From Pseudomonadales bacterium (GTDB lineage Bacteria; Pseudomonadota; Gammaproteobacteria; Pseudomonadales; Pseudohongiellaceae): DNA of 64,000 nucleotides. Under the pieces are notes generated by a model. It was not told where the DNA came from, did not search any database, and saw only the letters and a program-made list of their open reading frames with translations. The translations under genes were made by a program, and so were the position numbers. The stretch spans positions 186,001 to 250,000 of the forward strand of contig JALRBQ010000013.1 of assembly GCA_023257655.1 (NCBI GenBank). Direction: 5' to 3'. Positions 1-64,000 of this stretch are shown here, in pieces. The stretch's first letter is position 1; each line of letters starts with the position of its first letter.

Positions 1-692
1 GTGTCACGCACGGCTTTCACCCGATCCTTGAAATACGTCACCCAGCGTTTGCCATCTTCGCTCTGTAGCTGGATGGCGAGCGCGGAATCATTGCGGAATC
101 GTCCCCGGATCACCGTACCATCCTGTTGTTCAACTTCCTTCGCCGCATAGCCAGAGGCGATTGAGGCAGAGGGATTGAGCAAGGCTTCCTGCAGGGCAGC
201 ATCACTCAGCCGCGAACCAATTCCATCCAGAGCCGGACCTACCGCGCCCCCCTGGTCCTTGTAAGAGTGACACGTGACACAGCCGGCCACGCCCTCGAAC
301 AAGGACTTGCCTGCCAGCACTGCCGGGTCGTTGGCATTGCCGGCCGCATTATCTTCCGCCAGACTGAGGCCGGGTTTTCCCTGCAACATGCGCACATACG
401 AGGCGATATCGAGAATCTCCTGTTCCTTGAAGGTTCCACCCCAGGAGGCCATGCCGGTGCCACTGCGACCATTGGTAATGACCCCGATCAGGCCCTCGTC
501 ACTCAGCCGGTTCGCCATCGAGTCAGTCAATGGTTTGCCCATGGTCTGGCCTTCGCCCAGTCCGCCGTGACAGACCACACAATAGGCCTCATACAACTCC
601 TGGCCTTCCCCGACACCACCGAGGGAGATAACCGGCAGCAGCCCGAGTGCGGCGGTGAAACAAAAAGCAGTGAATCGTTGTGCTATCCGCAT
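1..692 (-). CDS. Periplasmic diheme cytochrome c (C-terminus beyond window edge)
   Basis: Translating the minus strand from the ATG at 692 gives 230 codons that stay open to the window edge. The N-terminus looks like a Sec signal peptide with a hydrophobic run at residues 8-24. There are two c-type heme sites, CVVCH at residues 38-42 and CVTCH at 138-142, so this is a secreted diheme cytochrome. The start lies 19 nt after the stop of the quinoprotein dehydrogenase gene on the same strand, so the two very probably form one transcript. By analogy with quinohaemoprotein systems, I infer that this cytochrome accepts electrons from the PQQ enzyme. The 3' end is not visible, so total length and any third domain are unknown. 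Confidence 0.85.
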   Translation of the reverse strand, partial: MRIAQRFTAFCFTAALGLLPVISLGGVGEGQELYEAYCVVCHGGLGEGQTMGKPLTDSMANRLSDEGLIGVITNGRSGTGMASWGGTFKEQEILDIASYVRMLQGKPGLSLAEDNAAGNANDPAVLAGKSLFEGVAGCVTCHSYKDQGGAVGPALDGIGSRLSDAALQEALLNPSASIASGYAAKEVEQQDGTVIRGRFRNDSALAIQLQSEDGKRWVTYFKDRVKAVRD

Positions 693-711
693 GAATCCCT
701 TGTGCTCCCGC

Positions 712-2352
712 TTACAGACTGAACAGGATGTAATTGCCGGGCGCGATGCCAGTCGCCACGCCGGCCCGGGTTACCGGGTCGCGGGTACCGGAGGCGATCC
801 CGATGTACTGCTTGCCATCAATGGTAAAGCTGGTCGGGGGCGCGTAAATACCGCTGCCGGTCTGGAACATCCACAATACTTCACCGGTTTCGTCGTTGAA
901 GGCGTACAGATAGCCGTCGGCACCACCGCCGAAGACCAGACCGCCACCAGTGGCCAGGGTGCCAGACCAGTTGAAGCTACCCGGCACCTCGTGCTGCCAG
1001 GCAATTTCGCCGGTAAGCATGCTGAAGGCAACGACATAGCCCGTGCCCTGGGTATCGAAGCGAGGAATACCGCCGAGGTCCATGGAACCGGGGCGACCCT
1101 CTCCCTCACGGCGAATGAAGGTAGTGCCCCATTCTGTAGTGGGAATATAGAGCATGTGGGTATCCGGACTATAGGAAGCCGGCGGCCAGTTCTTGCCACC
1201 GTACAGGCCGGGGAACACGACTGTATTGCGGGGTTCATACATTTCCTGCTTGAGCACAGGCTTGCCCGTCTCGTCGCGTTCAGCCCAGTTCACCTTCGTG
1301 TATTCGGCTGCGTAGACGAAATCACCCGTCATGCGATCGAGTGCATAGACGTGACCATTGCGTGAGACCTGAACCACCAGCTTGCGCAGCTGACCATTCA
1401 CCATCTCCTCGATGATCATCGGCTCCGAGGTGGAATCATGATCGAACTCATCGCGCGGCGAAGTCTGGAAATACCAGCGTAGCTGACCATTGTCCGGGTT
1501 CAGTGCCACAACCGAGTTGGAATAGAGGTTGTCTCCGACGCGGGCATTATTATTGATATCGGGCCAGGGATTGCCGGTGCCCCAGAACACCTGGTCTGTT
1601 TCAGGATCGTAAGTGCCGGTTACCCAGGTCGGGGCGCCGCCGGTCTTCCAGGAATCGCCTTCCCAGGTTTCGTTGCCGGGCTCGCCTTCGGCCGGGGTGG
1701 TGTAGAAGCGCCAGCGGCGTTCGCCCGTGTTGACGTCATAGGCATCGATGTAGCCGCGAATGCCGAATTCACCGCCGCCAACTCCGATCAGCACCATGTC
1801 TTTGACGACCAGTGGCGCCCCGGTTACAGAGAAGGATTCGCGATGATCGCCGACCTCAGCATCCCAGAGCTGAATGCCCGTGGCGGCGTCGAAGGCCATC
1901 AGGTGAGCGTCCAGCGTGCCCCAGAAGACCTTGTCTTCATACAGAGCCACACCCCGGTTGTGCGGACCACAACACAGGTCCACATCTTCGAAATCATGGT
2001 CATAACGCCACAATTCGGCGCCGGTCAGGGGATCGACAACGATAAGATGGCTGTTGGCCGTGGTCAGATACATGCGTCCGTCGTTGACGAGGGCCGTGAC
2101 TTCGAAGGCCCCGCCGGTGACGCCAGTCTGCTTGATCCACACCGGTCGCAGATTCGCCACGGTGTCACGGTTGATCTGGGTGTCCGGCATATAGCGCCAG
2201 GCCCCGTAATTGCGGCCGTAGGTGACCCAACGATCGGAATAATTCTGGGCATTCGTCAGGATTTCGGTCGTGACATCCTGGGCGGCGGCGGTCGCCGCGA
2301 ACAGGAGTGCTCCCACGCTGAATGCCGCGATGGTGCGAACTGGTTTACTCAT
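712..2352 (-). CDS. PQQ-dependent alcohol dehydrogenase, lanthanide-type metal site
   Basis: This 546-residue exported quinoprotein has a signal peptide ending near residue 24 (AAAQ) and repeated propeller-blade motifs such as GELWRYD-like stretches. Type I quinoprotein hallmarks are visible. The adjacent-cysteine pair is Cys127-Cys128 (DLCCGPHNRG). Metal and PQQ ligands correspond to Glu195 (GGGEFG), Asn261 (GTGNPWP) and catalytic Asp304 (DEFDHD). An additional Asp306 sits two residues after the catalytic Asp. In XoxF and PedH this extra Asp marks lanthanide rather than calcium enzymes. There is no fused cytochrome domain, which fits the separate cytochrome gene 19 nt downstream. The substrate, an alcohol or aldehyde oxidised in the periplasm, cannot be read from sequence. 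Confidence 0.88.
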   Translation of the reverse strand: MSKPVRTIAAFSVGALLFAATAAAQDVTTEILTNAQNYSDRWVTYGRNYGAWRYMPDTQINRDTVANLRPVWIKQTGVTGGAFEVTALVNDGRMYLTTANSHLIVVDPLTGAELWRYDHDFEDVDLCCGPHNRGVALYEDKVFWGTLDAHLMAFDAATGIQLWDAEVGDHRESFSVTGAPLVVKDMVLIGVGGGEFGIRGYIDAYDVNTGERRWRFYTTPAEGEPGNETWEGDSWKTGGAPTWVTGTYDPETDQVFWGTGNPWPDINNNARVGDNLYSNSVVALNPDNGQLRWYFQTSPRDEFDHDSTSEPMIIEEMVNGQLRKLVVQVSRNGHVYALDRMTGDFVYAAEYTKVNWAERDETGKPVLKQEMYEPRNTVVFPGLYGGKNWPPASYSPDTHMLYIPTTEWGTTFIRREGEGRPGSMDLGGIPRFDTQGTGYVVAFSMLTGEIAWQHEVPGSFNWSGTLATGGGLVFGGGADGYLYAFNDETGEVLWMFQTGSGIYAPPTSFTIDGKQYIGIASGTRDPVTRAGVATGIAPGNYILFSL

Positions 2353-2461
2353 CTCTCATGCCCTTTTCTAGGTTGTGCATTGGTGTTGGTGTACGGTGGG
2401 CCGGGCGAGCCTGTGCGCGTCCCTGTCCTGCCGCCCCGGGGGGACCAATTAACCTATAAAC

Positions 2462-2487
2462 CGGGGGCGACTGTCAAACCGCCCCCG
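2462..2487. other. GC-rich inverted repeat between divergent genes
   Basis: An 8-bp perfect stem (CGGGGGCG / CGCCCCCG) with a 10-nt loop sits in the 279-nt gap between the divergent dehydrogenase and madL genes. It has no T-run on either side, so it does not look like a terminator. It could be an operator or a leader structure for either gene. Nothing else is recognisable in this gap beyond A/T-rich stretches near 2450-2460 and 2620-2632 that may carry promoter elements. Confidence 0.3.
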
Positions 2488-2631
2488 CTGAATTCCGGCC
2501 CCCTTGAGACCAGTTGTGGCCGTTGCGTCGCGGGCCTTCCCGGCATGCGTGCAAATTGCACTCTGACCGGCTGCATCATATCATCAGGCCCTGTTCGCAA
2601 ACCGCTACGCACTGATGAAGGAATAATAATA

Positions 2632-3030
2632 ATGATTGTCTACGGTGTTGCTCTGCTGTCTGTCTGCCTGATTCTGGGCATGTTAATTGGAGAAGTGCTC
2701 GGGGTCGTGCTCGGCGTCGATGCCAATGTCGGTGGCGTCGGTATCGCCATGCTGTTTCTTGTCATGGCCAGCAACTCGAAGCGCTTCAAGTCCCTAACTG
2801 AAGGTACGTCCGGTGCCGGCATTCAGTTCTGGAGTGCCATGTACATCCCCATCGTGGTGGCCATGGCGGCACAGCAAAATGTCGCCGCGGCGACCGAAGG
2901 CGGCATGATCGCGATCATCGCTGGCGTCGCTGCGGTCGTTGTCAGCTTCGCGCTGGTGCCGGTGCTCAGCAAGATCGGCGCCGACACGAAGGCCTCACCT
3001 GGACAGGGACAGCCGGGGAGTAAACTCTGA
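2632..3030 (+). CDS. madL: Malonate transporter subunit MadL
   Basis: This small 132-residue inner-membrane protein matches the MadL family, the small subunit of the MadLM malonate/Na+ symporter. It has hydrophobic segments at about residues 3-28, 36-46, 68-80 and 90-112. I chose the ATG at 2632 because the family starts with this hydrophobic helix; longer upstream readings run back through the divergent gene. The stop overlaps the madM start by one base (TGATG), which implies translational coupling and equal subunit production. A matB-like synthetase follows, so the cassette imports malonate and activates it. Confidence 0.9.
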   Translation: MIVYGVALLSVCLILGMLIGEVLGVVLGVDANVGGVGIAMLFLVMASNSKRFKSLTEGTSGAGIQFWSAMYIPIVVAMAAQQNVAAATEGGMIAIIAGVAAVVVSFALVPVLSKIGADTKASPGQGQPGSKL

Positions 3031-3791
3031 TGGAACTCATCGAAACCGTACTCGTTCGTAATAATCTTATCGTTGCGTTCTCGGTGGTGGGGGTCACGAT
3101 CTGGATCTCCTACCTGCTCGCCAACAAGCTCACTGCTGGCCGCATCCACGGTTCCGCGATCGCGATCGCCATTGGTCTTGTCGCCGCTTACATCGGTGGC
3201 GTCACTACCGGTGGCAGCAAGGGTGTAGCCGATATTGCCATTCTGAGCGGCATCGGCCTCATGGGCGGCGGCATGCTGCGGGATTTCGCCATCGTCGCGA
3301 CTGCCTTCGGTGTGCATTTCTCAGAGCTGAAGAAGGCCGGCGTCGCCGGCGTCATTTCGATCTTTGCCGGCGTCATCGTCTCGTTCATCGTCGGCGCCGC
3401 CGTGGCGATTGTGTTCGGCTACACCGATGCCGCTGACATCACCACCATCGGTGCCGGTGCGGTGACCTACATCGTCGGTCCGGTGACTGGCGAAGCCATT
3501 GGCGCCAGCGATGCCGTGATCACGCTGAGTGTGGCAGCCGGGCTCGTCAAGTCGATTCTCGTCATGATCGGTACACCGCTGGTGGCTCGTTACATCGGTC
3601 TCGACAATCCGCAATCAGCCATGGTGTACGGCGGACTCATGGGCACGACGAGCGGCGTCGCTGCCGGACTCGCCGCCACCGATCCGAAACTGGTGCCTTA
3701 TGGCGCCATGACAGCAACCTTTTATACTGGCGTAGGTTGCTTGTTAGGTCCCTCGGTGTTGTATTTCATCGTCGGTATTATGTTCCAGTAA
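3030..3791 (+). CDS. madM: Malonate transporter subunit MadM
   Basis: This 253-residue, highly hydrophobic protein of MadM type is the large subunit of the sodium-dependent malonate carrier. It has roughly eight membrane spans and Gly-rich turns (GGVTTGGSKG, GLMGGGML, GPVTGEAIGASD) that are well conserved in this family. The start codon shares its A with the TGA of madL. The downstream acyl-CoA synthetase begins 50 nt after the stop. Length and composition are normal and I see no disruption. Confidence 0.9.
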   Translation: MELIETVLVRNNLIVAFSVVGVTIWISYLLANKLTAGRIHGSAIAIAIGLVAAYIGGVTTGGSKGVADIAILSGIGLMGGGMLRDFAIVATAFGVHFSELKKAGVAGVISIFAGVIVSFIVGAAVAIVFGYTDAADITTIGAGAVTYIVGPVTGEAIGASDAVITLSVAAGLVKSILVMIGTPLVARYIGLDNPQSAMVYGGLMGTTSGVAAGLAATDPKLVPYGAMTATFYTGVGCLLGPSVLYFIVGIMFQ

Positions 3792-3841
3792 ATTCCTTAC
3801 AACGTTCACAAACTGCAAGGGACGGAAAGAGACAGCGAAGC

Positions 3842-5326
3842 ATGAATGAAACTCATTTTCCCCATCTGCGCGATGGTAATGACAAGGTCGCTCTGGTTGA
3901 AGGCGAGACACGTTACACCTACGGCCAGGTAAATCAGCACATCAATCGCTTCGCGACCGGTCTGCTGCGTGGTGAGAGCGACCTGAAGGAAGAAAGAGTC
4001 GCGTTTTATTTGCCGGCGAGTCTGGACTATGTCACTACGATGCATGGCATCTGGCGCGCAGGCGGCATCGCGATCCCGCTCAATGTCGCCTCGGCCATCG
4101 CTGAGCTGGATCATTATCTGACCTGTGCCAGCGTCACCCGGTTGATCGCCAGTGAAAAATACCATGCGGAACTGACTCCCCTGTGCACACAGCTCAACAT
4201 TGAGTTGCTCTCCGTCGCCGACGTATTGGCCGAGAAGGCTGGTGAGCTGCCAGCCATCGCCAGCGACCGCCGCGCGATGATGCTGTTCACCAGCGGTACC
4301 ACGAATAAACCAAAGGGTGTGGTGAGCACACACAAAACCATCCGGGCCCAGATCACGACGCTCGTCACGGCCTGGGAGTGGACTGGCGACGACGCCATTC
4401 CTCTGTTTCTGCCACTGCACCATATTCACGGCATTATCAATATACTCAGCTGCGGCCTGTGGTCCGGTGCCACCGTGCATCTGTTTACGAAGTTCGACAT
4501 TCCCCGCATCACGGCCGAGATCGTGGCGGACACTTACAATGTGTTTATGGCGGTGCCGACGATCTACGTGAAACTGATTCAGTACTTCGAGGGCATCGAC
4601 AAGGACGAGGTTGCTCGCATCTGTGCCGGCTTTGGACGTATGCGCCTCAACATCTCCGGTTCGGCGGCGTGCCCGGTCAAGCTGTTCAAACAATGGCAGG
4701 AACTAACCGGTCAGGTGTTACTGGAACGTTACGGCATGACCGAAATCGGCATGGGTCTGTCCAATCCCTACAACGGCGAACGGCGGGCAGGCTATGTGGG
4801 ACAGCCACTGCCGGGTGTCAGCGCGCAACTCTTCGATGAGAATGACAAACCGATTACTGAAGAGAATACTGCCGGCGAGATTCGCATCAAGGGCGATAAC
4901 GTGTTTCTTGAATACTGGGACAATCCAAAGGCCACCCAGGAGAGCTTCAAGGACGGCTGGTTCTGCACTGGTGATGTCGGCATCGTGGAAGATGGCTATT
5001 ACCGCATCATGGGTCGCTCCTCGGTCGACATCATTAAATCCGGTGGATACAAGCTGTCAGCGCTCGAGATCGAAGGCGTACTGCTGACCCACGAGTCCGT
5101 CGCCGAAGTCGCGGTGATCGGTGTCGAAGACGAGACCTGGGGCGAGTCGGTGACGGCCATCATCGGTCTTAAGCAGGGTGCGAGCCTGGACTATCCGGAG
5201 TTGAAGGCCTGGTGCGAAGGCAAGATGTCGTCGTACAAGATTCCCAAGCAGATCAAGATCGTCGATGCCCTGCCGCGCAACGCGATGGGCAAGGTGACGA
5301 AGCCTGCGTTGAAATCATTGCTGTAA
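3842..5326 (+). CDS. matB: Malonyl-CoA synthetase-like acyl-CoA ligase
   Basis: This 494-residue adenylate-forming enzyme carries all the ANL landmarks. The P-loop reads LFTSGTTNKPKGVV, the A5 motif RYGMTEIGMG, the A7 motif GWFCTGDVG, the hinge region KSGGYKLSALEIEG, and the catalytic Lys484 lies in the C-terminal GKVTK. I chose the ATG at 3842, which starts 50 nt after madM; a longer upstream reading lies inside madM in another frame. Its position directly behind madLM argues strongly for malonate + CoA + ATP to malonyl-CoA. Sequence alone cannot separate MatB from other short-chain acyl-CoA synthetases. No malonyl-CoA decarboxylase (MatA) or mdc genes are visible nearby. Confidence 0.82.
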   Translation: MNETHFPHLRDGNDKVALVEGETRYTYGQVNQHINRFATGLLRGESDLKEERVAFYLPASLDYVTTMHGIWRAGGIAIPLNVASAIAELDHYLTCASVTRLIASEKYHAELTPLCTQLNIELLSVADVLAEKAGELPAIASDRRAMMLFTSGTTNKPKGVVSTHKTIRAQITTLVTAWEWTGDDAIPLFLPLHHIHGIINILSCGLWSGATVHLFTKFDIPRITAEIVADTYNVFMAVPTIYVKLIQYFEGIDKDEVARICAGFGRMRLNISGSAACPVKLFKQWQELTGQVLLERYGMTEIGMGLSNPYNGERRAGYVGQPLPGVSAQLFDENDKPITEENTAGEIRIKGDNVFLEYWDNPKATQESFKDGWFCTGDVGIVEDGYYRIMGRSSVDIIKSGGYKLSALEIEGVLLTHESVAEVAVIGVEDETWGESVTAIIGLKQGASLDYPELKAWCEGKMSSYKIPKQIKIVDALPRNAMGKVTKPALKSLL

Positions 5327-5340
5327 ACCAATCGTCACAC

Positions 5341-5381
5341 CGGTCCCTGCCGTCCCGAACTAGCCTTCGGTGACGGCACCG
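5341..5381 (+). terminator. Possible end-of-operon hairpin after matB
   Basis: A 7-bp stem (TGCCGTC / GACGGCA) is extended by CGGT/ACCG across a small bulge. It begins 14 nt after the matB stop and ends in GATTTCTC. The T-tract is poor, so this is a weak terminator candidate or a 3'-end stabiliser. Confidence 0.3.
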
Positions 5382-5573
5382 ATTTCTCGCAACTCTTCCC
5401 GGTCGGGAATTGGCAATTTTCTGTTCCCGCTGCGCGCCGATTGATGCTACCCTTACGCCGCTCTTGCCCGCGTGTCGCGGCATGACTCCGGTTACTTCCT
5501 CCGTGCTCGTCGTCAGCCCGATCGACCCGATACAACCGCACCCCTTCCGCACCCACGCTATTGGATCGCTCTC

Positions 5574-5640
5574 ATGAAAGATTTGACCCAGGGATCTGCT
5601 ACAAAAATGATTCTGGCTATGGCCGTTCCGATTGCCGCCG
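5574..5640 (+). pseudogene. N-terminal remnant of a MATE-family efflux transporter
   Basis: The 22-23 codons from the ATG at 5574 (MKDLTQGSATKMILAMAVPI, then AAG) closely resemble the conserved start of MATE multidrug exporters: a short polar leader, then the first helix. After about 5640 the reading frame turns into unrelated sequence and stops at 5702. The rest of the transporter is missing. The DNA that follows codes, in another frame, for the end of a histidine kinase. This is best explained as a deletion or rearrangement scar that removed the bulk of two genes. I recognise the MATE start by family memory only, from a short stretch. Confidence 0.55.
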
Positions 5641-6486
5641 GTATTGATCGATCACTCCGGTCTGGAGAACGTGCTGATCAACCTTGCTGTGAATTCCCGT
5701 GACGCCATGCCCAAGGGTGGCAAATTCATCATTTCCAACGACGAGCGAACTTTAAACACGCAAGTCATAGACAGCACCCCGGAAGACATGAAGCCGGGAG
5801 ATTACGTGCATATCACCGTCACCGATACTGGTGAGGGCATGGATGCCAATACGCTCAGCCGGGCGTTTGAACCCTTCTTCACCACCAAGGAGCGTGGCAA
5901 GGGTACCGGCCTCGGTTTAGCGATGATCTATGGTTTCGCCAAACAGTCGGGGGGCAACGTGAAGATGATGAGCTCGCCCGGCGCCGGCACCACAATGGAA
6001 TTATGGTTGCCAGCCGCCCCGGGATTGGTCGTGGATCGACCAGCACCGGCCGAGACGCCGGAGTCCGGGTTACGGTTCACCTCCGCTGATGAAGTGTTGG
6101 TGGTCGATGATGAGGCCGAACTGCTTGAGGTTGCCGTCTATTTTCTGCAAGACATGGGCTGTACTGTGCTCTCGGCACTGAACGCAGAGCAGGCCTTGCA
6201 GCTGATTGCCGTTAATGACTCCATTAAGGTGCTGTTGACCGACATCGTCATGCCGGGAGGTATGAATGGCGTAGAACTGGCTGCCAAGGCGCGTGCCCTG
6301 AACCCAAACATCAAGGTGTTGTACACGTCCGGGTTCCCGGAAGGCGTGCTGGCTGACAAGTCCGGACTGCGGCTGGATGCTCCCTTGTTGCAGAAGCCCT
6401 ATACGATCGCCGCACTCGGCACGGCGATCAGTCTTGCACTGCAATCTTCCGAGGAATATCAGGCGTCTCCCGGCGTAAAGTCCTAG
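5641..6486 (+). pseudogene. 3' fragment of a hybrid histidine kinase (HATPase + receiver)
   Basis: About 282 codons encode the end of a hybrid sensor kinase. The HATPase domain starts at the N-box (LIDHSGLENVLINLAVNSRD), followed by DTGEGM, the F-box FEPFFTTKERG and the G2 box GKGTGLGLA. A full receiver domain follows, with VVDDEAEL, phospho-acceptor Asp in LLTDIVMPGG and the conserved Lys in LQKPYT. All sensor (PAS/TM) and HisKA parts, including the phospho-His, are absent, and no credible start codon or RBS precedes it. The upstream DNA is the out-of-frame MATE remnant. It is therefore probably a dead fragment, although the receiver half could fold. Its TAG overlaps the stop of the convergent aldolase gene (CTAG, 6483-6486). 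Confidence 0.75.
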
Positions 6487-7424
6487 CGACCCGCGGCCGA
6501 TTTGCCTCGTGTCAATGCCTCAGTGGCATAGGACGAGAGACCGCCGTCCGCCCCCACCGTGACAAAGCGGAATCCCTGTTCGACACGCTGCGCGACACTG
6601 CCAGCCGAAGTTGTGATGGCGCACGGCACATCGAAGTCGAGACAAGCTGCTAACACCGACTGTATGGCGGCTTCAACCTGGGGCGCTGAAGGACTGGCAT
6701 AGCCCATCGCAGTGCTGAGATCCGACGGGCCGATGAAGATTACGCCTACACCTGGCACCGAAATGATGTCGCGAATATGCTCGACACCCTCGGGCGATTC
6801 AATCTGGATTATTGCCAGCAGTTCGCCTTCGCGATCCAGTGGCCAGACATCGGCTTTGGCATGGTAGTCTGGAATGCCCCAGTACCAGCTCGCATTGGCC
6901 GGGTTACGACCACGTAGACCGGCCGGTTCGAAATCATCAGCACCATTGAGTTGTGGATAACGGGTCGCGCGTACCGCGAGTTCTGCTTGCTCGCGGTTAT
7001 TGATGGACGGAAACATGACACCGAACACCCCCACATCCAGTACCTGTTTGACCTGGGATACGAAGTCTTCATCGCCGCCGGCGGGTATCCTGACAAAGGG
7101 TACAACATCGGGCTGCAGCGACCCCTTTTCCAGAATCGCCGCTTTGTCAGTCATGCCGAGCAGAAATTCCCGGAGCTGTTCGACATCGAACGGTGCGTGC
7201 TCCATGTCGATGATGATGAAGTCGAGTCCGGATCGCGCCATGCTGCGCGCGTTGTTTAATGAATAGTCAAAACTCAATACACCGAAGGCTACCTGGTCAT
7301 TGTCCAGCAATTCAATGGCGCGATTGAGACGGGGACCCGCCGCGGTCTGCGCCTGTGAAAAGGCGCTTGCCAGCAGCCAAACCGTAGCCAGCAGGCCCAT
7401 TGCTTTTGTTCTTGTTGTGGTCAT
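6483..7424 (-). CDS. Exported HpcH/HpaI-family aldolase
   Basis: This 313-residue protein is a class II HpcH/HpaI aldolase (citrate lyase beta-like TIM barrel) with an N-terminal signal peptide (hydrophobic 9-24, ending SQAQ). The family's key residues are in place: catalytic His76 (DMEHAPF), substrate-carboxylate Arg112 (PFVRIP) and divalent-metal ligands Glu209 (IIQIESPEG) and Asp235 (IGPSDLS). Such enzymes cleave or form 2-keto-3-deoxy acid aldols, normally in the cytoplasm, so export is unusual. It is divergent from the redoxin gene at 7602. Substrate is unknown. Confidence 0.82.
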   Translation of the reverse strand: MTTTRTKAMGLLATVWLLASAFSQAQTAAGPRLNRAIELLDNDQVAFGVLSFDYSLNNARSMARSGLDFIIIDMEHAPFDVEQLREFLLGMTDKAAILEKGSLQPDVVPFVRIPAGGDEDFVSQVKQVLDVGVFGVMFPSINNREQAELAVRATRYPQLNGADDFEPAGLRGRNPANASWYWGIPDYHAKADVWPLDREGELLAIIQIESPEGVEHIRDIISVPGVGVIFIGPSDLSTAMGYASPSAPQVEAAIQSVLAACLDFDVPCAITTSAGSVAQRVEQGFRFVTVGADGGLSSYATEALTRGKSAAGR

Positions 7425-7601
7425 CTGGCTCTCCTCAAAACCTGGTGGTTCTCCAGCCTCATTCTAGCCGCTCTCCCCATACAGTCCACCGCTTTGAGCG
7501 AGACAGGCGAAATGATGTTGAGTGCAGTCCGGTTGAAGTGCAGGCCATTCTCCTCTACTCTGGCAAGCTCCATCTTCAGATTTCTCGACAGGAGTACTCC
7601 C

Positions 7602-8753
7602 ATGCAGCGACTACCGGGTCTGGGTCTGCTGCTTGGCCTCGTGACACTCACGGGTCAGGCAACGGCGCAGAACGCGACTGTGCTCTACAACGACCGCGTC
7701 GTAACTATCGAACAAACTTTACCGGACGCCAGTGATCTGTGGGTCAAACCTGCCGATCTGACCCGCATCAATGACTTCGTCCTGAAGCCCGAAGGTGCCT
7801 GTCTGGATGACCTCTGTGTGCCCGTATTGCAGGATCGCGACAGCGACATGTATGTGACGCGACGGGGACAAGGCTGGTTTAACGTCACCGGACTGGCTGA
7901 CAAACTCCAGCAGGCTCACGTCACCGACTACGATGACAGCATCTGGAGCTTTGGGGCCATGCCACTGGAGCGTCGCTCTTTCTTGCGTGGTGGCGAAGCC
8001 CCGGACTTTGCGCTGCCCGATCGCGACGGCAATCTCGTCCGACTCTCGGATTTCCGTGGCAAGAAAGTACTCCTGCTTACCTGGGCTTCCTGGTGAGGCT
8101 GTAGACTGGACGTGCCCGTGTGGCAGTCAATCTACGAAGAGTTGAAATCCGATAACTTTGAAATCATCTCTCTCGCGCAAGACGCGGGTGGAGAAGCGGC
8201 CGCTGGGCCGATCTTCGATGCGGCACAGGTAAGCTACACCGCCATCATCGACGTGAACCATCACATCAGTGCCTTGTATAACCTGGTCAATGTACCCTCC
8301 GGTGTGTGGATCGACGAACAGGGCAAGATCCAACGTATCAATGAGGGCACCTATGCCGCCGTGCATAGCCTGGGAGCCACCAGTTTCGGTACCGATGAGT
8401 ACGTCCCTATCGTACGTGACTGGGTAGCGAAGGGTGCCGAGAGTCGTTATGTCTGGGATCTGGAGAAAGTACGCCAGAGCATTATCCAGCGCACGCCGGA
8501 AGCTGAGCGAGCACAGCCGGCCTTCCGCATTGGCACGTATTACTTCACCAATGGCAATGATGCCAAGGCGGAGATCTACTGGACAATGGCCCAGGAGCTG
8601 GATCCGACCGACTGGAATTATCTGCGTCAGGATCTGCAGTACGAGGAAGGTGGTTCGGCCGGTCCGCAGTGGCGCGAACGGCGGAATCAGATCGAGAGTA
8701 CGGGAGGCAGTTATTACGCCCCCCTCGAGATCGAGCCCGCGCCGCCCAACTGA
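7602..8753 (+). CDS. Putative selenoprotein: exported redoxin with in-frame TGA (Sec165)
   Basis: The reading frame from ATG 7602 (RBS CAGGAG 8 nt upstream) runs 383 codons to 8753, interrupted only by TGA at 8094-8096. The flanking translation is LLLTWASW-(TGA)-GCRLDVPVW. This is the redox-active loop of an AhpC/TSA/thioredoxin-like domain, where relatives have Cys-Gly-Cys, so the TGA sits exactly at the first catalytic Cys. Reading it as selenocysteine gives a U-G-C motif (Sec165, Cys167). Residues 1-23 form a signal peptide, 24-125 an N-terminal region with Cys67/Cys72, about 130-265 the redoxin fold, and 300-383 a TPR-like tail. Coding quality is equal on both sides of the TGA and the hairpin follows at once. 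The alternative is a nonsense mutation of a Cys codon. No sel genes lie in the window. Confidence 0.72.
8094..8135 (+). promoter_or_regulatory. UGA codon plus candidate bacterial SECIS hairpin
   Basis: Five bases after the TGA (8094-8096) an imperfect hairpin begins. Arm 8101-8108 (GTAGACTG) pairs with CAGTC at 8124-8128 and TCTAC at 8131-8135. A short inner stem ACG/CGT (8110-8112 with 8117-8119) closes a TGCC loop at 8113-8116. The apical loop lies about 17 nt from the UGA and has a G at its second position. That agrees with the general description of bacterial SECIS elements: a loop some 16-37 nt downstream with a G near the loop start. Competing folds exist (GCC/GGC at 8114-8116 and 8122-8124), so the exact structure is uncertain. 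Confidence 0.5.
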
Positions 8754-8775
8754 TTCCGGGCGTGGTCTCGGCAAT

Positions 8776-8811
8776 AAAAAAGCCGATCCTGTGAAGGGTC
8801 GGCTTTTTTTT
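8776..8811. terminator. Bidirectional intrinsic terminator
   Basis: A 10-bp stem (AGCCGATCCT / AGGGTCGGCT, one G-U pair) with a GTGA loop is flanked by an A-run on the left and an 8-T run on the right. It stops transcription from the selenoprotein candidate (plus) and the NHL gene (minus), whose stops lie 22 and 27 nt away. Confidence 0.92.
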
Positions 8812-8837
8812 CAACTGCGCTTTGACTAAAACGGGGT

Positions 8838-9965
8838 TCAGGGTGCGACCCAGGGTGGATTGATCAACAACTCGGGATTGATCCCGGGCTTGGGGACAAA
8901 CTTCTGTGAACGACCGTATTGATTGTCGCCGCCGTACAGATTGCCATCGGTGTCGGCAGTGAAGGTATGTACCTCGATATACCCGTCGGGCAAATCCGGT
9001 GGCACAAGCCAGGTGTATTTGTAATTGCCTTCGAAATCCAGATTCACGAATCGTAATGGACCAAGATCGGTAATCCAGACGTCGTCGTCATTCACGATGA
9101 TGTCCAGAGGCAGGGTGAAGCCGTCCCAGACATCGACGAAATCCATCTTCGCCGGATCGTCAGTCGTGCGGAAAACATTGACCCGTCCACCCGAGCGGTC
9201 GAGCGCGAAGATCAGACCATTAGGCCCCACGCCCAGTGCATGAATGCCATTGAACTGGCCCGGGCCCTCACCTGCGCTGCCAAATTCGGCGATGTAATTC
9301 AGGTCCTTGTCCAGAATCATGATGCGATTGTTATCGAGACCATCGGCAATCAGCACGCGACCGTCCGGCAGGAAGGCCACGTCCTGGGGACGACCGAAAT
9401 GGTTCGGATCCGTGCCCGCGACGTTCTTCTCTCCCATAATCTTCAGCAGCTCTTTGCCGTCATTGGAGAAGATGTAAATTTGCTGGAAGGTTTCGTTGAT
9501 GACCCAAACCCGGTGTTCCGGGTCATAGGGACTGACTCGTACGCGATGGGGTCCAGGTCCGTCGGAACCGGCACACAGGAAATCCCACTGATTCCACAAT
9601 TCCTTGACGTTGCCGTCGCCATCGAGTGTGTACATGCAGTTTTGCCAGGTGCGCAAATCCGTGTCGCGCAAAACGTTGATGCCAAGTGTGCCGGCATGCT
9701 GTTCAAATTGTTCCGGCAGCGGGAATGGCAGCAAGGTCTCGCCGCGCTGCAAGACGAAGATTCGGTCGGGGGACTCGGCATACAGACCGGAATTGCCACC
9801 GAAGGCAAAACCCTGCTTGGCGAACGGTTTGTGCCAGCCGCGAACGACATCGTAAGGACTTGGCCCTATCGGGCCTCGCGCATTGCCTTCCGGCGCCTGG
9901 GCCAGCACCGAACTTCCACCCATCATCAAACCCAGTAACAGCGCGTATGAATACACTCGGCGCAT
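8838..9965 (-). CDS. Exported NHL-repeat beta-propeller protein
   Basis: The 375-residue product starts at the ATG at 9965, which has a GGGGAG ribosome site 9 nt upstream and opens a clean signal peptide (MRRVYSYALLLGLMMGGSS, cleavage near VLAQ). The mature part shows NHL-type propeller repeats: FGRPQDVAFLPDGRVLIADG, GPGQFNGIHALGVGPNGLIF, and similar blades. These resemble peptidyl-alpha-hydroxyglycine lyase-like six-bladed propellers. Such domains bind ligands or act as lyases, and no specific role can be assigned. It faces the selenoprotein gene across a shared terminator. On the upstream side (10091-10126) lies a large hairpin separating it from glcB. Confidence 0.78.
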   Translation of the reverse strand: MRRVYSYALLLGLMMGGSSVLAQAPEGNARGPIGPSPYDVVRGWHKPFAKQGFAFGGNSGLYAESPDRIFVLQRGETLLPFPLPEQFEQHAGTLGINVLRDTDLRTWQNCMYTLDGDGNVKELWNQWDFLCAGSDGPGPHRVRVSPYDPEHRVWVINETFQQIYIFSNDGKELLKIMGEKNVAGTDPNHFGRPQDVAFLPDGRVLIADGLDNNRIMILDKDLNYIAEFGSAGEGPGQFNGIHALGVGPNGLIFALDRSGGRVNVFRTTDDPAKMDFVDVWDGFTLPLDIIVNDDDVWITDLGPLRFVNLDFEGNYKYTWLVPPDLPDGYIEVHTFTADTDGNLYGGDNQYGRSQKFVPKPGINPELLINPPWVAP

Positions 9966-10090
9966 CTGTGTAACTCCCCGTGTTTTGCAGCATCTGATTG
10001 AAACTGCGTTGTTTTGTTGTCGAGCGATCATGCCATTAGCCACGCGGGCTCGCGCTGTAACGGCGGTAAAAATCACAATTTATCACAGGT

Positions 10091-10126
10091 AACGCCTTCC
10101 TCCCGAGCCGGGTACAAGAAGGCGTT
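10091..10126 (-). terminator. Hairpin downstream of glcB
   Basis: A 9-bp perfect stem (AACGCCTTC / GAAGGCGTT) encloses a second 4-bp stem (CCCG/CGGG, loop AGC). It lies 44 nt beyond the glcB stop. On the minus strand it is followed by ACCTGTGATAAATTGTGATT rather than an immediate T-run, so it may be a weak or Rho-assisted terminator or an mRNA 3' stabiliser. Confidence 0.45.
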
Positions 10127-10169
10127 CACCGGGGGTCATGGTACGAATTTCGCGGCGTCGATGCCAATA

Positions 10170-12392
10170 CTATCGCTTTCTGCGCAGACGCCAGGCGTGC
10201 AGACAGGGTTCGGTATAGCCATTGGGTTGCCGGGCTCCAGCAAACACCAGCTCGCAGGCGGCACTGAAGGCTGAGGAACCGGCATAGCCGGGTGCCATTA
10301 GCTCGTAGTCAGGATCTGATGCATTCTGCGCATTCACGACAACCGCCATCCTTTCGAGTGTTTCTCGCACCTGTTCCGGCGAGCATAGTCCGTGTCGCAG
10401 CCAATTGGCGATATGTTGGCTGGAGATACGCAAAGTGGCTCGGTCTTCCATCAGAGCAATGTTATGAATGTCCGGTACTTTTGAACATCCGATGCCCTGA
10501 TTGATCCAGCGTACGACATAACCAAGAATGCCCTGCACGTTGTTGTCCAGTTCTTGCTGGATGGCTTGTGCTGTCAAGGTTCTCGATTGCGGCAACAGGG
10601 GAATCGTCAGCATGTCTTCGACACGTGCCGGTATCCTTTCACGGATTCGTGCCTGTTGCTCGGTGACATCGATCCGATGGTAATGCAGGGCATGCAAAAC
10701 TGCTGCGGTCGGCGATGGCACCCAGGCGGTGTTGGCGCCCGCCTGCGGATGCGCAATCTTCTCTTCCAGCATGCGTGCCATCAGATCGGGCATCGCCCAC
10801 ATGCCCTTGCCGATCTGGGCCCTGCCCTGAAAGCCGCAGCGCAGTCCGACATCCACATTATTGTCCTCATATGCCTTGATCCAGGGCGTGGATTTCATCT
10901 CACCCTTGGGCAACATCGGCCCCGCTTCCATGCTCGTATGAATTTCGTCACCGGTGCGATCGAGAAAGCCGGTGTTGATGAAGACGACGCGGTGTCGGGC
11001 GGCATGGATGCAGTTTTTCAGATTTACGGACGTGCGACGTTCCTCATCCATGATGCCAAGCTTGATCGTGTTGGCCGGAAGTTGCAGCAGCGTCTCGACG
11101 CGCTCGAACAGCGCATTGGTAAAAGCGACCTCATCCGGACCGTGCATCTTCGGTTTGACGATGTAGATACTGCCCGCACGGGAATTAACCAGACGGCCAC
11201 CACGGCGGATGTCAATGGCGCCGATGGCGCTGGTGAGCAGTGCGTCCAGCAAGCCCTCGAATACGGGTTGGCCGTGACGATCGTGCAGCGTCGGATTGCG
11301 CATCAGGTGGCCAACGTTGCGTATCAGCAACAGGCTGCGACCGGGCAGCTCTAATGAATCGCCGGTCAGGGTGGTATAGGTGCGATCGGCATGCAGGCTG
11401 CGGGTAATCTCCCTGTCGCCCTTGATAAAGCGTTCACTCAGGTCGCCAGTGATCAGGCCGAGCCAGTTCCGGTAGACGGCCACCTTATCTGCAGCGTCCA
11501 CGGCGGCGACCGAATCCTCGCAATCCTGGATTGTAGTCACCGCTGCCTCCAACACAACGTCGGCCACTCCTGCCCGGTCGGTGCAGCCGATCGCAGATTG
11601 CGGATCGATGATGAGTTCGATGTGCAGGTTGTTGTTACGCAGCAGGATAGCGGTCGGCGCGTCGGGTGAACCTGTGTATCCAACGCACTGGCTGGCATCG
11701 GCGAGACCGGTGTCTCCCTCCGGCAGAGCGACGCGTAGTGCCCCGTCCGCTATCCAATAGCGGGTTACCGCACTGTGTGATCCTTGCTGTAATGAACAAC
11801 TCTGGTCGAGGAATTCGCGTGCGAAGGCAATGACTCGCAGGCCTCGCACTGGATTGTAGCTGCCAGCACGATCGGCACCGTCTGCGTCAGGAATGGCGTC
11901 AGTGCCATACAGCGCGTCATACAGGCTGCCCCAGCGAGCATTGGCCGCGTTGAGGGCGAAACGGCCGTTCTTGACGGGAACAACCAGTTGCGGCCCTGCC
12001 TGCAAGGCAATTTCGTCGTCAACACAATCGGTCTCGATCTGAAAGTCCGGTACTTCCGGTTGCAAATAACCGATGTCGATGAGGAATTGCCGATAGGTGA
12101 CGGCGTCGAAGTCCTGGCCCTGCCGGGCACGGTGCCAGTCATCGATCTGTGCCTGCAACCGATCGCGAACAGACAGCAGCTCAACATTGCGAGGCGTGAA
12201 GTCGTCGAGCAGCGCCTCCAGCCCTTGCCAAAATGTCTCGGGGCTCATCGGCAGTCGCGGCAACAATTCGTGATTGACGAAGTCGACAAACTCGGTCGCC
12301 ACGGACATACTGCCGATTGCCAGCATTGGCGGCTTTACTGATTTGATTCCGCCCTGGTCCCGGAATCTCGACCCTGCTTCTGGCGTCGACAT
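10170..12392 (-). CDS. glcB: Malate synthase G
   Basis: This 740-residue enzyme condenses glyoxylate with acetyl-CoA to malate in the glyoxylate cycle. It aligns along its length with the GlcB family (about 720 residues). Recognisable segments include [20 protein letters not shown], the catalytic Arg358 in [13 protein letters not shown], metal ligands Glu451 (IMDEERRTS) and Asp478 (FLDRTGDE), and the C-terminal catalytic Asp650 ([18 protein letters not shown]). The N-terminus is about 15-20 residues longer than usual, so a start at Met23 or Met29 is possible. The upstream metallo-hydrolase gene stops one nucleotide before this start, implying co-transcription. No isocitrate lyase is visible in the window. 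Confidence 0.95.
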
Positions 12393-12393
12393 T

Positions 12394-13260
12394 CTAGATG
12401 CCGGTACCGCCCAGCTCCGTATAGACCGCTCTCAAAAATCTCTCTGGATTTCCATAGCGATCATTATATGACGCAGTAGGATTAGTTGCCGCGACCTGGT
12501 CGTACGTCATTCCTTGTTCGACAAGAGGAACAACTTTGGCGCGAACGTCGAGAATCATGTCACGAAAACCGATGACGTCTTCCCGTGAGGAAACACTGCC
12601 ATGACCGGGTACGATCTTGGTATCGGGGCCGCAAGAGCCTATCAGTAATCCAAGTGCCTGCAGGGTGCCATCGAGAGTACCCCCGTTGTTGGTATCGATT
12701 ACCGGAAACGCGGTTGTGCGGAACACGTCACCGGAGTGGATCACGTCGGCATCGCGAAACAGGATGAACGAATCGCCATCGGTGTGCGCCGGTGGTGCCG
12801 GAAAGGCATAGACTTCTTCGCCGTTCAGGAAGATCGTGATCGCTTCGCTATAGGTCAGAATCGGCAGGGCCGCCGCCGGTGATTGGGCACTGAGGCGGAC
12901 GCGCACCTTGTCACGCGCGAGAATCTGGATGCCCATCTTTCCCATGTTCTCATTGCCACCGGTATGGTCCCCGTGAACGTGGGTATTGATGAGGAAGCGG
13001 ATCTCACCATCATTGAGTTCACGAATGGCGGCGATGATACGGTCAGTCAGAGGAGCGTACTGGTCGTCGATCATGACCACACCATCCTCACCAATCGACA
13101 GTCCGATGTTGCCGCCACTGCCTTCCAGGTAATAGACGCTGCCGGCGACGTGATGGGGAGTAATCGTTACCTGGCTGAAATCCTGTTGCGCCAGAGCACT
13201 GGTAGCCGCAAGCAGACTGGCGCAACCAGCCAGCGAAGTGATGCACTTGAATGGGGACAT
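12394..13260 (-). CDS. Exported metallo-beta-lactamase-fold hydrolase
   Basis: This 288-residue protein has a Sec signal (ending ALAQ at residue 25) and the MBL-fold metal motif HxHxDH (His94, His96, Asp98, His99 in [12 protein letters not shown]). Further ligands appear as HTDGDS, HSGDVF and PGHGS. It resembles the periplasmic MBL hydrolases common in marine proteobacteria, some of which are lactamase- or quorum-lactonase-like; the substrate is not predictable. It sits one nucleotide before glcB, so it is probably the first gene of a two-gene transcript. I see no functional link to the glyoxylate cycle. Confidence 0.82.
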
Positions 13261-13511
13261 CGGTATTCTCCCTCTGATGTGAGATTGCCTGTTACCAGAG
13301 CATAGAAGGCTGCCAGCGGAATGTCCATTGCCTCGCTCGACCCGACGCCGTTTTCAATCCAGGGTTCGCTGGTTTAAAGTGGTCGGGCAGACCCGTCGTG
13401 ACCTGCCGTCGACGCCGGGCCTCAATACGGCGCATCGGACTGTAATTTCCCTAGGATCCATACAAAGTACTGGGTCCTGGCAAACGCGCCAGTGAATTCA
13501 AATCCGGAACC

Positions 13512-14240
13512 ATGATGATCGCATTTCCCTGCCAACTTCGCGGATGGCGCCTCTTACTGGGGGCGTTGCTCCTGCTTTGGCTGCCACCGGTGACAGCCCA
13601 GACGACTGACAGCCTGCCGAAACTGAACCTGGACCAACCACTGCGGCCGGATTTCACTGGCTCGTGGGAGAAAGATTTCACCCGCAGCGATAGCTGGGAT
13701 ACGGAACTCGACCGACTGATCCGCATCCGGCAGGAAGCCTACGATCGCATGCGCCGCGGCAACGCAGGTGATATCGGCCTCAACCAGGGACCCGCGCTGA
13801 TCGGCAGTAGTCGCGGGGGCGCGAATCTGGTCGATCTCGCCCGTCTGGCTGAATACATCACCCGTCAAACCACCATGACGATAGCGCAGACCCGGTTTGA
13901 GGTGCGCATTGAACGCGAGGGTGACGCCGCCCTCATCTGCGGCATCGAAGATGGCGTTATCACGAGTTTTTCCAGTGAACACGGCACCGAGATCTGTGGC
14001 TGGGACCGGCAGCAGCTGATCTTTCAGGTGCGACTTCCGGATGAGCTCCTGATCACCTATCGCTTCACCCTGTCATCCGACAGACAATCTCTCAACCTAC
14101 TCGTCAGCGTCAGTAGTCATGGCGGTGATCCCTTCAATCTGCGTCAGGCTTACACGCGTTACACGGCACCTGCCGACGAGTTCAATTGCACCCAGACGCT
14201 CAGTCGCGGTCGGGTGTGCAGTCAGGTGTCGCCGCTGTGA
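13512..14240 (+). CDS. Exported protein of unknown function
   Basis: The 242-residue product has a strong signal peptide (hydrophobic residues 11-29, cleavage near VTAQ) and a mature part with no domain I recognise. It contains a FTGSWEKDFTRSDSW segment, an Arg-rich helix at about 70-85 and a beta-rich C-terminal half. Two of its three mature Cys residues (CGIEDG, EICGWD) may form a disulfide. Its stop overlaps the GTG start of the next lipoprotein gene by 3 nt (GTGA), so the two are probably translated together. The 251-nt gap upstream holds no visible gene. Confidence 0.65.
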   Translation: MMIAFPCQLRGWRLLLGALLLLWLPPVTAQTTDSLPKLNLDQPLRPDFTGSWEKDFTRSDSWDTELDRLIRIRQEAYDRMRRGNAGDIGLNQGPALIGSSRGGANLVDLARLAEYITRQTTMTIAQTRFEVRIEREGDAALICGIEDGVITSFSSEHGTEICGWDRQQLIFQVRLPDELLITYRFTLSSDRQSLNLLVSVSSHGGDPFNLRQAYTRYTAPADEFNCTQTLSRGRVCSQVSPL

Positions 14241-15397
14241 AGTCGCGAAGTGCAGCCCTGTCGATGTTGAGCGTCGTCGTGTTGCTGCTTGCCGGCTGCG
14301 CGCAGGCACCCAAGCGACCACCCCGTGAGGTGCTGACACCCACACCCCCGGTAGCGCTGGAAACTGCCACCAATGAGGTCCCCGCGTATGCGCAAATGGA
14401 AGTCGGTGTAGTCGTCTTTGACAGCGCCGTGCAGGGTCGACTGTCGGAGGAATTGGGGGAATGGCTGTATACCGAAATTACACGCAAGGAAACCCAGTAT
14501 CTGCCCTACCTGGTGCGCAATACGCTGGTCGAGTCCAACCAGTGGGGGCCAGTACGTGTGCTACCGGAGAGCGATCCATCGATGGACCTGCTCGTGTTCG
14601 GGACGGTACTGCGATCGGATGGAGAGGTGCTTGAACTGGAGATGAAGGCTATCGACAGCACTGGAACCGAATGGCTTAACAAGCGCTATATGGAAGTGGC
14701 AAGCACGGACGACTACCCGGACACGACTCGCTTCACCCCCGGTCGGCGGTTCGACGCCAACAATTTTGTCGACCCGATGCAGGATATCTACGATCAGATT
14801 GCAAATGACCTGGTGGTGGTGCGCGACTCTCTCTCGGCACAGCGTCTGCAGGAGATTCATCAGATTGCCGAGTTGGTCTATGCCAACGACCTGGCACCGG
14901 AGTCGTTCGCCGATACTTTAGGACGTGACGCCGGAGGCACTCTGATAATTACCGGTCAACTCGCGGCTAACGATCCCATGCTGGGCAGAGTGGAGGAGAT
15001 ACGCCGACGCCACTACCTGTTTATTGACACCGTCGATGAATATTACCGGGCCCTGTTCGACGAAATGCAACCTGCGTATGTGTTGTGGCGCCGCTATGCG
15101 CTGGAGCAGGTAGAGACCGAGTCTCGCCTTCGCGTTTTCAATGCCGATGACTATGCCGATTCGAACAGCTACCTCTCCCTCATCCAGCGTTATGACCGCT
15201 ATAAGTGGAGCAAGATTTACGAGCAGGAATTCACGGAACTCGCATCTGGCTTTAATAATGAGATCGCACCCGCCATTCTGGAGCTGAATCAGCAAGTACA
15301 TGGACTGAGCGGAACCATGGATTCACAGTACCGTCAGTGGCGAGGCATTCTGCGGGAAATGTTCAGGCTGGAAACTGGCCTGCAATCTCCCAACTGA
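14237..15397 (+). CDS. Lipoprotein of unknown function
   Basis: From the GTG at 14237 the protein has 386 residues with a lipobox LLAGC at Cys21, so it is a membrane-anchored lipoprotein. An ATG nine codons downstream would still keep the lipobox. The mature part is acidic, with repeated YDxY/EYYRALF and RRYALEQ-type helical segments. It resembles GNA1162 or CsgG-type envelope lipoproteins only very loosely, so I assign no function. The GTGA overlap with the preceding exported protein suggests a two-gene envelope module. Confidence 0.65.
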   Translation: MKSRSAALSMLSVVVLLLAGCAQAPKRPPREVLTPTPPVALETATNEVPAYAQMEVGVVVFDSAVQGRLSEELGEWLYTEITRKETQYLPYLVRNTLVESNQWGPVRVLPESDPSMDLLVFGTVLRSDGEVLELEMKAIDSTGTEWLNKRYMEVASTDDYPDTTRFTPGRRFDANNFVDPMQDIYDQIANDLVVVRDSLSAQRLQEIHQIAELVYANDLAPESFADTLGRDAGGTLIITGQLAANDPMLGRVEEIRRRHYLFIDTVDEYYRALFDEMQPAYVLWRRYALEQVETESRLRVFNADDYADSNSYLSLIQRYDRYKWSKIYEQEFTELASGFNNEIAPAILELNQQVHGLSGTMDSQYRQWRGILREMFRLETGLQSPN

Positions 15398-15406
15398 CCA
15401 CCTTGT

Positions 15407-15493
15407 TTACAACAGGGCAATGATGACGCCGCACAGGATTGCGGTAACAACAGGGACGAGCAACAGGTAATTCAGGTACTTGACGTGGAACAT
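15407..15493 (-). CDS. Possible 28-residue single-span membrane protein
   Basis: A short frame (MFHVKYLNYLLLVPVVTAIL..., ending at 15407) encodes a short basic-aromatic leader and one hydrophobic helix. It is preceded by GAGG 8 nt upstream. Small proteins of this shape are common but easily arise by chance. The rest of the 308-nt gap between the lipoprotein and the PD40 gene holds nothing recognisable. Confidence 0.4.
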   Translation of the reverse strand: MFHVKYLNYLLLVPVVTAILCGVIIALL

Positions 15494-15705
15494 GGTGCAC
15501 CTCACGGCTTGAATGGTCATACCACGTCTCACTATACGGTCGCCGTCCTGAATTAACAGGCGGTGCGACACTGTGCCGCGGCAGGCGACAGCATGATGTC
15601 GCGGCAAGGATTCGCAGCAGGGAAACCCGGTAAGGTATGGCATGGACATTCGCTGACAGGGCTTTTATGCTTCCGGGCAGGTGACCGCAACCCGAGGAAT
15701 CGACC

Positions 15706-16683
15706 ATGCCCATGCTCTATCCGAATCGCGACAAGCCCCACCGCCCACTTTGTCTTGCCCTGCTCTTCACCGGACTCTCCGCGAGCGGTGCGGGTCTGGC
15801 CGCCGACTCCTGGGTCGACCTCGCCGTCCATAACTTCGGTGCGCCAATCAATACGATGTGGGCCGAGGGCGAACTGTCCTTCGCCGCGGATGGCACCATG
15901 GTCTATTGCAGTGCCCGCGAAGACATGGCCGTTGCCCCCGGAGATCCGAAGGACCTGTACATCGCCACGTTTAACCCCGATACCGGCAACTGGAATACTC
16001 CCGTCAACATGGGCATCCCGATCAACGCGGCCCCCGCCACCAATGTCGATCCGTTGCGCAAAGGGGATGATCGCGAACCGTGGATTACTGCCGACGGCAA
16101 TACCATCTATTTTAAATCCGACCGACTGGCAACGACGAGCCCGATGAACATGAACGACCTGTTCGTCACCCACCGGGTGAACGGCAGCTGGACCACCCCG
16201 GAACTGGTGCCCTTCCCGATCAGCACCGATGTTGGCAACGAACACTGTCCGGCCGTGTTGCCCGACGGCCGGTTGTGCTTCGCCTCCATGCGCGAGGGCG
16301 GCTATGGCGGCTCGGATATCTGGTGTGCCGAACAGGATGCCAGCGGTGTGTGGCAGAGCCCGGTCAATCAGGGTCCCAATATCAATACTGCCGGTGAGGA
16401 GTTTCATTTCAGCCAGGACCGGAACGGCATGGTGTATTTCACCTCCAATCGGCCAGGCGGCTTTGGCGGCATGGACATCTGGGGTGCGATGCGTCAGGGC
16501 CCCAATAGCTGGGGCCCGGCAGTGAACCTCGGGCCTCGCGTCAACACGGCCGCCGCCGACATGTGTCCGGCCCTGCCTCCGGATAGCGACACCTTCACCT
16601 GGTTCTCGAGCCGCAGCGACAACAGTCTCGGCAATATCGATATCTTCTGGACCCAGAAGCTGAATCTGCAGACAGCTCCCTGA
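15706..16683 (+). CDS. Exported PD40/TolB-like beta-propeller protein
   Basis: This 325-residue protein has a signal region to about residue 33 (GLAADS) and several PD40 blades of the pattern xPAxSPDGxxLxFxSxRxGGxGGxDIW. Clear examples are CFASMREGGYGGSDIWCAEQ and YFTSNRPGGFGGMDIWGAMR. These propellers occur in TolB and in OmpA-associated or sensor proteins; no catalytic motif is visible. ATG 15706 is the first codon in frame after the gap, and the second Met (residue 3) is an equal alternative start. It ends before a strong bidirectional terminator. Confidence 0.75.
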   Translation: MPMLYPNRDKPHRPLCLALLFTGLSASGAGLAADSWVDLAVHNFGAPINTMWAEGELSFAADGTMVYCSAREDMAVAPGDPKDLYIATFNPDTGNWNTPVNMGIPINAAPATNVDPLRKGDDREPWITADGNTIYFKSDRLATTSPMNMNDLFVTHRVNGSWTTPELVPFPISTDVGNEHCPAVLPDGRLCFASMREGGYGGSDIWCAEQDASGVWQSPVNQGPNINTAGEEFHFSQDRNGMVYFTSNRPGGFGGMDIWGAMRQGPNSWGPAVNLGPRVNTAAADMCPALPPDSDTFTWFSSRSDNSLGNIDIFWTQKLNLQTAP

Positions 16684-16743
16684 GAGGAGCGTCTGCGCGC
16701 ATTCGAACCAGGTCCTGACTCACGAAACTGGTGCATAAACCTG

Positions 16744-16780
16744 GGTTATAAATCGGGGCTATAAATCGGGGCTATAAACT
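16744..16780. repeat. Three-copy 13-bp tandem repeat
   Basis: Three successive near-identical units with 13-bp period (GGGCTATAAATC core: one partial, two full) sit between the PD40 stop and the terminator. A second 13-bp array of a different sequence occurs at 20295-20372. Confidence 0.75.
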
Positions 16781-16788
16781 CGGTAAAT

Positions 16789-16826
16789 AAAAAGGGCGGC
16801 TGTGTCAGGCACAGCCGCCCTTTTTT
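16789..16826. terminator. Bidirectional intrinsic terminator
   Basis: A perfect 11-bp stem (GGGCGGCTGTG / CACAGCCGCCC) with a 5-nt TCAGG loop is flanked by AAAAA on the left and TTTTTT on the right. It separates the convergent PD40 and dienelactone hydrolase genes. Confidence 0.95.
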
Positions 16827-16870
16827 GTTGTCTTAAGCAGGGCTTTTCGCCTGCGGGACGCCCTAACGCG

Positions 16871-17746
16871 CTAGGCCAGCGCCGTGCTGAACAGGTTCAG
16901 CAACCGACTCCAGGCCCGTTCTGCCTGCGCCTCGTCATACACTGCCGAGTCAGGTGGGCACCACCCATGCAGGGTACCGGCATAGACTTCGATCTCCGCG
17001 CCCAGACCGGCGGCGGCATAGGCTGTCCGCAGGGTATTTTTTGCCTCCGGATCATTGGCATCGTCGTTCTCGGCCACACAGTGCAAGACCTGTGCGCGTG
17101 TCTGTGGAATCAGCAGATGCGGGCTGTTGTCTGCATCCGTGGCAAGTCCACCGCCGTGGAAGGTTCCACCTGCAGCGAGACGCTCGGGCACCGCCGCCAG
17201 GGTCCGCATGACCATCGGTCCACCCATGCAGTAGCCAGTGGTACCGATGCCGCGAGACGTGTCGACCGCCGCCTGGGCATCCAGAAACGCAACCATGGCA
17301 CGGGCGTCAGTGAAGTGGGTGTCTGCATTCAGGTTGCGCGCCATTGGCAGCACGATATTGCGGGTCTCGGTGTCGCCGAAACTGGCCCCTTCACCGACGA
17401 CCGGGGAGCGGGCATCGCGATAGAAGGGATTTACAACCAGCACCGAATAACCGGACTGGGCCAGGCGTTTGCCCATGGCACGGAACGCCGGACGCAGGCC
17501 AAGGATGTCGGGCCATACGATCACCGCCGGATGCCGACCCGTAGACGGGTGCACGAAATAACAATCCGCGACGCCATCGGGCGTTGTGACATTGACGTCG
17601 GTCTCCGTTACCGCCTGCGCATTCGCCACAGGGGGCAGCATCATCGCCAGGCCAACAGCGGCTGACAGCTTGCCGAAGCGCCGACGCGTGACGCCGGTGC
17701 GCTGCAGCAACTCGTCGACATCTCTCTGGGTATCTAGATCACACAT
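16871..17746 (-). CDS. Tat-exported dienelactone hydrolase-family enzyme
   Basis: This 291-residue alpha/beta hydrolase has a dienelactone hydrolase core. The nucleophile is Cys173 in GYCMGG, a candidate acid lies in VAENDDAND and the catalytic His in TLHGW. The N-terminus is extended and carries a twin-arginine motif (TRRRFGKLSAAVGLAM), so the enzyme is likely exported folded to the periplasm. Related proteins hydrolyse lactone or ester bonds; the natural substrate is unknown. It stands alone on the minus strand, with a terminator downstream and a 194-nt gap upstream. Confidence 0.85.
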   Translation of the reverse strand: MCDLDTQRDVDELLQRTGVTRRRFGKLSAAVGLAMMLPPVANAQAVTETDVNVTTPDGVADCYFVHPSTGRHPAVIVWPDILGLRPAFRAMGKRLAQSGYSVLVVNPFYRDARSPVVGEGASFGDTETRNIVLPMARNLNADTHFTDARAMVAFLDAQAAVDTSRGIGTTGYCMGGPMVMRTLAAVPERLAAGGTFHGGGLATDADNSPHLLIPQTRAQVLHCVAENDDANDPEAKNTLRTAYAAAGLGAEIEVYAGTLHGWCPPDSAVYDEAQAERAWSRLLNLFSTALA

Positions 17747-17895
17747 GGTTTTCTCCTGATTCGCTCACCTGCAGTGCCGAAGGGCATGGCCTGGAGTCGA
17801 TATTATTGGTTTCCTCGAGCCGGGATATGAGAGTATTTGGGCCAGACCAAAAACTCAATACTATTTTGGGTTACCCGCCGCGCGGGACGGGTACC

Positions 17896-17927
17896 CCATC
17901 CTGCCATCCTGTCAACCTGCCATCTTG
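17896..17927. repeat. Degenerate 8-bp tandem repeat upstream of an RBS
   Basis: Four successive 8-mers (CCATCCTG, CCATCCTG, TCAACCTG, CCATCTTG) run into the ribosome-binding site of the next gene. This is probably simple-sequence drift. It lies in the 194-nt gap between the divergent hydrolase and NHL genes. Confidence 0.5.
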
Positions 17928-17940
17928 AGAGGTGCTGCCC

Positions 17941-19074
17941 ATGCGTTCGCCCGGCCGACGGCATTTTCTGACCAGCCTCGCCCTCGGGGCAATGGCCTCC
18001 GCCTGCAGCCTTCCGCTACAGCGGACCCACTCTCCCCGGGTCAGAACCATCGCCGGTACTGGCAGCCCCGGCTACGAAGTCGAGGGCAGTGCCGGATTGC
18101 TTGCCACCGGAACACCCGTCAACAACCCCTATGGCATCGTCGTCGGGCCCGACAACGCCCTGTATTTCTGCGAAGTGGATTCGGGGCGAACACGGCGTCT
18201 GACGATCGACACCGGGCACCTGACCACGATCGCAGGTAATGGCACCAAGGGTTACAGTGGCGATGGTGGCCCGGCATTGGCGGCGGCCTTCTCGGCACCC
18301 CATGAGATCCGCTTCGACAACCGCGGCAATCTGTTTGTGGTGGAGCGGGATTCGCATACCGTTCGTCGTATCGACGCCGCCAGCGGCCACGTTGCCACGA
18401 TCGCAGGCTCGGGCACGGCGGGCTATGGCGGCGACGGCGGTCCGGCCACCGCCGCGCTACTGCGCCAACCCCACAGCATCGCGTTCACCCCCGGTGAAGA
18501 TCTGCTGATCTGCGACATTGGTAACAGCCGGGTGCGTCGTATCGACGCCGCCACCGGTCAGATTTCAACCCTGGCCGGGACCGGCGTGCGCGAGGCCACA
18601 CCGGATTCGGCACCACTGTCTGGCACTCCGCTGCTGGGACCGCGTTCCATAGACACCGATCCCGACGGCAATGCGTATCTGGTCTTGCGCGAAGGCAATG
18701 CCGTGTTTCAGTTGAACATGCCTTCGCAGACCCTGACGCATATCGCCGGGACCGGCGAACAGGGGTATACCGGCGACGGAGCGCCGGCGCTTGCGGCCCG
18801 CTTCAACGGACCCAAAGGCATCGCCTACTCCGCGCGCGATCATGCACTCTACATCGTCGATACCGAGAATCATGTCGTGCGCCGCATGCTTCTCGACTCC
18901 GGGATCATAGAAACTGTGTTAGGCAGTGGAGAACGAGGTGACGGTCCGGACGGGGATCCGCTGCAGTGCCGACTCAATCGTCCGCATGGAGTCTGTGTGC
19001 ACGACGGCGTCGTGTATGTCACCGACAGCGAGAATCATCGCATACGCGCGGTGACCGGCTTGTTTGATGGCTAG
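17941..19074 (+). CDS. Tat-exported NHL-repeat lipoprotein
   Basis: Starting at ATG 17941 (GAGAGG about 10 nt upstream) the product has 377 residues. It begins with a twin-arginine signal (GRRHFLTSLALGA) and a lipobox-like MASAC with Cys22. At least five blades repeat the pattern xIAGTGxxGYxGDGGPAxxAxxxxPxxI, for example TIAGSGTAGYGGDGGPATAA. That is the SBBP/NHL propeller type common in exported proteins. It probably serves as a binding or scaffold propeller; no enzyme motif is visible. Its TAG overlaps the convergent rlmJ stop (CTAG at 19071-19074). Confidence 0.8.
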   Translation: MRSPGRRHFLTSLALGAMASACSLPLQRTHSPRVRTIAGTGSPGYEVEGSAGLLATGTPVNNPYGIVVGPDNALYFCEVDSGRTRRLTIDTGHLTTIAGNGTKGYSGDGGPALAAAFSAPHEIRFDNRGNLFVVERDSHTVRRIDAASGHVATIAGSGTAGYGGDGGPATAALLRQPHSIAFTPGEDLLICDIGNSRVRRIDAATGQISTLAGTGVREATPDSAPLSGTPLLGPRSIDTDPDGNAYLVLREGNAVFQLNMPSQTLTHIAGTGEQGYTGDGAPALAARFNGPKGIAYSARDHALYIVDTENHVVRRMLLDSGIIETVLGSGERGDGPDGDPLQCRLNRPHGVCVHDGVVYVTDSENHRIRAVTGLFDG

Positions 19075-19892
19075 TCTTTCAAGCAGCTGGCGGTGAAATT
19101 CGATTCCGTAAATGCCAACTGGGGACACAGGAGCGCAAAGGCTGCAGTGAGTTCTTCCGGTAATGTCCACGGCGGGTTGATGACGATCATCCCGGTAGCA
19201 GTCATGCCGGTGGCACCGACATCGGCCGCCGTGAGTGCAAACTGCCATACCTTACCGGTCGCGATCGCCGTAAGCTTTCTCAGCATCACCGGCAGCGCAG
19301 GATTTCCCACCACCGGATACCAGATTGCAAAGACCGCATTCGGCATGCGGGAATACCCCTTCTGCACACAAGTCACGACCCCCTCGTAGTCGCTCCTGTT
19401 TTCATAGGAAGGGTCGATCAACACGACCGCGCGGGCATTCTGGACGGGCAACAACGACGTCACAGCCTCGAAGCCATTATCATTGAAGACGCGCGTACGC
19501 CGATCGCGGGCGAAGGCAGCCTGTAGCCGGGGAAACTCACTCGAGTGCAACTCGAACAGACGCAACTCATCCTGCTCGCGCAACAGGTGTGAGGCGAGCA
19601 TCGGGGAACCGGCATACAGGCGTCTGGCGAGAAACTCCCGCTGCACTGCACCGTAGCTCTGCAACATTGCGGGCAGCGTCTGCAGGTTCACACTGCCAAC
19701 CCCGAGAGCAAATTCTCCAGTCTTGCGCGCCCTCTCACCATCTATGGCATACATTCCCGCGCCGGCATGAGTGTCGATGTAGCGGATCGGTGCCGGCTTC
19801 TGTTTCAGGTATTCCAGGATGAGCGCGAGTGTTGCGTGCTTGAGAAGATCGCCGAAATTGCCGGCGTGGAATTCATGGCGATAGCTGAGCAC
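19071..19892 (-). CDS. rlmJ: 23S rRNA adenine-2030 N6-methyltransferase RlmJ
   Basis: This 273-residue protein is a full-length match to RlmJ (YhiR), which methylates A2030 of 23S rRNA using SAM. Visible family marks are the N-terminal MLSYRHEFHAGNFGDLLKH, the SAM-binding YIDTHAGAG and the catalytic DPSYE at residues 160-164 (N6-methyltransferase D/N-PP-Y/F type). It is the last gene of a minus-strand run with the MazG-like protein, whose stop lies 5 nt upstream of its start. Its stop shares four bases with the converging NHL gene. Confidence 0.95.
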   Translation of the reverse strand: MLSYRHEFHAGNFGDLLKHATLALILEYLKQKPAPIRYIDTHAGAGMYAIDGERARKTGEFALGVGSVNLQTLPAMLQSYGAVQREFLARRLYAGSPMLASHLLREQDELRLFELHSSEFPRLQAAFARDRRTRVFNDNGFEAVTSLLPVQNARAVVLIDPSYENRSDYEGVVTCVQKGYSRMPNAVFAIWYPVVGNPALPVMLRKLTAIATGKVWQFALTAADVGATGMTATGMIVINPPWTLPEELTAAFALLCPQLAFTESNFTASCLKD

Positions 19893-19897
19893 AGGGG

Positions 19898-20266
19898 TCA
19901 GTACTCGGTGTATTTCTTGGAACTACCCCGAACCTTGTCTGCCGGGTACTTCTCGGCGTTCTGCCGAAGTTTCTCGCGTGCTGCCTGCAGCAGGTCGATA
20001 TCGAGTTTTCTGCTGAGGAGCAAGCAATACACAAACACATCGGCGAGTTCTTCGCCGACGCGTACGCGGGTGTTCGCGTCCGGATCCAGACTCTCGGATT
20101 CAGACATCCACTGAAAGATTTCCAATAACTCACTCGCCTCCACCGCCAGCGCCATCGACAGATTCTTGGGCGCATGAAACTGCTCCCAGTCCCGCTCTCT
20201 GGCGAACGCCTCGAGTTGTGTAATGAGCTCCTGCAAAGGGCTGGGTTCAGTCACTGCATGATCCAA
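19898..20266 (-). CDS. MazG-like nucleotide pyrophosphohydrolase
   Basis: This small 122-residue all-alpha NTP pyrophosphohydrolase is related to the MazG/RS21-C6 (dCTPase) group. The Mg-binding acidic pattern is clear: ALAVEASELLEIFQW (ExxxE) followed by EELADVFVY (ExxD). Such enzymes hydrolyse non-canonical or excess dNTPs to dNMP and pyrophosphate. It is 5 nt from rlmJ, so the two are likely co-expressed. A 13-bp tandem repeat array fills the gap on its upstream side. Confidence 0.85.
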   Translation of the reverse strand: MDHAVTEPSPLQELITQLEAFARERDWEQFHAPKNLSMALAVEASELLEIFQWMSESESLDPDANTRVRVGEELADVFVYCLLLSRKLDIDLLQAAREKLRQNAEKYPADKVRGSSKKYTEY

Positions 20267-20294
20267 TGGGTTTATTCAAGGCCAGGGTATGATT

Positions 20295-20372
20295 CTGGCT
20301 TTAGGTACTGGCTTTAGGTACTGGCTATACGTTCTGGCGTTAGGTTCTGGCGTTAGGTTCTGGCTTTGGGTT
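20295..20372. repeat. Six-copy 13-bp tandem repeat
   Basis: Six contiguous 13-bp units follow the pattern CTGGC(T/G)TTAGGT(A/T). Copies 1-2 and 4-5 are identical pairs and copies 3 and 6 differ at a few bases. The array fills most of the gap between the amidase stop and the start of the MazG-like gene on the minus strand. Copy number could vary between strains. It has no spacers, so it is not a CRISPR. Confidence 0.88.
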
Positions 20373-21862
20373 CAGGCGCTCGCCGCAACCAGATGTGGCC
20401 GCTGCTGCAAGAATTCGGTGAGCGACTCGTAGGCAAGCGCGAATTCCAGCACGCGCTTGTCGTCGCCAAATCTGCCGAGAATTTGCATGCCCATGGGGCG
20501 GCCTGTGCTGTCGAAGCCAACCGGCACATTCACGACTGGAATGCCGCCGAGACTCCCCGGAATCACCACTTCCATCCAGCGATGGTAGGTATCCATCGGT
20601 TGGCCGGCGATCTGTTGTGGCCAGTGAGTCTCTTTCGGATAGGGAAACACCTGGGCCGTTGGCAGAACCAGAAAATCATAGCGTTCAAACAGACGCTCCA
20701 ACTCTGCATACCAGTCGGCGCGGATCGCATTGGCACCGGCGACATCGGCGGCAGTCAGTTGCAGTGATTGCTCAATCTCCCAGATCAATTCGGGTTTCAA
20801 CAAGGGACGTGAGTCGGGATCGTTGTAATAGCGCTGCAAGCTCGCACGACCGGAATGTCGCAGCGTGGTCCAGCATTGCCACAGATCCGTGAGTGAGAAA
20901 TCCACACGGGCGGCATCGACCTGGGCTCCGGCCGTGGCAAGGGTTGCGAGTTGCGATTCACACAGCGGCAGAATGCCCGACTCCATTGCCAGATAACCGT
21001 CGAGGTTGCCCAGCCATCCCAGTCGCAGACCGGCGACTGGCAGTGGACTGAAGCCGTCGGCAAGCGGATTCGGTGCTATTGTCTGCAACAACCTGATCAG
21101 GTCTGCTGTAGAGCGACCCATAGGGCCGGATACCGAGAGCGCACGAGCGCCAGACTGATTCGCTGTCATAACGCTTGTGCTTGGTCTGAAGCCGATCACA
21201 TTATTGTAGGCAGCTGGATTGCGCAGCGATCCCATCATGTCACTGCCATCGGCGACCGGTAACAGATGCGCACCCAATCCACTGCCAGCGCCGCCGCTGC
21301 TGCCGCCCGCAGTGAGCGCCGGATTCCAGGCACTACCGGTAGCACCGAACACGGGATTATAGGTTTGTGATCCGAGTCCGAATTCCGGTGAATTGGTCTT
21401 GCCGATAAAGATTGCGCCGGCGCTGCGTACACGCGCCGCCAGATCGCTGTCCGCGTCTGCGATGCGATCGGCAAACAGCGGCGAGCCGCTTGTGAAGGGC
21501 AGGCCTGCGACCGCAGACAGATCCTTTACCGCATGTGGCATGCCGTGCATCCAGCCACGGTACTCACTACGCGCAAGCGCCTGATCGGCAGCAGACGCCT
21601 GTGCCATCAGCGATTCGTCATCAACCAGTGAGACGATGGCGTTATACACCGGATTGTAACGATGGATATGCGCCAGATACGCCGACATGACTTCGACACA
21701 ACTGACATCGCCCTGTCGAATGGCGGCGGAAAGTTGCAATGCCGAGAAGTCAGTGATGTCCGCCGGCAGCGCAGCAGCAAACAGGTTGACCGGAAATCCA
21801 GCCGACAGCGTCGCAACAGCGCCGCTGCCTGCCAGTGTCCTGAGGAATTGCCGTCTCTGCAT
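20372..21862 (-). CDS. Tat-exported amidase-signature enzyme
   Basis: This 496-residue amidase-signature protein has a twin-arginine start (MQRRQFLRTLAG) and so probably a periplasmic location. The Ser-cisSer-Lys triad is present: Lys113 (HAVKDL), cis-Ser188/189 (AGGSSGGAGSG) and nucleophile Ser212 (MMGSLRNPAA). The family hydrolyses varied amides, and export plus the lack of GatB/C neighbours rules out a role in tRNA transamidation. The stop lies at the edge of the 13-bp repeat array. A small lipoprotein gene ends 21 nt upstream of its start. Confidence 0.88.
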   Translation of the reverse strand: MQRRQFLRTLAGSGAVATLSAGFPVNLFAAALPADITDFSALQLSAAIRQGDVSCVEVMSAYLAHIHRYNPVYNAIVSLVDDESLMAQASAADQALARSEYRGWMHGMPHAVKDLSAVAGLPFTSGSPLFADRIADADSDLAARVRSAGAIFIGKTNSPEFGLGSQTYNPVFGATGSAWNPALTAGGSSGGAGSGLGAHLLPVADGSDMMGSLRNPAAYNNVIGFRPSTSVMTANQSGARALSVSGPMGRSTADLIRLLQTIAPNPLADGFSPLPVAGLRLGWLGNLDGYLAMESGILPLCESQLATLATAGAQVDAARVDFSLTDLWQCWTTLRHSGRASLQRYYNDPDSRPLLKPELIWEIEQSLQLTAADVAGANAIRADWYAELERLFERYDFLVLPTAQVFPYPKETHWPQQIAGQPMDTYHRWMEVVIPGSLGGIPVVNVPVGFDSTGRPMGMQILGRFGDDKRVLEFALAYESLTEFLQQRPHLVAASA

Positions 21863-21883
21863 GGACTCCTCCCCGATCGGCGA

Positions 21884-22315
21884 CTATTGGGCCGCCGAAC
21901 TCACGGCAACATTGAAATCAAGTACCGTCTCCCAGTAGGGTGGGCAAGCATTGCTGCCGAAAGTCGGGCCGGCGGTCTCGGCGGCACAACTCAATTCCAC
22001 CAGAATCGAGTGACGGCCACCGCCGATAGGCGTTTTCTCTACACGAACTGCGGTGATATCAGCGCGTCCCCAGCCATGGGTCTCAATCACTTCGTCAGAG
22101 TCGATTAACAGCGCATAGCCGGTATTATTGACGACCCAGCGCTTGGCGGCTGCCATTTTTTCAGTGCAATCGTTCGCGTTGACACAAATCGGAATCGTGC
22201 GCTCATACTGATCGGCCTGGGCGACGGTTGCAGTGCCGCCACCGGTAGCGCAGGAAGCCAGAACCAGGACCGAGAAGGCCATTGTGCAAATTTTCGCTGT
22301 TGGTGTTATTTTCAT
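21884..22315 (-). CDS. Small lipoprotein of unknown function
   Basis: The ATG at 22315 (with GGAGA upstream) gives 143 residues with a lipobox LASC (VLVLASCATGG). The mature part holds several Cys residues (ICVNANDC, LSCAAE, NACPP) that may form disulfides. No domain is recognised. It is followed 21 nt later by the amidase gene on the same strand. Confidence 0.65.
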   Translation of the reverse strand: MKITPTAKICTMAFSVLVLASCATGGGTATVAQADQYERTIPICVNANDCTEKMAAAKRWVVNNTGYALLIDSDEVIETHGWGRADITAVRVEKTPIGGGRHSILVELSCAAETAGPTFGSNACPPYWETVLDFNVAVSSAAQ

Positions 22316-22411
22316 TGGTCTCGTTTCTCCTTGTAATACCGAGCTGTTTGAATAGTGAGCGGTTCCGCGGTTGTAGTCCAGTAACAATTAGTGTCGTGCC
22401 CGCACCGGGGC

Positions 22412-23881
22412 TTATGCACCATCGCCTGCCCCTGCCAGCACCTTGGTCAACCGATACAAGAACTCCTGGCCCTCGAAATAGGTTTGGATGTCGATGCGTT
22501 CATTCTGTCCGTGCATGCGGACATCGTCGATGTCTCCAAACAGGCCGGAAACACCATAGACCGGTATGCCCGCATTGCGCAAATACAGCCCATCGGTTGC
22601 TCCCGTACTCATGGTCGGAATCACCGGGACGCCTGGCCACATAGCTTCTGTGATGGATTCAATAGCCGACAATAAGGGAGGTGTCAGGGGCGACGGCGGT
22701 GATTGTGTCGCAGCCCCGATAGGGGTGAGCGTCACCTGCGTTCCGATAACCTCGCGCAGCGTCGATTCGACCGCGGCAATGGAGGCGCCCGGCAGGACCC
22801 GACAATTGACTGTGGCGCGCGCACGTTGCGGCAGGGCATTCTGGGCGTGGCCCGCTTCCAGCATCGTCGCCACGCAGGTCGTGCGCAGTCGCGAATTGTA
22901 GAAGGTCTTGTCGGAGAAATAGGCAACTGCCGTCGGGTCAGGCGGTGTCAAAGTCACGCCGCGCAGCGCGGCGGCGAGCTCACCCTCTTCCAGCTCGGCC
23001 GACCGCTGGAAATACAGTCGCGTCACTTCGTTCAACTCCACCGGAAATTCGAATTCGGCGAGTCTCACCAGTGCTTCGGCAAGATGATAAATGGCGTTGT
23101 CGCGCACTGGCAGCGAGCTGTGGCCGCCGGGGTTGGTCACTTCCAGAGTGTAGGACTGGAAGACTTTCTCGCTGGCCTGTACCGCGTTTGACACATAGAT
23201 GCCGCCCTTGATCGCACCGCCACCGCCCTCATTCAAGGCATACTCGGCATCAATCAGTTCCGGGTGATTGGCGAGCAGCCACTGTACCCCGTTGTGCGGA
23301 CCACCCTCCTCATCCGCCGTCAGGGCCACGATGATGTCGCGGTCCGGCACGAAGCCTTCCTCCTTCAGCCGCAACAGATTGGCAATGTGAATCGCTGCCT
23401 CGTCCTTGTCATCCACGGTACCGCGCCCGTAGTAGTAGCCGTCCTGTTCAACGAAGGTAAACGGGTCCAGAGTCCAGTCAGCGGGGTCTGCCTCGACCAC
23501 GTCGATGTGGGCGAGCAGCAACAGGGGCCGCAATCCGAGGTCACGACCGCGATATCGGGCGACGAGGTTGCCCTTGCCCGGAGCGGGTTCGAGAACCTGC
23601 ACATCCGCTGCCGGGAAGCCCGCTGCCAGCAAGTGCTCGGCCATGGCCCGTGCCGCCCGGGTGTTATCGCCTTTGCTATTCGTGGTGTCGATCTCCACGA
23701 GTTCCTTTAACAGGGCGCGGGCGCGCTGCTGGTGTGGCAACAACTCGGCGGTATCGCTGCGGGAGGGCGGCAGATCAGTGGCCGGCGCGATTTGCGAGGG
23801 GGACTCCTCGCTGCAGGCGGAGAGCAGGCTCACGAGGGTCAGTGCAAACAGCAGGGGCAGGCGGGAAAGACGTTGGCGCAT
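22412..23881 (-). CDS. M20-family metallopeptidase lipoprotein
   Basis: Starting at ATG 23881 (CAGGAA upstream) the protein has 489 residues with a lipobox SAC at Cys23, so it is an envelope-anchored enzyme. It belongs to the M20/M25/M40 di-zinc peptidases. The signatures are LLAHIDVVEAD (first His and Asp), YYGRGTVDDKDE (bridging Asp) and LTADEEGG (catalytic Glu and ligand Glu), followed by a dimerisation-type insert and a C-terminal lid. It resembles CPG2/PM20D1-like enzymes that cleave peptides or N-acyl amino acids. It probably acts in peptide scavenging with other exported peptidases in the window. Confidence 0.9.
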   Translation of the reverse strand: MRQRLSRLPLLFALTLVSLLSACSEESPSQIAPATDLPPSRSDTAELLPHQQRARALLKELVEIDTTNSKGDNTRAARAMAEHLLAAGFPAADVQVLEPAPGKGNLVARYRGRDLGLRPLLLLAHIDVVEADPADWTLDPFTFVEQDGYYYGRGTVDDKDEAAIHIANLLRLKEEGFVPDRDIIVALTADEEGGPHNGVQWLLANHPELIDAEYALNEGGGGAIKGGIYVSNAVQASEKVFQSYTLEVTNPGGHSSLPVRDNAIYHLAEALVRLAEFEFPVELNEVTRLYFQRSAELEEGELAAALRGVTLTPPDPTAVAYFSDKTFYNSRLRTTCVATMLEAGHAQNALPQRARATVNCRVLPGASIAAVESTLREVIGTQVTLTPIGAATQSPPSPLTPPLLSAIESITEAMWPGVPVIPTMSTGATDGLYLRNAGIPVYGVSGLFGDIDDVRMHGQNERIDIQTYFEGQEFLYRLTKVLAGAGDGA

Positions 23882-24016
23882 GGTCGATTCCTGGCGAGTG
23901 TTTGGTTGGAGTGTGTATGGAGAGCGCCGCCGGCACGCTGCGCGGCTGGTCACATCAGGATAATACATCACTTGGTGCCCGGACACAGAATCACGCCAGG
24001 GTGGCGGAAGCGCGCC

Positions 24017-24298
24017 CTACTCGGTGGTCGTGGCCGAATCGAGAGCGTCGCGCACGAGCGCATCGAGTTCACCACTGATGGCGGCTGCCAGCAGTTCCCG
24101 ATAGCCACCGATGGACTGCTCGCCGACGAAGATTTGCGGCACGGTACGTTGTCCGGATTTCTCCATGATTTCGCGGGTGAGATCGGCATTGCCCTGCAGG
24201 CTGATCTCCTCGTAGTCATAGCCGCGGCTGCCCAATAACTGTTTCGCAGCGGAACAGTAACCACAAAACCTTGAGGTATATACCTTGATCAATGCCAT
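24017..24298 (-). CDS. grxC: Glutaredoxin 3-type
   Basis: This 93-residue single-domain glutaredoxin has a dithiol active site C12-G-Y-C15 (RFCGYCSAAK), a cis-Pro loop TVPQIF (Pro54) and a GSH-binding GGYRE-like segment. It reduces disulfides and mixed glutathione disulfides in the cytoplasm. The CGYC rather than CPYC motif occurs in some proteobacterial GrxC. It stands between dbpA (33 nt upstream) and the M20 peptidase on the same strand. Confidence 0.93.
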   Translation of the reverse strand: MALIKVYTSRFCGYCSAAKQLLGSRGYDYEEISLQGNADLTREIMEKSGQRTVPQIFVGEQSIGGYRELLAAAISGELDALVRDALDSATTTE

Positions 24299-24331
24299 AA
24301 CTCCTGCCTGAACTCCTCTCGTTGGTGTTGA

Positions 24332-25714
24332 CTAGCGCAGTCTGCGCACCCTGAATCGTCTGCCCTTGATCTTGCCCGACTCCAGAATCGCAAGCGCCTG
24401 CCTGGCAACCTTCTGTTCCACCGCCACATAGGCACAGTTGTCGAACAACGTGATCTTGCCAATCTGCGTGCCCGACAGCTCGGCTGTCGCTGTCAATGCT
24501 CCGAGCAGGTCACCGGCGCGCAGTTTTTGCTTACGACCGCCGCTAATGCTGAAACAGACCATCGGCGGGTACAGTTTGAAACCTCTTGCTGCCTGATCAT
24601 CGGGCAGGGACTGCAACTCGACCTCACACCCCTGCAGCTCGGTGATGGCTTGCAGCCGGCCGTGCTCGGCGGCACTGACGAGGCTGACGGCCAGACCCTT
24701 GCACCCGGCGCGACCCGTCCTGCCAATACGATGAATATGTACTTCGGGATCCCGACTCAGCTCCACATTGACAACCAGCGCCAGCTCCTTGATATCGAGT
24801 CCGCGCGCAGCCACATCGGTGGCGATGAGTAAGGTACTGCAGCGACTGGAGAACTGGGTGAACACCTGATCCCGCTCGGCCTGTTCGAGGTCTCCGTGGA
24901 GGGCCAACGCGTGCAGATCGTGCTGCCTGAGGCCCTCGGCGAGTTCCTGGCATTGCTGTCGCGTGCTGCAGAATACGAGACAGGATTCTGGCTGGTAATG
25001 TCCGATCACCCGGTACAGAGCCTCTGCCCGATCCATCCCTTCCAGCCGATAGAAAACCTGCTCGATTTCCGGGCCAGTGTCAGGCCCATCGACCCGCACT
25101 TCGACTGTATTCGACTGTACGGCCGCGCTGACCGCCTTGATGCCAGCTGGATAGGTCGCCGAAAACAGCAGCGTCTGGCGCTGCGGGGAGGTCTGGTCGA
25201 TGATCGCCATGATGTCGTCGTGAAAGCCCATGTCCAGCATGCGATCGGCCTCGTCGAGCACCAGGGTCTGAAGCGTGCCGAGTTGCAGCGAGCCCTTGTC
25301 AAGATGCTTCAGGATACGTCCGGGAGTTCCCACCACGATATGCGGATCACGTTGCAGGGAGGCGAGCTGTGCGCCCATCGGCTTGCCCCCACAGAGCGTC
25401 AGGATTTTGATGTTGGGAATGGCGCTGGCGAGACGGCGAATTTCAGCGGTTACCTGATCGGCCAGCTCCCGCGTCGGGCACAGCACCAGCGCCTGGGTTG
25501 CATAGGCCAGGGCATCGAGTCGGTTCAACAGGCCAATGGCAAACGCTGCCGTCTTGCCGCTACCGGTTTGCGCTTGCGCCAGCAGGTCCCGACCCTGCAA
25601 CAGGTCCGGCAAGGTCTGCGCCTGCACGGGTGTCGGTTCGCGATACCCCAGCGTGGTGATGGCGGTCTGCAACTCAGGACGCAGCGGCAGAGCAGAAAAA
25701 ACATTGGCGGACAT
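24332..25714 (-). CDS. dbpA: ATP-dependent RNA helicase DbpA
   Basis: This 460-residue DEAD-box helicase has a Q-motif (GYREPTPVQAQ), Walker A AQTGSGKT, DEAD in VLDEADRM, SAT in LFSATYP and HRIGRTGR in the second RecA domain. The C-terminal ~75 residues match the DbpA RNA-recognition domain, ending in a basic GRRFRVRRLR. That domain binds hairpin 92 of 23S rRNA for 50S assembly. Length is typical of the family (about 457). Another rRNA gene, rlmJ, lies 5 kb away. Confidence 0.95.
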   Translation of the reverse strand: MSANVFSALPLRPELQTAITTLGYREPTPVQAQTLPDLLQGRDLLAQAQTGSGKTAAFAIGLLNRLDALAYATQALVLCPTRELADQVTAEIRRLASAIPNIKILTLCGGKPMGAQLASLQRDPHIVVGTPGRILKHLDKGSLQLGTLQTLVLDEADRMLDMGFHDDIMAIIDQTSPQRQTLLFSATYPAGIKAVSAAVQSNTVEVRVDGPDTGPEIEQVFYRLEGMDRAEALYRVIGHYQPESCLVFCSTRQQCQELAEGLRQHDLHALALHGDLEQAERDQVFTQFSSRCSTLLIATDVAARGLDIKELALVVNVELSRDPEVHIHRIGRTGRAGCKGLAVSLVSAAEHGRLQAITELQGCEVELQSLPDDQAARGFKLYPPMVCFSISGGRKQKLRAGDLLGALTATAELSGTQIGKITLFDNCAYVAVEQKVARQALAILESGKIKGRRFRVRRLR

Positions 25715-25792
25715 GGAATGGCGGCTCGGGCGAATGGGCGAGCATCATACCAGAAGCCGGGCCGGGTTATGGTGCCAAATGCGCGGCTGCGT

Positions 25793-27178
25793 TCAATCCA
25801 GACTCGCCAGCAAGGCCTGCAGGTTGTTAGCGGCTGCGCCGCCTGCCGTACGGATGCGGGCGCGAATGCCGGCGATTTCAGGCTCTTCGGGGGCAGCAGG
25901 ATCACGCAGGCTGGCGCCCGCCAGCCGATGACCCGCTATCCAGTGTCGCAGTGATTTGTCGGCACCCCAACGTGCCAGAATCTCGTTTTCCGCCAACATG
26001 AGCCGAAGCCAGTCCGCTGCCTCGTCCGGAGCTTGCATAGGCAGGCACAGATGATTCTTTTCGGCATCGCTACCGTAACTCGCCTCCACGTGTCCGATTA
26101 CCGCGGCGCTGAAACTGAACAATCCAGCCCGAATCATCTGCAGTGTAATCGTCGAGCCTTCGAACACTGGCCTGTTCGGACGCCGGGCAATTGCAGAAGC
26201 TGTGCAATCAATATAGAGATCGTCGGCGCTGGCTTGCACGCAGCCGTTGTCCAGGTCGATGCGATCCCGCCCGATTGCCCGTACACGGCCGAGACGAACG
26301 ATGTCGGGAATTGTGGCAAGCAATTCAATCTCGGCCGGAGCAATGGTCGCGCCGTGATACATCTGCGGTTTTATGCTGCGATCCAATCGCAACAACTGCC
26401 GCGATTCTTCCAGCATTTCAAACAAATTATCTATGGTCTTGGCATTGGCGCTGGCCTCAAGTTGAGCTGCCTTGGCGCCCAGGAAGCGGCTGTAGAACAG
26501 ATCACCCGGCTGAGTTGTCTCGCGATTGATAAGCCAGGAATCACGGGGCGCGATCCAGCGTAGAGATTCCGGCGGCGCACCGTTCAACAACAACCAGACG
26601 CAGACGTCCATGCCCGTCTTGCCGCCACCGATCACGGTGTAACGCGTGTGTCCGCCCACATGACGCGGCAAGGCGTTAGGCGTGATGAGCGTGACACCCT
26701 CGTCGACGGCGTATTGGGGCGGACGTGTGGAGGGGACAGACGTATTGAAATACGTCGCATCGACAATGCGCTTGTTAACTTTTACCACTTGGGTCTGGCC
26801 GGACAGCAAGGATGTAAAACTGCTCTCTCCATTGTATTCACACAGTGGAAAGTAGCGGACTCTTCCTGAAGGCAGGAACCGCTCACGCATCAAACGGTCG
26901 AAATAGGATTGCACCTCCGGCCCCGAGGCGAGCTCATAGAAGCCGGCATTGATGCCGGTTGCATCGATTCGGTTCGATCCCAACTCCCGCGACCCCACGC
27001 CATAGAACGCAGATGGTTGATGCAGTCGTACGAACGAGTAGGCATCATTCCAGTGTCCGCCCGGCATATGATGCTTGTCGACGAGGAGCAGCGACGCCTC
27101 GGTGTCGGTAAGCAACTGGTCTGCAAATCCCATGCCGAGGGCACCGGTGCCAATAATGAGATAATCCGTTTCCAGCAC
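25793..27178 (-). CDS. FAD/NAD(P)-dependent oxidoreductase, monooxygenase-like
   Basis: This 461-residue flavoprotein has an N-terminal Rossmann dinucleotide site (YLIIGTGALGMGFADQLL) and a second one near residue 180 (YTVIGGGKTGMDVC). It has the layout of flavin-containing or Baeyer-Villiger-like monooxygenases and related NAD(P)-binding proteins. The FxGxxxHxxxW/Y fingerprint is not obvious, so a monooxygenase role is uncertain. It is a stand-alone gene 78 nt upstream of dbpA. Its divergent partner is the cupin at 27421. Confidence 0.75.
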   Translation of the reverse strand: MLETDYLIIGTGALGMGFADQLLTDTEASLLLVDKHHMPGGHWNDAYSFVRLHQPSAFYGVGSRELGSNRIDATGINAGFYELASGPEVQSYFDRLMRERFLPSGRVRYFPLCEYNGESSFTSLLSGQTQVVKVNKRIVDATYFNTSVPSTRPPQYAVDEGVTLITPNALPRHVGGHTRYTVIGGGKTGMDVCVWLLLNGAPPESLRWIAPRDSWLINRETTQPGDLFYSRFLGAKAAQLEASANAKTIDNLFEMLEESRQLLRLDRSIKPQMYHGATIAPAEIELLATIPDIVRLGRVRAIGRDRIDLDNGCVQASADDLYIDCTASAIARRPNRPVFEGSTITLQMIRAGLFSFSAAVIGHVEASYGSDAEKNHLCLPMQAPDEAADWLRLMLAENEILARWGADKSLRHWIAGHRLAGASLRDPAAPEEPEIAGIRARIRTAGGAAANNLQALLASLD

Positions 27179-27420
27179 TGAATTTCCTGTTCCAGATTGT
27201 CATTGTTAGGCACTGTCAGGAAATCAGCCAGTACGCGCAGGCTGATGTGACAACTCTTTTATCGCGTTAAAAATAGCACCAATTTCTGCTTCTTACCAAG
27301 CACTCGCGATGCCGGCTCGGTACCAATTCAATTGCCTCAGATTGTTGTTGGCGTCATGTGCGAAATGCAATACTGTGTTTTCTCCGACACCACCTCAAAC
27401 CAATAACAAGGAGCTTCAGA

Positions 27421-27864
27421 ATGCTACGCCGACCTCTCGCCCTCCTCGCTCTGACCTGTCTCGCCTGCACTGCCTCGGCCCAGTCCGACGTTGCTCCTGC
27501 CCTGTACGTGCAGGCAGCAGACATCGCACAGGCCCTGCAACGCTCTGCCGCTGAACGTTCCGGTATGGCGGTGGGCACCATCACCACGACCGATGATTAC
27601 CGCATTAACCTGATTCGGCGCACCACACCAGCCGGTGCCATCTCCCACGCCGTGGGTACGGAATTGCACTACATCACGGAAGGTGCAGGCACGCTGGTCA
27701 CGGGCGGCACGATTATTCGAGGCGCCAATGGCGGCAACGCCACAATCGAGAACGGCGTGTCACGGCGCGTCAGCGTAGGCGATGCCATTCTGATTCCCGT
27801 GGGTACCCCCCATTGGTATAGCGCGATCGAGGGCGCGATCTCCTACCTTGAAGTGCGATTCTGA
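27421..27864 (+). CDS. Exported cupin-domain protein
   Basis: ATG 27421 is preceded by AAGGAG and opens a signal peptide (MLRRPLALLALTCLACTASA), giving 147 residues. The mature part is a small single cupin barrel with motif-like stretches GTELHYITEGAGTLVTGG and GDAILIPVGTPHWY. Only some of the usual His/Glu metal ligands are present (His and Glu in the first motif, His in the second). Function is unknown; related proteins occur as periplasmic metal-binding isomerase-like cupins. Confidence 0.78.
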   Translation: MLRRPLALLALTCLACTASAQSDVAPALYVQAADIAQALQRSAAERSGMAVGTITTTDDYRINLIRRTTPAGAISHAVGTELHYITEGAGTLVTGGTIIRGANGGNATIENGVSRRVSVGDAILIPVGTPHWYSAIEGAISYLEVRF

Positions 27865-27902
27865 TTCCGGCGGGCCTGCGTGAATTCCGCGGACGCTCCG
27901 GC

Positions 27903-28073
27903 ATGACGATAGACAATCGCAAGCGCGGCGCGACCCTCGCCTTGGGGCTGATGTTTTTTCTGGCGATCTGGCGCGCCTTCAACAGCATTTGGCTCGCGCT
28001 GCTACTCGGCATCGGGATCAGCATCGTGAGCTGGCGCTCCGTGCGAGCCGAGGCCGCCAATCGCGATGAGTAA
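27903..28073 (+). CDS. Small membrane protein
   Basis: A 56-codon frame (MTIDNRKRGATLALGLMF...) encodes a basic N-terminus, one or two hydrophobic segments spanning about residues 11-44, and a charged tail. It has good codon use and lies in a run of plus-strand genes, 38 nt after the cupin stop and 54 nt before the next gene. No family is recognised. Confidence 0.5.
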   Translation: MTIDNRKRGATLALGLMFFLAIWRAFNSIWLALLLGIGISIVSWRSVRAEAANRDE

Positions 28074-28127
28074 GAGCCGGACCCATGAACTTGCCCTCGA
28101 ACACGATCGACTGAACCTGGTGCAATC

Positions 28128-28586
28128 ATGGATATTTTCCTGACCAAAGTCTCGGATTCCCAGCACCGCGTCCGCGTGCGGCGAGCCGATGCCTCGGAAG
28201 CAGTCGCGCAGCTGTCCAGTCGCAGCTTTCTGCGTCACGACCTGGCCCATCTCGCCGTCGAGGCGGAGCTGCCGATCGTCCGCGGCTATTGGGGATCGGT
28301 CGCCAATGGCGCCGCGCTCGATGGTCTGTCAATACGCGGTCCCGACATCCTGCTTGCCGAATCCCTCGCCGGTCCCACCCAGACCCTGATGCGCAAAGAT
28401 GCCGACGTGGCGACCTTCTTCGCGGTGTTGAACCGGGTTCGACCCGATCTCATCACGCGAGAGCTGGCGCCGCGGATTCAGGCACACGGCCGCCAACTTG
28501 AGGGCCATTGGCGGGCGACGCCTTATGGCGGGGAGATGGCGGTCCACTGGCATGATCACAGGCAGGAGTGCGGACAGGAGCGCTGA
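28128..28586 (+). CDS. Protein of unknown function
   Basis: This 152-residue soluble protein from ATG 28128 has no signal peptide. It is rich in Arg and His (tail MAVHWHDHRQE) and has no motif I recognise. Alternative-frame readings in the same region are shorter and Arg/Pro-rich, so this frame is the best coding candidate. It follows the small membrane protein by 54 nt on the same strand. Confidence 0.5.
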   Translation: MDIFLTKVSDSQHRVRVRRADASEAVAQLSSRSFLRHDLAHLAVEAELPIVRGYWGSVANGAALDGLSIRGPDILLAESLAGPTQTLMRKDADVATFFAVLNRVRPDLITRELAPRIQAHGRQLEGHWRATPYGGEMAVHWHDHRQECGQER

Positions 28587-28678
28587 CCGGCGTGGGCTGC
28601 ACTGCCCCCCCCCTTTCGCGTGACATCACTTCCTGGACTGGCTCAGAATAGCCAGACTACAAAAGGGGGAGATCCATC

Positions 28679-29176
28679 ATGACTCAGGGCCAACGACTGC
28701 TGACCTGCCTTGCGCTGAGCGTGCTTGTGAACTCTGTATGGGCACAATCTCCGGCAGCGAAACTGGAAGACTTCGGGTTTCTGCACGGCTATTGGGTTGG
28801 CACCGGCTTCGGTGGTGTATCGGAGGAAATGTGGATGCCCGGGGGCAAAGGCAGCCTGTTCGGCATCTTCAAGCAGTCTTCTGAGGCCGGCATCAATTTC
28901 ACGGAATACATGGAAATCACCCGCCTGGACGAACGTTGGGTGCTCCGCCTGAAACACTTCAATCCGGACTTCACCGGCTGGGAAGACTCCACAGACTATG
29001 TCACGTTTCCTCTACTTGCGGTTGCTCCGAACCGGGTTGAATTTGAAGGCCTCACCTACAGTCTCATCCCACCCGCTACCTTACGGATCGAGTTACACCT
29101 GAGCGAAACCGATGGCAGTTCCTCCACTGCCAACTTCGAGCTTAGGCGACAAGCCTTGCCAGGCAATACACCCTAG
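28679..29176 (+). CDS. Exported DUF6265-family protein
   Basis: This 165-residue protein has a signal peptide (cleavage near VWAQ). The mature domain starts with DFGFLHGYWVGTGFGG and EEMWMPGGKGSLFG, the W-x-G-x-x..E.W.PP/GG pattern typical of DUF6265, a lipocalin-like family of unknown role. A short hairpin (CTGGCT/AGCCAG at 28638-28655) precedes its AAAAGGGGGAGA ribosome site. Confidence 0.8.
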   Translation: MTQGQRLLTCLALSVLVNSVWAQSPAAKLEDFGFLHGYWVGTGFGGVSEEMWMPGGKGSLFGIFKQSSEAGINFTEYMEITRLDERWVLRLKHFNPDFTGWEDSTDYVTFPLLAVAPNRVEFEGLTYSLIPPATLRIELHLSETDGSSSTANFELRRQALPGNTP

Positions 29177-29290
29177 GAATCTCAGGTTGGTGCAGCGCTT
29201 GGCACGACAACAGGGTACACTGTTGCCTGGATTTCACCGATCCGTAATTCAGATTGTGGTAATGTGTGGCAAACCTGCCAGAAGACAGAA

Positions 29291-29554
29291 ATGAGTGAAC
29301 AACGCCTTCGGGAACTCAGCGCAGAACTGGTGCGTGAACTCGAAAAGACCGACGGAGTCGATGCCGAACTGGTGGCTACGATTCGCAAGCTGCAGGCTGA
29401 CATCGAGGATCTGGTGAATCCGGATACCGACTCCAGCAATAACACGGCGATGGACGATGCGATAGCGCTCGAGGCCAGTTTCGCCGTGCACTATCCGATG
29501 GCGGAGAAAGTGCTCAGGGAACTGATCAATACGCTCAGTCGCATCGGCATCTGA
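29291..29554 (+). CDS. DUF4404-family small coiled-coil protein
   Basis: Starting at the ATG at 29291, this 87-residue acidic, highly helical protein has heptad-like Leu/Val spacing (LRELSAELVRELEKTDGVD) and the AVHYPMAEKVLRELINTLSRIGI tail that marks the DUF4404 family of gammaproteobacteria. Function is unknown. It lies in a plus-strand run with loosely spaced neighbours. Confidence 0.8.
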   Translation: MSEQRLRELSAELVRELEKTDGVDAELVATIRKLQADIEDLVNPDTDSSNNTAMDDAIALEASFAVHYPMAEKVLRELINTLSRIGI

Positions 29555-29715
29555 GGACGTGCGACTTCGATGAGTGTGCAACAATCTCTTATTGAGCGAC
29601 GGGGTTTGGCCATTTGTCAAACTGGCTGTCAGACAGGCAGTAGGCCCGGCCGTCAAACCGGCACCAGTCTGTCAGCAAGCCTCGAGCCAAACCGCACATC
29701 AGACCAGGATTACTC

Positions 29716-30195
29716 GTGATCAGAATCTTTACCGTAGGCGGCACAATCGACAAGATCTACTTCGATGCGAAGAGCAGTTATGAGGTAGGACCACCCAACA
29801 TCGCCGAGATTCTGCACAACCTGAGTCTCAATATAGAGTTTGAAGTAACCTCGTTGATGCAGAAAGACAGTCTGGACATGACTGACGAAGATCGCGAGCT
29901 CGTCTACAGGCACGTGGCAGCAGCGCGGGAAGAACACATTATCATTACCCATGGCACCGACACGATGGTGGAAACCGCAAAGGTGCTAAGTCGCGTGCGG
30001 GGCAAGCGCATCGTTCTCACCGGCGCACTGTCACCCGCCCTGTTCAAGAATTCTGATGCCATGTTCAATATCGGTGCCGCCATTACCGCCGTGCAAATCG
30101 TAAAATACGGCGTTTACATCACGATGAATGGACAGGTGTTCGATTACGACAAAGTAAGAAAAGATGTGCCTAACAACCGTTTCGTTGCGCTCTAG
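29716..30195 (+). CDS. Short single-domain asparaginase-like protein
   Basis: This 159-residue protein equals the N-terminal domain of L-asparaginases. It has the first threonine motif FTVGGTIDK, the second motif IIITHGTDTMVETA, and a C-terminal KYGVYITMNGQVFDYDKVRK segment. Full asparaginases have about 320 residues. However, a distinct family of roughly 160-residue versions with this same ending is known, so I regard it as intact rather than truncated. The catalytic Thr residues are present; real asparaginase activity is uncertain. Confidence 0.8.
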   Translation: MIRIFTVGGTIDKIYFDAKSSYEVGPPNIAEILHNLSLNIEFEVTSLMQKDSLDMTDEDRELVYRHVAAAREEHIIITHGTDTMVETAKVLSRVRGKRIVLTGALSPALFKNSDAMFNIGAAITAVQIVKYGVYITMNGQVFDYDKVRKDVPNNRFVAL

Positions 30196-30231
30196 TCCTG
30201 CTGGCCCTGCTGCCGGCAATGGAGATCCCTC

Positions 30232-31431
30232 ATGACACACATAACTACAAGAATCATCGGCACTGTGGCGACCCTTGGCCTGCTCAATGCCTGCGGCGAG
30301 CAGGAACCAGCCATACCGGAATTGAACTTTGCTGAAACTTTGCAGCTGCGCCTGATTGAGGCCCAGCCCGGCGCAGTCATCGAGATTCCAGCGGGCGTGC
30401 ACGAATTTACCCGCAGCCTGTCACTGACGGTACCGGGCGTAACCTTGCGCGGCGCTGGCATGGATGTTTCCATACTCTCCTTCAGAAACCAGGCGCAGGG
30501 TGCCGAAGGACTGCTTGTTTCGGCGGATGATTTTACGATCGAGGATCTTGCCATTGAAGACACCGTTGGCGATGCACTGAAAGTAAACCAGAGCACAAAT
30601 GTTACGATTAGGAATGTACGAACCGAATGGACCAACGGGCCGGATTCCGGCAATGGTGCCTATGGCATCTATCCGGTCCAGTCGAGAAATGTCCTGATCG
30701 AAGGCTCTGTTGCGATCGGTGCTCGTGATGCCGGCATCTACGTCGGCCAGTCCAGCCAAATCATCGTGCGCAATTCGCGCGCCGAATTTAATGTGGCAGG
30801 TATCGAAATCGAGAATTCCACGTTCGCCGATGTGCATGACAATATCGCCACGAACAATACCGGCGGAATTCTCGTGTTCGACCTGCCCAACCTGCCTGTG
30901 CAGGGTGGTCAGGCGACCCGGGTGTTCAACAATCACATCTACGGCAACAACACGCCCAATTTTGCGCCGCCAGGGAACATCGTCGGCAACGTTCCACCCG
31001 GTACCGGCATGCTGGTACTCGCGAATGACAACATCGAAGTGTTCGCCAACGAATTCGAAGACAATGGCAACGTCAACCTGATGATCTACAGCTTCGTGCT
31101 CGGCGGCCGCGAAATCGACGATCCCAACTACGATCCTTACCCGGAACAGATCTATGTTCACGACAACGAATTCATCAGTGGCGGCACTGCTCCGCATCAC
31201 TGGTCGCTCGTCGCCCTGCATGAGACCACCGGCGAGCCATCGCCGAGCGTGGTGTGGGATGGCATTCTGAAACCGGGCAGTGTCAATGACCACATCGTGT
31301 GTCTGGAAAAAAACCGCGGCGCCGCCATGCCCTTCGTCAATCTGGATGCTGGTGACGGCAACGTGCATGCGTCGTTTGACATGGCGGCCCATGACTGTGC
31401 ACTGCCGCGCCTCGGCGGAATCCAGTTCTGA
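30232..31431 (+). CDS. Parallel beta-helix repeat lipoprotein
   Basis: This 399-residue protein has a lipobox near Cys (LGLLNACGEQ) and a right-handed parallel beta-helix built from repeats such as NVTIRNVRTEWT, NVLIEGSVAIGARDAGIYVG and SQIIVRNSRAEFNVAGIEIEN. It matches a group of bacterial surface beta-helix proteins (NosD/pectate-lyase-like fold). No lyase catalytic site is obvious. It probably binds or processes a polysaccharide at the outer membrane. It is preceded by GGAGA and lies 9 nt upstream of terC. Confidence 0.82.
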   Translation: MTHITTRIIGTVATLGLLNACGEQEPAIPELNFAETLQLRLIEAQPGAVIEIPAGVHEFTRSLSLTVPGVTLRGAGMDVSILSFRNQAQGAEGLLVSADDFTIEDLAIEDTVGDALKVNQSTNVTIRNVRTEWTNGPDSGNGAYGIYPVQSRNVLIEGSVAIGARDAGIYVGQSSQIIVRNSRAEFNVAGIEIENSTFADVHDNIATNNTGGILVFDLPNLPVQGGQATRVFNNHIYGNNTPNFAPPGNIVGNVPPGTGMLVLANDNIEVFANEFEDNGNVNLMIYSFVLGGREIDDPNYDPYPEQIYVHDNEFISGGTAPHHWSLVALHETTGEPSPSVVWDGILKPGSVNDHIVCLEKNRGAAMPFVNLDAGDGNVHASFDMAAHDCALPRLGGIQF

Positions 31432-31440
31432 GACAGCGCC

Positions 31441-32199
31441 ATGATTGAACTCTTTTCCAATCCCGAGACCTGGGCCGCCCTGCTGACTCTGATCGCGCTC
31501 GAGATCATCCTCGGCATCGACAACATCGTCTTCATTTCGATCCTCGTCGGCGAGCTGCCGCCACAGCAGCGCCAGCGTGCCCGTCAACTCGGCCTTGGAT
31601 TAGCCCTGATCATGCGCCTTCTGCTGCTTTTCAGCCTGGTCTGGTTGATCGGGCTGACGGCACCCTGGTTCACAATTCTGGGCATGGAATTCTCCGGACG
31701 CGATCTGATTCTGATCGCCGGTGGCATTTTTCTGCTCACGAAATCAACACGGGAAATCCACGGCAGTCTGGAGCTGGAGGCCGACGACGATCACGAACCC
31801 CTGCGTTCCAGTTTCACCTCGGTCATTTTGCAGATTGGCGTGATCGACATGGTGTTCTCGCTGGACTCGGTAATTACTGCCGTGGGACTGGCACAGGAAC
31901 TGATCATCATGGTGATCGCTATCATCATCTCGATGCTGGTGATGTTGCTCATGGCACAACCGCTCGGTGAATTCGTCGACCGCAATCCGACCTTCAAGAT
32001 GTTGGCGCTGTCGTTCCTGATCCTGATTGGGAGCACACTGATCGCCGAAGGCTTCGAATTCCACATCCCCCGGGGCTACGTCTACTTCGCCATGAGCTTC
32101 TCGCTCGGTGTGGAGTTCCTCAACATGATTGTGCGCAAGCGCAAGCACAGTAAGGCAATGGCCTTGCACAAGAAGATTCGGGTGCAGGAAGAGCACTGA
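31441..32199 (+). CDS. TerC-family integral membrane protein
   Basis: This 252-residue protein with about seven membrane spans belongs to the TerC/YkoY family. The acidic in-membrane motifs EIILGIDNIVFISI and GVIDMVFSLDSV, which are thought to bind metal ions, are both present. Family members export Mn2+ or help metallate exported proteins. Many terC genes sit behind a Mn riboswitch, but here only 9 nt separate it from the beta-helix gene, so there is no room for one. It is likely co-transcribed with that gene. Confidence 0.92.
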   Translation: MIELFSNPETWAALLTLIALEIILGIDNIVFISILVGELPPQQRQRARQLGLGLALIMRLLLLFSLVWLIGLTAPWFTILGMEFSGRDLILIAGGIFLLTKSTREIHGSLELEADDDHEPLRSSFTSVILQIGVIDMVFSLDSVITAVGLAQELIIMVIAIIISMLVMLLMAQPLGEFVDRNPTFKMLALSFLILIGSTLIAEGFEFHIPRGYVYFAMSFSLGVEFLNMIVRKRKHSKAMALHKKIRVQEEH

Positions 32200-32212
32200 T
32201 CAGTTTGACTGA

Positions 32213-32839
32213 CTAGCCGAGCCCGGGCAGCAGATTGCGCAATCCACCGACGATAAATTCCACCGACATCGCGGCCAGAATCAGACCCATGACGCGCGTG
32301 GTAATGTTCATGGTGGTCTTGCTCATGCGGTCGCCGATCTGAGGCGCGAAATGGAAGATGATCCACACCAGCAAGGCGACAATCTGACAGATTACAAACA
32401 AAGCCAGCTTGCCACCCACATCCGCAGTCTGATTGCTGAAGAGTATTACGGTGCTGATTGCACCGGGGCCTGCCAGCAAGGGCATCGCCAGGGGAACCAC
32501 CGCCACTGATGCGCTGTCCATCGCCTCCTCGTCCTCTTCCGGTGTGTGCCGCGTGCGCCCGCGGCGTGCCTCAAGCATGCCGAACGCGATAGTCATCAAC
32601 AGAATGCCGCCAGCCACGCGAAACGCATCGACGCTGATGCTGAAGAAGCTCAGGATCGACTGCCCCAACAGGATTGTTACGGTGAAGATGATGCCGACGG
32701 CCAGGGCTGTCACCTTGGCGATAGCGGGTCGACGCGACTTGATGTTGTCGGTGAAACTGAGAAATAGCGGCACCATGCCATGGGGACTGACAATGGCAAA
32801 CAAGCCAATCAACATCCGGGTGTATTCAGTCCAGTCCAA
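32213..32839 (-). CDS. MarC-family integral membrane protein
   Basis: This 208-residue, six-span protein of the MarC/YhgN family has the N-terminal IGLFAIVSPHGMVPLFLS and the central PLAMPLLAGPGAISTVI motifs typical of the family, and a charged loop (RRGRTRHTPEEDEEAMD) in the middle. The biological role of MarC proteins is unknown. It converges on terC with a 13-nt gap and no terminator. Confidence 0.92.
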   Translation of the reverse strand: MDWTEYTRMLIGLFAIVSPHGMVPLFLSFTDNIKSRRPAIAKVTALAVGIIFTVTILLGQSILSFFSISVDAFRVAGGILLMTIAFGMLEARRGRTRHTPEEDEEAMDSASVAVVPLAMPLLAGPGAISTVILFSNQTADVGGKLALFVICQIVALLVWIIFHFAPQIGDRMSKTTMNITTRVMGLILAAMSVEFIVGGLRNLLPGLG

Positions 32840-32989
32840 TCGGGGATACCACTCAGGATTGCGTTGCCCAGTTACCGAAAATCGGAGCGCTGGAATGGCG
32901 TCGCGATGCCCTCACTGTTCTGCATCGTCGGCGTGCCAGCCATCCTAGCATCTCCCGGCACCGGGAAACCAGTGAAGGCTTATCCCGGT

Positions 32990-33019
32990 TTGTAATTACA
33001 GAACCGATTGGTTTATGAT
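32990..33019 (+). promoter_or_regulatory. Candidate sigma-70 promoter
   Basis: TTGTAA (32990-32995) and TATGAT (33014-33019) are separated by 18 nt. It would start a transcript near 33026 running to the hairpin at 33130-33163 and into the small gene at 33183. The whole 343-nt gap between marC and this small gene contains no other recognisable gene. Confidence 0.45.
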
Positions 33020-33129
33020 GCGTCCCGTGATGACTCTTGGATTCAATGCGCAGACCCTGGATACACTGGAACCGGTGGACCCTCGGCTGCTTGGAATTTC
33101 TTGATTACCTGATCACAACAACTCTCAAG

Positions 33130-33163
33130 AACCCCGGCGGCCAGCAAGCTTCCGGGGTTTTTT
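33130..33163 (+). terminator. Rho-independent-type hairpin inside a 5' leader
   Basis: An 8-bp stem (AACCCCGG / CCGGGGTT) with a 14-nt loop is followed by TTTTTT. It lies 20 nt before the start of the small gene at 33183. With the promoter above, it would end a short RNA of about 135 nt or attenuate the downstream gene. Confidence 0.7.
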
Positions 33164-33182
33164 CGTTTATGGAGACAGGAAA

Positions 33183-33407
33183 ATGAACATCAAAGAACTC
33201 GTCAAAAACCAGAACGCCCACTTCGTGTTTTTTCGCGACCAGGCGCTGTATTACGAAACCGATAATGGCTTTCAGTTCCCCGTGCCCGTTGGTGATGCCG
33301 GATCGGCGACATTCAACCATGAAGAGAAGGCGATTCTCCTGATGCGTTATATCCGTAAACATGTGGAGAAGACTGCGGCGGCGCGACGCGACCAGGACAA
33401 TGGCTGA
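33183..33407 (+). CDS. Small conserved protein of unknown function
   Basis: This 74-residue soluble protein (MNIKELVKNQNAHFVFFRDQ...) has a good ribosome site (GAGACAGGA). The layout, a short basic N-terminus followed by ALYYETDNGFQFPVPVGDAG and a helix with LLMRYIRKH, resembles a small family seen in other gammaproteobacteria. Function is unknown. It is preceded by a terminator-like hairpin, so its expression may be attenuated. Confidence 0.7.
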   Translation: MNIKELVKNQNAHFVFFRDQALYYETDNGFQFPVPVGDAGSATFNHEEKAILLMRYIRKHVEKTAAARRDQDNG

Positions 33408-33423
33408 GTCTGTGGGTCACCAC

Positions 33424-33450
33424 CAGCCCCGGGCACCAGGCCCGGGGCTG
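33424..33450. other. Strong GC hairpin between convergent genes
   Basis: A perfect 11-bp stem (CAGCCCCGGGC / GCCCGGGGCTG) with an ACCAG loop lies between the small gene and the convergent hydrolase. No T-run follows on either strand, so it may act as a 3' stabiliser or a Rho-type end. Confidence 0.6.
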
Positions 33451-33458
33451 AACCGGTC

Positions 33459-35462
33459 TTATTCGAAGACGTTCGCGTTGCCCCGGGCGATGGCCATGTA
33501 AGTTGCCTTGAAACCCGGCAACAGATAACCCTCGGCGATCAGTCGATCGGTAGCGGCCTCGTATTGCGCGAGATAATCGGCGAATGAGCCATACAGCCCG
33601 GCGATGGAGTTGCGCGGATCGCGAGATTGCACCGCAACCGCCGTATTCGCCGGGAATGGAATATAACCCCCACTCAATCGGGCGAGTGAAAGCGGCGCTC
33701 CGGTTGCTTCGGCGCGCAGATTCCATGATACAAATGTGCCAAGTGGCACCTGCGTCAGCGGGGGCAGGATTGTGCTGCCCGCAAGATCGTTGTTATCGGT
33801 ATCCACGGCTGGGACGAGCGACTGATAATAGCTTGTCGTTGCGGTCGGGTGCCGATCGATAATGTGCTGTTGCCACCAGCGATCACCCCAGTCGGCGAGA
33901 CCGACGAGATACATCTCCTCCGGCACCTTGACGCCGTACAAGGCATTCCAGGCATCAGGATTGATGCGTCCCTTCACGTGGGAAGGCACCAGTGTGCCAT
34001 CGACGATGCGCGGATAGCGCGACGCGGGTGGCTCAGTACCGTGGGCAACCCAGTTGACCATGGCGACGATCAACGAGTCTTCGATGGGAGCCCACAGGTT
34101 CGGATTCGGCGGCAACTGTCCACCTCGCGGCGGCTGCGGCACGCCATTGCCGGAACCGTGTTGCGAGCCTCCGATTGTATAGAAGCGCACACCTTCCGGG
34201 ATTACCGCATCAGCAGTGCCCTCGGGATTGGTGTGTGGCAGGGAACCGGCGCGAAGCCAGTATTCGTTCGAGGTCTGGATGTGCATTATCTTCGGCACGG
34301 TATTGGTGGCGTGTGCCCTGGCGAGGATGCTGTCGGTGCGCCCGGTGAAGGGATCGGTACTCTCGCCATAGGTGAAGGGAAACAGGTCGTTCGGGTAAAG
34401 CTGATTCGCCTCCTGGCCATTGGTACGAGTAGGCATCGCGAACCGGTTATTGAACATGCCTCTGCCACCACCGGCGATGACCGGAATGACGCCGTCGAAG
34501 ACGATGCGACCGGCAAGATCGGCATTGAAGCCGTCATACAGAAACTGTCGTAGCAGCCGTCCGCTCTGGGAATTGCCCCAGGCCACCGCGTGCTGGAAGC
34601 GTGGTAGCGCGAGTGCCGCGAGTGACGGGGCATCGGCATCATAGCGCAGCAGCGACACCAGATCGCGAATGCCGGCCATACCGGCGCCCGCGAGCACCGG
34701 ATCCTGTGCCTGGTAGATCAGTTCATAGATAACGCCGGGTTCGAATCCATCGGCGAGATTGAGCGTCACAACGGGCTGATTGCTGTCCGGTTCTGCCTGT
34801 ACAGCCAGGCTGAAACGGGAATGCTCGACCGGGACACGCGGATCGTGGGGATAGAGCCGGCGCGTCAGACTTGCCTCGCGCAGACCCTGTTCAGTCGGGG
34901 GATAACCGAGATGGCCAGCACCGGCAATATTGACCGCCGTTTCCGGCGCACTGGTAATCACTTCATAGCGCACATCACCGGTAATTCGTTGAGCGGCACT
35001 GCCCACAATAGGCGCGTGCAGACGAATGCGACCCGCCTGGGGTGACAGTTCGTTGATCCACCCGGTAATCAGATAGGTGTAACCCAACGCGCTGAGTGGA
35101 TGGGTCAGTCCGACCTCGGGCGGTACTGTGCTGTTACCGCGATTATTGACATGATAAAGCAGGTCGCCATTGGCGATCTCGGCAGAGGGAACCAGCAGCC
35201 GAAAATCTGCTGAGTACTCCACCAGCCCGGCGTCGTTGCGGGGCGCATATTGCAGATCCGTTACCGCCAGGTCCGCTGGGTTGGACGGATCCAGCGTGAA
35301 GTGGACGACACCCTCAATACGTTCATAAGTGAACGTGACAGCAGGATCGGAGAGTGTCACTCGCTCACTTATTTCGATGCGAGAGACATCGGCTTGTGCC
35401 AGCAGGCTGGCACACAACAGCAGGACAGCAAGCAGTGTTCGGGGCAGGTACGAAGAGGTCAT
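33459..35462 (-). CDS. Large exported alpha/beta hydrolase-domain protein
   Basis: This 667-residue protein has a Sec signal peptide (cleavage near LLAQA). Its N-terminal beta-rich half is followed by an alpha/beta hydrolase half with the nucleophile elbow GNSQSGRLLRQF, matching the 'alpha/beta hydrolase domain' family (Abhydrolase_10-like) found in many marine gammaproteobacteria. Conserved stretches include ANQLYPNDLFPFTYGE and HIQTSNEYW. It is a predicted periplasmic esterase of unknown substrate. It is a single gene with a GC hairpin just past its stop. Confidence 0.8.
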   Translation of the reverse strand: MTSSYLPRTLLAVLLLCASLLAQADVSRIEISERVTLSDPAVTFTYERIEGVVHFTLDPSNPADLAVTDLQYAPRNDAGLVEYSADFRLLVPSAEIANGDLLYHVNNRGNSTVPPEVGLTHPLSALGYTYLITGWINELSPQAGRIRLHAPIVGSAAQRITGDVRYEVITSAPETAVNIAGAGHLGYPPTEQGLREASLTRRLYPHDPRVPVEHSRFSLAVQAEPDSNQPVVTLNLADGFEPGVIYELIYQAQDPVLAGAGMAGIRDLVSLLRYDADAPSLAALALPRFQHAVAWGNSQSGRLLRQFLYDGFNADLAGRIVFDGVIPVIAGGGRGMFNNRFAMPTRTNGQEANQLYPNDLFPFTYGESTDPFTGRTDSILARAHATNTVPKIMHIQTSNEYWLRAGSLPHTNPEGTADAVIPEGVRFYTIGGSQHGSGNGVPQPPRGGQLPPNPNLWAPIEDSLIVAMVNWVAHGTEPPASRYPRIVDGTLVPSHVKGRINPDAWNALYGVKVPEEMYLVGLADWGDRWWQQHIIDRHPTATTSYYQSLVPAVDTDNNDLAGSTILPPLTQVPLGTFVSWNLRAEATGAPLSLARLSGGYIPFPANTAVAVQSRDPRNSIAGLYGSFADYLAQYEAATDRLIAEGYLLPGFKATYMAIARGNANVFE

Positions 35463-35569
35463 GACAGATTCCGTTTCGACTTGTTATTGTGAAGGCCAGG
35501 AAGCCAGCGGATGCCCCGAGTCTTTAGCATTTCAGGTGACGTGTCAACGGAACCGGTCGATGCCGTGCG

Positions 35570-36529
35570 CTACAGCACCTTGGCTCTGGCAAGCCGATCC
35601 AGACGGCGCTGGTAGAGCAGCGGCACGATGGCGGTTAGCACCGAACCGGCCACCAGAAAGCCGGCACCGAGCATCGACACCAGCGACAACCGATCCGAGA
35701 ACGCATAGTCGGGGTAAATCAATACGATCAGCTTGAGGCTGCCGATTGTGAACAAGGGCGCCAAAGCGAGCACCGCGCTCACCTTGGAGGCCTCCCAGCA
35801 ATTGAGGGCTTCGGCGAAGCTGCCGTAGGCAATGAGGGTATTCACGCAACAGAATACCAGCAACCAGAAATGGAAGGTGGACAGCTGTAACAGGCTCGCA
35901 GGATGGATCAGTGGCAGCATCGCAAGGCCGGCGATGACATAGATGAGAAACAGGATCTGCACCGATGAAAAATTGATGAGCAGTTGCTTCTGCAACAGGG
36001 CGTAGATCACCCAGGTGATGGCGGCGAACACCACGATGACGACACCGATCGTCTGCCGATTGTCGAGACTTCGCAAGACATCAAAACGGTCGTGGAAGAA
36101 CAGCACGAGCCCGACTACGATCAGCGCGGTACCGAGTTTCTGGATATGGAAATACGGTTCCTTGTAGACGATCACCCCACCCAGAATCAAGAACAGCGTC
36201 GTAAGTTGGATAACCGCCTCGCTCGTCTCGGCATTGACGAAGTTCAGACTCAGGGAGAACAGGTAATAGTTGCAGCCCAGACTGATCGCGGCGACCAACA
36301 GCAGCCATCTCAACGATGTATCCACCGCGAAAATCGCCGGTATTTTGCGGGTGAAGAGCAACCAGAAGCCCAGCACGACACCGGCCACAATGAAGCGATA
36401 CCAGACGATCGTCGTCGCGTCCATGCCAGCCAGAAGTTCCTTGATGGCAATCGGCAACACGCCCCACATCATGGCGGCATTGAGTGACAGGAAGAATCCG
36501 GCCACGTGGTTATTTGACAGTTTGTGCAT
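35570..36529 (-). CDS. EamA/DMT-family transporter
   Basis: This 319-residue inner-membrane protein has about ten spans in two EamA repeats (the first starting NAAMMWGVLPIAIKELLAGM, the second TIGVVIVVFAAITWVIYALL). That is the drug/metabolite exporter architecture. Substrates of such carriers range from amino acids to nucleotides and none is indicated here. It stands apart from its neighbours on the same strand. A 7-bp inverted repeat (GGCGATC/GATCGCC, 36556-36579) lies just upstream. Confidence 0.9.
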   Translation of the reverse strand: MHKLSNNHVAGFFLSLNAAMMWGVLPIAIKELLAGMDATTIVWYRFIVAGVVLGFWLLFTRKIPAIFAVDTSLRWLLLVAAISLGCNYYLFSLSLNFVNAETSEAVIQLTTLFLILGGVIVYKEPYFHIQKLGTALIVVGLVLFFHDRFDVLRSLDNRQTIGVVIVVFAAITWVIYALLQKQLLINFSSVQILFLIYVIAGLAMLPLIHPASLLQLSTFHFWLLVFCCVNTLIAYGSFAEALNCWEASKVSAVLALAPLFTIGSLKLIVLIYPDYAFSDRLSLVSMLGAGFLVAGSVLTAIVPLLYQRRLDRLARAKVL

Positions 36530-36615
36530 TCGCTAATTCTTTCGATATTCGGGAAGGCGATCAACGACTCCCGATCGCCCTCAGGCTCAGGGAAGAGGCA
36601 GATGTAGCGGCTTAC

Positions 36616-37173
36616 CTAAGAGAGTTTGATATGAGACGAGAACCGAGCGCTTAAAAATTCCATTTGGTCGGCCAACACGTTGTGATTGGACAGGTAGAGG
36701 AATTCATACTGATTCGGTACAAACGGGATCGCGAGTAACTGCATGCTCGCCTCTTCGGGTTCCCGATCCGCCTTGCGATTATTACAGCGTCGGCAGGAGG
36801 TCACTACATTCATCCACGTATCCCTGCCACCGCGAGACAGTGGTTGCACATGATCCCGAGACAACTCCGAAACCGCGAACTGGACGCCACAATAGAGGCA
36901 GATATTCTTGTCTCTGCGGAACAGGAACTTGTTTTCCAGAGGGGGGTCGAAATTTTCCTGATGCATCTTGCCTTCGCAGGCGACGATGCTGGGCAGTTTC
37001 AGGACCGATTGTTTACCAATGCGATTGAAGCCACCGCGAATCTCCATCACGGTATCGCCCAACGACCAGATGACCAGCTCTTTCACAAGCAGGGTCGCCG
37101 TTTCCTCCCGGGTCAACCAGCTCACTGGTGTACCGGCCTTGTTCAACCTCAGAATCTTGGCATTCACATCCAA
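36616..37173 (-). CDS. HNH endonuclease-domain protein
   Basis: This 185-residue protein has a treble-clef HNH nuclease core: ICLYCGVQF (first Cys pair), LSRDHVQPLSRGG (DH motif), WMNVVTSCRRCNNRKADR (Asn and second Cys pair). It matches a widespread chromosomal family of small HNH proteins of unknown target, not a restriction system, and no methyltransferase is nearby. It could act in repair or in defence; there is no evidence for either. Confidence 0.85.
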   Translation of the reverse strand: MDVNAKILRLNKAGTPVSWLTREETATLLVKELVIWSLGDTVMEIRGGFNRIGKQSVLKLPSIVACEGKMHQENFDPPLENKFLFRRDKNICLYCGVQFAVSELSRDHVQPLSRGGRDTWMNVVTSCRRCNNRKADREPEEASMQLLAIPFVPNQYEFLYLSNHNVLADQMEFLSARFSSHIKLS

Positions 37174-37302
37174 TCCCCTGAACTGACACGACAGAAAGCG
37201 TGAGTTTACACTTAGATTTTATCGGCGCAATCGTTTGTGACTGAAATTTAATGCGCTATGAGCGCCAGCGGGAATCGCTCGGAAACCCCGGCAGACAAGG
37301 AT

Positions 37303-37920
37303 TCAACTCTGCCGTCGGACAGTCCGGCGTGCCTGCAAACGCTTGTAACCGCCGTTACTCCACCAGTAACCCAGTTGCAGTAATAATGCGAGTGCAATAA
37401 ACAGGGGCCAGGAACCGAGATCGGGACGTCCGACCCGAAAGTAGAACACCGCGTTGTAGTTCCGGTCTTCGGTTGGGTGCTGGGCCGTTACAATCGCGAT
37501 GTAGGTTCCCCGTTCCTCAAATTCGTAGCTGGCCGAGTAATAACCCCCCTCTTCGATGCGCGGAGGGTCGTAGAACACCGTGCGCCCCTCGAGATCGTCA
37601 ATCGCCTGCACATCCTCCCAGTCGGCATAGCGACCGAGTCTGTCGAGGTCCTTGATGATGCGGAAATCGATTTCCATCTGCGGCAGTAACTGATGCAGAT
37701 ACTCCATCACAAAGACGGAACGGGTGACATCCGGGATGTTTTCACAGAACTCGGTGTTATTCCTCGTCTCGGGCTGGAACACAGTGAAGTGTGCCTGCAG
37801 AAATCCGATATTAATCAGGCAGCGATCGGCACCGGGTACCACACTGCCATGTGCAGCCGCCTGTGCCGAAAACAGGCCGCACAAACTGCACAGCATGATT
37901 GCCGTTATCACTTTTCTCAC
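37303..37920 (-). CDS. Exported membrane-anchored protein of unknown function
   Basis: The 205-residue product starts at a GTG (37920) with AGGAAA about 7 nt upstream. It has a signal peptide (SAQAAAHG), an extracytoplasmic domain (RCLINIGFLQAHFTVFQPE, with Cys34 and Cys59 as a possible disulfide) and one C-terminal membrane span (SWPLFIALALLLQLGYWW) before a basic cytoplasmic tail. It looks well conserved in style but I recognise no named family. There are no operon partners within 100 nt. Confidence 0.65.
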   Translation of the reverse strand: MRKVITAIMLCSLCGLFSAQAAAHGSVVPGADRCLINIGFLQAHFTVFQPETRNNTEFCENIPDVTRSVFVMEYLHQLLPQMEIDFRIIKDLDRLGRYADWEDVQAIDDLEGRTVFYDPPRIEEGGYYSASYEFEERGTYIAIVTAQHPTEDRNYNAVFYFRVGRPDLGSWPLFIALALLLQLGYWWSNGGYKRLQARRTVRRQS

Positions 37921-38061
37921 TTGGAATTTCCTGCCTGCGATGCGTTGATGTTACTGGTTGAAGCTGTTTGCTGATACGAAAGGTTGATTCTGCCGAAAGG
38001 GCGCCACCTTACCATGAACGGCCCGGTGTCGGCGAATCTGCTTCACGCTCTTCACCTGTGT

Positions 38062-38754
38062 CTACCAGGGCAGCGCGCTGCCATCGTAATTGAAGAAGCC
38101 GCCAGTCTGTTCCGCAGCGAGCCCGTCGATGACCTTGAGCATGCCGCTGACGCTGGTGCGGGTATCGATGAGCGCGTTGGGGCCGCCCATATCGGTCTGT
38201 ACCCACCCCGGGTGCAAGACCGCCGCCACAAAGCCCTGCTCAGCCAGGTCTACGGCCAGACTCTTCACCACAGAATTCAACGCTGTCTTGGAGCTGCGAT
38301 AGACATAATGTCCGCCACCGCCATTGTCGGCGATCGACCCCATTTTTGAGGTCAGATAGACGAGTTTCCTGTCCTTGCCATCGGCGAGATTTTCCATAAG
38401 CGCCTGCGTCAGCAGCAAGGGCGCAATCGTATTGACCTGAAACACGTCCAGCCAGGGTTGGGCCTGGACCTTGCCAAAATAGCTGTCACGAGGGCCATAG
38501 ACGCCCGCGTTGTTGATGAAGATATCGATTGCCTCTCCCTTGAGGGCATGGGGCAAGGCGGCAATCGATTCGCCCCGGGAAGCATCGAGTTCGACCATCA
38601 TGAGGTCGGCAATTCCGGCTCGCAGCGCCTTCAGTGGCTGCGCCTGCGTCAAATCACGACAAGTCGCAATGACCCGGTAGCCACGTGCCAGATATTGCGT
38701 GGTGAACTCCAGTCCTATGCCCCGATTCGCGCCTGTAATCAATACTGTCGTCAT
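38062..38754 (-). CDS. SDR-family oxidoreductase (C-factor-like)
   Basis: Starting at the ATG at 38754 (CAGGAGA upstream) the protein has 230 residues and a classical short-chain dehydrogenase core. It has the NAD(P) motif TGANRGIGLE, the NNAG motif (INNAGVYGP), catalytic Ser in LTSKMGS and YxxxK in YRSSKTALN. It is of the short C-signal/C-factor type that acts on small carbonyls. Substrate is unknown. It diverges from the TonB receptor gene. Confidence 0.88.
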   Translation of the reverse strand: MTTVLITGANRGIGLEFTTQYLARGYRVIATCRDLTQAQPLKALRAGIADLMMVELDASRGESIAALPHALKGEAIDIFINNAGVYGPRDSYFGKVQAQPWLDVFQVNTIAPLLLTQALMENLADGKDRKLVYLTSKMGSIADNGGGGHYVYRSSKTALNSVVKSLAVDLAEQGFVAAVLHPGWVQTDMGGPNALIDTRTSVSGMLKVIDGLAAEQTGGFFNYDGSALPW

Positions 38755-38893
38755 GCCTGTCTCCTGCACTCGGTGAGCCTGCAATCTACCCGTCTCCCTG
38801 AGCTACGTCAAAACCGGTTCGATGGATGTCCCGGCAGGTCCGCTGACGTGATTCATTCACGGGATCAATACGATTAGGCAACCCCGCCTCCTC

Positions 38894-38902
38894 TGCTATA
38901 CT
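38894..38902 (+). promoter_or_regulatory. Extended -10 promoter for the TonB receptor
   Basis: TGCTATACT is an extended -10 element 38 nt before the receptor ATG, giving a start of transcription near 38909. No strong -35 is needed for this type and none is clear. Confidence 0.45.
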
Positions 38903-38939
38903 GCTGGGCCGCAACTAACGAGAAACACCAGGGAATTTC

Positions 38940-41390
38940 ATGCGTCAGCTGCTTACTGTCGTGTTCACCGCATTCGCCAGTCTGGCCGTAGCCCAGCAAC
39001 CGGAGCAGATCATTATCGTCGGCGTCGTCCCCAGTGGAGCCGGCATCGACAAGAACAAGATTCCCTTCCCGGTGCAGATCGCGAATGCCGAGGCGTTAGA
39101 GAACACCAACAGCGTCAGCCTGGCGGATTTCCTGCGCCAGAACTTCACCAGCATCAGCCTCAACGACGCCCAGAACAACCCTCTGCAATCAGATCTGCAA
39201 TACCGTGGTTTCACCGCCTCGCCGCTGTTGGGTCTGGCGCAAGGGATTGCGGTTTATCAGAATGGAGCCCGTATCAATGAACCGCTGGGCGACACCGTCA
39301 ACTGGGACCTTCTGCCCCAGTCTGCCATTCATGGCATCACCCTGAGCGGTGGCGCGAACCCCCTGTTCGGACTCAACAGCCTCGGTGGCTCGCTGGTGGT
39401 GGCGATGAAAGACGGCTACACGTTTCAAGGTACCGAGGTCGAGGCCAGTACCGGCGCATTCGGTCGCCGCACGGTGGCGATGGAAACCGGCGGCAGTGTC
39501 GGCAACGTCGCCTACTACGGCAACCTGGAATACCTCGAGGAAGATGGCTGGCGCGATCATTCTGAATCGGAAGTGCTAGGATTCTATGGCAGCGTGGATT
39601 GGCGTTCGGAAGCGAGTCGGATTGGCGCACATCTGCAACTAAGCGATTCCGATCTGATCGGGAACGGGTCGGCCCCGGTGGAGCTGCTCGAACTGGACCG
39701 CGCGGCCGTGTTCACAGGTCCCGACATAACCGCAAATGAACTGCAGATGCTGAGTATCGATTTTACCCATGATGTACACGACGATTTGCGTGTCAGCGGC
39801 AATGCGTTCTATCGTCGCAATAACACCGGTTCCTTCAATGGCGATGTATCCGAGTTTGCTCTCTGCGACTTCGGATCCGGAACCGCGCTACTGGAGAATC
39901 TTGAAGAAGATGACCTGGCACCTCTAGGCCTGGAGTTCGACGGCGTTTGCGACGGTCAGTTTGCCGATTTCCCGGCATTCGATACCTTTCTCGGGAATCT
40001 GGCGCTACAACACGGTGTCGAGGCTCCCGGCGTCGAAGATTTGAGTGACGTCCTTTCCGGCACTGGTGCGCTGAGTGACTCGGCGATCAATAATCTGAGT
40101 GCTCGGCAACAGACCTCACAAGGCGGCGATATCCAGCTGACCTGGCAGAACGCGGTGCTGGGTTACCCGCTGCAGGTCATCCTCGGTGCCGCCTATTTCA
40201 ATGGCGAATCCCAATTCGACGCGGTGCTGGAACTCTCTGCAATCGACCCGCGCACGCGTCTTACTCGCGGACTCGGTACCGGCACCTTTGTGGACAGTGC
40301 CGCCACCAATATCGATACCGTCACCCGATCAACGAGTCTTTACGGAACAAGTGCCATCGACCTGAGCGACGTGCTTACTCTCACGCTGTCGGCGCGTGCC
40401 AATGAGACCCGCGTGACCTTGCAGGACCGCTCAGGGGTGCACCCGGAATTGAATGGCAGACAACGGTATGCGCGGATAAATCCGGCCGTCGGGCTGACCT
40501 GGCAGCTGTCTGACTCACATAATGTGTATCTGTCCTACAGCGAATCCTCTCGGGCGCCGACCCCGATCGAACTGGCCTGTAACGAAGGTGTCTTCGATCT
40601 CGCCGTGGCCTATGCGGTCGCGGCGGGCGAGGCAGCCGACGACGTCGATTTTGAGTGTCGCCTGCCCAATGCCTTTCTCGCCGATCCACCGCTGGATGCG
40701 GTCGTCGCGCATAGCTTTGAATTGGGAGCGCGCGGTTTTGTGGGGGACATTGATTACTCGCTTGGCCTGTTCGCTACCACCAATCACAATGACATCCTGT
40801 TCCAGACTACCGGACGCGCCACCGGACTGTTCGCCAATGTCGACAAAACCCGGCGTCGCGGCCTCGAAGCCGGGTTCAGTGGCACGCTGGGCGCTCTGCA
40901 CTGGTCGGCTGGTTACAGCCTGATCGAGGCCACGTTTGAGGCCGATTTCCAGGCCTTGAGTCCGAATCACAGCTTTGCCGATGATGCCGGAGAAATTGCA
41001 GTGCGTTACGGTGATCATATTCCTGGTATTCCCCGTCACCAATTCAAGGCCAGCGGCGATTACCAGATTCGCGAAAGTCTGAGTGTCGGGCTCGATGTGG
41101 TCAGTAATTCCAGCCAGTTTCTACGCGGTGACGAGTCGAATCAGCTTGCCAGCATCGACGGCTATACCGTGGTGAATTTACGAACCCGTTATGAACTCGG
41201 TACGCAACTGGAGCTGTTTGCCAAAGTCGAGAACCTGTTCAATACCGACTATGAGTCCTTCGGCTTGTTGGGAGAAGATCCGGGCGAGGCAGAGCTGCCC
41301 GTGCTCGAGGACTTTTCTGTGCCCTATTTCCTTGGTGCTGGCCCACCACGCGCCGCCTTCATCGGCGTGCGATACCGCTTCAGGGATTAA
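38940..41390 (+). CDS. TonB-dependent outer-membrane receptor
   Basis: This 816-residue protein has a signal peptide (cleavage near AVAQ), an N-terminal plug domain (residues about 40-155, with DLQYRGFTASPLLGLAQGIAV and GANPLFGLNSLGGSL) and a beta-barrel whose strands end in an aromatic C-terminus (FIGVRYRFRD). It imports a ligand across the outer membrane using TonB-ExbBD energy. The cargo cannot be read from sequence. No periplasmic binding protein or FecR-type regulator adjoins it. Its TAA overlaps the convergent GDPD stop (TTAA at 41387-41390). Confidence 0.93.
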   Translation: MRQLLTVVFTAFASLAVAQQPEQIIIVGVVPSGAGIDKNKIPFPVQIANAEALENTNSVSLADFLRQNFTSISLNDAQNNPLQSDLQYRGFTASPLLGLAQGIAVYQNGARINEPLGDTVNWDLLPQSAIHGITLSGGANPLFGLNSLGGSLVVAMKDGYTFQGTEVEASTGAFGRRTVAMETGGSVGNVAYYGNLEYLEEDGWRDHSESEVLGFYGSVDWRSEASRIGAHLQLSDSDLIGNGSAPVELLELDRAAVFTGPDITANELQMLSIDFTHDVHDDLRVSGNAFYRRNNTGSFNGDVSEFALCDFGSGTALLENLEEDDLAPLGLEFDGVCDGQFADFPAFDTFLGNLALQHGVEAPGVEDLSDVLSGTGALSDSAINNLSARQQTSQGGDIQLTWQNAVLGYPLQVILGAAYFNGESQFDAVLELSAIDPRTRLTRGLGTGTFVDSAATNIDTVTRSTSLYGTSAIDLSDVLTLTLSARANETRVTLQDRSGVHPELNGRQRYARINPAVGLTWQLSDSHNVYLSYSESSRAPTPIELACNEGVFDLAVAYAVAAGEAADDVDFECRLPNAFLADPPLDAVVAHSFELGARGFVGDIDYSLGLFATTNHNDILFQTTGRATGLFANVDKTRRRGLEAGFSGTLGALHWSAGYSLIEATFEADFQALSPNHSFADDAGEIAVRYGDHIPGIPRHQFKASGDYQIRESLSVGLDVVSNSSQFLRGDESNQLASIDGYTVVNLRTRYELGTQLELFAKVENLFNTDYESFGLLGEDPGEAELPVLEDFSVPYFLGAGPPRAAFIGVRYRFRD

Positions 41391-42454
41391 CGCGTTGTGC
41401 GCGAGTGCGCCCGCAGAAAATTGACGGCGCGATCCGGAAAATCCGTGAAGACTCCGTCGACACCGGCATCAAAGTAAAACTGTTCCAGCATCTCTTCGAA
41501 GTTTTCTGCATAGTGGGGCACCTGACCCGCATCGAGACGGAAGGTGTACGGGTGCACCTGCATGCCGTTGGCATGGGCCAGTTCCACGAGATCACTGATC
41601 ATGAGATTGTCGGGTGTGGATTCCTCGTCGATGATCAGACTCTTGTCGGGACCGAAGCCATCGGCATAACGTGCCACAGTGGCCATCCCCTCGGCATTGA
41701 ACATCCAGCCATACTCGGCTTCGGATCCAACCAGCTGCACGAGATTCAGGCTGACACCGGCGGCGGGGAGTATTTCGTCATGCAGAATCTTCAATTCCTC
41801 ATAGCTGAACGTCTGCACAAACACCTTGTCCTGCTTGCTCGTGTAACCATACTGCTTGAGTGTGGCGATGACTGCCGTGCTCAGGTCCTTGCCTTCGGCA
41901 CGATGGAACTCGGGTGATTTGATCTCGGGATAGATGCCAACATCGCGGCCAGTGGAACGATTCAGTCCCTGCACCATTTCAATTTCTTCTGCCAAGGTAT
42001 TGATGCGAAATGCCGAGGCGTCGACCGGGAAGCGCGAGGGATAGACGGCCTCGCGACTATTGGCGCGCGCCCTGACGCCCTCGTTCACCCTCAGCTGCCG
42101 AATTTCGGCGAGCGTGAAGTCAATGGCATAGAAATGTCCATCGGTCCGCGCCCGGCCCGGGAAGCGGCTGGCGACGTCGGTCGTGCGATCCAGCGTGATG
42201 TCGTGGATAACGATAAGGGCATCGTCCTGTGTCATCACCACATCCTGCTCCACATAGTCTGCGCCCATGGCATAGGCCATCGCTTTCGCTTCCAGGGTGT
42301 GCTCGGGCAGATAGCCGCTGGCACCGCGGTGGGCGACGACGATTTTCTGGGCAGCGACCTGGGAGGAAAGCGAGAAGGCCATAAGCAGTACACTCAATAG
42401 GCAGATTGATCGGAATTCAGCGTTGAGACGCGGCATAGGAGTCACCCGGTTCAT
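41387..42454 (-). CDS. glpQ: Exported glycerophosphodiester phosphodiesterase
   Basis: Starting at the ATG at 42454, or an ATG six codons later (42436), the protein has about 350 residues with a signal peptide (LSSQVAAQ). The GDPD catalytic set is present: VVAHRGASGYLPEHT (first catalytic His, Glu), YVEQDVVMTQDDALIVIHD (Glu, Asp, second His), and FTDFPDRA near the C-terminus. It is a GlpQ-like periplasmic enzyme releasing glycerol-3-phosphate from phospholipid head-group diesters. No glpT or glpK neighbours are visible. The stop overlaps the TonB receptor stop. Confidence 0.9.
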   Translation of the reverse strand: MNRVTPMPRLNAEFRSICLLSVLLMAFSLSSQVAAQKIVVAHRGASGYLPEHTLEAKAMAYAMGADYVEQDVVMTQDDALIVIHDITLDRTTDVASRFPGRARTDGHFYAIDFTLAEIRQLRVNEGVRARANSREAVYPSRFPVDASAFRINTLAEEIEMVQGLNRSTGRDVGIYPEIKSPEFHRAEGKDLSTAVIATLKQYGYTSKQDKVFVQTFSYEELKILHDEILPAAGVSLNLVQLVGSEAEYGWMFNAEGMATVARYADGFGPDKSLIIDEESTPDNLMISDLVELAHANGMQVHPYTFRLDAGQVPHYAENFEEMLEQFYFDAGVDGVFTDFPDRAVNFLRAHSRTTR

Positions 42455-42537
42455 GATTGTGGCAGGTGCATGATCGCACCTCTGTCGCCGTAGTCTACAC
42501 AATAATGTGGCTTTTTTTTGACAGCCAACAGCCCCGA

Positions 42538-44922
42538 TCAGGAACCCAGTCGATAACGCAGCTTGATCGCGATTGTGTCGACAATCTTGTCGTTCCAGGA
42601 GCGCTCCAGCAGGGTCGGAAAGTCGTCGAACTGCGTGCTTGGCAGATTGCTGCCTCGCGTATAGACGACAAACAGGTCCGACAGCGGCGCAATCTCCCAG
42701 CGGTACCGGGCCTGGAACGTCATGCGACTGATCACGAAATCATCCGGCGTCGTATCGGGATTTGCCATCGGCTGCAGTTCCTCCCGCTGATTCGGATTGA
42801 CACGCCAGAAGCGGTTCTCGAACGCCTTCAGCGCCGTCCATTGCATGCTGAATCGCAGCTGCTGCTTGGCGGTAATGAAGTAGTTCATTTCCGCGGTCGG
42901 TGACCACTGGTGCGCCTCGAAACTGGTATAGGTGCCATTGCCGCGGTACACGAGCAGCGCCTCGCGATCCTGATAACCGAGATTGAGATCGAACGAGAAG
43001 CGGTCATCGGGGCGCCAGGTAACGCCAGTATTGATCGAATTGCGGCCGGGACCGAGGTCTTCCTGCTCCAGATTGCCACCGAGATGATAGGACAGTGACT
43101 TCGCGCGGTCGGTGCTGAATCCGGCATTGAAGCCCCAGCGGTCTGGAATCCTGAAGTCGCCGCTGCCGCGCCCCAGTCGGTCATCGATGCGCGCCGGGAA
43201 GTAGCGCACACTGTAATCAAAGCGGTTGCTGGACAGTGACGTATAACTGCGATTGAAGAACGCGCCTGTCAGCACGGGCTGTCCCGCCGTGTTCCATTGG
43301 TTGGTGATAAACACACTCGTTGTCCGCTCGCGCAATCCCGGGACATTTGACTCATTCTTGAAGTAGTTGTAGTCCAGGTTCATCTGGTCGTTGCGCTGCA
43401 GGAAACCAAGGTCGTTGATATCGAGCTTGTCATCGATATACGTGGCCCGGATCGTGTGGTTGACGCCACGTGACGGACGGAAACCGATATCGGCGAAGGC
43501 GCCGGCGCCGGTAACACCATCGACGTCGCTGTGCATCACCTGGCTATCGATTACCCAACGACTGTCTGCAGAGAAATAGTGCATGTCGACGGCATTCACG
43601 GTGGCATCGACATCGGGATGCGAGATGTCGGTACCCATCCAGCCGATTGCACGGCGGCCGCCATAACTGGTGTCTTCGTACAGTACGCGGGCGATGGTGA
43701 AATCGCGACCCGTGGCCTGCAGTATAACGGGCGTGCCATCGGCGAGTTTGCCGCGAATGGACGAGTCATCTTCTGATGCGAGCAAGGTGCCATAGCGCCA
43801 GTTGCCACTCTGTCCCGTGAATTTGACTGCACCGATAAGGTCACTCGGCTGACTCAGATCGGTGGCTCTCACCGACACACCGCTTGGCACGGTATACAGC
43901 GCCGCACCACCGATGCGACGCGTATTCAGCAACGAGATCGGTCCGCCTGGACCACCACGACCCTGGGTACGCGGCGAGGTATTGAAGATGTCCTGCCCTT
44001 CGAGAAAGAAAGACCGTTTCTCCGGGAAGAAGGTTTCGAAGGCCGTGAGATTGACGACCACGTCGTCAGACTCGACATTGCCAAAATCCGGATTCAGGGT
44101 GGCTGACAGTTGGGTGTTCGTGGTCGGTCGCCAGAAAATTTCCGTACCCACTTTGTAATCGAATTCATTCTTGATGCCGTCGTAGATGCTGGAGGCATAG
44201 GGATAAAAAGTCAGCTGGCGGCGCGGTTCGATGTCGCGCAGTTCGTATTTCTCGTAGGCCGAGAGAAACTGATTCACGGTACGTGGCAGCGCCGGGTTCG
44301 ACCAGGCCTCGCCACCGAGATGCCCAACCTGACGTTCCAGATAGAAGCCAATCAGGCGCGTATCTCCTGCCTGCGGTAACGCCATCATCGACCATGGCAC
44401 GAAATACTCGACACTCCAGCCATCCTCAAGCGCCTGGGTCCGACCATTCCACGATCCATCCCACTGCATGTTCATCTGGCGTTCCGGGAGGAGTGTCGCA
44501 TCCGTCATGGAATCGCCCAGATTGATGCGCAGGAAATAACCATAGAGGCCGGAACCACTGGGGTCGATCCCGACCACGAAACCGTCGCGGTCCAATTGGG
44601 TGTCCCGGGAAGTCATGCGGGCAACGAGGGTGTCGCCGGGCTGATAATTCATCACGCCAATATAGATGCCGCGCTCGGTGTAGAAGATACGGGTGTGTGT
44701 CTCGTAGGGCGTCTCGGCGAGGGTATCGGGATCGATGACCCGCATGCCATCAACCCAGGGAATCTGTTGCCAGACCGGTTCATCCAGGAAACCGTCCAGT
44801 TCGATATTGGCTTGCCCTTCATCGACGCGGATCAGTTGGGGGGTTGCCTGCTGGGCAAAGACGGGAAGGACAGTGATCAGAGCAAGGGCTGCTGATGCCA
44901 GGCTGCGAATTAATCTAGTCAT
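42538..44922 (-). CDS. CBM9-like + DUF5916 outer-membrane protein
   Basis: This protein of about 794 residues has a signal peptide (VLPVFAQ). An N-terminal carbohydrate-binding family 9-like domain spans residues about 30-210 (IELDGFLDEPVWQQIPWVDG, TRIFYTERGIYIGV). A C-terminal DUF5916 beta-barrel-like region is rich in Tyr/Trp/Arg strands and ends in IKLRYRLGS. The start at 44922 has AGAG upstream, and an ATG four codons earlier is possible. Such proteins often sit near TonB receptors and hydrolases in marine bacteria; their role is unresolved. Confidence 0.82.
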   Translation of the reverse strand: MTRLIRSLASAALALITVLPVFAQQATPQLIRVDEGQANIELDGFLDEPVWQQIPWVDGMRVIDPDTLAETPYETHTRIFYTERGIYIGVMNYQPGDTLVARMTSRDTQLDRDGFVVGIDPSGSGLYGYFLRINLGDSMTDATLLPERQMNMQWDGSWNGRTQALEDGWSVEYFVPWSMMALPQAGDTRLIGFYLERQVGHLGGEAWSNPALPRTVNQFLSAYEKYELRDIEPRRQLTFYPYASSIYDGIKNEFDYKVGTEIFWRPTTNTQLSATLNPDFGNVESDDVVVNLTAFETFFPEKRSFFLEGQDIFNTSPRTQGRGGPGGPISLLNTRRIGGAALYTVPSGVSVRATDLSQPSDLIGAVKFTGQSGNWRYGTLLASEDDSSIRGKLADGTPVILQATGRDFTIARVLYEDTSYGGRRAIGWMGTDISHPDVDATVNAVDMHYFSADSRWVIDSQVMHSDVDGVTGAGAFADIGFRPSRGVNHTIRATYIDDKLDINDLGFLQRNDQMNLDYNYFKNESNVPGLRERTTSVFITNQWNTAGQPVLTGAFFNRSYTSLSSNRFDYSVRYFPARIDDRLGRGSGDFRIPDRWGFNAGFSTDRAKSLSYHLGGNLEQEDLGPGRNSINTGVTWRPDDRFSFDLNLGYQDREALLVYRGNGTYTSFEAHQWSPTAEMNYFITAKQQLRFSMQWTALKAFENRFWRVNPNQREELQPMANPDTTPDDFVISRMTFQARYRWEIAPLSDLFVVYTRGSNLPSTQFDDFPTLLERSWNDKIVDTIAIKLRYRLGS

Positions 44923-45190
44923 AGTAGCTCTCATGATACACAGGCTTGCCCGTCAGGACGGGTCGAGTCGGAGTCAGGGGGCGACTATAGCCCAAACAAA
45001 TCCCAAAAGATGCCGGTTTTCCCTTTCAGAAACACTTAGTTGCATTTTCTGAACAGGCCGTTTCCGGAATTGGCGCGCCTGTCATTATTCATCAGAATTC
45101 AACTGGATTTCGCCTGATTCCGGCCCGCCTATGGCCCGTTTGATCGGATTTAATACACGCTCACTACCCTGTTCCGGAGCGATTACCGAC

Positions 45191-45340
45191 GTGAAACTAT
45201 TCAAGAAAAACATTCATTGCCTGTTTGTGGAAGAAGAACGCTACAAGTGGGCCGAACCACGTTCTCGTACTAACCGTAATTTGCTGCTGTTCTCCGTTGT
45301 GATTGTCGCCGCCGGCATCTTGTTCAGCTTGCTCAACTAG
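45191..45340 (+). CDS. Small single-span membrane protein
   Basis: The frame ends at 45340 and could start at GTG 45191 (49 residues) or ATG 45131 (69 residues). The shared part is a basic helix (VKLFKKNIHCLFVEEERYKW) followed by a C-terminal membrane span (LLLFSVVIVAAGILFSLLN). No family is recognised. Its TAG overlaps the stop of the converging TPR gene (CTAG). Upstream, the 44935-45130 gap holds an 8-bp hairpin (TTCAGAAA/TTTCTGAA, 45025-45053) and no other gene. Confidence 0.5.
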   Translation: MKLFKKNIHCLFVEEERYKWAEPRSRTNRNLLLFSVVIVAAGILFSLLN

Positions 45341-46635
45341 CGCAGCCTTGCAGGCTGACTCGCCGCTTGTTGCGACTCGAGAAGTTCCTGAAACGCCTTC
45401 AATTTGCCGGAATAGCGAGCCTTCTCCTGCCCGCGGGCATAGCGTCTTGCCTTGGCAAGATTGTCGATGACTGCGGTGTCATTGACGAGATGTTGATGGG
45501 CGATGGCGAGTTCATGATAGAAGATCTGTTCGTTGTGCTTTCGCGCCACTGCATCCTCGAGATGGGTAATCGCCTGGGTGAACGCGCCGGAGCGCAAGTC
45601 GATTTCCGCCAGGGATTGATGGTAGTAGGGATTGGCATCACGAAACGCGCGCACCACTTCATCCAGTTGATCCGCAAGTTCGACATCACCGAGCCGACGC
45701 GCTGTCCTGGCGAGATTGCTCTTGGCGGAATAGGTTTCCTCATCCATCAGGGTGGCAACGGTATACGCCTCTCGCGCCAATTCCAGCGCATTCACGCGGG
45801 CATAAATCACGCCAAGATTATTCCACGCGATAGCCGAATTGGAATCCGTACGCAGTGCCTCCCGGGTATAGGCATAGGCCAGACCCAGATCACCATCGAG
45901 CAATGCCTCGATGCTCTTGTTGCTGTAATACAGTGAGCGCACCTGTGTCTCATCGATGACACGCTTGCGCAACGGTACGCTCACAATCGCCGGATTAATG
46001 TCGATGACATACCGGTATTCCGTTGCCGATTGCGGTTCATAAAACGTGCTGCTGAATCCATTGCTGTTCCACACCAGCGTCGTTATGTTCGAGCCATTTC
46101 TGGATGTGGGATTGGTGATGTCGCTGGATTCGAGGTGAATCTCTCCGGTCACGTCGATGTGCTGATTATTGACCCAGCTGTCATTTTCGACATCCCAATA
46201 CGGCGGCGCGTTAACGAGTTGAAAACTCGCGGGCACTTGCACATAGCGGGCGGCGGCCACGTACATCACCGAGAAGGACAGACAATTGATCTTGCGCTGG
46301 TTATTGAGGTTGCTGACCGAATAGGTCTCGGTGATGTCAAAATCGAAATTGGTAAACGTTCTGAACATCCATCGACGCAACGCAACATAACGTTCGTGTT
46401 CTGTCTCTAACGGCAGTACGGTCCTATCCAGTTGGCGCCGGTACTGCTCCGGCAGATCGAGGAACGCCTCTGCCGTGATGAGTTCAGGTTCCTGTTCTGA
46501 GGCGAACAACGCGTCGTGAAAATAGGTCTCGACTGCTATCGGGATTGGTGACGACACTTCCTGCACGCTTGTACACGTGGCCAGCGTCAGAAAAATCGGG
46601 CTCATCAGGCTACTGCAGAAGGGTGAGTTGCGCAT
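45337..46635 (-). CDS. Transglutaminase-like and TPR-repeat lipoprotein
   Basis: This 432-residue protein has a putative lipobox (LTLATC near residue 21). A transglutaminase-like cysteine protease-fold domain spans residues about 80-190, with catalytic Cys in KINCLSFSVMYVAAAR and His/Asp in NNQHIDVTG. Tetratricopeptide repeats follow (AIAWNNLGVIYARVNALELAREAY, LGLAYAYTREAL). Similar two-domain proteins occur widely in gammaproteobacteria without assigned function. It may act in envelope assembly or peptide handling. The stop overlaps the small gene at 45191. Confidence 0.8.
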   Translation of the reverse strand: MRNSPFCSSLMSPIFLTLATCTSVQEVSSPIPIAVETYFHDALFASEQEPELITAEAFLDLPEQYRRQLDRTVLPLETEHERYVALRRWMFRTFTNFDFDITETYSVSNLNNQRKINCLSFSVMYVAAARYVQVPASFQLVNAPPYWDVENDSWVNNQHIDVTGEIHLESSDITNPTSRNGSNITTLVWNSNGFSSTFYEPQSATEYRYVIDINPAIVSVPLRKRVIDETQVRSLYYSNKSIEALLDGDLGLAYAYTREALRTDSNSAIAWNNLGVIYARVNALELAREAYTVATLMDEETYSAKSNLARTARRLGDVELADQLDEVVRAFRDANPYYHQSLAEIDLRSGAFTQAITHLEDAVARKHNEQIFYHELAIAHQHLVNDTAVIDNLAKARRYARGQEKARYSGKLKAFQELLESQQAASQPARLR

Positions 46636-46678
46636 CGGCTGCTCTCCTGTTGCGTAGTACAGATTCGGTTAGCCAGTC

Positions 46679-47266
46679 TCAGTGTGCCTGTATTTCCACC
46701 TTGCGAAAGCGCATCGTGCCGCGCCCCCACTGCAGGGCTACGGGTCCGCTGGCGAATTGGCTGTCTTCCACATCCACCGTTTGCACACCATTCAGCACTA
46801 CCTGTAGCCGGGCGCCGTGCACGGTAATCTCATAGGTGTTCCATTTACCGCCGGCCTTTGGCGCCGTATCCGGTACCGGAGCGATGTGGACGATACCGCC
46901 GGTGCCGAAACTCGGATCGGGACGCTGATCGAAGATGTTCGCCTCGTAACAATTGCGATCGGTGATTGTGGATGGATCCTGGCAGCGCAGGAAGATGCCA
47001 CTATTGGCATCATCGCTGGCCCAGAACTCGACACGCAGGGAATAGTCACTGTAGCTGTTTTTCGTTACCAGAAACGACGCGGCACTGCCTTCGGTCGCCT
47101 CGATTACCCCGTTCTGCGCTGACCAGTTTGCATCGCCGACACGGTTAAAATTTTCCAGTCCTTCGCTGCCATCAAGCAGCGTAATCCAGCCTGAATCTGC
47201 GGCGCCGGCCACGCTGCCAAGCGTCGCACAGGTGATGGCACAGACGAGCATTGTAATTGGTTTCAT
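46679..47266 (-). CDS. Exported DUF1080 protein (LamG/GH16-like fold)
   Basis: Starting at ATG 47266 (GGGAGG upstream) the protein has 195 residues with a signal peptide (SVAGAADS). The mature domain is DUF1080 (3-keto-disaccharide hydrolase type), with WITLLDGSEGLENFNRVGD, DYSLRVEFWASDDANSGIFLRC and WNTYEITVHGARLQVVLNG. Such proteins bind or cleave sugars in the periplasm. It lies in a minus-strand run after the amidohydrolase gene with a 43-nt gap. Confidence 0.85.
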   Translation of the reverse strand: MKPITMLVCAITCATLGSVAGAADSGWITLLDGSEGLENFNRVGDANWSAQNGVIEATEGSAASFLVTKNSYSDYSLRVEFWASDDANSGIFLRCQDPSTITDRNCYEANIFDQRPDPSFGTGGIVHIAPVPDTAPKAGGKWNTYEITVHGARLQVVLNGVQTVDVEDSQFASGPVALQWGRGTMRFRKVEIQAH

Positions 47267-47309
47267 AAGCCCTCCCGGGGATTGGCGTTGTTTGAGTGTA
47301 GTCGGCGTG

Positions 47310-49058
47310 TCACAGGTCTGCAATGCGACCATGCACCGGTTGCCCGGCGAACAGTGTCAGCACGGCTCGAGTCTCGGAAATGCGTTCCGGCGCTATCTCG
47401 AACAGGTTCTGGTCGAGGACGACCAGATCGGCAAGTTTCCCGACCTCAATTGACCCGGTGTCCTGTTCCAGTCGATTAACGAAAGCCGCGTTAATCGTGA
47501 ACGCCGCGATGGCTGTCGCCAGGTCGATGCGTTCTTGTGGAATAAACGGCGTGTCGTCATCCTTGTTTGAATTTTTGCGCAGGATGGCTGTCTCGATCTG
47601 GGCATAGGGATTGGCACTCGACACGGACCAGTCACTGCCAAAGGCAAGCATCGCCCCGCTGTCCAGGACACTCTTCATGGGATACATCCAGCGTGCCGTT
47701 TCCTCTCGGATGAAGGGAAGGGTCAACTCGGTGACGTATTCGTCCGCATAGGCCCACAAGGGCTGAAAATTGGCGATCACATCAAGCGCTGCGAAACGCG
47801 GAATGTCTGCCGGGTCGATGATTTGCAGATGGGAGATATGGTGGCGATGTCCCAGAGCCCCGTTGTCATTGCGGGCTTGCTCGATGGCATCGAGTGACTG
47901 CCGGATAGCGGCATCGCCAATCGCGTGAAAGTGCACCTGGAATCCGTGCTGATCGAGTTGCGACACGATCTGCGCCAGACGCCGGGGCTCGATCATCGGG
48001 ATGCCACTCGCTCCTCCCGGGATCAGATACGGCTGCAACATCGCGGCAGTGTAGTTCTCCATCACGCCGTCCTGCATTATTTTCACGGTGCCGGCATCGA
48101 TCAGGCCAGCGGTGTAGCGTGCCCGCAACGCCTCGATAGCAGCGATCTGTTCGAGGCCCTGATCCCTTTCCCACCAGATTGCGCCCACCACATGCAACCT
48201 TAACTGCTGACGCTCCTGCAGCGTGGTATAGGCCTGCAGAGATTCGTCATCGACCGAAGCATCCTGCAGCGCGGTGATGCCATAGCCATTGAGCATGGTC
48301 TGGGAATACTGCAATCCTGCCAGGGTCTGTTCCGGAGTCGTCGGGGGAATCTGCGCGCGCACCAGCCGCATGGCCCCTTCCTGCAGACTGCCAATCGCTT
48401 CGCCCGTTGCCGGGTCCCGATCGATGCGACCATCGACAGGGTCCGGTGTGTCGCGGGTGATGCCGGCCATTTGCAGCGCCAGGCTGTTGGCCCAGCCGGT
48501 GTGTCCATCCTGGGACGTGAGATAAACCGGTCGGTTTGGTACCAACTCATCGAGTATCAATCGGCTGGGCATGGCTCCCGGACCAAACACGGACATGGCC
48601 CAGCCACCGCCAAGAATCCAGGGCACATCGGGATTAGCCGTAGCATAAGCCAGAATCGCGGCGCGGTAGTCCGCGAGGCCATTCAGGTCGCTCAAGTCAC
48701 ACACCAGCGCGTCGATGCCGGAACTGATCGGGTGAATGTGGCTATCCTGCAAGCCGGGGAGCATCATCCGACCCTCGAGATCGACGACCTCCGTATCGGC
48801 ACCAATAAAGGCATCGACGTCGGCGGCACTTCCCACCTGCAGGATGCGACCATCGCCGATTGCCACCGCCTCGGCCCATGAGCGCTCAGGGTCGAGGGTG
48901 TAGAGACGGCCATTGCGAAAAACAAGATCTGCGACAACGGCAGGTTCGGTGCGTCCGACTCCGACCGGAGCAGCGACAGCAGAGTCCTGGGGATCGCCGC
49001 AACTTAGCAGCAACAGACTCAACAAGGTGATGCCCAAGCGACTTGCAGGTATTTCCAT
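47310..49058 (-). CDS. YtcJ-like amidohydrolase lipoprotein
   Basis: This 582-residue metal-dependent amidohydrolase (YtcJ/NfdA type) has a lipobox LLSC near residue 20. Motifs visible are the HxH metal site (QDSHIHPIS), KIMQDGVMENYTA (carbamylated-Lys region), HFHAIGDAA, HRHHISHLQ and the late Asp in AFGSDWSVSS. That is the normal arrangement for this family. The family hydrolyses formamides and other amides; the location here is the envelope. It is next to DUF1080 and the M1-M28 peptidase on the same strand (46 nt from each). Confidence 0.88.
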   Translation of the reverse strand: MEIPASRLGITLLSLLLLSCGDPQDSAVAAPVGVGRTEPAVVADLVFRNGRLYTLDPERSWAEAVAIGDGRILQVGSAADVDAFIGADTEVVDLEGRMMLPGLQDSHIHPISSGIDALVCDLSDLNGLADYRAAILAYATANPDVPWILGGGWAMSVFGPGAMPSRLILDELVPNRPVYLTSQDGHTGWANSLALQMAGITRDTPDPVDGRIDRDPATGEAIGSLQEGAMRLVRAQIPPTTPEQTLAGLQYSQTMLNGYGITALQDASVDDESLQAYTTLQERQQLRLHVVGAIWWERDQGLEQIAAIEALRARYTAGLIDAGTVKIMQDGVMENYTAAMLQPYLIPGGASGIPMIEPRRLAQIVSQLDQHGFQVHFHAIGDAAIRQSLDAIEQARNDNGALGHRHHISHLQIIDPADIPRFAALDVIANFQPLWAYADEYVTELTLPFIREETARWMYPMKSVLDSGAMLAFGSDWSVSSANPYAQIETAILRKNSNKDDDTPFIPQERIDLATAIAAFTINAAFVNRLEQDTGSIEVGKLADLVVLDQNLFEIAPERISETRAVLTLFAGQPVHGRIADL

Positions 49059-49104
49059 TTCACTGCTCCCTCTCTCGCCATTGAGTGCGGAGAGTTTCAG
49101 ATTG

Positions 49105-52100
49105 CTAACGCGACTTCAGTGTCGCTTCCACGCGGATTCGCTCAGCGTTCCGCTCGACTTCGATCTCCACCGTGTCTCCGGGTGCCGCGGCGCGCAGCAG
49201 GTTGGAATAGTTCTGCAGATCGATCAGCGGTTGGCCATTGAAACTGAGCAGCACATCGCCCGCTTCCAGACCGGCTTCCGCAGCCGCGCTTTCTGGTACA
49301 ACATCTGTTATACGGATCCCGGCTCCAACGTAGGCAAAATCGGGAACCGTCCCGAGACTCGCCTCGCGAGCGCTGGTTGACGCTGTGCGAGTAACAGGAG
49401 CGGCATTGGAGAGAGTCACACGCAGAGGTTCTGTGTTGCTGGCGAGGTACACGATTGCCTCTTCCAGCCACTCCGCCACGTTTGACATGCCCTGCAGATC
49501 CAGCTTGTCGGCGGTATCACTCGTGCGGTGATAATCCAGGTGCGTGCCGCCGAACAGGTGCAACGCAGGAACGCCTGCCGCCAGAAAACTGGTGTGATCG
49601 CTGCTCGCCAGATTCGCCGCCAGGAGGTCGGATCGCAAGCCTATTGTGTAACCGATGCCTTGTGCCATGAAGGGAAATTCATAGGCACTTTCGGAGCCAA
49701 AAACCTGCAGGTTGCGCCCCTCCAGATGACCCACGCTGTCCAGGTTGAGCATCGCATACAGTTCCGTTGTCTGATACATCGACGGTGGATTTGTGACGAA
49801 ATAGCGGGAACCGAGCAAACCCGATTCCTCTCCGCTGAAAGCAACGAACAGAATTGGGCGCTCAGGTTGGTAGTTGCGCGACAGGGCGGCTGCGACCTCG
49901 AGTAACACGCTGATTCCGGAGCCATTATCATCGGCCCCGGGATAGATTGCGCCGGTAGCCGGATCCACACCGAGGTGATCGTAATGTGCGCCCACCACGA
50001 GCGGATGCGCGCTCAAGTCCCGATTAGAACCCGGCAACAGGCCAACTACATTGGCAAGGCGTATCGTGCCCTTCTCGGGGACGAGTGTGGACCATTCCTG
50101 CAGGTAGCTGCCGGCCAGCGTCTGCAAGCCAAGGGTGCGGAATTGATCGGCAATATACCGGGCGGCGGCGTCAATGCCGGCGCTGCCGATGCCGCGTCCC
50201 TGCATGGACTCGGCAGTCAATGCCGAGACATGCCCTAGCAACGGCTGTTGCCGGTATTTCGCGGGCAGTTCCGCCAGCGGTGGAATCGCCGGCAAGCGGT
50301 TCCAGGGCACGGTTCCGGTATGCTCCGGTTTCTCCCAACGCAGGGGAGAGTCCGGGCTGGACCAGATGCCGCTGGTGTCATTGGTGGGTTCGCTGCCGGT
50401 AAAGCTCAGATAGGAATATTTGCCGTAGTGCGGCAGTTTCTCAATGAGTCCGGGCATGGCATCCGGATTGTCGACAGCGATCCAGCCGATGGCGAGATCG
50501 GGGTTGTCCGGATGCCGACCAATGACAACTGTGCTGCGATCGCCGAAGTCCAAGCGTTTGCCGGGCAGGCTGACACCGACGGGATCGAAGCTGGTTCCCA
50601 AGGGCGCTGTTGCCGTCGCGATAGCCGAACTGAACGGGTTGTCTTTGCCCAAAATCCAGACCGGAAGATCACTGGGCAGGGCTGCCAACTCGTCGGCCTC
50701 GTAAATATGCGAGAGCACACCTTCGCCGAAGGCCTCAGCCAGTTGCCGCCAGTCTTGCTGGCCGGTTGCGGGCAACACGAAGGCAATCTCCCGCGCGCCA
50801 AACAATTCGCCCAGGGTCGGTGGAGTCTCGGTACGATCGAGTTGGCGAAATACGTCGAAATACGGATCGACACTGATTCCGATGAGTTGCTCGTAATCAT
50901 CGGCAAAGAATCCCTGCAGCTTCTGCGAGAGATCGATTTCATACATTCGAGGTTCGCTCTCTCCGGCATAAAACAGCGCAACCGGCACTTTCAGTGTGAA
51001 TGGCTCACTGTCCTGAACCTGGGCGAAGAGAATGCGAGCCCGATTGCCAGTGACCGCATCGACCGACAATGACAATTCCGGCGCGCCGACTCGCTGCACC
51101 CATTGCTGGAAGAAAGGCTGCAGATCCCTGCCGCTGAGTTCACTGAACAGGGCCGCGATGTCATCGAAACTCGCGCGCCTGAATTGGTACTGCGCATACA
51201 GTTGGCGCAGTCCATCCAGAAACAGCTCGTCTCCCAGCTCGATGCGCAGCATGTGCCAGAGCATGAGTGATTTGCCATAGCCCACTGCCTGGGAGGCGGC
51301 GGAGTTGCGGGAGGTGAAATCGGCCAGGGGGAAATCCGCGTCGGCGGCGACATAGTTCTTGTAGCGTGCCAGCATCTCCTTGCGGTACTCGCTGCCAGCG
51401 CCGTCGACTTCGCTAAAGAGATGATCGGCCAGATATGCGGTCAAGCCTTCGCTCCAGTTGCCGGAGTCGTAATCGGGGTAGACTCCATTGCCCCACCAAT
51501 TGTGCAGCAATTCATGGGGATAACTCGATTCGAGAATAAAGGGAAAGCGAATGATCTGGGAGCCCAGCAAGGTGAACGACGGCATGCCGTAGCCGGTCTC
51601 CCAGAAATTTTCCACGAGAGCGAATTTGCTATATGGATAGTCGCCCAATAGCGGTTCGTACAGCTGCAGATAACGCGCGGTCGCGTCCATGTATTTTGCA
51701 GCCAGATTGGGGTCTGGTTGACGCAGATACGCCAGTACCTCGACCTCGCCATCCTGCTGCGAATACTCGGTGAAGTCGGCCGCTACCAGATACACCTCTT
51801 CCATCGCCTGTTCACTGCGCCAGCCGCCGGCGCCGAAGCGATCGCCCTGACTCACGACGGTCCAGTCACCAGCAGCGGAAGCGAATTCCACTTCCAGATC
51901 GAAGGTGACGAGGGCATCACCGATTGTCGGAATCCAGTAACTGGCACCGTTGAGATAGACACCCTCGGGCGCAATCAAACCTGAGGTTTCCGCGAAACTC
52001 TGGGCGTATTCTGCGCCAGTCTGTTCAGCCACATCGAAGATGGTGCCACTATAGGAGAGCACGACCTGGTCAGCATTGCGCTGTGGCAGGCGCAGGTGGT

Positions 52101-52449
52101 AAGTCGAGGCAGGTGCTGCAGACGCGCCGCCGGCATTACTACCCGAGGCCGGGCCGGAGCTGATATCCGGTTGTCGCTGCAGGTTGCCGGAGTTTCGGGT
52201 GATGGTTAGATTGCTGTTGAGTTCAAAGGTAAGCAGACTGTTCGCCGGTACCAAGGGCAAATTGATCGTGTCCTCGACACTGATACGGTGACTGTCCGGG
52301 TCAATCATAACACGAAGGCTATGGTGGACTGGTCTGGCCGCAGCCGGTGTCAATTCCTGAGCCGAGACCAGAATTGCCGCCGTACACAGCAGGGCTACTA
52401 CCAGCAGGCGCTCGCCGAGGTGTATACCTGATACGACCACTCTCATCAC
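49105..52449 (-). CDS. M1 aminopeptidase-M28 peptidase-PDZ fusion, exported
   Basis: This 1114-residue exported protein joins three modules. Residues about 35-480 are an M1-like (gluzincin) peptidase with His312-Glu313-Leu-Leu-His316 and the distal zinc ligand Glu334 (NWSEGL). The usual GxMEN exopeptidase motif is replaced by YGMPSF. Residues about 770-1010 are an M28 aminopeptidase with all five metal ligands: His822 (HYDHLG), Asp840 (GADDNGSG), Glu874/875 (SGEESG), Asp904 (NLDS) and His952 (SDHTSF). Residues about 1043-1111 are a PDZ domain (AGAGIRITDVVPESAAAEAGL). A single protein could thus trim peptides with two chemistries. A signal peptide ends near residue 30. Confidence 0.88.
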   Translation of the reverse strand: MMRVVVSGIHLGERLLVVALLCTAAILVSAQELTPAAARPVHHSLRVMIDPDSHRISVEDTINLPLVPANSLLTFELNSNLTITRNSGNLQRQPDISSGPASGSNAGGASAAPASTYHLRLPQRNADQVVLSYSGTIFDVAEQTGAEYAQSFAETSGLIAPEGVYLNGASYWIPTIGDALVTFDLEVEFASAAGDWTVVSQGDRFGAGGWRSEQAMEEVYLVAADFTEYSQQDGEVEVLAYLRQPDPNLAAKYMDATARYLQLYEPLLGDYPYSKFALVENFWETGYGMPSFTLLGSQIIRFPFILESSYPHELLHNWWGNGVYPDYDSGNWSEGLTAYLADHLFSEVDGAGSEYRKEMLARYKNYVAADADFPLADFTSRNSAASQAVGYGKSLMLWHMLRIELGDELFLDGLRQLYAQYQFRRASFDDIAALFSELSGRDLQPFFQQWVQRVGAPELSLSVDAVTGNRARILFAQVQDSEPFTLKVPVALFYAGESEPRMYEIDLSQKLQGFFADDYEQLIGISVDPYFDVFRQLDRTETPPTLGELFGAREIAFVLPATGQQDWRQLAEAFGEGVLSHIYEADELAALPSDLPVWILGKDNPFSSAIATATAPLGTSFDPVGVSLPGKRLDFGDRSTVVIGRHPDNPDLAIGWIAVDNPDAMPGLIEKLPHYGKYSYLSFTGSEPTNDTSGIWSSPDSPLRWEKPEHTGTVPWNRLPAIPPLAELPAKYRQQPLLGHVSALTAESMQGRGIGSAGIDAAARYIADQFRTLGLQTLAGSYLQEWSTLVPEKGTIRLANVVGLLPGSNRDLSAHPLVVGAHYDHLGVDPATGAIYPGADDNGSGISVLLEVAAALSRNYQPERPILFVAFSGEESGLLGSRYFVTNPPSMYQTTELYAMLNLDSVGHLEGRNLQVFGSESAYEFPFMAQGIGYTIGLRSDLLAANLASSDHTSFLAAGVPALHLFGGTHLDYHRTSDTADKLDLQGMSNVAEWLEEAIVYLASNTEPLRVTLSNAAPVTRTASTSAREASLGTVPDFAYVGAGIRITDVVPESAAAEAGLEAGDVLLSFNGQPLIDLQNYSNLLRAAAPGDTVEIEVERNAERIRVEATLKSR

Positions 52450-52473
52450 AATACCAACCCTTGTGAACTCGGC

Positions 52474-53676
52474 TTACAACCCAAGTAGCTCCAGTGCCTT
52501 GGCGTGATTCCAGTCACCGATATGAATCTGTGAAGTGCCGTCCGGGGTGCGCGTCGTGCTCCACGCGAGACGGTTACCGTCGGGCGAGAACACCGGCAGG
52601 ATGTCGGTTCCTTCCGTATTCGTGACCCGCACTGGTGGTTTGCTGCCCAAAGGATCGATCATGAACAACTCGAAGTTGGCGTGTCCCAGCAGATTGCTGG
52701 AGTAGATGATGTATTCGCCGCTGGGGTGGTAATACGGCCCCCAGTCCACCATGCCATCGGCGGTGAGCTGGCGCTGATTGCTGCCATCGACATTCATGGT
52801 CCAGACTTCCGCACTGTTGCCATCCGGATTGAACCGGCGCCAGACTATCTTGCTGTTGTCCGGACTGAAGAACGGCCCGCCGTCATATCCCGGTGAATGG
52901 GTTAGCTGTCTTACATTGCTGCCATCGGCGTTCATGATGTACAGGTCCATGAAGTAGGACTTGTCGGCGTCCAACAGCTTTTGTTCCGCCAGACTCAACG
53001 GTCGCTGATACGCTTCGCGATTGGAGGCGAACAGTATCTGGCTGCCATCGGCCGAATAGGACCCCTCGGCGTCGTAGCCATCGGTGTGTGTCAGGTTGAC
53101 CAGATTGGAGCCGTCAGTGCCGGCTTCGTAGATATCGTAGTGACGATCATAGTCCCAGCCATAGGGACGCGCGACGCCGCTCTCGCGAATGGCAATTTCT
53201 TCCTGCTGCTTCGCAACCGCCTCCGGGTCGCCATGGGTTGAGGAAAACATCACGCGCTCGAGCGTCGGGTGAATCCAGGAGCACGTTGTCAGGCCGGTGC
53301 CGGGTGAGACCCGCGTACTCTCGCCGGTGGCGAGGTCCATCAGGAAGATCTGGTAGAACGGATTGTTGCTGCCCGGTGCTTCGCTCTGGTAAATGAAACG
53401 GGCGCCATCGGCGCTGAAGTAACCCTCACCGGAGCGCAGGCTGTCAGTGATCAAACGATGGGTATTGCTCAGTAACAGGTCTTCGTTTGCACTGTTTTCA
53501 TAACCGGTGCTGGCCGGTTGCATCGCCATGCTGGTGGCCGCGGCAGTCCCGTCGGCGGCACCATAGTTGGCCGAACTCTCGGCAGCGCTGACGCTAACCT
53601 CGGGTGCCTCCTCGCAGGCTGTCAGCAACAGTGAGATGCCAATCATCAAACCAAGTGTATTCGGTAAATTCTTCAT
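52474..53676 (-). CDS. PD40/TolB-like propeller lipoprotein
   Basis: This 400-residue lipoprotein (LLLTACEE) is made almost wholly of PD40 blades such as GSYSADGSQILFASNREA, PGYDGGPFFSPDNSKIVWRR and FSPDGNRLAWSTTR. It ends with a conserved-looking IHIGDWNHAKALELLGL tail seen in exported peptidase-associated propellers. No catalytic domain is visible. It lies 24 nt upstream of the M1-M28 gene and 12 nt after the PLP gene, so the three are likely one operon; it could bind peptides for that enzyme (inference). Confidence 0.82.
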   Translation of the reverse strand: MKNLPNTLGLMIGISLLLTACEEAPEVSVSAAESSANYGAADGTAAATSMAMQPASTGYENSANEDLLLSNTHRLITDSLRSGEGYFSADGARFIYQSEAPGSNNPFYQIFLMDLATGESTRVSPGTGLTTCSWIHPTLERVMFSSTHGDPEAVAKQQEEIAIRESGVARPYGWDYDRHYDIYEAGTDGSNLVNLTHTDGYDAEGSYSADGSQILFASNREAYQRPLSLAEQKLLDADKSYFMDLYIMNADGSNVRQLTHSPGYDGGPFFSPDNSKIVWRRFNPDGNSAEVWTMNVDGSNQRQLTADGMVDWGPYYHPSGEYIIYSSNLLGHANFELFMIDPLGSKPPVRVTNTEGTDILPVFSPDGNRLAWSTTRTPDGTSQIHIGDWNHAKALELLGL

Positions 53677-53688
53677 GCCCTGATTCCG

Positions 53689-54705
53689 TCAGTCGAACCT
53701 GAAATTGTGTTGTTGCGGGAATACGCCGAACAGGCCTCCGGTATGCACAAATACCACGTTACGAGCCCCGGACAGTGCACCTGCTGACCCTTTGCGAAGC
53801 TCGTTTACCATGCCATGAAAGGCTTTTCCTGTATAGACCGGGTCCAGAAATACGCCATCACTGCTCGCCACCTGTTTAATCGTCTCGAACACTTCGGCAG
53901 TCGCCACGCCATAACCTGGCCCTATATATCCTTCTATGGTCTGAATCCGCAGTCGTTCCAGGTCAAAGTCCTGATCGTAACGCTGTTTCCAGAGTGTCAC
54001 ATCTTCGATGATCTTGTTCCTGAAGTAGCTGGCGTCGTCGCTAACGGCAAAGGCCGTGACCTGGGCCGACAGATTGAACAGTTCCCTGCCGAGTGTGAGT
54101 CCTCCCTGGGTGCCACCGGATCCGGTTGCGACGACGATGTACTCGGGTTGCAGTTGCAGGCGCTCGAAGTCGGCCTTCAATTCCGCGCTGGCGGCAATGT
54201 AGCCCCACAGTCCGATCTCATCGGTCGCCCCGGTGGGGATGAAGAAGGCCTTGTGACCCGCTGCGGCGTCCTGGGCCTGCAATTCAGCGGCGAAATCGGG
54301 ATGCGTACGCCAGTCACGCTGAGGGAGATAGCTGATGCGCGCGCCGCTGAGATAGTCCAGCAGCAGATTACCACCGGGAACCTCGGGACGCTCACCGCGC
54401 AGGATCAGATGCACCTGCATGCCCAGACGCTTGCCCAGGATCGCGGTGGCGCGGCAATGGTTCGACTGCACACCGCCACAGGTGATGAGCGTGTCACAGC
54501 CCTGATCCTGGGCCTCGGCAATACAGAACTCGAGTTTACGGACCTTGTTGCCAGACACTTCAGTGCCCGTCTGCTCATCGTGTTTGATCCACAACGTGAC
54601 TCCCTCAAACTGTTCCGAGAATTTAGTCAGCGGAGTCAGCGGGGTCGGCAGGTGTGCCAGTTGTAATCGCGAGGGCCACTTGATCATCGTGTGCATCCAT
54701 TTCAT
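53689..54705 (-). CDS. PLP-dependent enzyme of the ACC deaminase/D-cysteine desulfhydrase family
   Basis: This 338-residue fold-type II PLP enzyme has Lys54 in GTEVSGNKVRKLEF as the Schiff-base lysine and the CGGVQSNHCRATA motif. A phosphate-binding VVATGSGGTQGGL loop and the C-terminal TGGLFGVFPQ also match ACC deaminase/D-cysteine desulfhydrase proteins. D-cysteine or 1-aminocyclopropane-carboxylate is the likely substrate type; assignment between them is uncertain. ATG 54687 is an alternative start. It heads the PLP-PD40-peptidase run. Confidence 0.88.
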   Translation of the reverse strand: MKWMHTMIKWPSRLQLAHLPTPLTPLTKFSEQFEGVTLWIKHDEQTGTEVSGNKVRKLEFCIAEAQDQGCDTLITCGGVQSNHCRATAILGKRLGMQVHLILRGERPEVPGGNLLLDYLSGARISYLPQRDWRTHPDFAAELQAQDAAAGHKAFFIPTGATDEIGLWGYIAASAELKADFERLQLQPEYIVVATGSGGTQGGLTLGRELFNLSAQVTAFAVSDDASYFRNKIIEDVTLWKQRYDQDFDLERLRIQTIEGYIGPGYGVATAEVFETIKQVASSDGVFLDPVYTGKAFHGMVNELRKGSAGALSGARNVVFVHTGGLFGVFPQQHNFRFD

Positions 54706-54818
54706 TCAATTGAATTCCGGGCCGGAGATTACCGCCACCCAGAAAGCAAAAACGGAACAGAAGCGAGACTTCCATTCCGTTATGCGTGATTCGGATTCAG
54801 ACCGGGACAGAGGGCGGG

Positions 54819-55238
54819 TCAGTTACCTTTGCTCTGGGTAGCATCATAGGTCTCGACTCCACCGGTCTTGGCCCCCGGGGCTTCCACTGGCAAGGGTCGA
54901 TACGCTTCCGAATACAGGAACAAGTCGGTCAACACTGCCCGCAGGTGAATCGAGGCGTTGAGATTGTCCACAATCTCGGAGCCGATCTTTTCCTGAGCCA
55001 AAATAAAGCCCAGTGCAGCTCCGGCATTACGACAATCATTGGCGATGACCTGCTCGAAGTCGTTCTTGCTGTCGGCAAAGGCCGCCGCGATTTTTTTCAT
55101 CGCGTCGGCTATGCCTAGCAGCGTGGGTCGAGCATGGGGACCGGGTCCGGTTTCTTTCTGAGCCGGCCGGCCCTGTGCGGCGTAGGCCAACAGGAACTCA
55201 TACCCAGACTCGATGGTTTCAATTTCGTCTTCTATCAC
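54819..55238 (-). CDS. Small protein in the Mo-hydroxylase operon, unknown function
   Basis: The 139-residue product starts at a GTG (55238) with AGGAAA upstream. It is soluble, acidic at the N-terminus and mostly helical, with no signal peptide. No domain is recognised. Being 30 nt after the cytochrome b gene, it is the last gene of the Mo-hydroxylase run and may act as an accessory or assembly protein. It shows no similarity to the XdhC/PaoD maturation family that I can see. Confidence 0.7.
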   Translation of the reverse strand: MIEDEIETIESGYEFLLAYAAQGRPAQKETGPGPHARPTLLGIADAMKKIAAAFADSKNDFEQVIANDCRNAGAALGFILAQEKIGSEIVDNLNASIHLRAVLTDLFLYSEAYRPLPVEAPGAKTGGVETYDATQSKGN

Positions 55239-55268
55239 TGCGTTTTTCCTGTGTTATAACCGGATCGA

Positions 55269-56036
55269 TCAGTCTGCTTCTTTGGGAGACCAGCGACTCG
55301 GGTCGTGGTTAGCAGACATTTCATCTTCCGAAATCCAGCCAGTTAACATGGAGCGCGTGTAGAAAAGTTTTTCCGGACGCAGCGCGAAGTAAATGTGCGT
55401 TGCCACCAGTGCAATCAGCGCGAGCGTGGACAGACCATGCAGCAGGAACACGAGGCCAAGTTGGCTCTCCGGCATGCTGTTGGTGCGATCCCAGAACGGC
55501 GTGTCAATCTGCATAAACAGCAACACTCCGGTGGCGATTACCGCCAGTACGACGACTGTCACTGCCCAGTGCATACCCTTCTGCTCGAAGGAATATTTAC
55601 CAGGCTTCTTCGCCGAGTCAAACGGCTCGCCAAAATCACGTGGCCCCAGAATCATCGATTTGAAATCCTGCCAGAACAGGGAGCGGATGATATGGAACAC
55701 GACGACGAAGGTCAGCAACAGGCCAGATATCCAGTGGATATTCAACCAGGCTAAGCGCAATCCAAGAATCGGTGAAGTGCCAGTGATGATCAGGGCGAAG
55801 ATGCTCGCTGCCATGACCCAGTGAAACAGTCTGTCGATAGTTTCGTGACGTAATACGCGTCGGCCTTCGCCAGACGGCTTGTCCATTTTCTTGTTGGCCA
55901 GTGCGGCCATGATAATCGCATGGGCTGCAAGGAGTATCAGCACAGCAACAGCAACAACCCAGAGTAAATCCCAAGACACGCCGAGAATTACTTCCTCGCC
56001 CCAAACATCGCGTTTATAGCGGACAATTTCTCCCAC
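55269..56036 (-). CDS. Cytochrome b (Ni-hydrogenase/formate dehydrogenase gamma type)
   Basis: This 255-residue integral membrane b-type cytochrome has four to five spans. Paired histidines suit two hemes: RLFHWVMAAS, NIHWISGLLLTFVVVFHIIRSLFW, KGMHWAVTVVVL and FLLHGLSTLALIALVATHIYF. GTG start with GAGGG upstream. In the family it moves electrons from a periplasmic enzyme to the quinone pool. Placed behind the Mo-hydroxylase genes, it is the likely membrane outlet for that enzyme. A strong hairpin (56103-56127) separates it from the FAD subunit gene. Confidence 0.88.
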   Translation of the reverse strand: MGEIVRYKRDVWGEEVILGVSWDLLWVVAVAVLILLAAHAIIMAALANKKMDKPSGEGRRVLRHETIDRLFHWVMAASIFALIITGTSPILGLRLAWLNIHWISGLLLTFVVVFHIIRSLFWQDFKSMILGPRDFGEPFDSAKKPGKYSFEQKGMHWAVTVVVLAVIATGVLLFMQIDTPFWDRTNSMPESQLGLVFLLHGLSTLALIALVATHIYFALRPEKLFYTRSMLTGWISEDEMSANHDPSRWSPKEAD

Positions 56037-56093
56037 TCTACTACCCTCTCACTTTTTGTATTTATTAACTAAATTCGTGATGCGTACTAACAA

Positions 56094-56127
56094 GAACCGA
56101 AACGGTTCGGGGATTAACCCCGAACCG
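56094..56127 (-). promoter_or_regulatory. Alternative stem-loops at the FAD-subunit stop
   Basis: A perfect 10-bp stem (CGGTTCGGGG / CCCCGAACCG, loop ATTAA, 56103-56127) spans the stop codon of the FAD subunit. A third GAACCG copy at 56094-56099 can pair with the same CGGTTC (56103-56108), so two mutually exclusive hairpins are possible. This may set the ratio of enzyme subunits to the cytochrome or mark an mRNA processing site. Confidence 0.55.
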
Positions 56128-57109
56128 CGCGCTTCACAAGGTTCTGCATCAGAGGCACTTTGAAATGATTGTAGTTCAGCGGCCGAGCACCCTGGGTTGC
56201 AATGACAGCGACCTGATCGGCCAACTGGTCAGAGCGCTGCTTTCCGCGCAGGGCATTTTCTACGGCTTCCAAACGACGGGGCACACATTCTACGGCGCCG
56301 CAAGCGAGTCGGGCATCCTGAATAACACCGCCGGAGACTTTGATCGCCGCTGCGATGCTTACCAGTGCGAAGTCCCATACATTCCGGTCAGCTACCTTCT
56401 CGAAATAGAATTCAGCATTAGCCCAGGTGTTGGGAATACGAACAGCCGTCAAGATCTCGCCGTCGTTCAGCACGGTCATATTGACGATGTCGCGCGAGGG
56501 TCCAACGAAGAAGTCCTGTGCCGGAATCAGACGCTGGCCGCCTGAACTGCGCACGACCATCGTGGCATCCAATGCAACCAGTGCCGGTGCGGTGTCAGAC
56601 GGGCTGACTGCCACACAGCGGCTGGCACCAAACAGGGCGTGTTCGCGATTCAACCCTTCAGGAGAATCGGCGTAGCAGATATTGCCACCGGCACGGTAGC
56701 AATCGAGTCCGCGACGGTAGTACCAGCAGCGAGCATCCTGTGCCAGATTGCCGCCAAGCGTACCGACGTTGCGAATCTGCGGGCTCGCTACCCGGCCGGC
56801 GGCCGTGGCGAGCAGGCCGAAGCGCGACTGCACGAGTGGGTTATTGGCGATTTCGGTCAGGGTAGTAACCGCACCAATCTCGATGCCGTCTGCCGTTTCC
56901 TTGATGCCTTTCCAGGCGTCGATCTGGGTCAACTCGATCATCGCGGCAGGTGTCTTATTGCGGTCCTTCAACCAGCCGTAAGTATCCTGTCCGCCGCCGA
57001 GCAGCCAACCATCCGCACCTAATGTTGCTGCCAATGCCAGGGCGTTCGCCTCATCAGTTGGCTGATAAAGTTCGATATCGGGCATTACGTCATGTGATGT
57101 GGCTACCAT
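56114..57109 (-). CDS. Mo-hydroxylase FAD subunit with extra 4Fe-4S motif (PaoB-like)
   Basis: This 331-residue protein of the xanthine-dehydrogenase FAD-binding family has the FAD motifs LGGGQDTYG and IRNVGTLGGNL. It also has four cysteines, Cys128, Cys137, Cys145 and Cys165 (CWYYRRGLDC...GGNIC...GASRC). These match the insert that holds an additional 4Fe-4S cluster in E. coli PaoB and in 4-hydroxybenzoyl-CoA reductase. It relays electrons from the Mo subunit to an acceptor. It starts one nucleotide after the large-subunit stop. Confidence 0.88.
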   Translation of the reverse strand: MVATSHDVMPDIELYQPTDEANALALAATLGADGWLLGGGQDTYGWLKDRNKTPAAMIELTQIDAWKGIKETADGIEIGAVTTLTEIANNPLVQSRFGLLATAAGRVASPQIRNVGTLGGNLAQDARCWYYRRGLDCYRAGGNICYADSPEGLNREHALFGASRCVAVSPSDTAPALVALDATMVVRSSGGQRLIPAQDFFVGPSRDIVNMTVLNDGEILTAVRIPNTWANAEFYFEKVADRNVWDFALVSIAAAIKVSGGVIQDARLACGAVECVPRRLEAVENALRGKQRSDQLADQVAVIATQGARPLNYNHFKVPLMQNLVKRAVRG

Positions 57110-57110
57110 A

Positions 57111-59534
57111 TCAACCTCGGAAATTGTTTTGTGCCAGTGGAACCGCTTCTGAGGTCACTCCGGCCAGGTGATTGAGAATCATGTCTGCAGTAATCGGTGA
57201 GGCGTTGAACAGATGTCCGTCCAGCGCATCGGAAATTGCCGCAGTAAGGGCAGCGGAAACCGCGCCCATCGCAGGCTCACCAATGCCTCGAGCCCCAACC
57301 GGATTCTCGGGATCCGGCAGGTCAACCCACCCGGTACGGATCTTCGCAGGTGTATCCAGAATGGTTGGCACTTTGCTCTGCCAATATCCTGTGCTCGCGG
57401 GTAATCCGTTCTGCGGGTCATACAAGTGACGCTCGTAGCCAGACAGTCCGATACCCCAGACCGCGCCGCCTACCAGCTGGTTCTTCAGCCCTTGCGGGTG
57501 CATGACAGTACCGCACTCACCGATGGTTACCATGTCGACAATGTCGTACTTGCCGGTTTCGGTATCGAGTTCGATCTCGGTGAACGTGACAGTGAATCCC
57601 GGCGGGTTATTGTTGTGGCGCGAGTCATGGAAGATACCCATGAGGGCGCTACCGGCCAGTCGGGATACTGACAGCTTGGTAAAGTCGTTCAGATCTTCCG
57701 GTACTTCAGCCTCGCCGGTGAACTTACCACCCAATTGCAGGCCACGCTGGGCAATCTGGGCAAAGGTCATGCCGGTGCTGGAGTCGGAAATCTTGTAGAT
57801 ACGCTCGCCGCCGACGGTATAGTCAGCCGGTGCACCGCCGAGATCCATGGCCGCGATTTCCTTCATCTTGGCCAGCAGGTCCTGGGCAGCACCCCAGTTG
57901 GTGCGCGTATTGGTAAAGATCGAGTTACTGCCATCCTGCGGTGAAGTCACTGGCAGGTTGCGGTCTGTGCGACCTGTGATGACGTCCACGCGCTCCCACG
58001 GCATCTGCAGCACTTCGGCAGCCGCTCGTGAGGTGGAGGCATAGGAATAGGTGCCGAGGTTGCCGACACCGTTGTGCACAGCCAGGCGCCCATCAGGCAT
58101 CAAACGGACGATACCGTCCATGCCGCTGCGGCCCGCGTTGTGGTAGCCCTGACCGACACCGATGCCGGTAACCTTGCTGCCATTGCGCTGACGTGAGCGG
58201 GTGATGCGTTCCTGATAATTGAACAGGGCCGCACCCTGCTGCAAGGCCTCCGGCATGTAGGCACTGGTCAGTGGTTGCCGTTGTGGACCGCCCACGTCGC
58301 CGTTCTGCGGCGTGTTCAGCAGGCGAATTGCCAATCGGTCGATGCCGAGCTCGGCAGCAGCCTTGTCCAGGATCGGCGCGATGATTGGCGCAATCTGGTT
58401 TTGGCCGGGACCACGCTGGGCGCCACGGTGGCCAGTATTACTGCCGATGGCCGTGCCGCGGAAGCGCATGGCTTCAGTCTGGTACAGGATGGAGATGCAG
58501 TCGGCTGCTGCGAAGGCGTCACCGCCGCCGCCCTTACCGCCGTTGTCGGAAATGATATAGATGTCCAGCGCAGCCATGGTGCCATCGGCCTTGAAGCCGC
58601 ACTTCAGCCAGCCCTGGAAGCCCTGACGAGCGCCGCCGATCGTGAATTCTTCTTCACGGGAGATGCGCATCATGACAGGACGGTTGATCTTCTGGGACAG
58701 CTTGGCCGGAATCGCCATGCTCGGAATGCTGCCAGCGCGGGCACGCTGGCCGAAACCGCCGCCTGTTGCTTCATTAATGAAGACGAAATCTTCCTGCGGC
58801 ACACCGACGATGCCAGCCATGTCCACGGCCAGACCGGTCAGACTCTGGGAGGTACCGTGCAGGTACAGCTTGCCATTTTCCCAATAGGCCATCGCGCTGC
58901 GTGGCTCCATTGACATGTGCGGGTAACCGGCAGTGGTAAAGGAACCTTCATAGACGAAGGCAGACTGGGCAAAGGCCGCTTCCAGATCGCCGTAGGCGAA
59001 TTGTTGCTGCGGCTCGGCAGTGGGCTCGGCGCCAGCACGGAAGCTGGCAACCTGATCCCGCGACCATTTCTCGGAGGCGAAGCCTTCACGGAACACGAAA
59101 GTGTTGCCGCCGGTGTAGGCATCGGGACCGCCTTCGGCGAGACTGTCCAGCGGGTCCAATACGAACGGGAGTCGCTCGAAGGTCACAGAAATCGCGGCAA
59201 TTGCAGACTCGGCAGTCTTCTCGTCGACGGCTGCCAGCGCCAGGATCGGTTCACCAACCAGGGTAGGCTCGTTGGTCAGGATCTTGAGGCCGGTACCACC
59301 GGGCTCGCCATCGGGATAGACATCATCCGCTGTCAGAATGCCGAATACGCCGTCCATCGCCAGGGCAGCAGAGGCATCAATAGACACGACGCGGGCGTGG
59401 GGGATCGGGCTCGTCAGCAAGCGGGCATAGACCATGCCTTCCCGGGAGTAGTCTTCCGCGTATTTGATTCGTCCAGTGACCTTGCCAGCCACATCGGGTG
59501 GTACGAAATCTTTACCAATATGCATATACGCCAT
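57111..59534 (-). CDS. Mo-hydroxylase large (molybdopterin) subunit
   Basis: This 807-residue protein is the molybdenum-cofactor subunit of a xanthine-dehydrogenase-family enzyme. It has GGGFGQRARAG, a GHRGAQRGPGQNQ segment at the cofactor region, and the catalytic Glu753 in GARGIGEPAMG. The CO-dehydrogenase form I loop (AYxCSFR) is absent, so it is not a true CoxL. The closest functional analogue is PaoC, an aldehyde oxidase. It lies 5 nt after the 2Fe-2S gene and its maturation factor is not in the window. Confidence 0.9.
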   Translation of the reverse strand: MAYMHIGKDFVPPDVAGKVTGRIKYAEDYSREGMVYARLLTSPIPHARVVSIDASAALAMDGVFGILTADDVYPDGEPGGTGLKILTNEPTLVGEPILALAAVDEKTAESAIAAISVTFERLPFVLDPLDSLAEGGPDAYTGGNTFVFREGFASEKWSRDQVASFRAGAEPTAEPQQQFAYGDLEAAFAQSAFVYEGSFTTAGYPHMSMEPRSAMAYWENGKLYLHGTSQSLTGLAVDMAGIVGVPQEDFVFINEATGGGFGQRARAGSIPSMAIPAKLSQKINRPVMMRISREEEFTIGGARQGFQGWLKCGFKADGTMAALDIYIISDNGGKGGGGDAFAAADCISILYQTEAMRFRGTAIGSNTGHRGAQRGPGQNQIAPIIAPILDKAAAELGIDRLAIRLLNTPQNGDVGGPQRQPLTSAYMPEALQQGAALFNYQERITRSRQRNGSKVTGIGVGQGYHNAGRSGMDGIVRLMPDGRLAVHNGVGNLGTYSYASTSRAAAEVLQMPWERVDVITGRTDRNLPVTSPQDGSNSIFTNTRTNWGAAQDLLAKMKEIAAMDLGGAPADYTVGGERIYKISDSSTGMTFAQIAQRGLQLGGKFTGEAEVPEDLNDFTKLSVSRLAGSALMGIFHDSRHNNNPPGFTVTFTEIELDTETGKYDIVDMVTIGECGTVMHPQGLKNQLVGGAVWGIGLSGYERHLYDPQNGLPASTGYWQSKVPTILDTPAKIRTGWVDLPDPENPVGARGIGEPAMGAVSAALTAAISDALDGHLFNASPITADMILNHLAGVTSEAVPLAQNNFRG

Positions 59535-59539
59535 GTTGA

Positions 59540-60124
59540 TTATCCTATTTGTGCGGCGCGCATGACGCCATCCAGGTATGAGTCATAGGAACCGCAACGA
59601 CAGATGTTGCCGGCCAGGCCCTGTCTTGCTTCTTCCCGAGTGGGGTTGGGGTTCGCACGCAGCAAACCTACCGCTGCCATGATCTGACCCGGTGTGCAGT
59701 AGCCGCACTGCGGGGAAAGTTCTTCGACGAAGGCCTGCTGAACAGGGTGCAGGTCACCGTTCGGGGACTCGAGTCCTTCTACTGTCTCGATGCGAGCTGC
59801 TTTCACAGAATGCGTCAGCACGGAGCAGGCATAGGACGGAATATCGTTGACGAGGACGGTGCAAGCTCCGCATTCACCGCGGTTGCAACCGAGTTTGGTG
59901 CCAGTCAGGCCCAGTTTGTAACGCAGAGTAGAGGCCAGTGTTTCCTGAGGTGCCACATCGACACTGCGAACCTGACCATTGACGTTGATTCGGATCAGAC
60001 GTTCGACATAGCCAGCGGGTCGATCGGCACCATTAGCGGCATACCAGATCGTGGTGGACGTGGCCGCTGCGCCAGAGGCAATGACACCTTTGATAAAGCG
60101 TCTACGGGTTAATTTTGGATTCAC
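59540..60124 (-). CDS. Tat-exported 2Fe-2S subunit of Mo hydroxylase (PaoA-like)
   Basis: This 194-residue protein has a twin-arginine signal (LTRRRFIKGVIASGAAATS) and two 2Fe-2S sites: Cys80, Cys85, Cys88, Cys100 (plant-ferredoxin type) and Cys140, Cys143, Cys175, Cys177 (helical domain). The signal means the folded heterotrimer is exported, as with E. coli PaoABC. GTG start with GGAGG upstream. It is the first gene of the operon, whose promoter must lie in the 721-nt gap to gltB. The twin 2Fe-2S set with normal length indicates an intact gene. Confidence 0.92.
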   Translation of the reverse strand: MNPKLTRRRFIKGVIASGAAATSTTIWYAANGADRPAGYVERLIRINVNGQVRSVDVAPQETLASTLRYKLGLTGTKLGCNRGECGACTVLVNDIPSYACSVLTHSVKAARIETVEGLESPNGDLHPVQQAFVEELSPQCGYCTPGQIMAAVGLLRANPNPTREEARQGLAGNICRCGSYDSYLDGVMRAAQIG

Positions 60125-60845
60125 GGGTTTAGTCGCCTCCGTTGAAGGGAAAGGGATTCTGCTAAATCTAAATGAGAACGGTTTCGGTCTGGTTTATTCT
60201 TCTTCTGAAACAGCCATAGCGCCGGTTAGAGTAAATCACCTGCACCTATTTATCAAGCAGACCACTGCCGTGGAGACCCTGTATTTTGGTCACTTTGGCG
60301 GCTTCACGGGGGCTAGGAAGTGCCCGTTTTCGGCGGCTTCCGAGCTGGCAAAAAGACCGACAAATACACCCGCCGCCTCACCCCCGATTCCGACTCCGTT
60401 TACACCTCTCAGGCTCGTCGTGCCAACCGGATTTTCAACTCTGCGTGGATGAGAGTGAGGAGTCGTTTAGGGCTGCGAAACCGGCCCGAAAAATGCTGTC
60501 ATGCCTCGCGGCGCACTCGCCACATTTTGCAGCCACCTTGCGCCCCAATCTGGAACGAATAATCGGACCGGGAATCGATCGGCAAATTGTCGCCCTACTT
60601 AGCGGAAACCCGCGCAAACCTTGACATATTCTGATGCGGTGGTATTGTGTCCGGCCCTCTCCGGAGTGTGTTATTACACGCTTTTTGCGCGAGGGGCACT
60701 GATTGAATCGTCAAGCCCTGTCACGACAAATTCAGCAGCACTCCGTATACCAATTCGATAGGTTCAGCCTCATCGGGGGATTAAGTAGCGGAAACAGAAA
60801 ACGAAGCTTCACCTTTTTAACACGAGTTGTGCACGAGAAATTACT
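60125..60845. other. 721-nt divergent intergenic region
   Basis: Between the Mo-hydroxylase operon and gltB I find no convincing gene; the frames here are short and have poor composition. It holds a strong plus-strand promoter (see 60621-60648) and a GTGT/ACAC hairpin with TTTTT near 60667-60690 in the presumed gltB leader. The minus-strand promoter of the hydroxylase operon must also be here but I could not fix it. Confidence 0.7.
60621..60648 (+). promoter_or_regulatory. Sigma-70 promoter for gltB
   Basis: A perfect TTGACA (60621-60626), a 16-nt spacer and TATTGT (60643-60648) predict transcription from about 60655. The leader to the gltB ATG is then about 190 nt. Confidence 0.7.
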
Positions 60846-63800
60846 ATGAGCGACAACAATCCAAAGCCGCTGAAATTCGGGTTCCCTGAGAAAACAGGTT
60901 TGTATGACCCGGCATCAGAAAAAGATTCCTGCGGTGTCGGATTTGTCGCCAATATCAAGGGGCAGCCCAGCCACCAGATCATGCTGGACGCCTATCACCT
61001 GAATTCCCGCATGGACCACCGCGGTGGCTGTGGCTTCGAGGCCAATACCGGCGACGGCGCCGGCATCCTGATGGCCCTGCCCCATGGTTTTTTCGGCAAG
61101 ATCGCCAAAGACGAATTAAAGGAAGAGCTGCCTGCTCCTGGTCTGTATGCGGTGGGTAACATCTTCCTGCCTCAGATCAAGACCGAGCGCGAACACTGCC
61201 GCAAGATCATCAATGCCATCATCATGGAAGAGGGCCAGCACCTGATCGGCTGGCGCATCGTCCCGATTGATCCCGATGGCGCCGACGTCGGTCCTGCCGC
61301 ACGCATGGCACAGCCGTTCATTGAGCAACTGTTCGTCAGTGCCGCCCTCGGCCTCAGCAATGAACAGTTCGAACGCAAGCTGTACATCATTCGCAAGCGA
61401 TTCACCCACGCCCTGCGTGGCGACGCCTCGCTGACTGAGGCGAAGCAACTCTACGCCTGCAGCCTGTCTACCAAGGTCATTGTCTATAAAGGCATGTTGA
61501 CTCCGGGTCAGCTGTTCCCGTTCTACAAGGACCTGACGAACCCGGATTTCGCCACGCATCTGGCGATGGTGCACTCCCGCTTCAGCACCAATACCTTCCC
61601 GTCCTGGGATCGTGCCCAGCCGAATCGCTTCATGAGCCATAACGGCGAAATCAACACGTTGCGCGGCAACGTCAACTCTATGGTGTCACGGCAGGGCAAT
61701 GCCCGTACGGACGTGTTCGGCAAAAAACTGAAGGACTTGTTTCCGATCATCGATGCCGACTGTTCCGATTCCGGCAGCTTCGACGCCGTACTCGAATTCC
61801 TGTTGCTGTCAGGGCGTTCTCTGCAAGAAGCCGTGATGATGATGATCCCGGAAGCCTGGCAGTCCGATGTCAACATGGATCAGGTCAAGAAAGATTTCTA
61901 CGAATTCCACTCCGCCCTGATGGAGCCGTGGGATGGTCCCGCCTCGATTGTATTCACCGACGGCCACTACATTGGCGCGGTGCTCGATCGCAATGGCTTG
62001 CGACCGAGTCGCTACTATGTCACCCATGACGACAAGGTCATTATGGGTTCCGAGGTGGGCGTCGTTGACGTCGACCCGGCCAACGTCAAGCTGAAGGGTC
62101 GTCTGCAGCCCGGCAAGATGTTCCTGCTCGATTTCGAACAGGGGCGATTGATTCCCGATGAAGAACTCAAACAGTCGATCTGTGGCAAGCGCCCTTATGG
62201 TGAGTGGCTGGCGCGTCAGAAAGTCACTCTGAACGACATCAAGAGCGGCAGCGCGGCTCATTCGCTGGATGGTAAGGACACGCTGCAGCGCATGCAGGCT
62301 TTTGGCTACACCACTGAGACGATGCAGTTTATGCTGATTCCGATGGTGACCGAGGCGCGCGATCCGCTCGGCTCCATGGGTAACGATTCGGCGCTCGCCT
62401 GTCTGTCAGACAAGCCGCGCATGATTTATGACTATTTCAAGCAACTGTTTGCGCAAGTGACCAATCCTCCGATCGATTCCATTCGCGAAGAGGTCGTCAT
62501 GTCGCTGCAATGCTTCTGCGGTCCCGAAGGCAATCTGTTAGAGAGTTCAGAAGAACAAGTGCATCGGCTCAGCCTGCAGCATCCGATCCTGTCGAATCAG
62601 GAACTGACTGACATCAAGATGATGGACACCCGGAAGTTCAGTTCCTGGGTGATCGACATCACCTACGATAAGTCTGAACCCGACGGCTTCATGAATGCAC
62701 TCGACCGTATCTGCGCCGAGGCGACTGGAGCGATCAGCAACGGTTACTCGTTTATCATTCTGTCTGATCGCCAGACTTCGGCGACGCGCATTCCGCTGTC
62801 CGCACTGGTCGCGTGTGGCGCGGTACATCACCACCTCATCAAGTACGAGCTGCGCACACAGATCGGCATCATCATCGAAACTGGCGAGGCTCGCGAGGTA
62901 CATCACCATTGCTTGCTGTCAGGATTCGGCGCCGATGCGATCAACCCCTATCTCGCATTCGAAGCCCTGTGGGCCGCTAACCAAGAAGGTCTGTTAGGTA
63001 AAGATTTCGATACCGAGGACAAGGTTGTTTACGCGTACAAGAAAGGCGTCGCAAAAGGCATGCTGAAGGTGATGGCCAAGATGGGCATCTCCACCTTGCA
63101 GTCCTACAAGGGCGCACAAATTTTCGAAGTTGTTGGTCTCGCCAGTGAAATCGTCAATCGCTGCTTCCTCGGCACCGCGAGCCGTGTGCAGGGAGTGAAT
63201 TTCGCCGTGCTTGAAGAAGAGTCACGACGTCGTCATCGCATCGGTTATCCCGATGATCCGAGCCAGCGTATCCCGGTGCTCACAAACCCCGGTGATTTCC
63301 ATTGGCGCTCCGGTGGCGATGCCCACATGTGGAATCCGAATACAATCTTTAACCTGCAGGTTGCTGCCCGCAACAACAACGCAGACGCCTACGCCACGTT
63401 CGCGCGATTCTCCAACGAAGACAGCACGCGCCGCTGCACGTTCCGCGGCTTGCTGAAATTCCGCACCGACGTCAACCAGCCGGTTGCAATCGAGGAAGTG
63501 GAGCCTGCGAGCGAGATCGTAAAACGCTTTGCTACCGGCGCGATGAGCTTCGGCTCCATCTCCGCGGAGAGCCATGAAACGCTCGCGATCGCCATGAACC
63601 GCATCGGCGGCAAGTCCAATACCGGTGAAGGTGGCGAAGATCCGGAGCGCTTCATTCCGCTGGCAAATGGTGACTCCAAGCGCTCTGCCATCAAGCAGGT
63701 CGCGTCTGGCCGTTTCGGTGTGACCTCTTGGTATCTGACGAACGCCGACGAATTGCAGATCAAGATTGCGCAAGGCGCGAAGCCCGGCGAAGGCGGCGAA

Positions 63801-64000
63801 CTGCCTGGCGGCAAGGTCGATGGCATGATCGCCCGTATTCGTCACTCCACGCCCGGTGTCGGTCTCATCAGCCCGCCACCACATCACGATATTTACTCGA
63901 TCGAGGATATCGCGCAGCTGATTCACGACCTGAAGAATGCCAATCGTGAAGCGCGTATCAGCGTGAAGCTGGTTTCCGAAATCGGTGTCGGCACGATTGC
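60846..64000 (+). CDS. gltB: Glutamate synthase (NADPH) large subunit, 3' end beyond window
   Basis: The ATG at 60846 opens a frame that runs to the window edge without a stop (over 1050 codons seen; the family has about 1500). The N-terminal glutamine amidotransferase domain starts with the usual propeptide and the nucleophile Cys29 (EKDSCGVGFVAN). FMSHNGEINTLRGN and WDGPASIVFTDG follow, and the FMN-binding synthase domain begins near FATGAMSFGSISAESHE. GltB converts glutamine and 2-oxoglutarate to two glutamates using FMN and Fe-S centres. The partner gltD is presumably downstream. Confidence 0.96.
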   Translation, partial: MSDNNPKPLKFGFPEKTGLYDPASEKDSCGVGFVANIKGQPSHQIMLDAYHLNSRMDHRGGCGFEANTGDGAGILMALPHGFFGKIAKDELKEELPAPGLYAVGNIFLPQIKTEREHCRKIINAIIMEEGQHLIGWRIVPIDPDGADVGPAARMAQPFIEQLFVSAALGLSNEQFERKLYIIRKRFTHALRGDASLTEAKQLYACSLSTKVIVYKGMLTPGQLFPFYKDLTNPDFATHLAMVHSRFSTNTFPSWDRAQPNRFMSHNGEINTLRGNVNSMVSRQGNARTDVFGKKLKDLFPIIDADCSDSGSFDAVLEFLLLSGRSLQEAVMMMIPEAWQSDVNMDQVKKDFYEFHSALMEPWDGPASIVFTDGHYIGAVLDRNGLRPSRYYVTHDDKVIMGSEVGVVDVDPANVKLKGRLQPGKMFLLDFEQGRLIPDEELKQSICGKRPYGEWLARQKVTLNDIKSGSAAHSLDGKDTLQRMQAFGYTTETMQFMLIPMVTEARDPLGSMGNDSALACLSDKPRMIYDYFKQLFAQVTNPPIDSIREEVVMSLQCFCGPEGNLLESSEEQVHRLSLQHPILSNQELTDIKMMDTRKFSSWVIDITYDKSEPDGFMNALDRICAEATGAISNGYSFIILSDRQTSATRIPLSALVACGAVHHHLIKYELRTQIGIIIETGEAREVHHHCLLSGFGADAINPYLAFEALWAANQEGLLGKDFDTEDKVVYAYKKGVAKGMLKVMAKMGISTLQSYKGAQIFEVVGLASEIVNRCFLGTASRVQGVNFAVLEEESRRRHRIGYPDDPSQRIPVLTNPGDFHWRSGGDAHMWNPNTIFNLQVAARNNNADAYATFARFSNEDSTRRCTFRGLLKFRTDVNQPVAIEEVEPASEIVKRFATGAMSFGSISAESHETLAIAMNRIGGKSNTGEGGEDPERFIPLANGDSKRSAIKQVASGRFGVTSWYLTNADELQIKIAQGAKPGEGGELPGGKVDGMIARIRHSTPGVGLISPPPHHDIYSIEDIAQLIHDLKNANREARISVKLVSEIGVGTI

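Follow-up and report, generated by a model that had tools for sequence, protein, structure and literature searches.

Redoxin selenoproteins with a Sec-Gly-Cys (UGC) motif were reported in 2008 by Zhang and Gladyshev (PMC2398784), who described a class of Prx-like (UGC-containing) selenoproteins within pfam00578. The available part of their paper gives 46 Sec sequences from 15 samples of the GOS data, along with 855 Cys homologues, and describes the class as more abundant in non-marine samples. A UGC-containing Prx-like protein, with that study cited as its source, is listed in PMC9312934, and a UGC-containing TlpA disulfide reductase family protein (cd02966) is listed in PMC13188914; from the portions of these papers at hand, we infer that both entries denote the class of Zhang and Gladyshev. 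Other selenoproteins fused with extra Cys are described in the available text of PMC9402790. Among the papers searched, none joins the term "selenoprotein" with "WAxxUGC"; NCBIfam holds a family of that name (NF041054, WAxxUGC_long, ResA-like WAxxUGC motif-containing protein). The protein considered here is therefore not a new kind of selenoprotein, since both the UGC class in pfam00578 and the NCBIfam WAxxUGC family already exist.

The gene in question lies in a 64,000-nucleotide stretch of a Pseudomonadales contig, the whole of which is called the window here (Table 1). Its product resembles the class of Zhang and Gladyshev (PMC2398784) in its pfam00578 domain (57.9 bits), its U165-G166-C167 motif, its occurrence in aquatic samples and its Cys homologues, a likeness judged by domain and motif. 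Export, an N-terminal CX4C domain and gene neighbours find no mention in the available part of that report. The nearest curated family is NF041054, whose match to the window protein (E 1.4e-74) covers residues 46-355 and has the Sec position identical; the score of 251.5 bits is nevertheless below the cut-off of 300. That cut-off was reached by 4 of the 12 proteins scored (the window protein included), namely two Sec forms (L029, 466.8; L026, 478.6) and two Cys forms (L092, 545.7; L079, 317.5). The protein is also like ResA, TlpA and DsbE (CcmG) in its thioredoxin fold, its ResA-type layout and its likely export. It differs from them in having U-G-C (U-x-C) in place of C-x-x-C and in its added N-terminal CX4C domain and C-terminal helices; its NCBIfam ResA score is 72.2, below the cut-off of 170. 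Exported selenoproteins have precedents in FdnG and the periplasmic NiFeSe hydrogenases. What is less usual is the make-up of this subfamily, with a signal-peptide-like N-terminus, a CX4C domain, a Sec-Gly-Cys ResA-like domain and a helical C-terminus.

Table 1. Features of the probable selenoprotein gene and its neighbours (window positions)
Feature	Position	Strand	Basis
HpcH/HpaI aldolase-like protein, divergent neighbour	6483..7424	-	signal-peptide-like N-terminus by eye
Exported ResA/TlpA-like selenoprotein gene (probable)	7602..8753	+	read through TGA 8094-8096; Pfam, NCBIfam, homologues, model
Predicted signal peptide, residues 1-23 (MQRLPGLGLLLGLVTLTGQATAQ)	7602..7670	+	hydrophobic core, A-x-A end
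N-terminal beta-rich domain with Cys67 and Cys72 (CX4C), residues 24-120	7671..7961	+	conservation, model
ResA/TlpA/DsbE-like thioredoxin-fold domain, about residues 124-280	7971..8441	+	Pfam, PDB profile and fold matches
In-frame TGA, predicted selenocysteine 165, within W-A-S-W-U-G-C	8094..8096	+	sequence and homologue alignment
Cys167 codon, second residue of the U-G-C pair	8100..8102	+	invariant in 54/54 homologues
Apical SECIS-like hairpin UGCC-CGUGU-GGCA, positions 20-32 (T of TGA = 1)	8113..8125	+	conserved, codon-constrained
C-terminal helical, TPR-like part, about residues 287-366	8460..8699	+	helices in model
NHL-repeat/6-bladed beta-propeller protein, convergent neighbour	8838..9965	-	Pfam

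Reading frame and protein domains

The sequence-only reading had proposed a single 383-codon frame broken only by a TGA, with both halves coding for one redoxin-family protein, and both proposals are borne out. The frame runs on the + strand from the ATG at 7602 to the stop at 8751-8753, with the TGA at 8094-8096 as its sole interruption, and an AGGAG can be read in the sequence at 7590-7594, 7 bases ahead of the ATG. A single Pfam AhpC-TSA match (PF00578; residues 130-245, 57.9 bits against a cut-off of 26) crosses the TGA, and AlphaFold2 models the read-through protein with confidence both around the TGA and overall (mean pLDDT 90.3, pTM 0.87). The proposed redox pair with Sec in first place is also supported, and its form has been made more precise: the context LLLTWASW-U-GCRLD gives U-x-C (U-G-C), not the commoner U-x-x-C. 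Beyond the stop codon, an inverted repeat and T-run near 8776-8812 were seen by eye only, and the inverted repeat was not listed by a terminator scan.

The N-terminus of the window protein is signal-like, with a maximal 12-residue Kyte-Doolittle mean of 2.03 and low pLDDT over residues 1-20, and a matching layout was seen by eye in 17/17 close relatives. Among the 25 proteins whose hydropathy was measured (the window protein included) were seven from a sister clade (MAYPELRSPFE...), in which the N-terminus is not hydrophobic (at most 0.32). Export of the window protein is suggested by a signal-peptide-like N-terminus that the entire close clade shares.

The four residues Cys67, Cys72, Sec/Cys165 and Cys167 are invariant in all 54 aligned homologues, and a separate alignment of the N-terminal domain has Cys67 and Cys72 in 39/39. 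Modelled alone, this domain gives pLDDT 94.3 and pTM 0.86. A search of the PDB gave it no match at E<=0.001, and its highest VIA-align Z was 4.6, which does not make the fold a new one; E. coli amine oxidase (1qal) matched weakly at its start (Z 2.9), and this match was not used. The thioredoxin-fold domain superimposes well on 3gl3 (Z 15.0, rmsd 2.0 over 137 residues) and on ResA (1st9; Z 14.4, rmsd 2.2 over 136 residues). For the C-terminal part, Pfam TPR_2 matches 29 of the 54 homologues at E<=0.01, and the window protein itself matches no TPR model.

Homologues and selenocysteine machinery

At E<=1e-20, a search of the order (293 genomes) returned 12 matches spread over 9 genomes, the source genome included, and 7 of the 12 hold one TGA, always at the same codon. 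At the level of the class (369 genomes), five genomes had a match, again counting the source, and these supplied two further TGA forms and two generic redoxins. A wider contig scan, from which the best 80 of 83 relatives were kept, used two patterns, one of which has Cys at the Sec codon, so that Cys forms were favoured. With two generic CGPC redoxins (L042 and L043) removed beforehand, the 94 homologous loci, among them the window, divide into 53 with TGA and 41 with Cys at this codon, a split that is not a frequency; the earlier proposal that the TGA replaces a redox Cys agrees with this column. Six of the 94 loci duplicate another's aligned protein, and the three of these that fall among the TGA loci probably reflect the same genome reached twice. 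The TGA is not private to the source strain, a circumstance that the sequence-only reading had named as one that would count against it: the 17 relatives found at 76-86% identity (L044-L059 and L063) all have TGA, and none has TGC or TGT. Sec forms also occur in two named strains that we take to be cultured, HTCC2143 (L087) and Candidatus Litorirhabdus singularis strain IMCC14734 (L074). The L074 genome has tRNA-Sec, and the expected Sec segment of its protein reads WSSWUGC.

Two loci stand apart. A paralogue at L064:4460-4468 has Sec-Ile-Cys (TGA ATA TGC), the sole such case among the 53 TGA forms; it keeps the hairpin (see below) and the signal-like N-terminus, and its contig shares the isolate name NORP66 with L045. 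L082 has an apparent frameshifted stretch and in-frame TAA/TAG past the Sec site, and looks like an assembly error or a decaying copy. Together with L078 and L113, it was left out of the codon test and the tree on account of TAA/TAG within the aligned stretch, and the six repeats were also kept off the tree. In the tree of 85 rows (48 Sec, 37 Cys), the Sec/Cys state requires four changes, whose direction is not fixed under the midpoint root. One clade, with support of 100/99, holds 42 of the Sec rows; the rows nearest to it, from Planctomycetota, Actinomycetota and one unplaced bacterium, are Cys forms whose N-termini are signal-like.

Comparison with the closest relative (L044) gave dN/dS of 0.022 upstream of the TGA and 0.047 downstream, rough values with dS near saturation (2.4 before the TGA, 2.0 after). 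The downstream value supports the earlier claim that coding quality is kept past the TGA and that the gene is not an old pseudogene.

The sequence-only reading had also pointed to the sel genes as a check, and tRNA-Sec, selA, selB and selD were all found in the source genome (G000; 3.11 Mb, 101 contigs, completeness 93.4, contamination 2.5), where they sit on four separate contigs. The tRNA-Sec scores 66.9 bits (cut-off 47), with ARAGORN in agreement (SeC, anticodon tca), and selA (553.8 bits), selB (366.2) and selD (261.3) are each above cut-off. In an ungapped comparison over 92 positions, this tRNA-Sec is identical at 89 and 86 to its counterparts in two genomes of the same genus, and at 46-55 to those of four genomes from other families of the order; it thus looks native, given the agreement within the genus. 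Contamination as the origin of the sel genes was considered and thought unlikely in view of the near-identical same-genus tRNA-Sec, a comparison that covered tRNA-Sec. Two genomes of the genus, G081 and G137, have tRNA-Sec but no homologue of the gene at E<=1e-20, and its distribution within the genus is therefore patchy. The window's contig also holds another selD-like match, below threshold (L017, G000:C15:8911-9618; 50.3 bits, cut-off 125), which is perhaps, as a guess, a PurM-superfamily relative.

Within the order, 20 genomes were tested for tRNA-Sec, which was found in 5/5 with a TGA form (the source included), 0/4 with only Cys forms and 6/11 without a homologue. A second test took 45 of the 80 scan loci, minus L087, for 44 genomes, many of them draft MAGs searched under strict filters, and found tRNA-Sec in 18/23 with a TGA form and 10/21 with a Cys form; assembly gaps may account for the five TGA genomes without it. 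All 13 close-clade genomes searched have tRNA-Sec. Its presence in Cys-form genomes is no contradiction, since other selenoproteins are possible there.

A hairpin downstream of the UGA

A bacterial SECIS element is recognized by the place of its hairpin, a short distance 3' of the UGA, and by a G near the start of the apical loop, and the hairpin in Table 1 agrees in both respects: it begins 16 nt past the UGA, with 20 nt between UGA and loop, and its loop is CGUGU. Positions 20-32 take the form UGYC, a five-base loop N-G-N-N-U, and GGCA in 53/53 TGA genes (41 distinct sequences), as against 9/41 Cys genes. This count alone overstates the case, because the 3' arm is for the most part dictated by the Trp-Gln codons (TGG CAR), and for that reason codon choice is the stronger test. 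Across 47 non-redundant Sec genes, codons 171-173 are GTG in 41/41, CCC in 40/43 and GTG in 44/46, with codon identities of 1.00, 0.86 and 0.91, compared with a mean of 0.33 and a maximum of 0.57 at 54 fourfold sites elsewhere. Usage elsewhere in 51 of the Sec genes is GTG for 31% of Val and CCC for 29% of Pro, and the Gly166 codon adjoining Sec is not fixed (identity 0.48). The Cys set allows no like-for-like codon test, since its residue 171 is Leu (codon identity 0.33) and residues 172-173 are too variable. The hairpin and this synonymous-site constraint give the selenoprotein reading further, independent backing.

Other approaches to the hairpin were less informative. The fold of the single 47-nt sequence is not unusually stable (z -1.0; 32/200 shuffles equal or better), Rfam gives no SECIS match within 8060-8200 up to E 10, and the lower stem has no clean covariation, with clades pairing it through differing bulges. 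Mean folding energy over 50 nt is stronger in the Cys homologues (-19.2 kcal/mol) than in the Sec forms (-10.6 kcal/mol), probably owing to G+C, and the codon test took its place as evidence for the hairpin. The loop in L090 is GGUCU, which we take to equal that of E. coli fdhF. The Cys-form loci that retain the hairpin include L095, L079, L083, L096 and L097, and L095 has an exact CTGCC CGTGT GGCAG past the Cys codon; such loci are either recent Sec-to-Cys converts or a matter of coding-sequence chance.

Alternative readings, probable role and neighbours

To judge from the sequence evidence, the UGA at 8094-8096 is very probably read as Sec in a real selenoprotein, neither error nor pseudogene, and we hold with high confidence the joint reading of a Sec-decoded, 383-residue, likely exported ResA/TlpA-like enzyme with a Sec165-Gly-Cys167 active site. 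A change of TGC or TGT to TGA in the source genome alone, by sequencing error or in a pseudogene, might be suspected from the MAG origin of the data and from the single base that separates a Cys codon from TGA. The identical TGA in 53 loci, L087 and L074 included, and the low dN/dS past the TGA (dS near saturation) make this extremely improbable, and it was rejected on the ground that the TGA is common to many assemblies. The UGA might instead mainly terminate, as a switch or to give a truncated product, or be read by a near-cognate tRNA, and in favour of this tRNA-Sec was missed in 5/23 TGA-form genomes. However, the tRNA-Sec of the source genome and of 13/13 searched close-clade genomes, and the placement of the UGA exactly at the Cys column beside a conserved hairpin with synonymous constraint, render both possibilities very unlikely.

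As to function, a role mainly as a peroxidase, either peroxiredoxin or glutathione-peroxidase-like, is possible though rather unlikely. It would be consistent with the Pfam AhpC-TSA and Redoxin matches, a match to GSHPx below threshold (20.2 bits, cut-off 27), the peroxiredoxin AhpE among the fold matches (1xxu, Z 12.3) and the Prx-like name given to the class in the available part of PMC2398784. The top structural and PDB profile matches, however, are ResA, TlpA and DsbE-type reductases. The active-site motif of peroxiredoxins, PxxxTxxC, is absent from the window protein, in which LLLTWASW precedes U165 and the WASW-U-G-C loop has an invariant second Cys.

The likely role of the protein is that of an extracytoplasmic selenol/thiol-disulfide oxidoreductase. 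SelB and Sec-tRNA would act at the mRNA hairpin just 3' of the UGA to place Sec at 8094-8096, and Sec165-Gly-Cys167 would be the active-site pair of the ResA/TlpA-like thioredoxin domain. By homology with ResA/TlpA and by conservation, Sec165 would attack a disulfide or oxidised thiol on an exported partner, and Cys167 would then resolve the intermediate. Cys67/Cys72 are a candidate re-reductant of this pair, to which they might, speculatively, relay electrons. It is conceivable, though unlikely, that in the exported clade the CX4C domain, as one not described before, feeds electrons to the Sec-Gly-Cys site of the same chain for the benefit of a periplasmic partner, perhaps the neighbouring NHL propeller, with the signal-less sisters keeping the four redox residues.

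The neighbourhood was compared across 38 loci. The upstream aldolase and the downstream propeller each have a homologue close to the gene in 15 of the 17 close-clade loci (in neither case L055 or L057), with the propeller about 3 kb distant in L044 and L059. Among the 21 loci outside the close clade, the aldolase is found in 0/21 and weak NHL matches in L064 only. Signal-like N-termini were seen by eye in all three window products, which seems unusual for an HpcH/HpaI aldolase-family enzyme; for the propeller, the Met opening the signal-like sequence (MRRVYSYALLLG...) would be at 9965, and the listed ORF starts at 10076. A functional link of the selenoprotein with these conserved neighbours is a guess.

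The locus adds a well-supported, probably exported clade to the known UGC-type kind of redoxin selenoprotein, for which the evidence in the available parts of the published sources is computational only. With a score under the NCBIfam threshold, the gene may well be split at the TGA by automatic annotation. The natural TGA and Cys variants, some with a signal peptide and some lacking it, are well suited to studying the advantage of Sec over Cys in a CxC redox site, and the class is open to laboratory testing, since a Sec relative that lacks the signal peptide is present in two named strains (L074 and L087).
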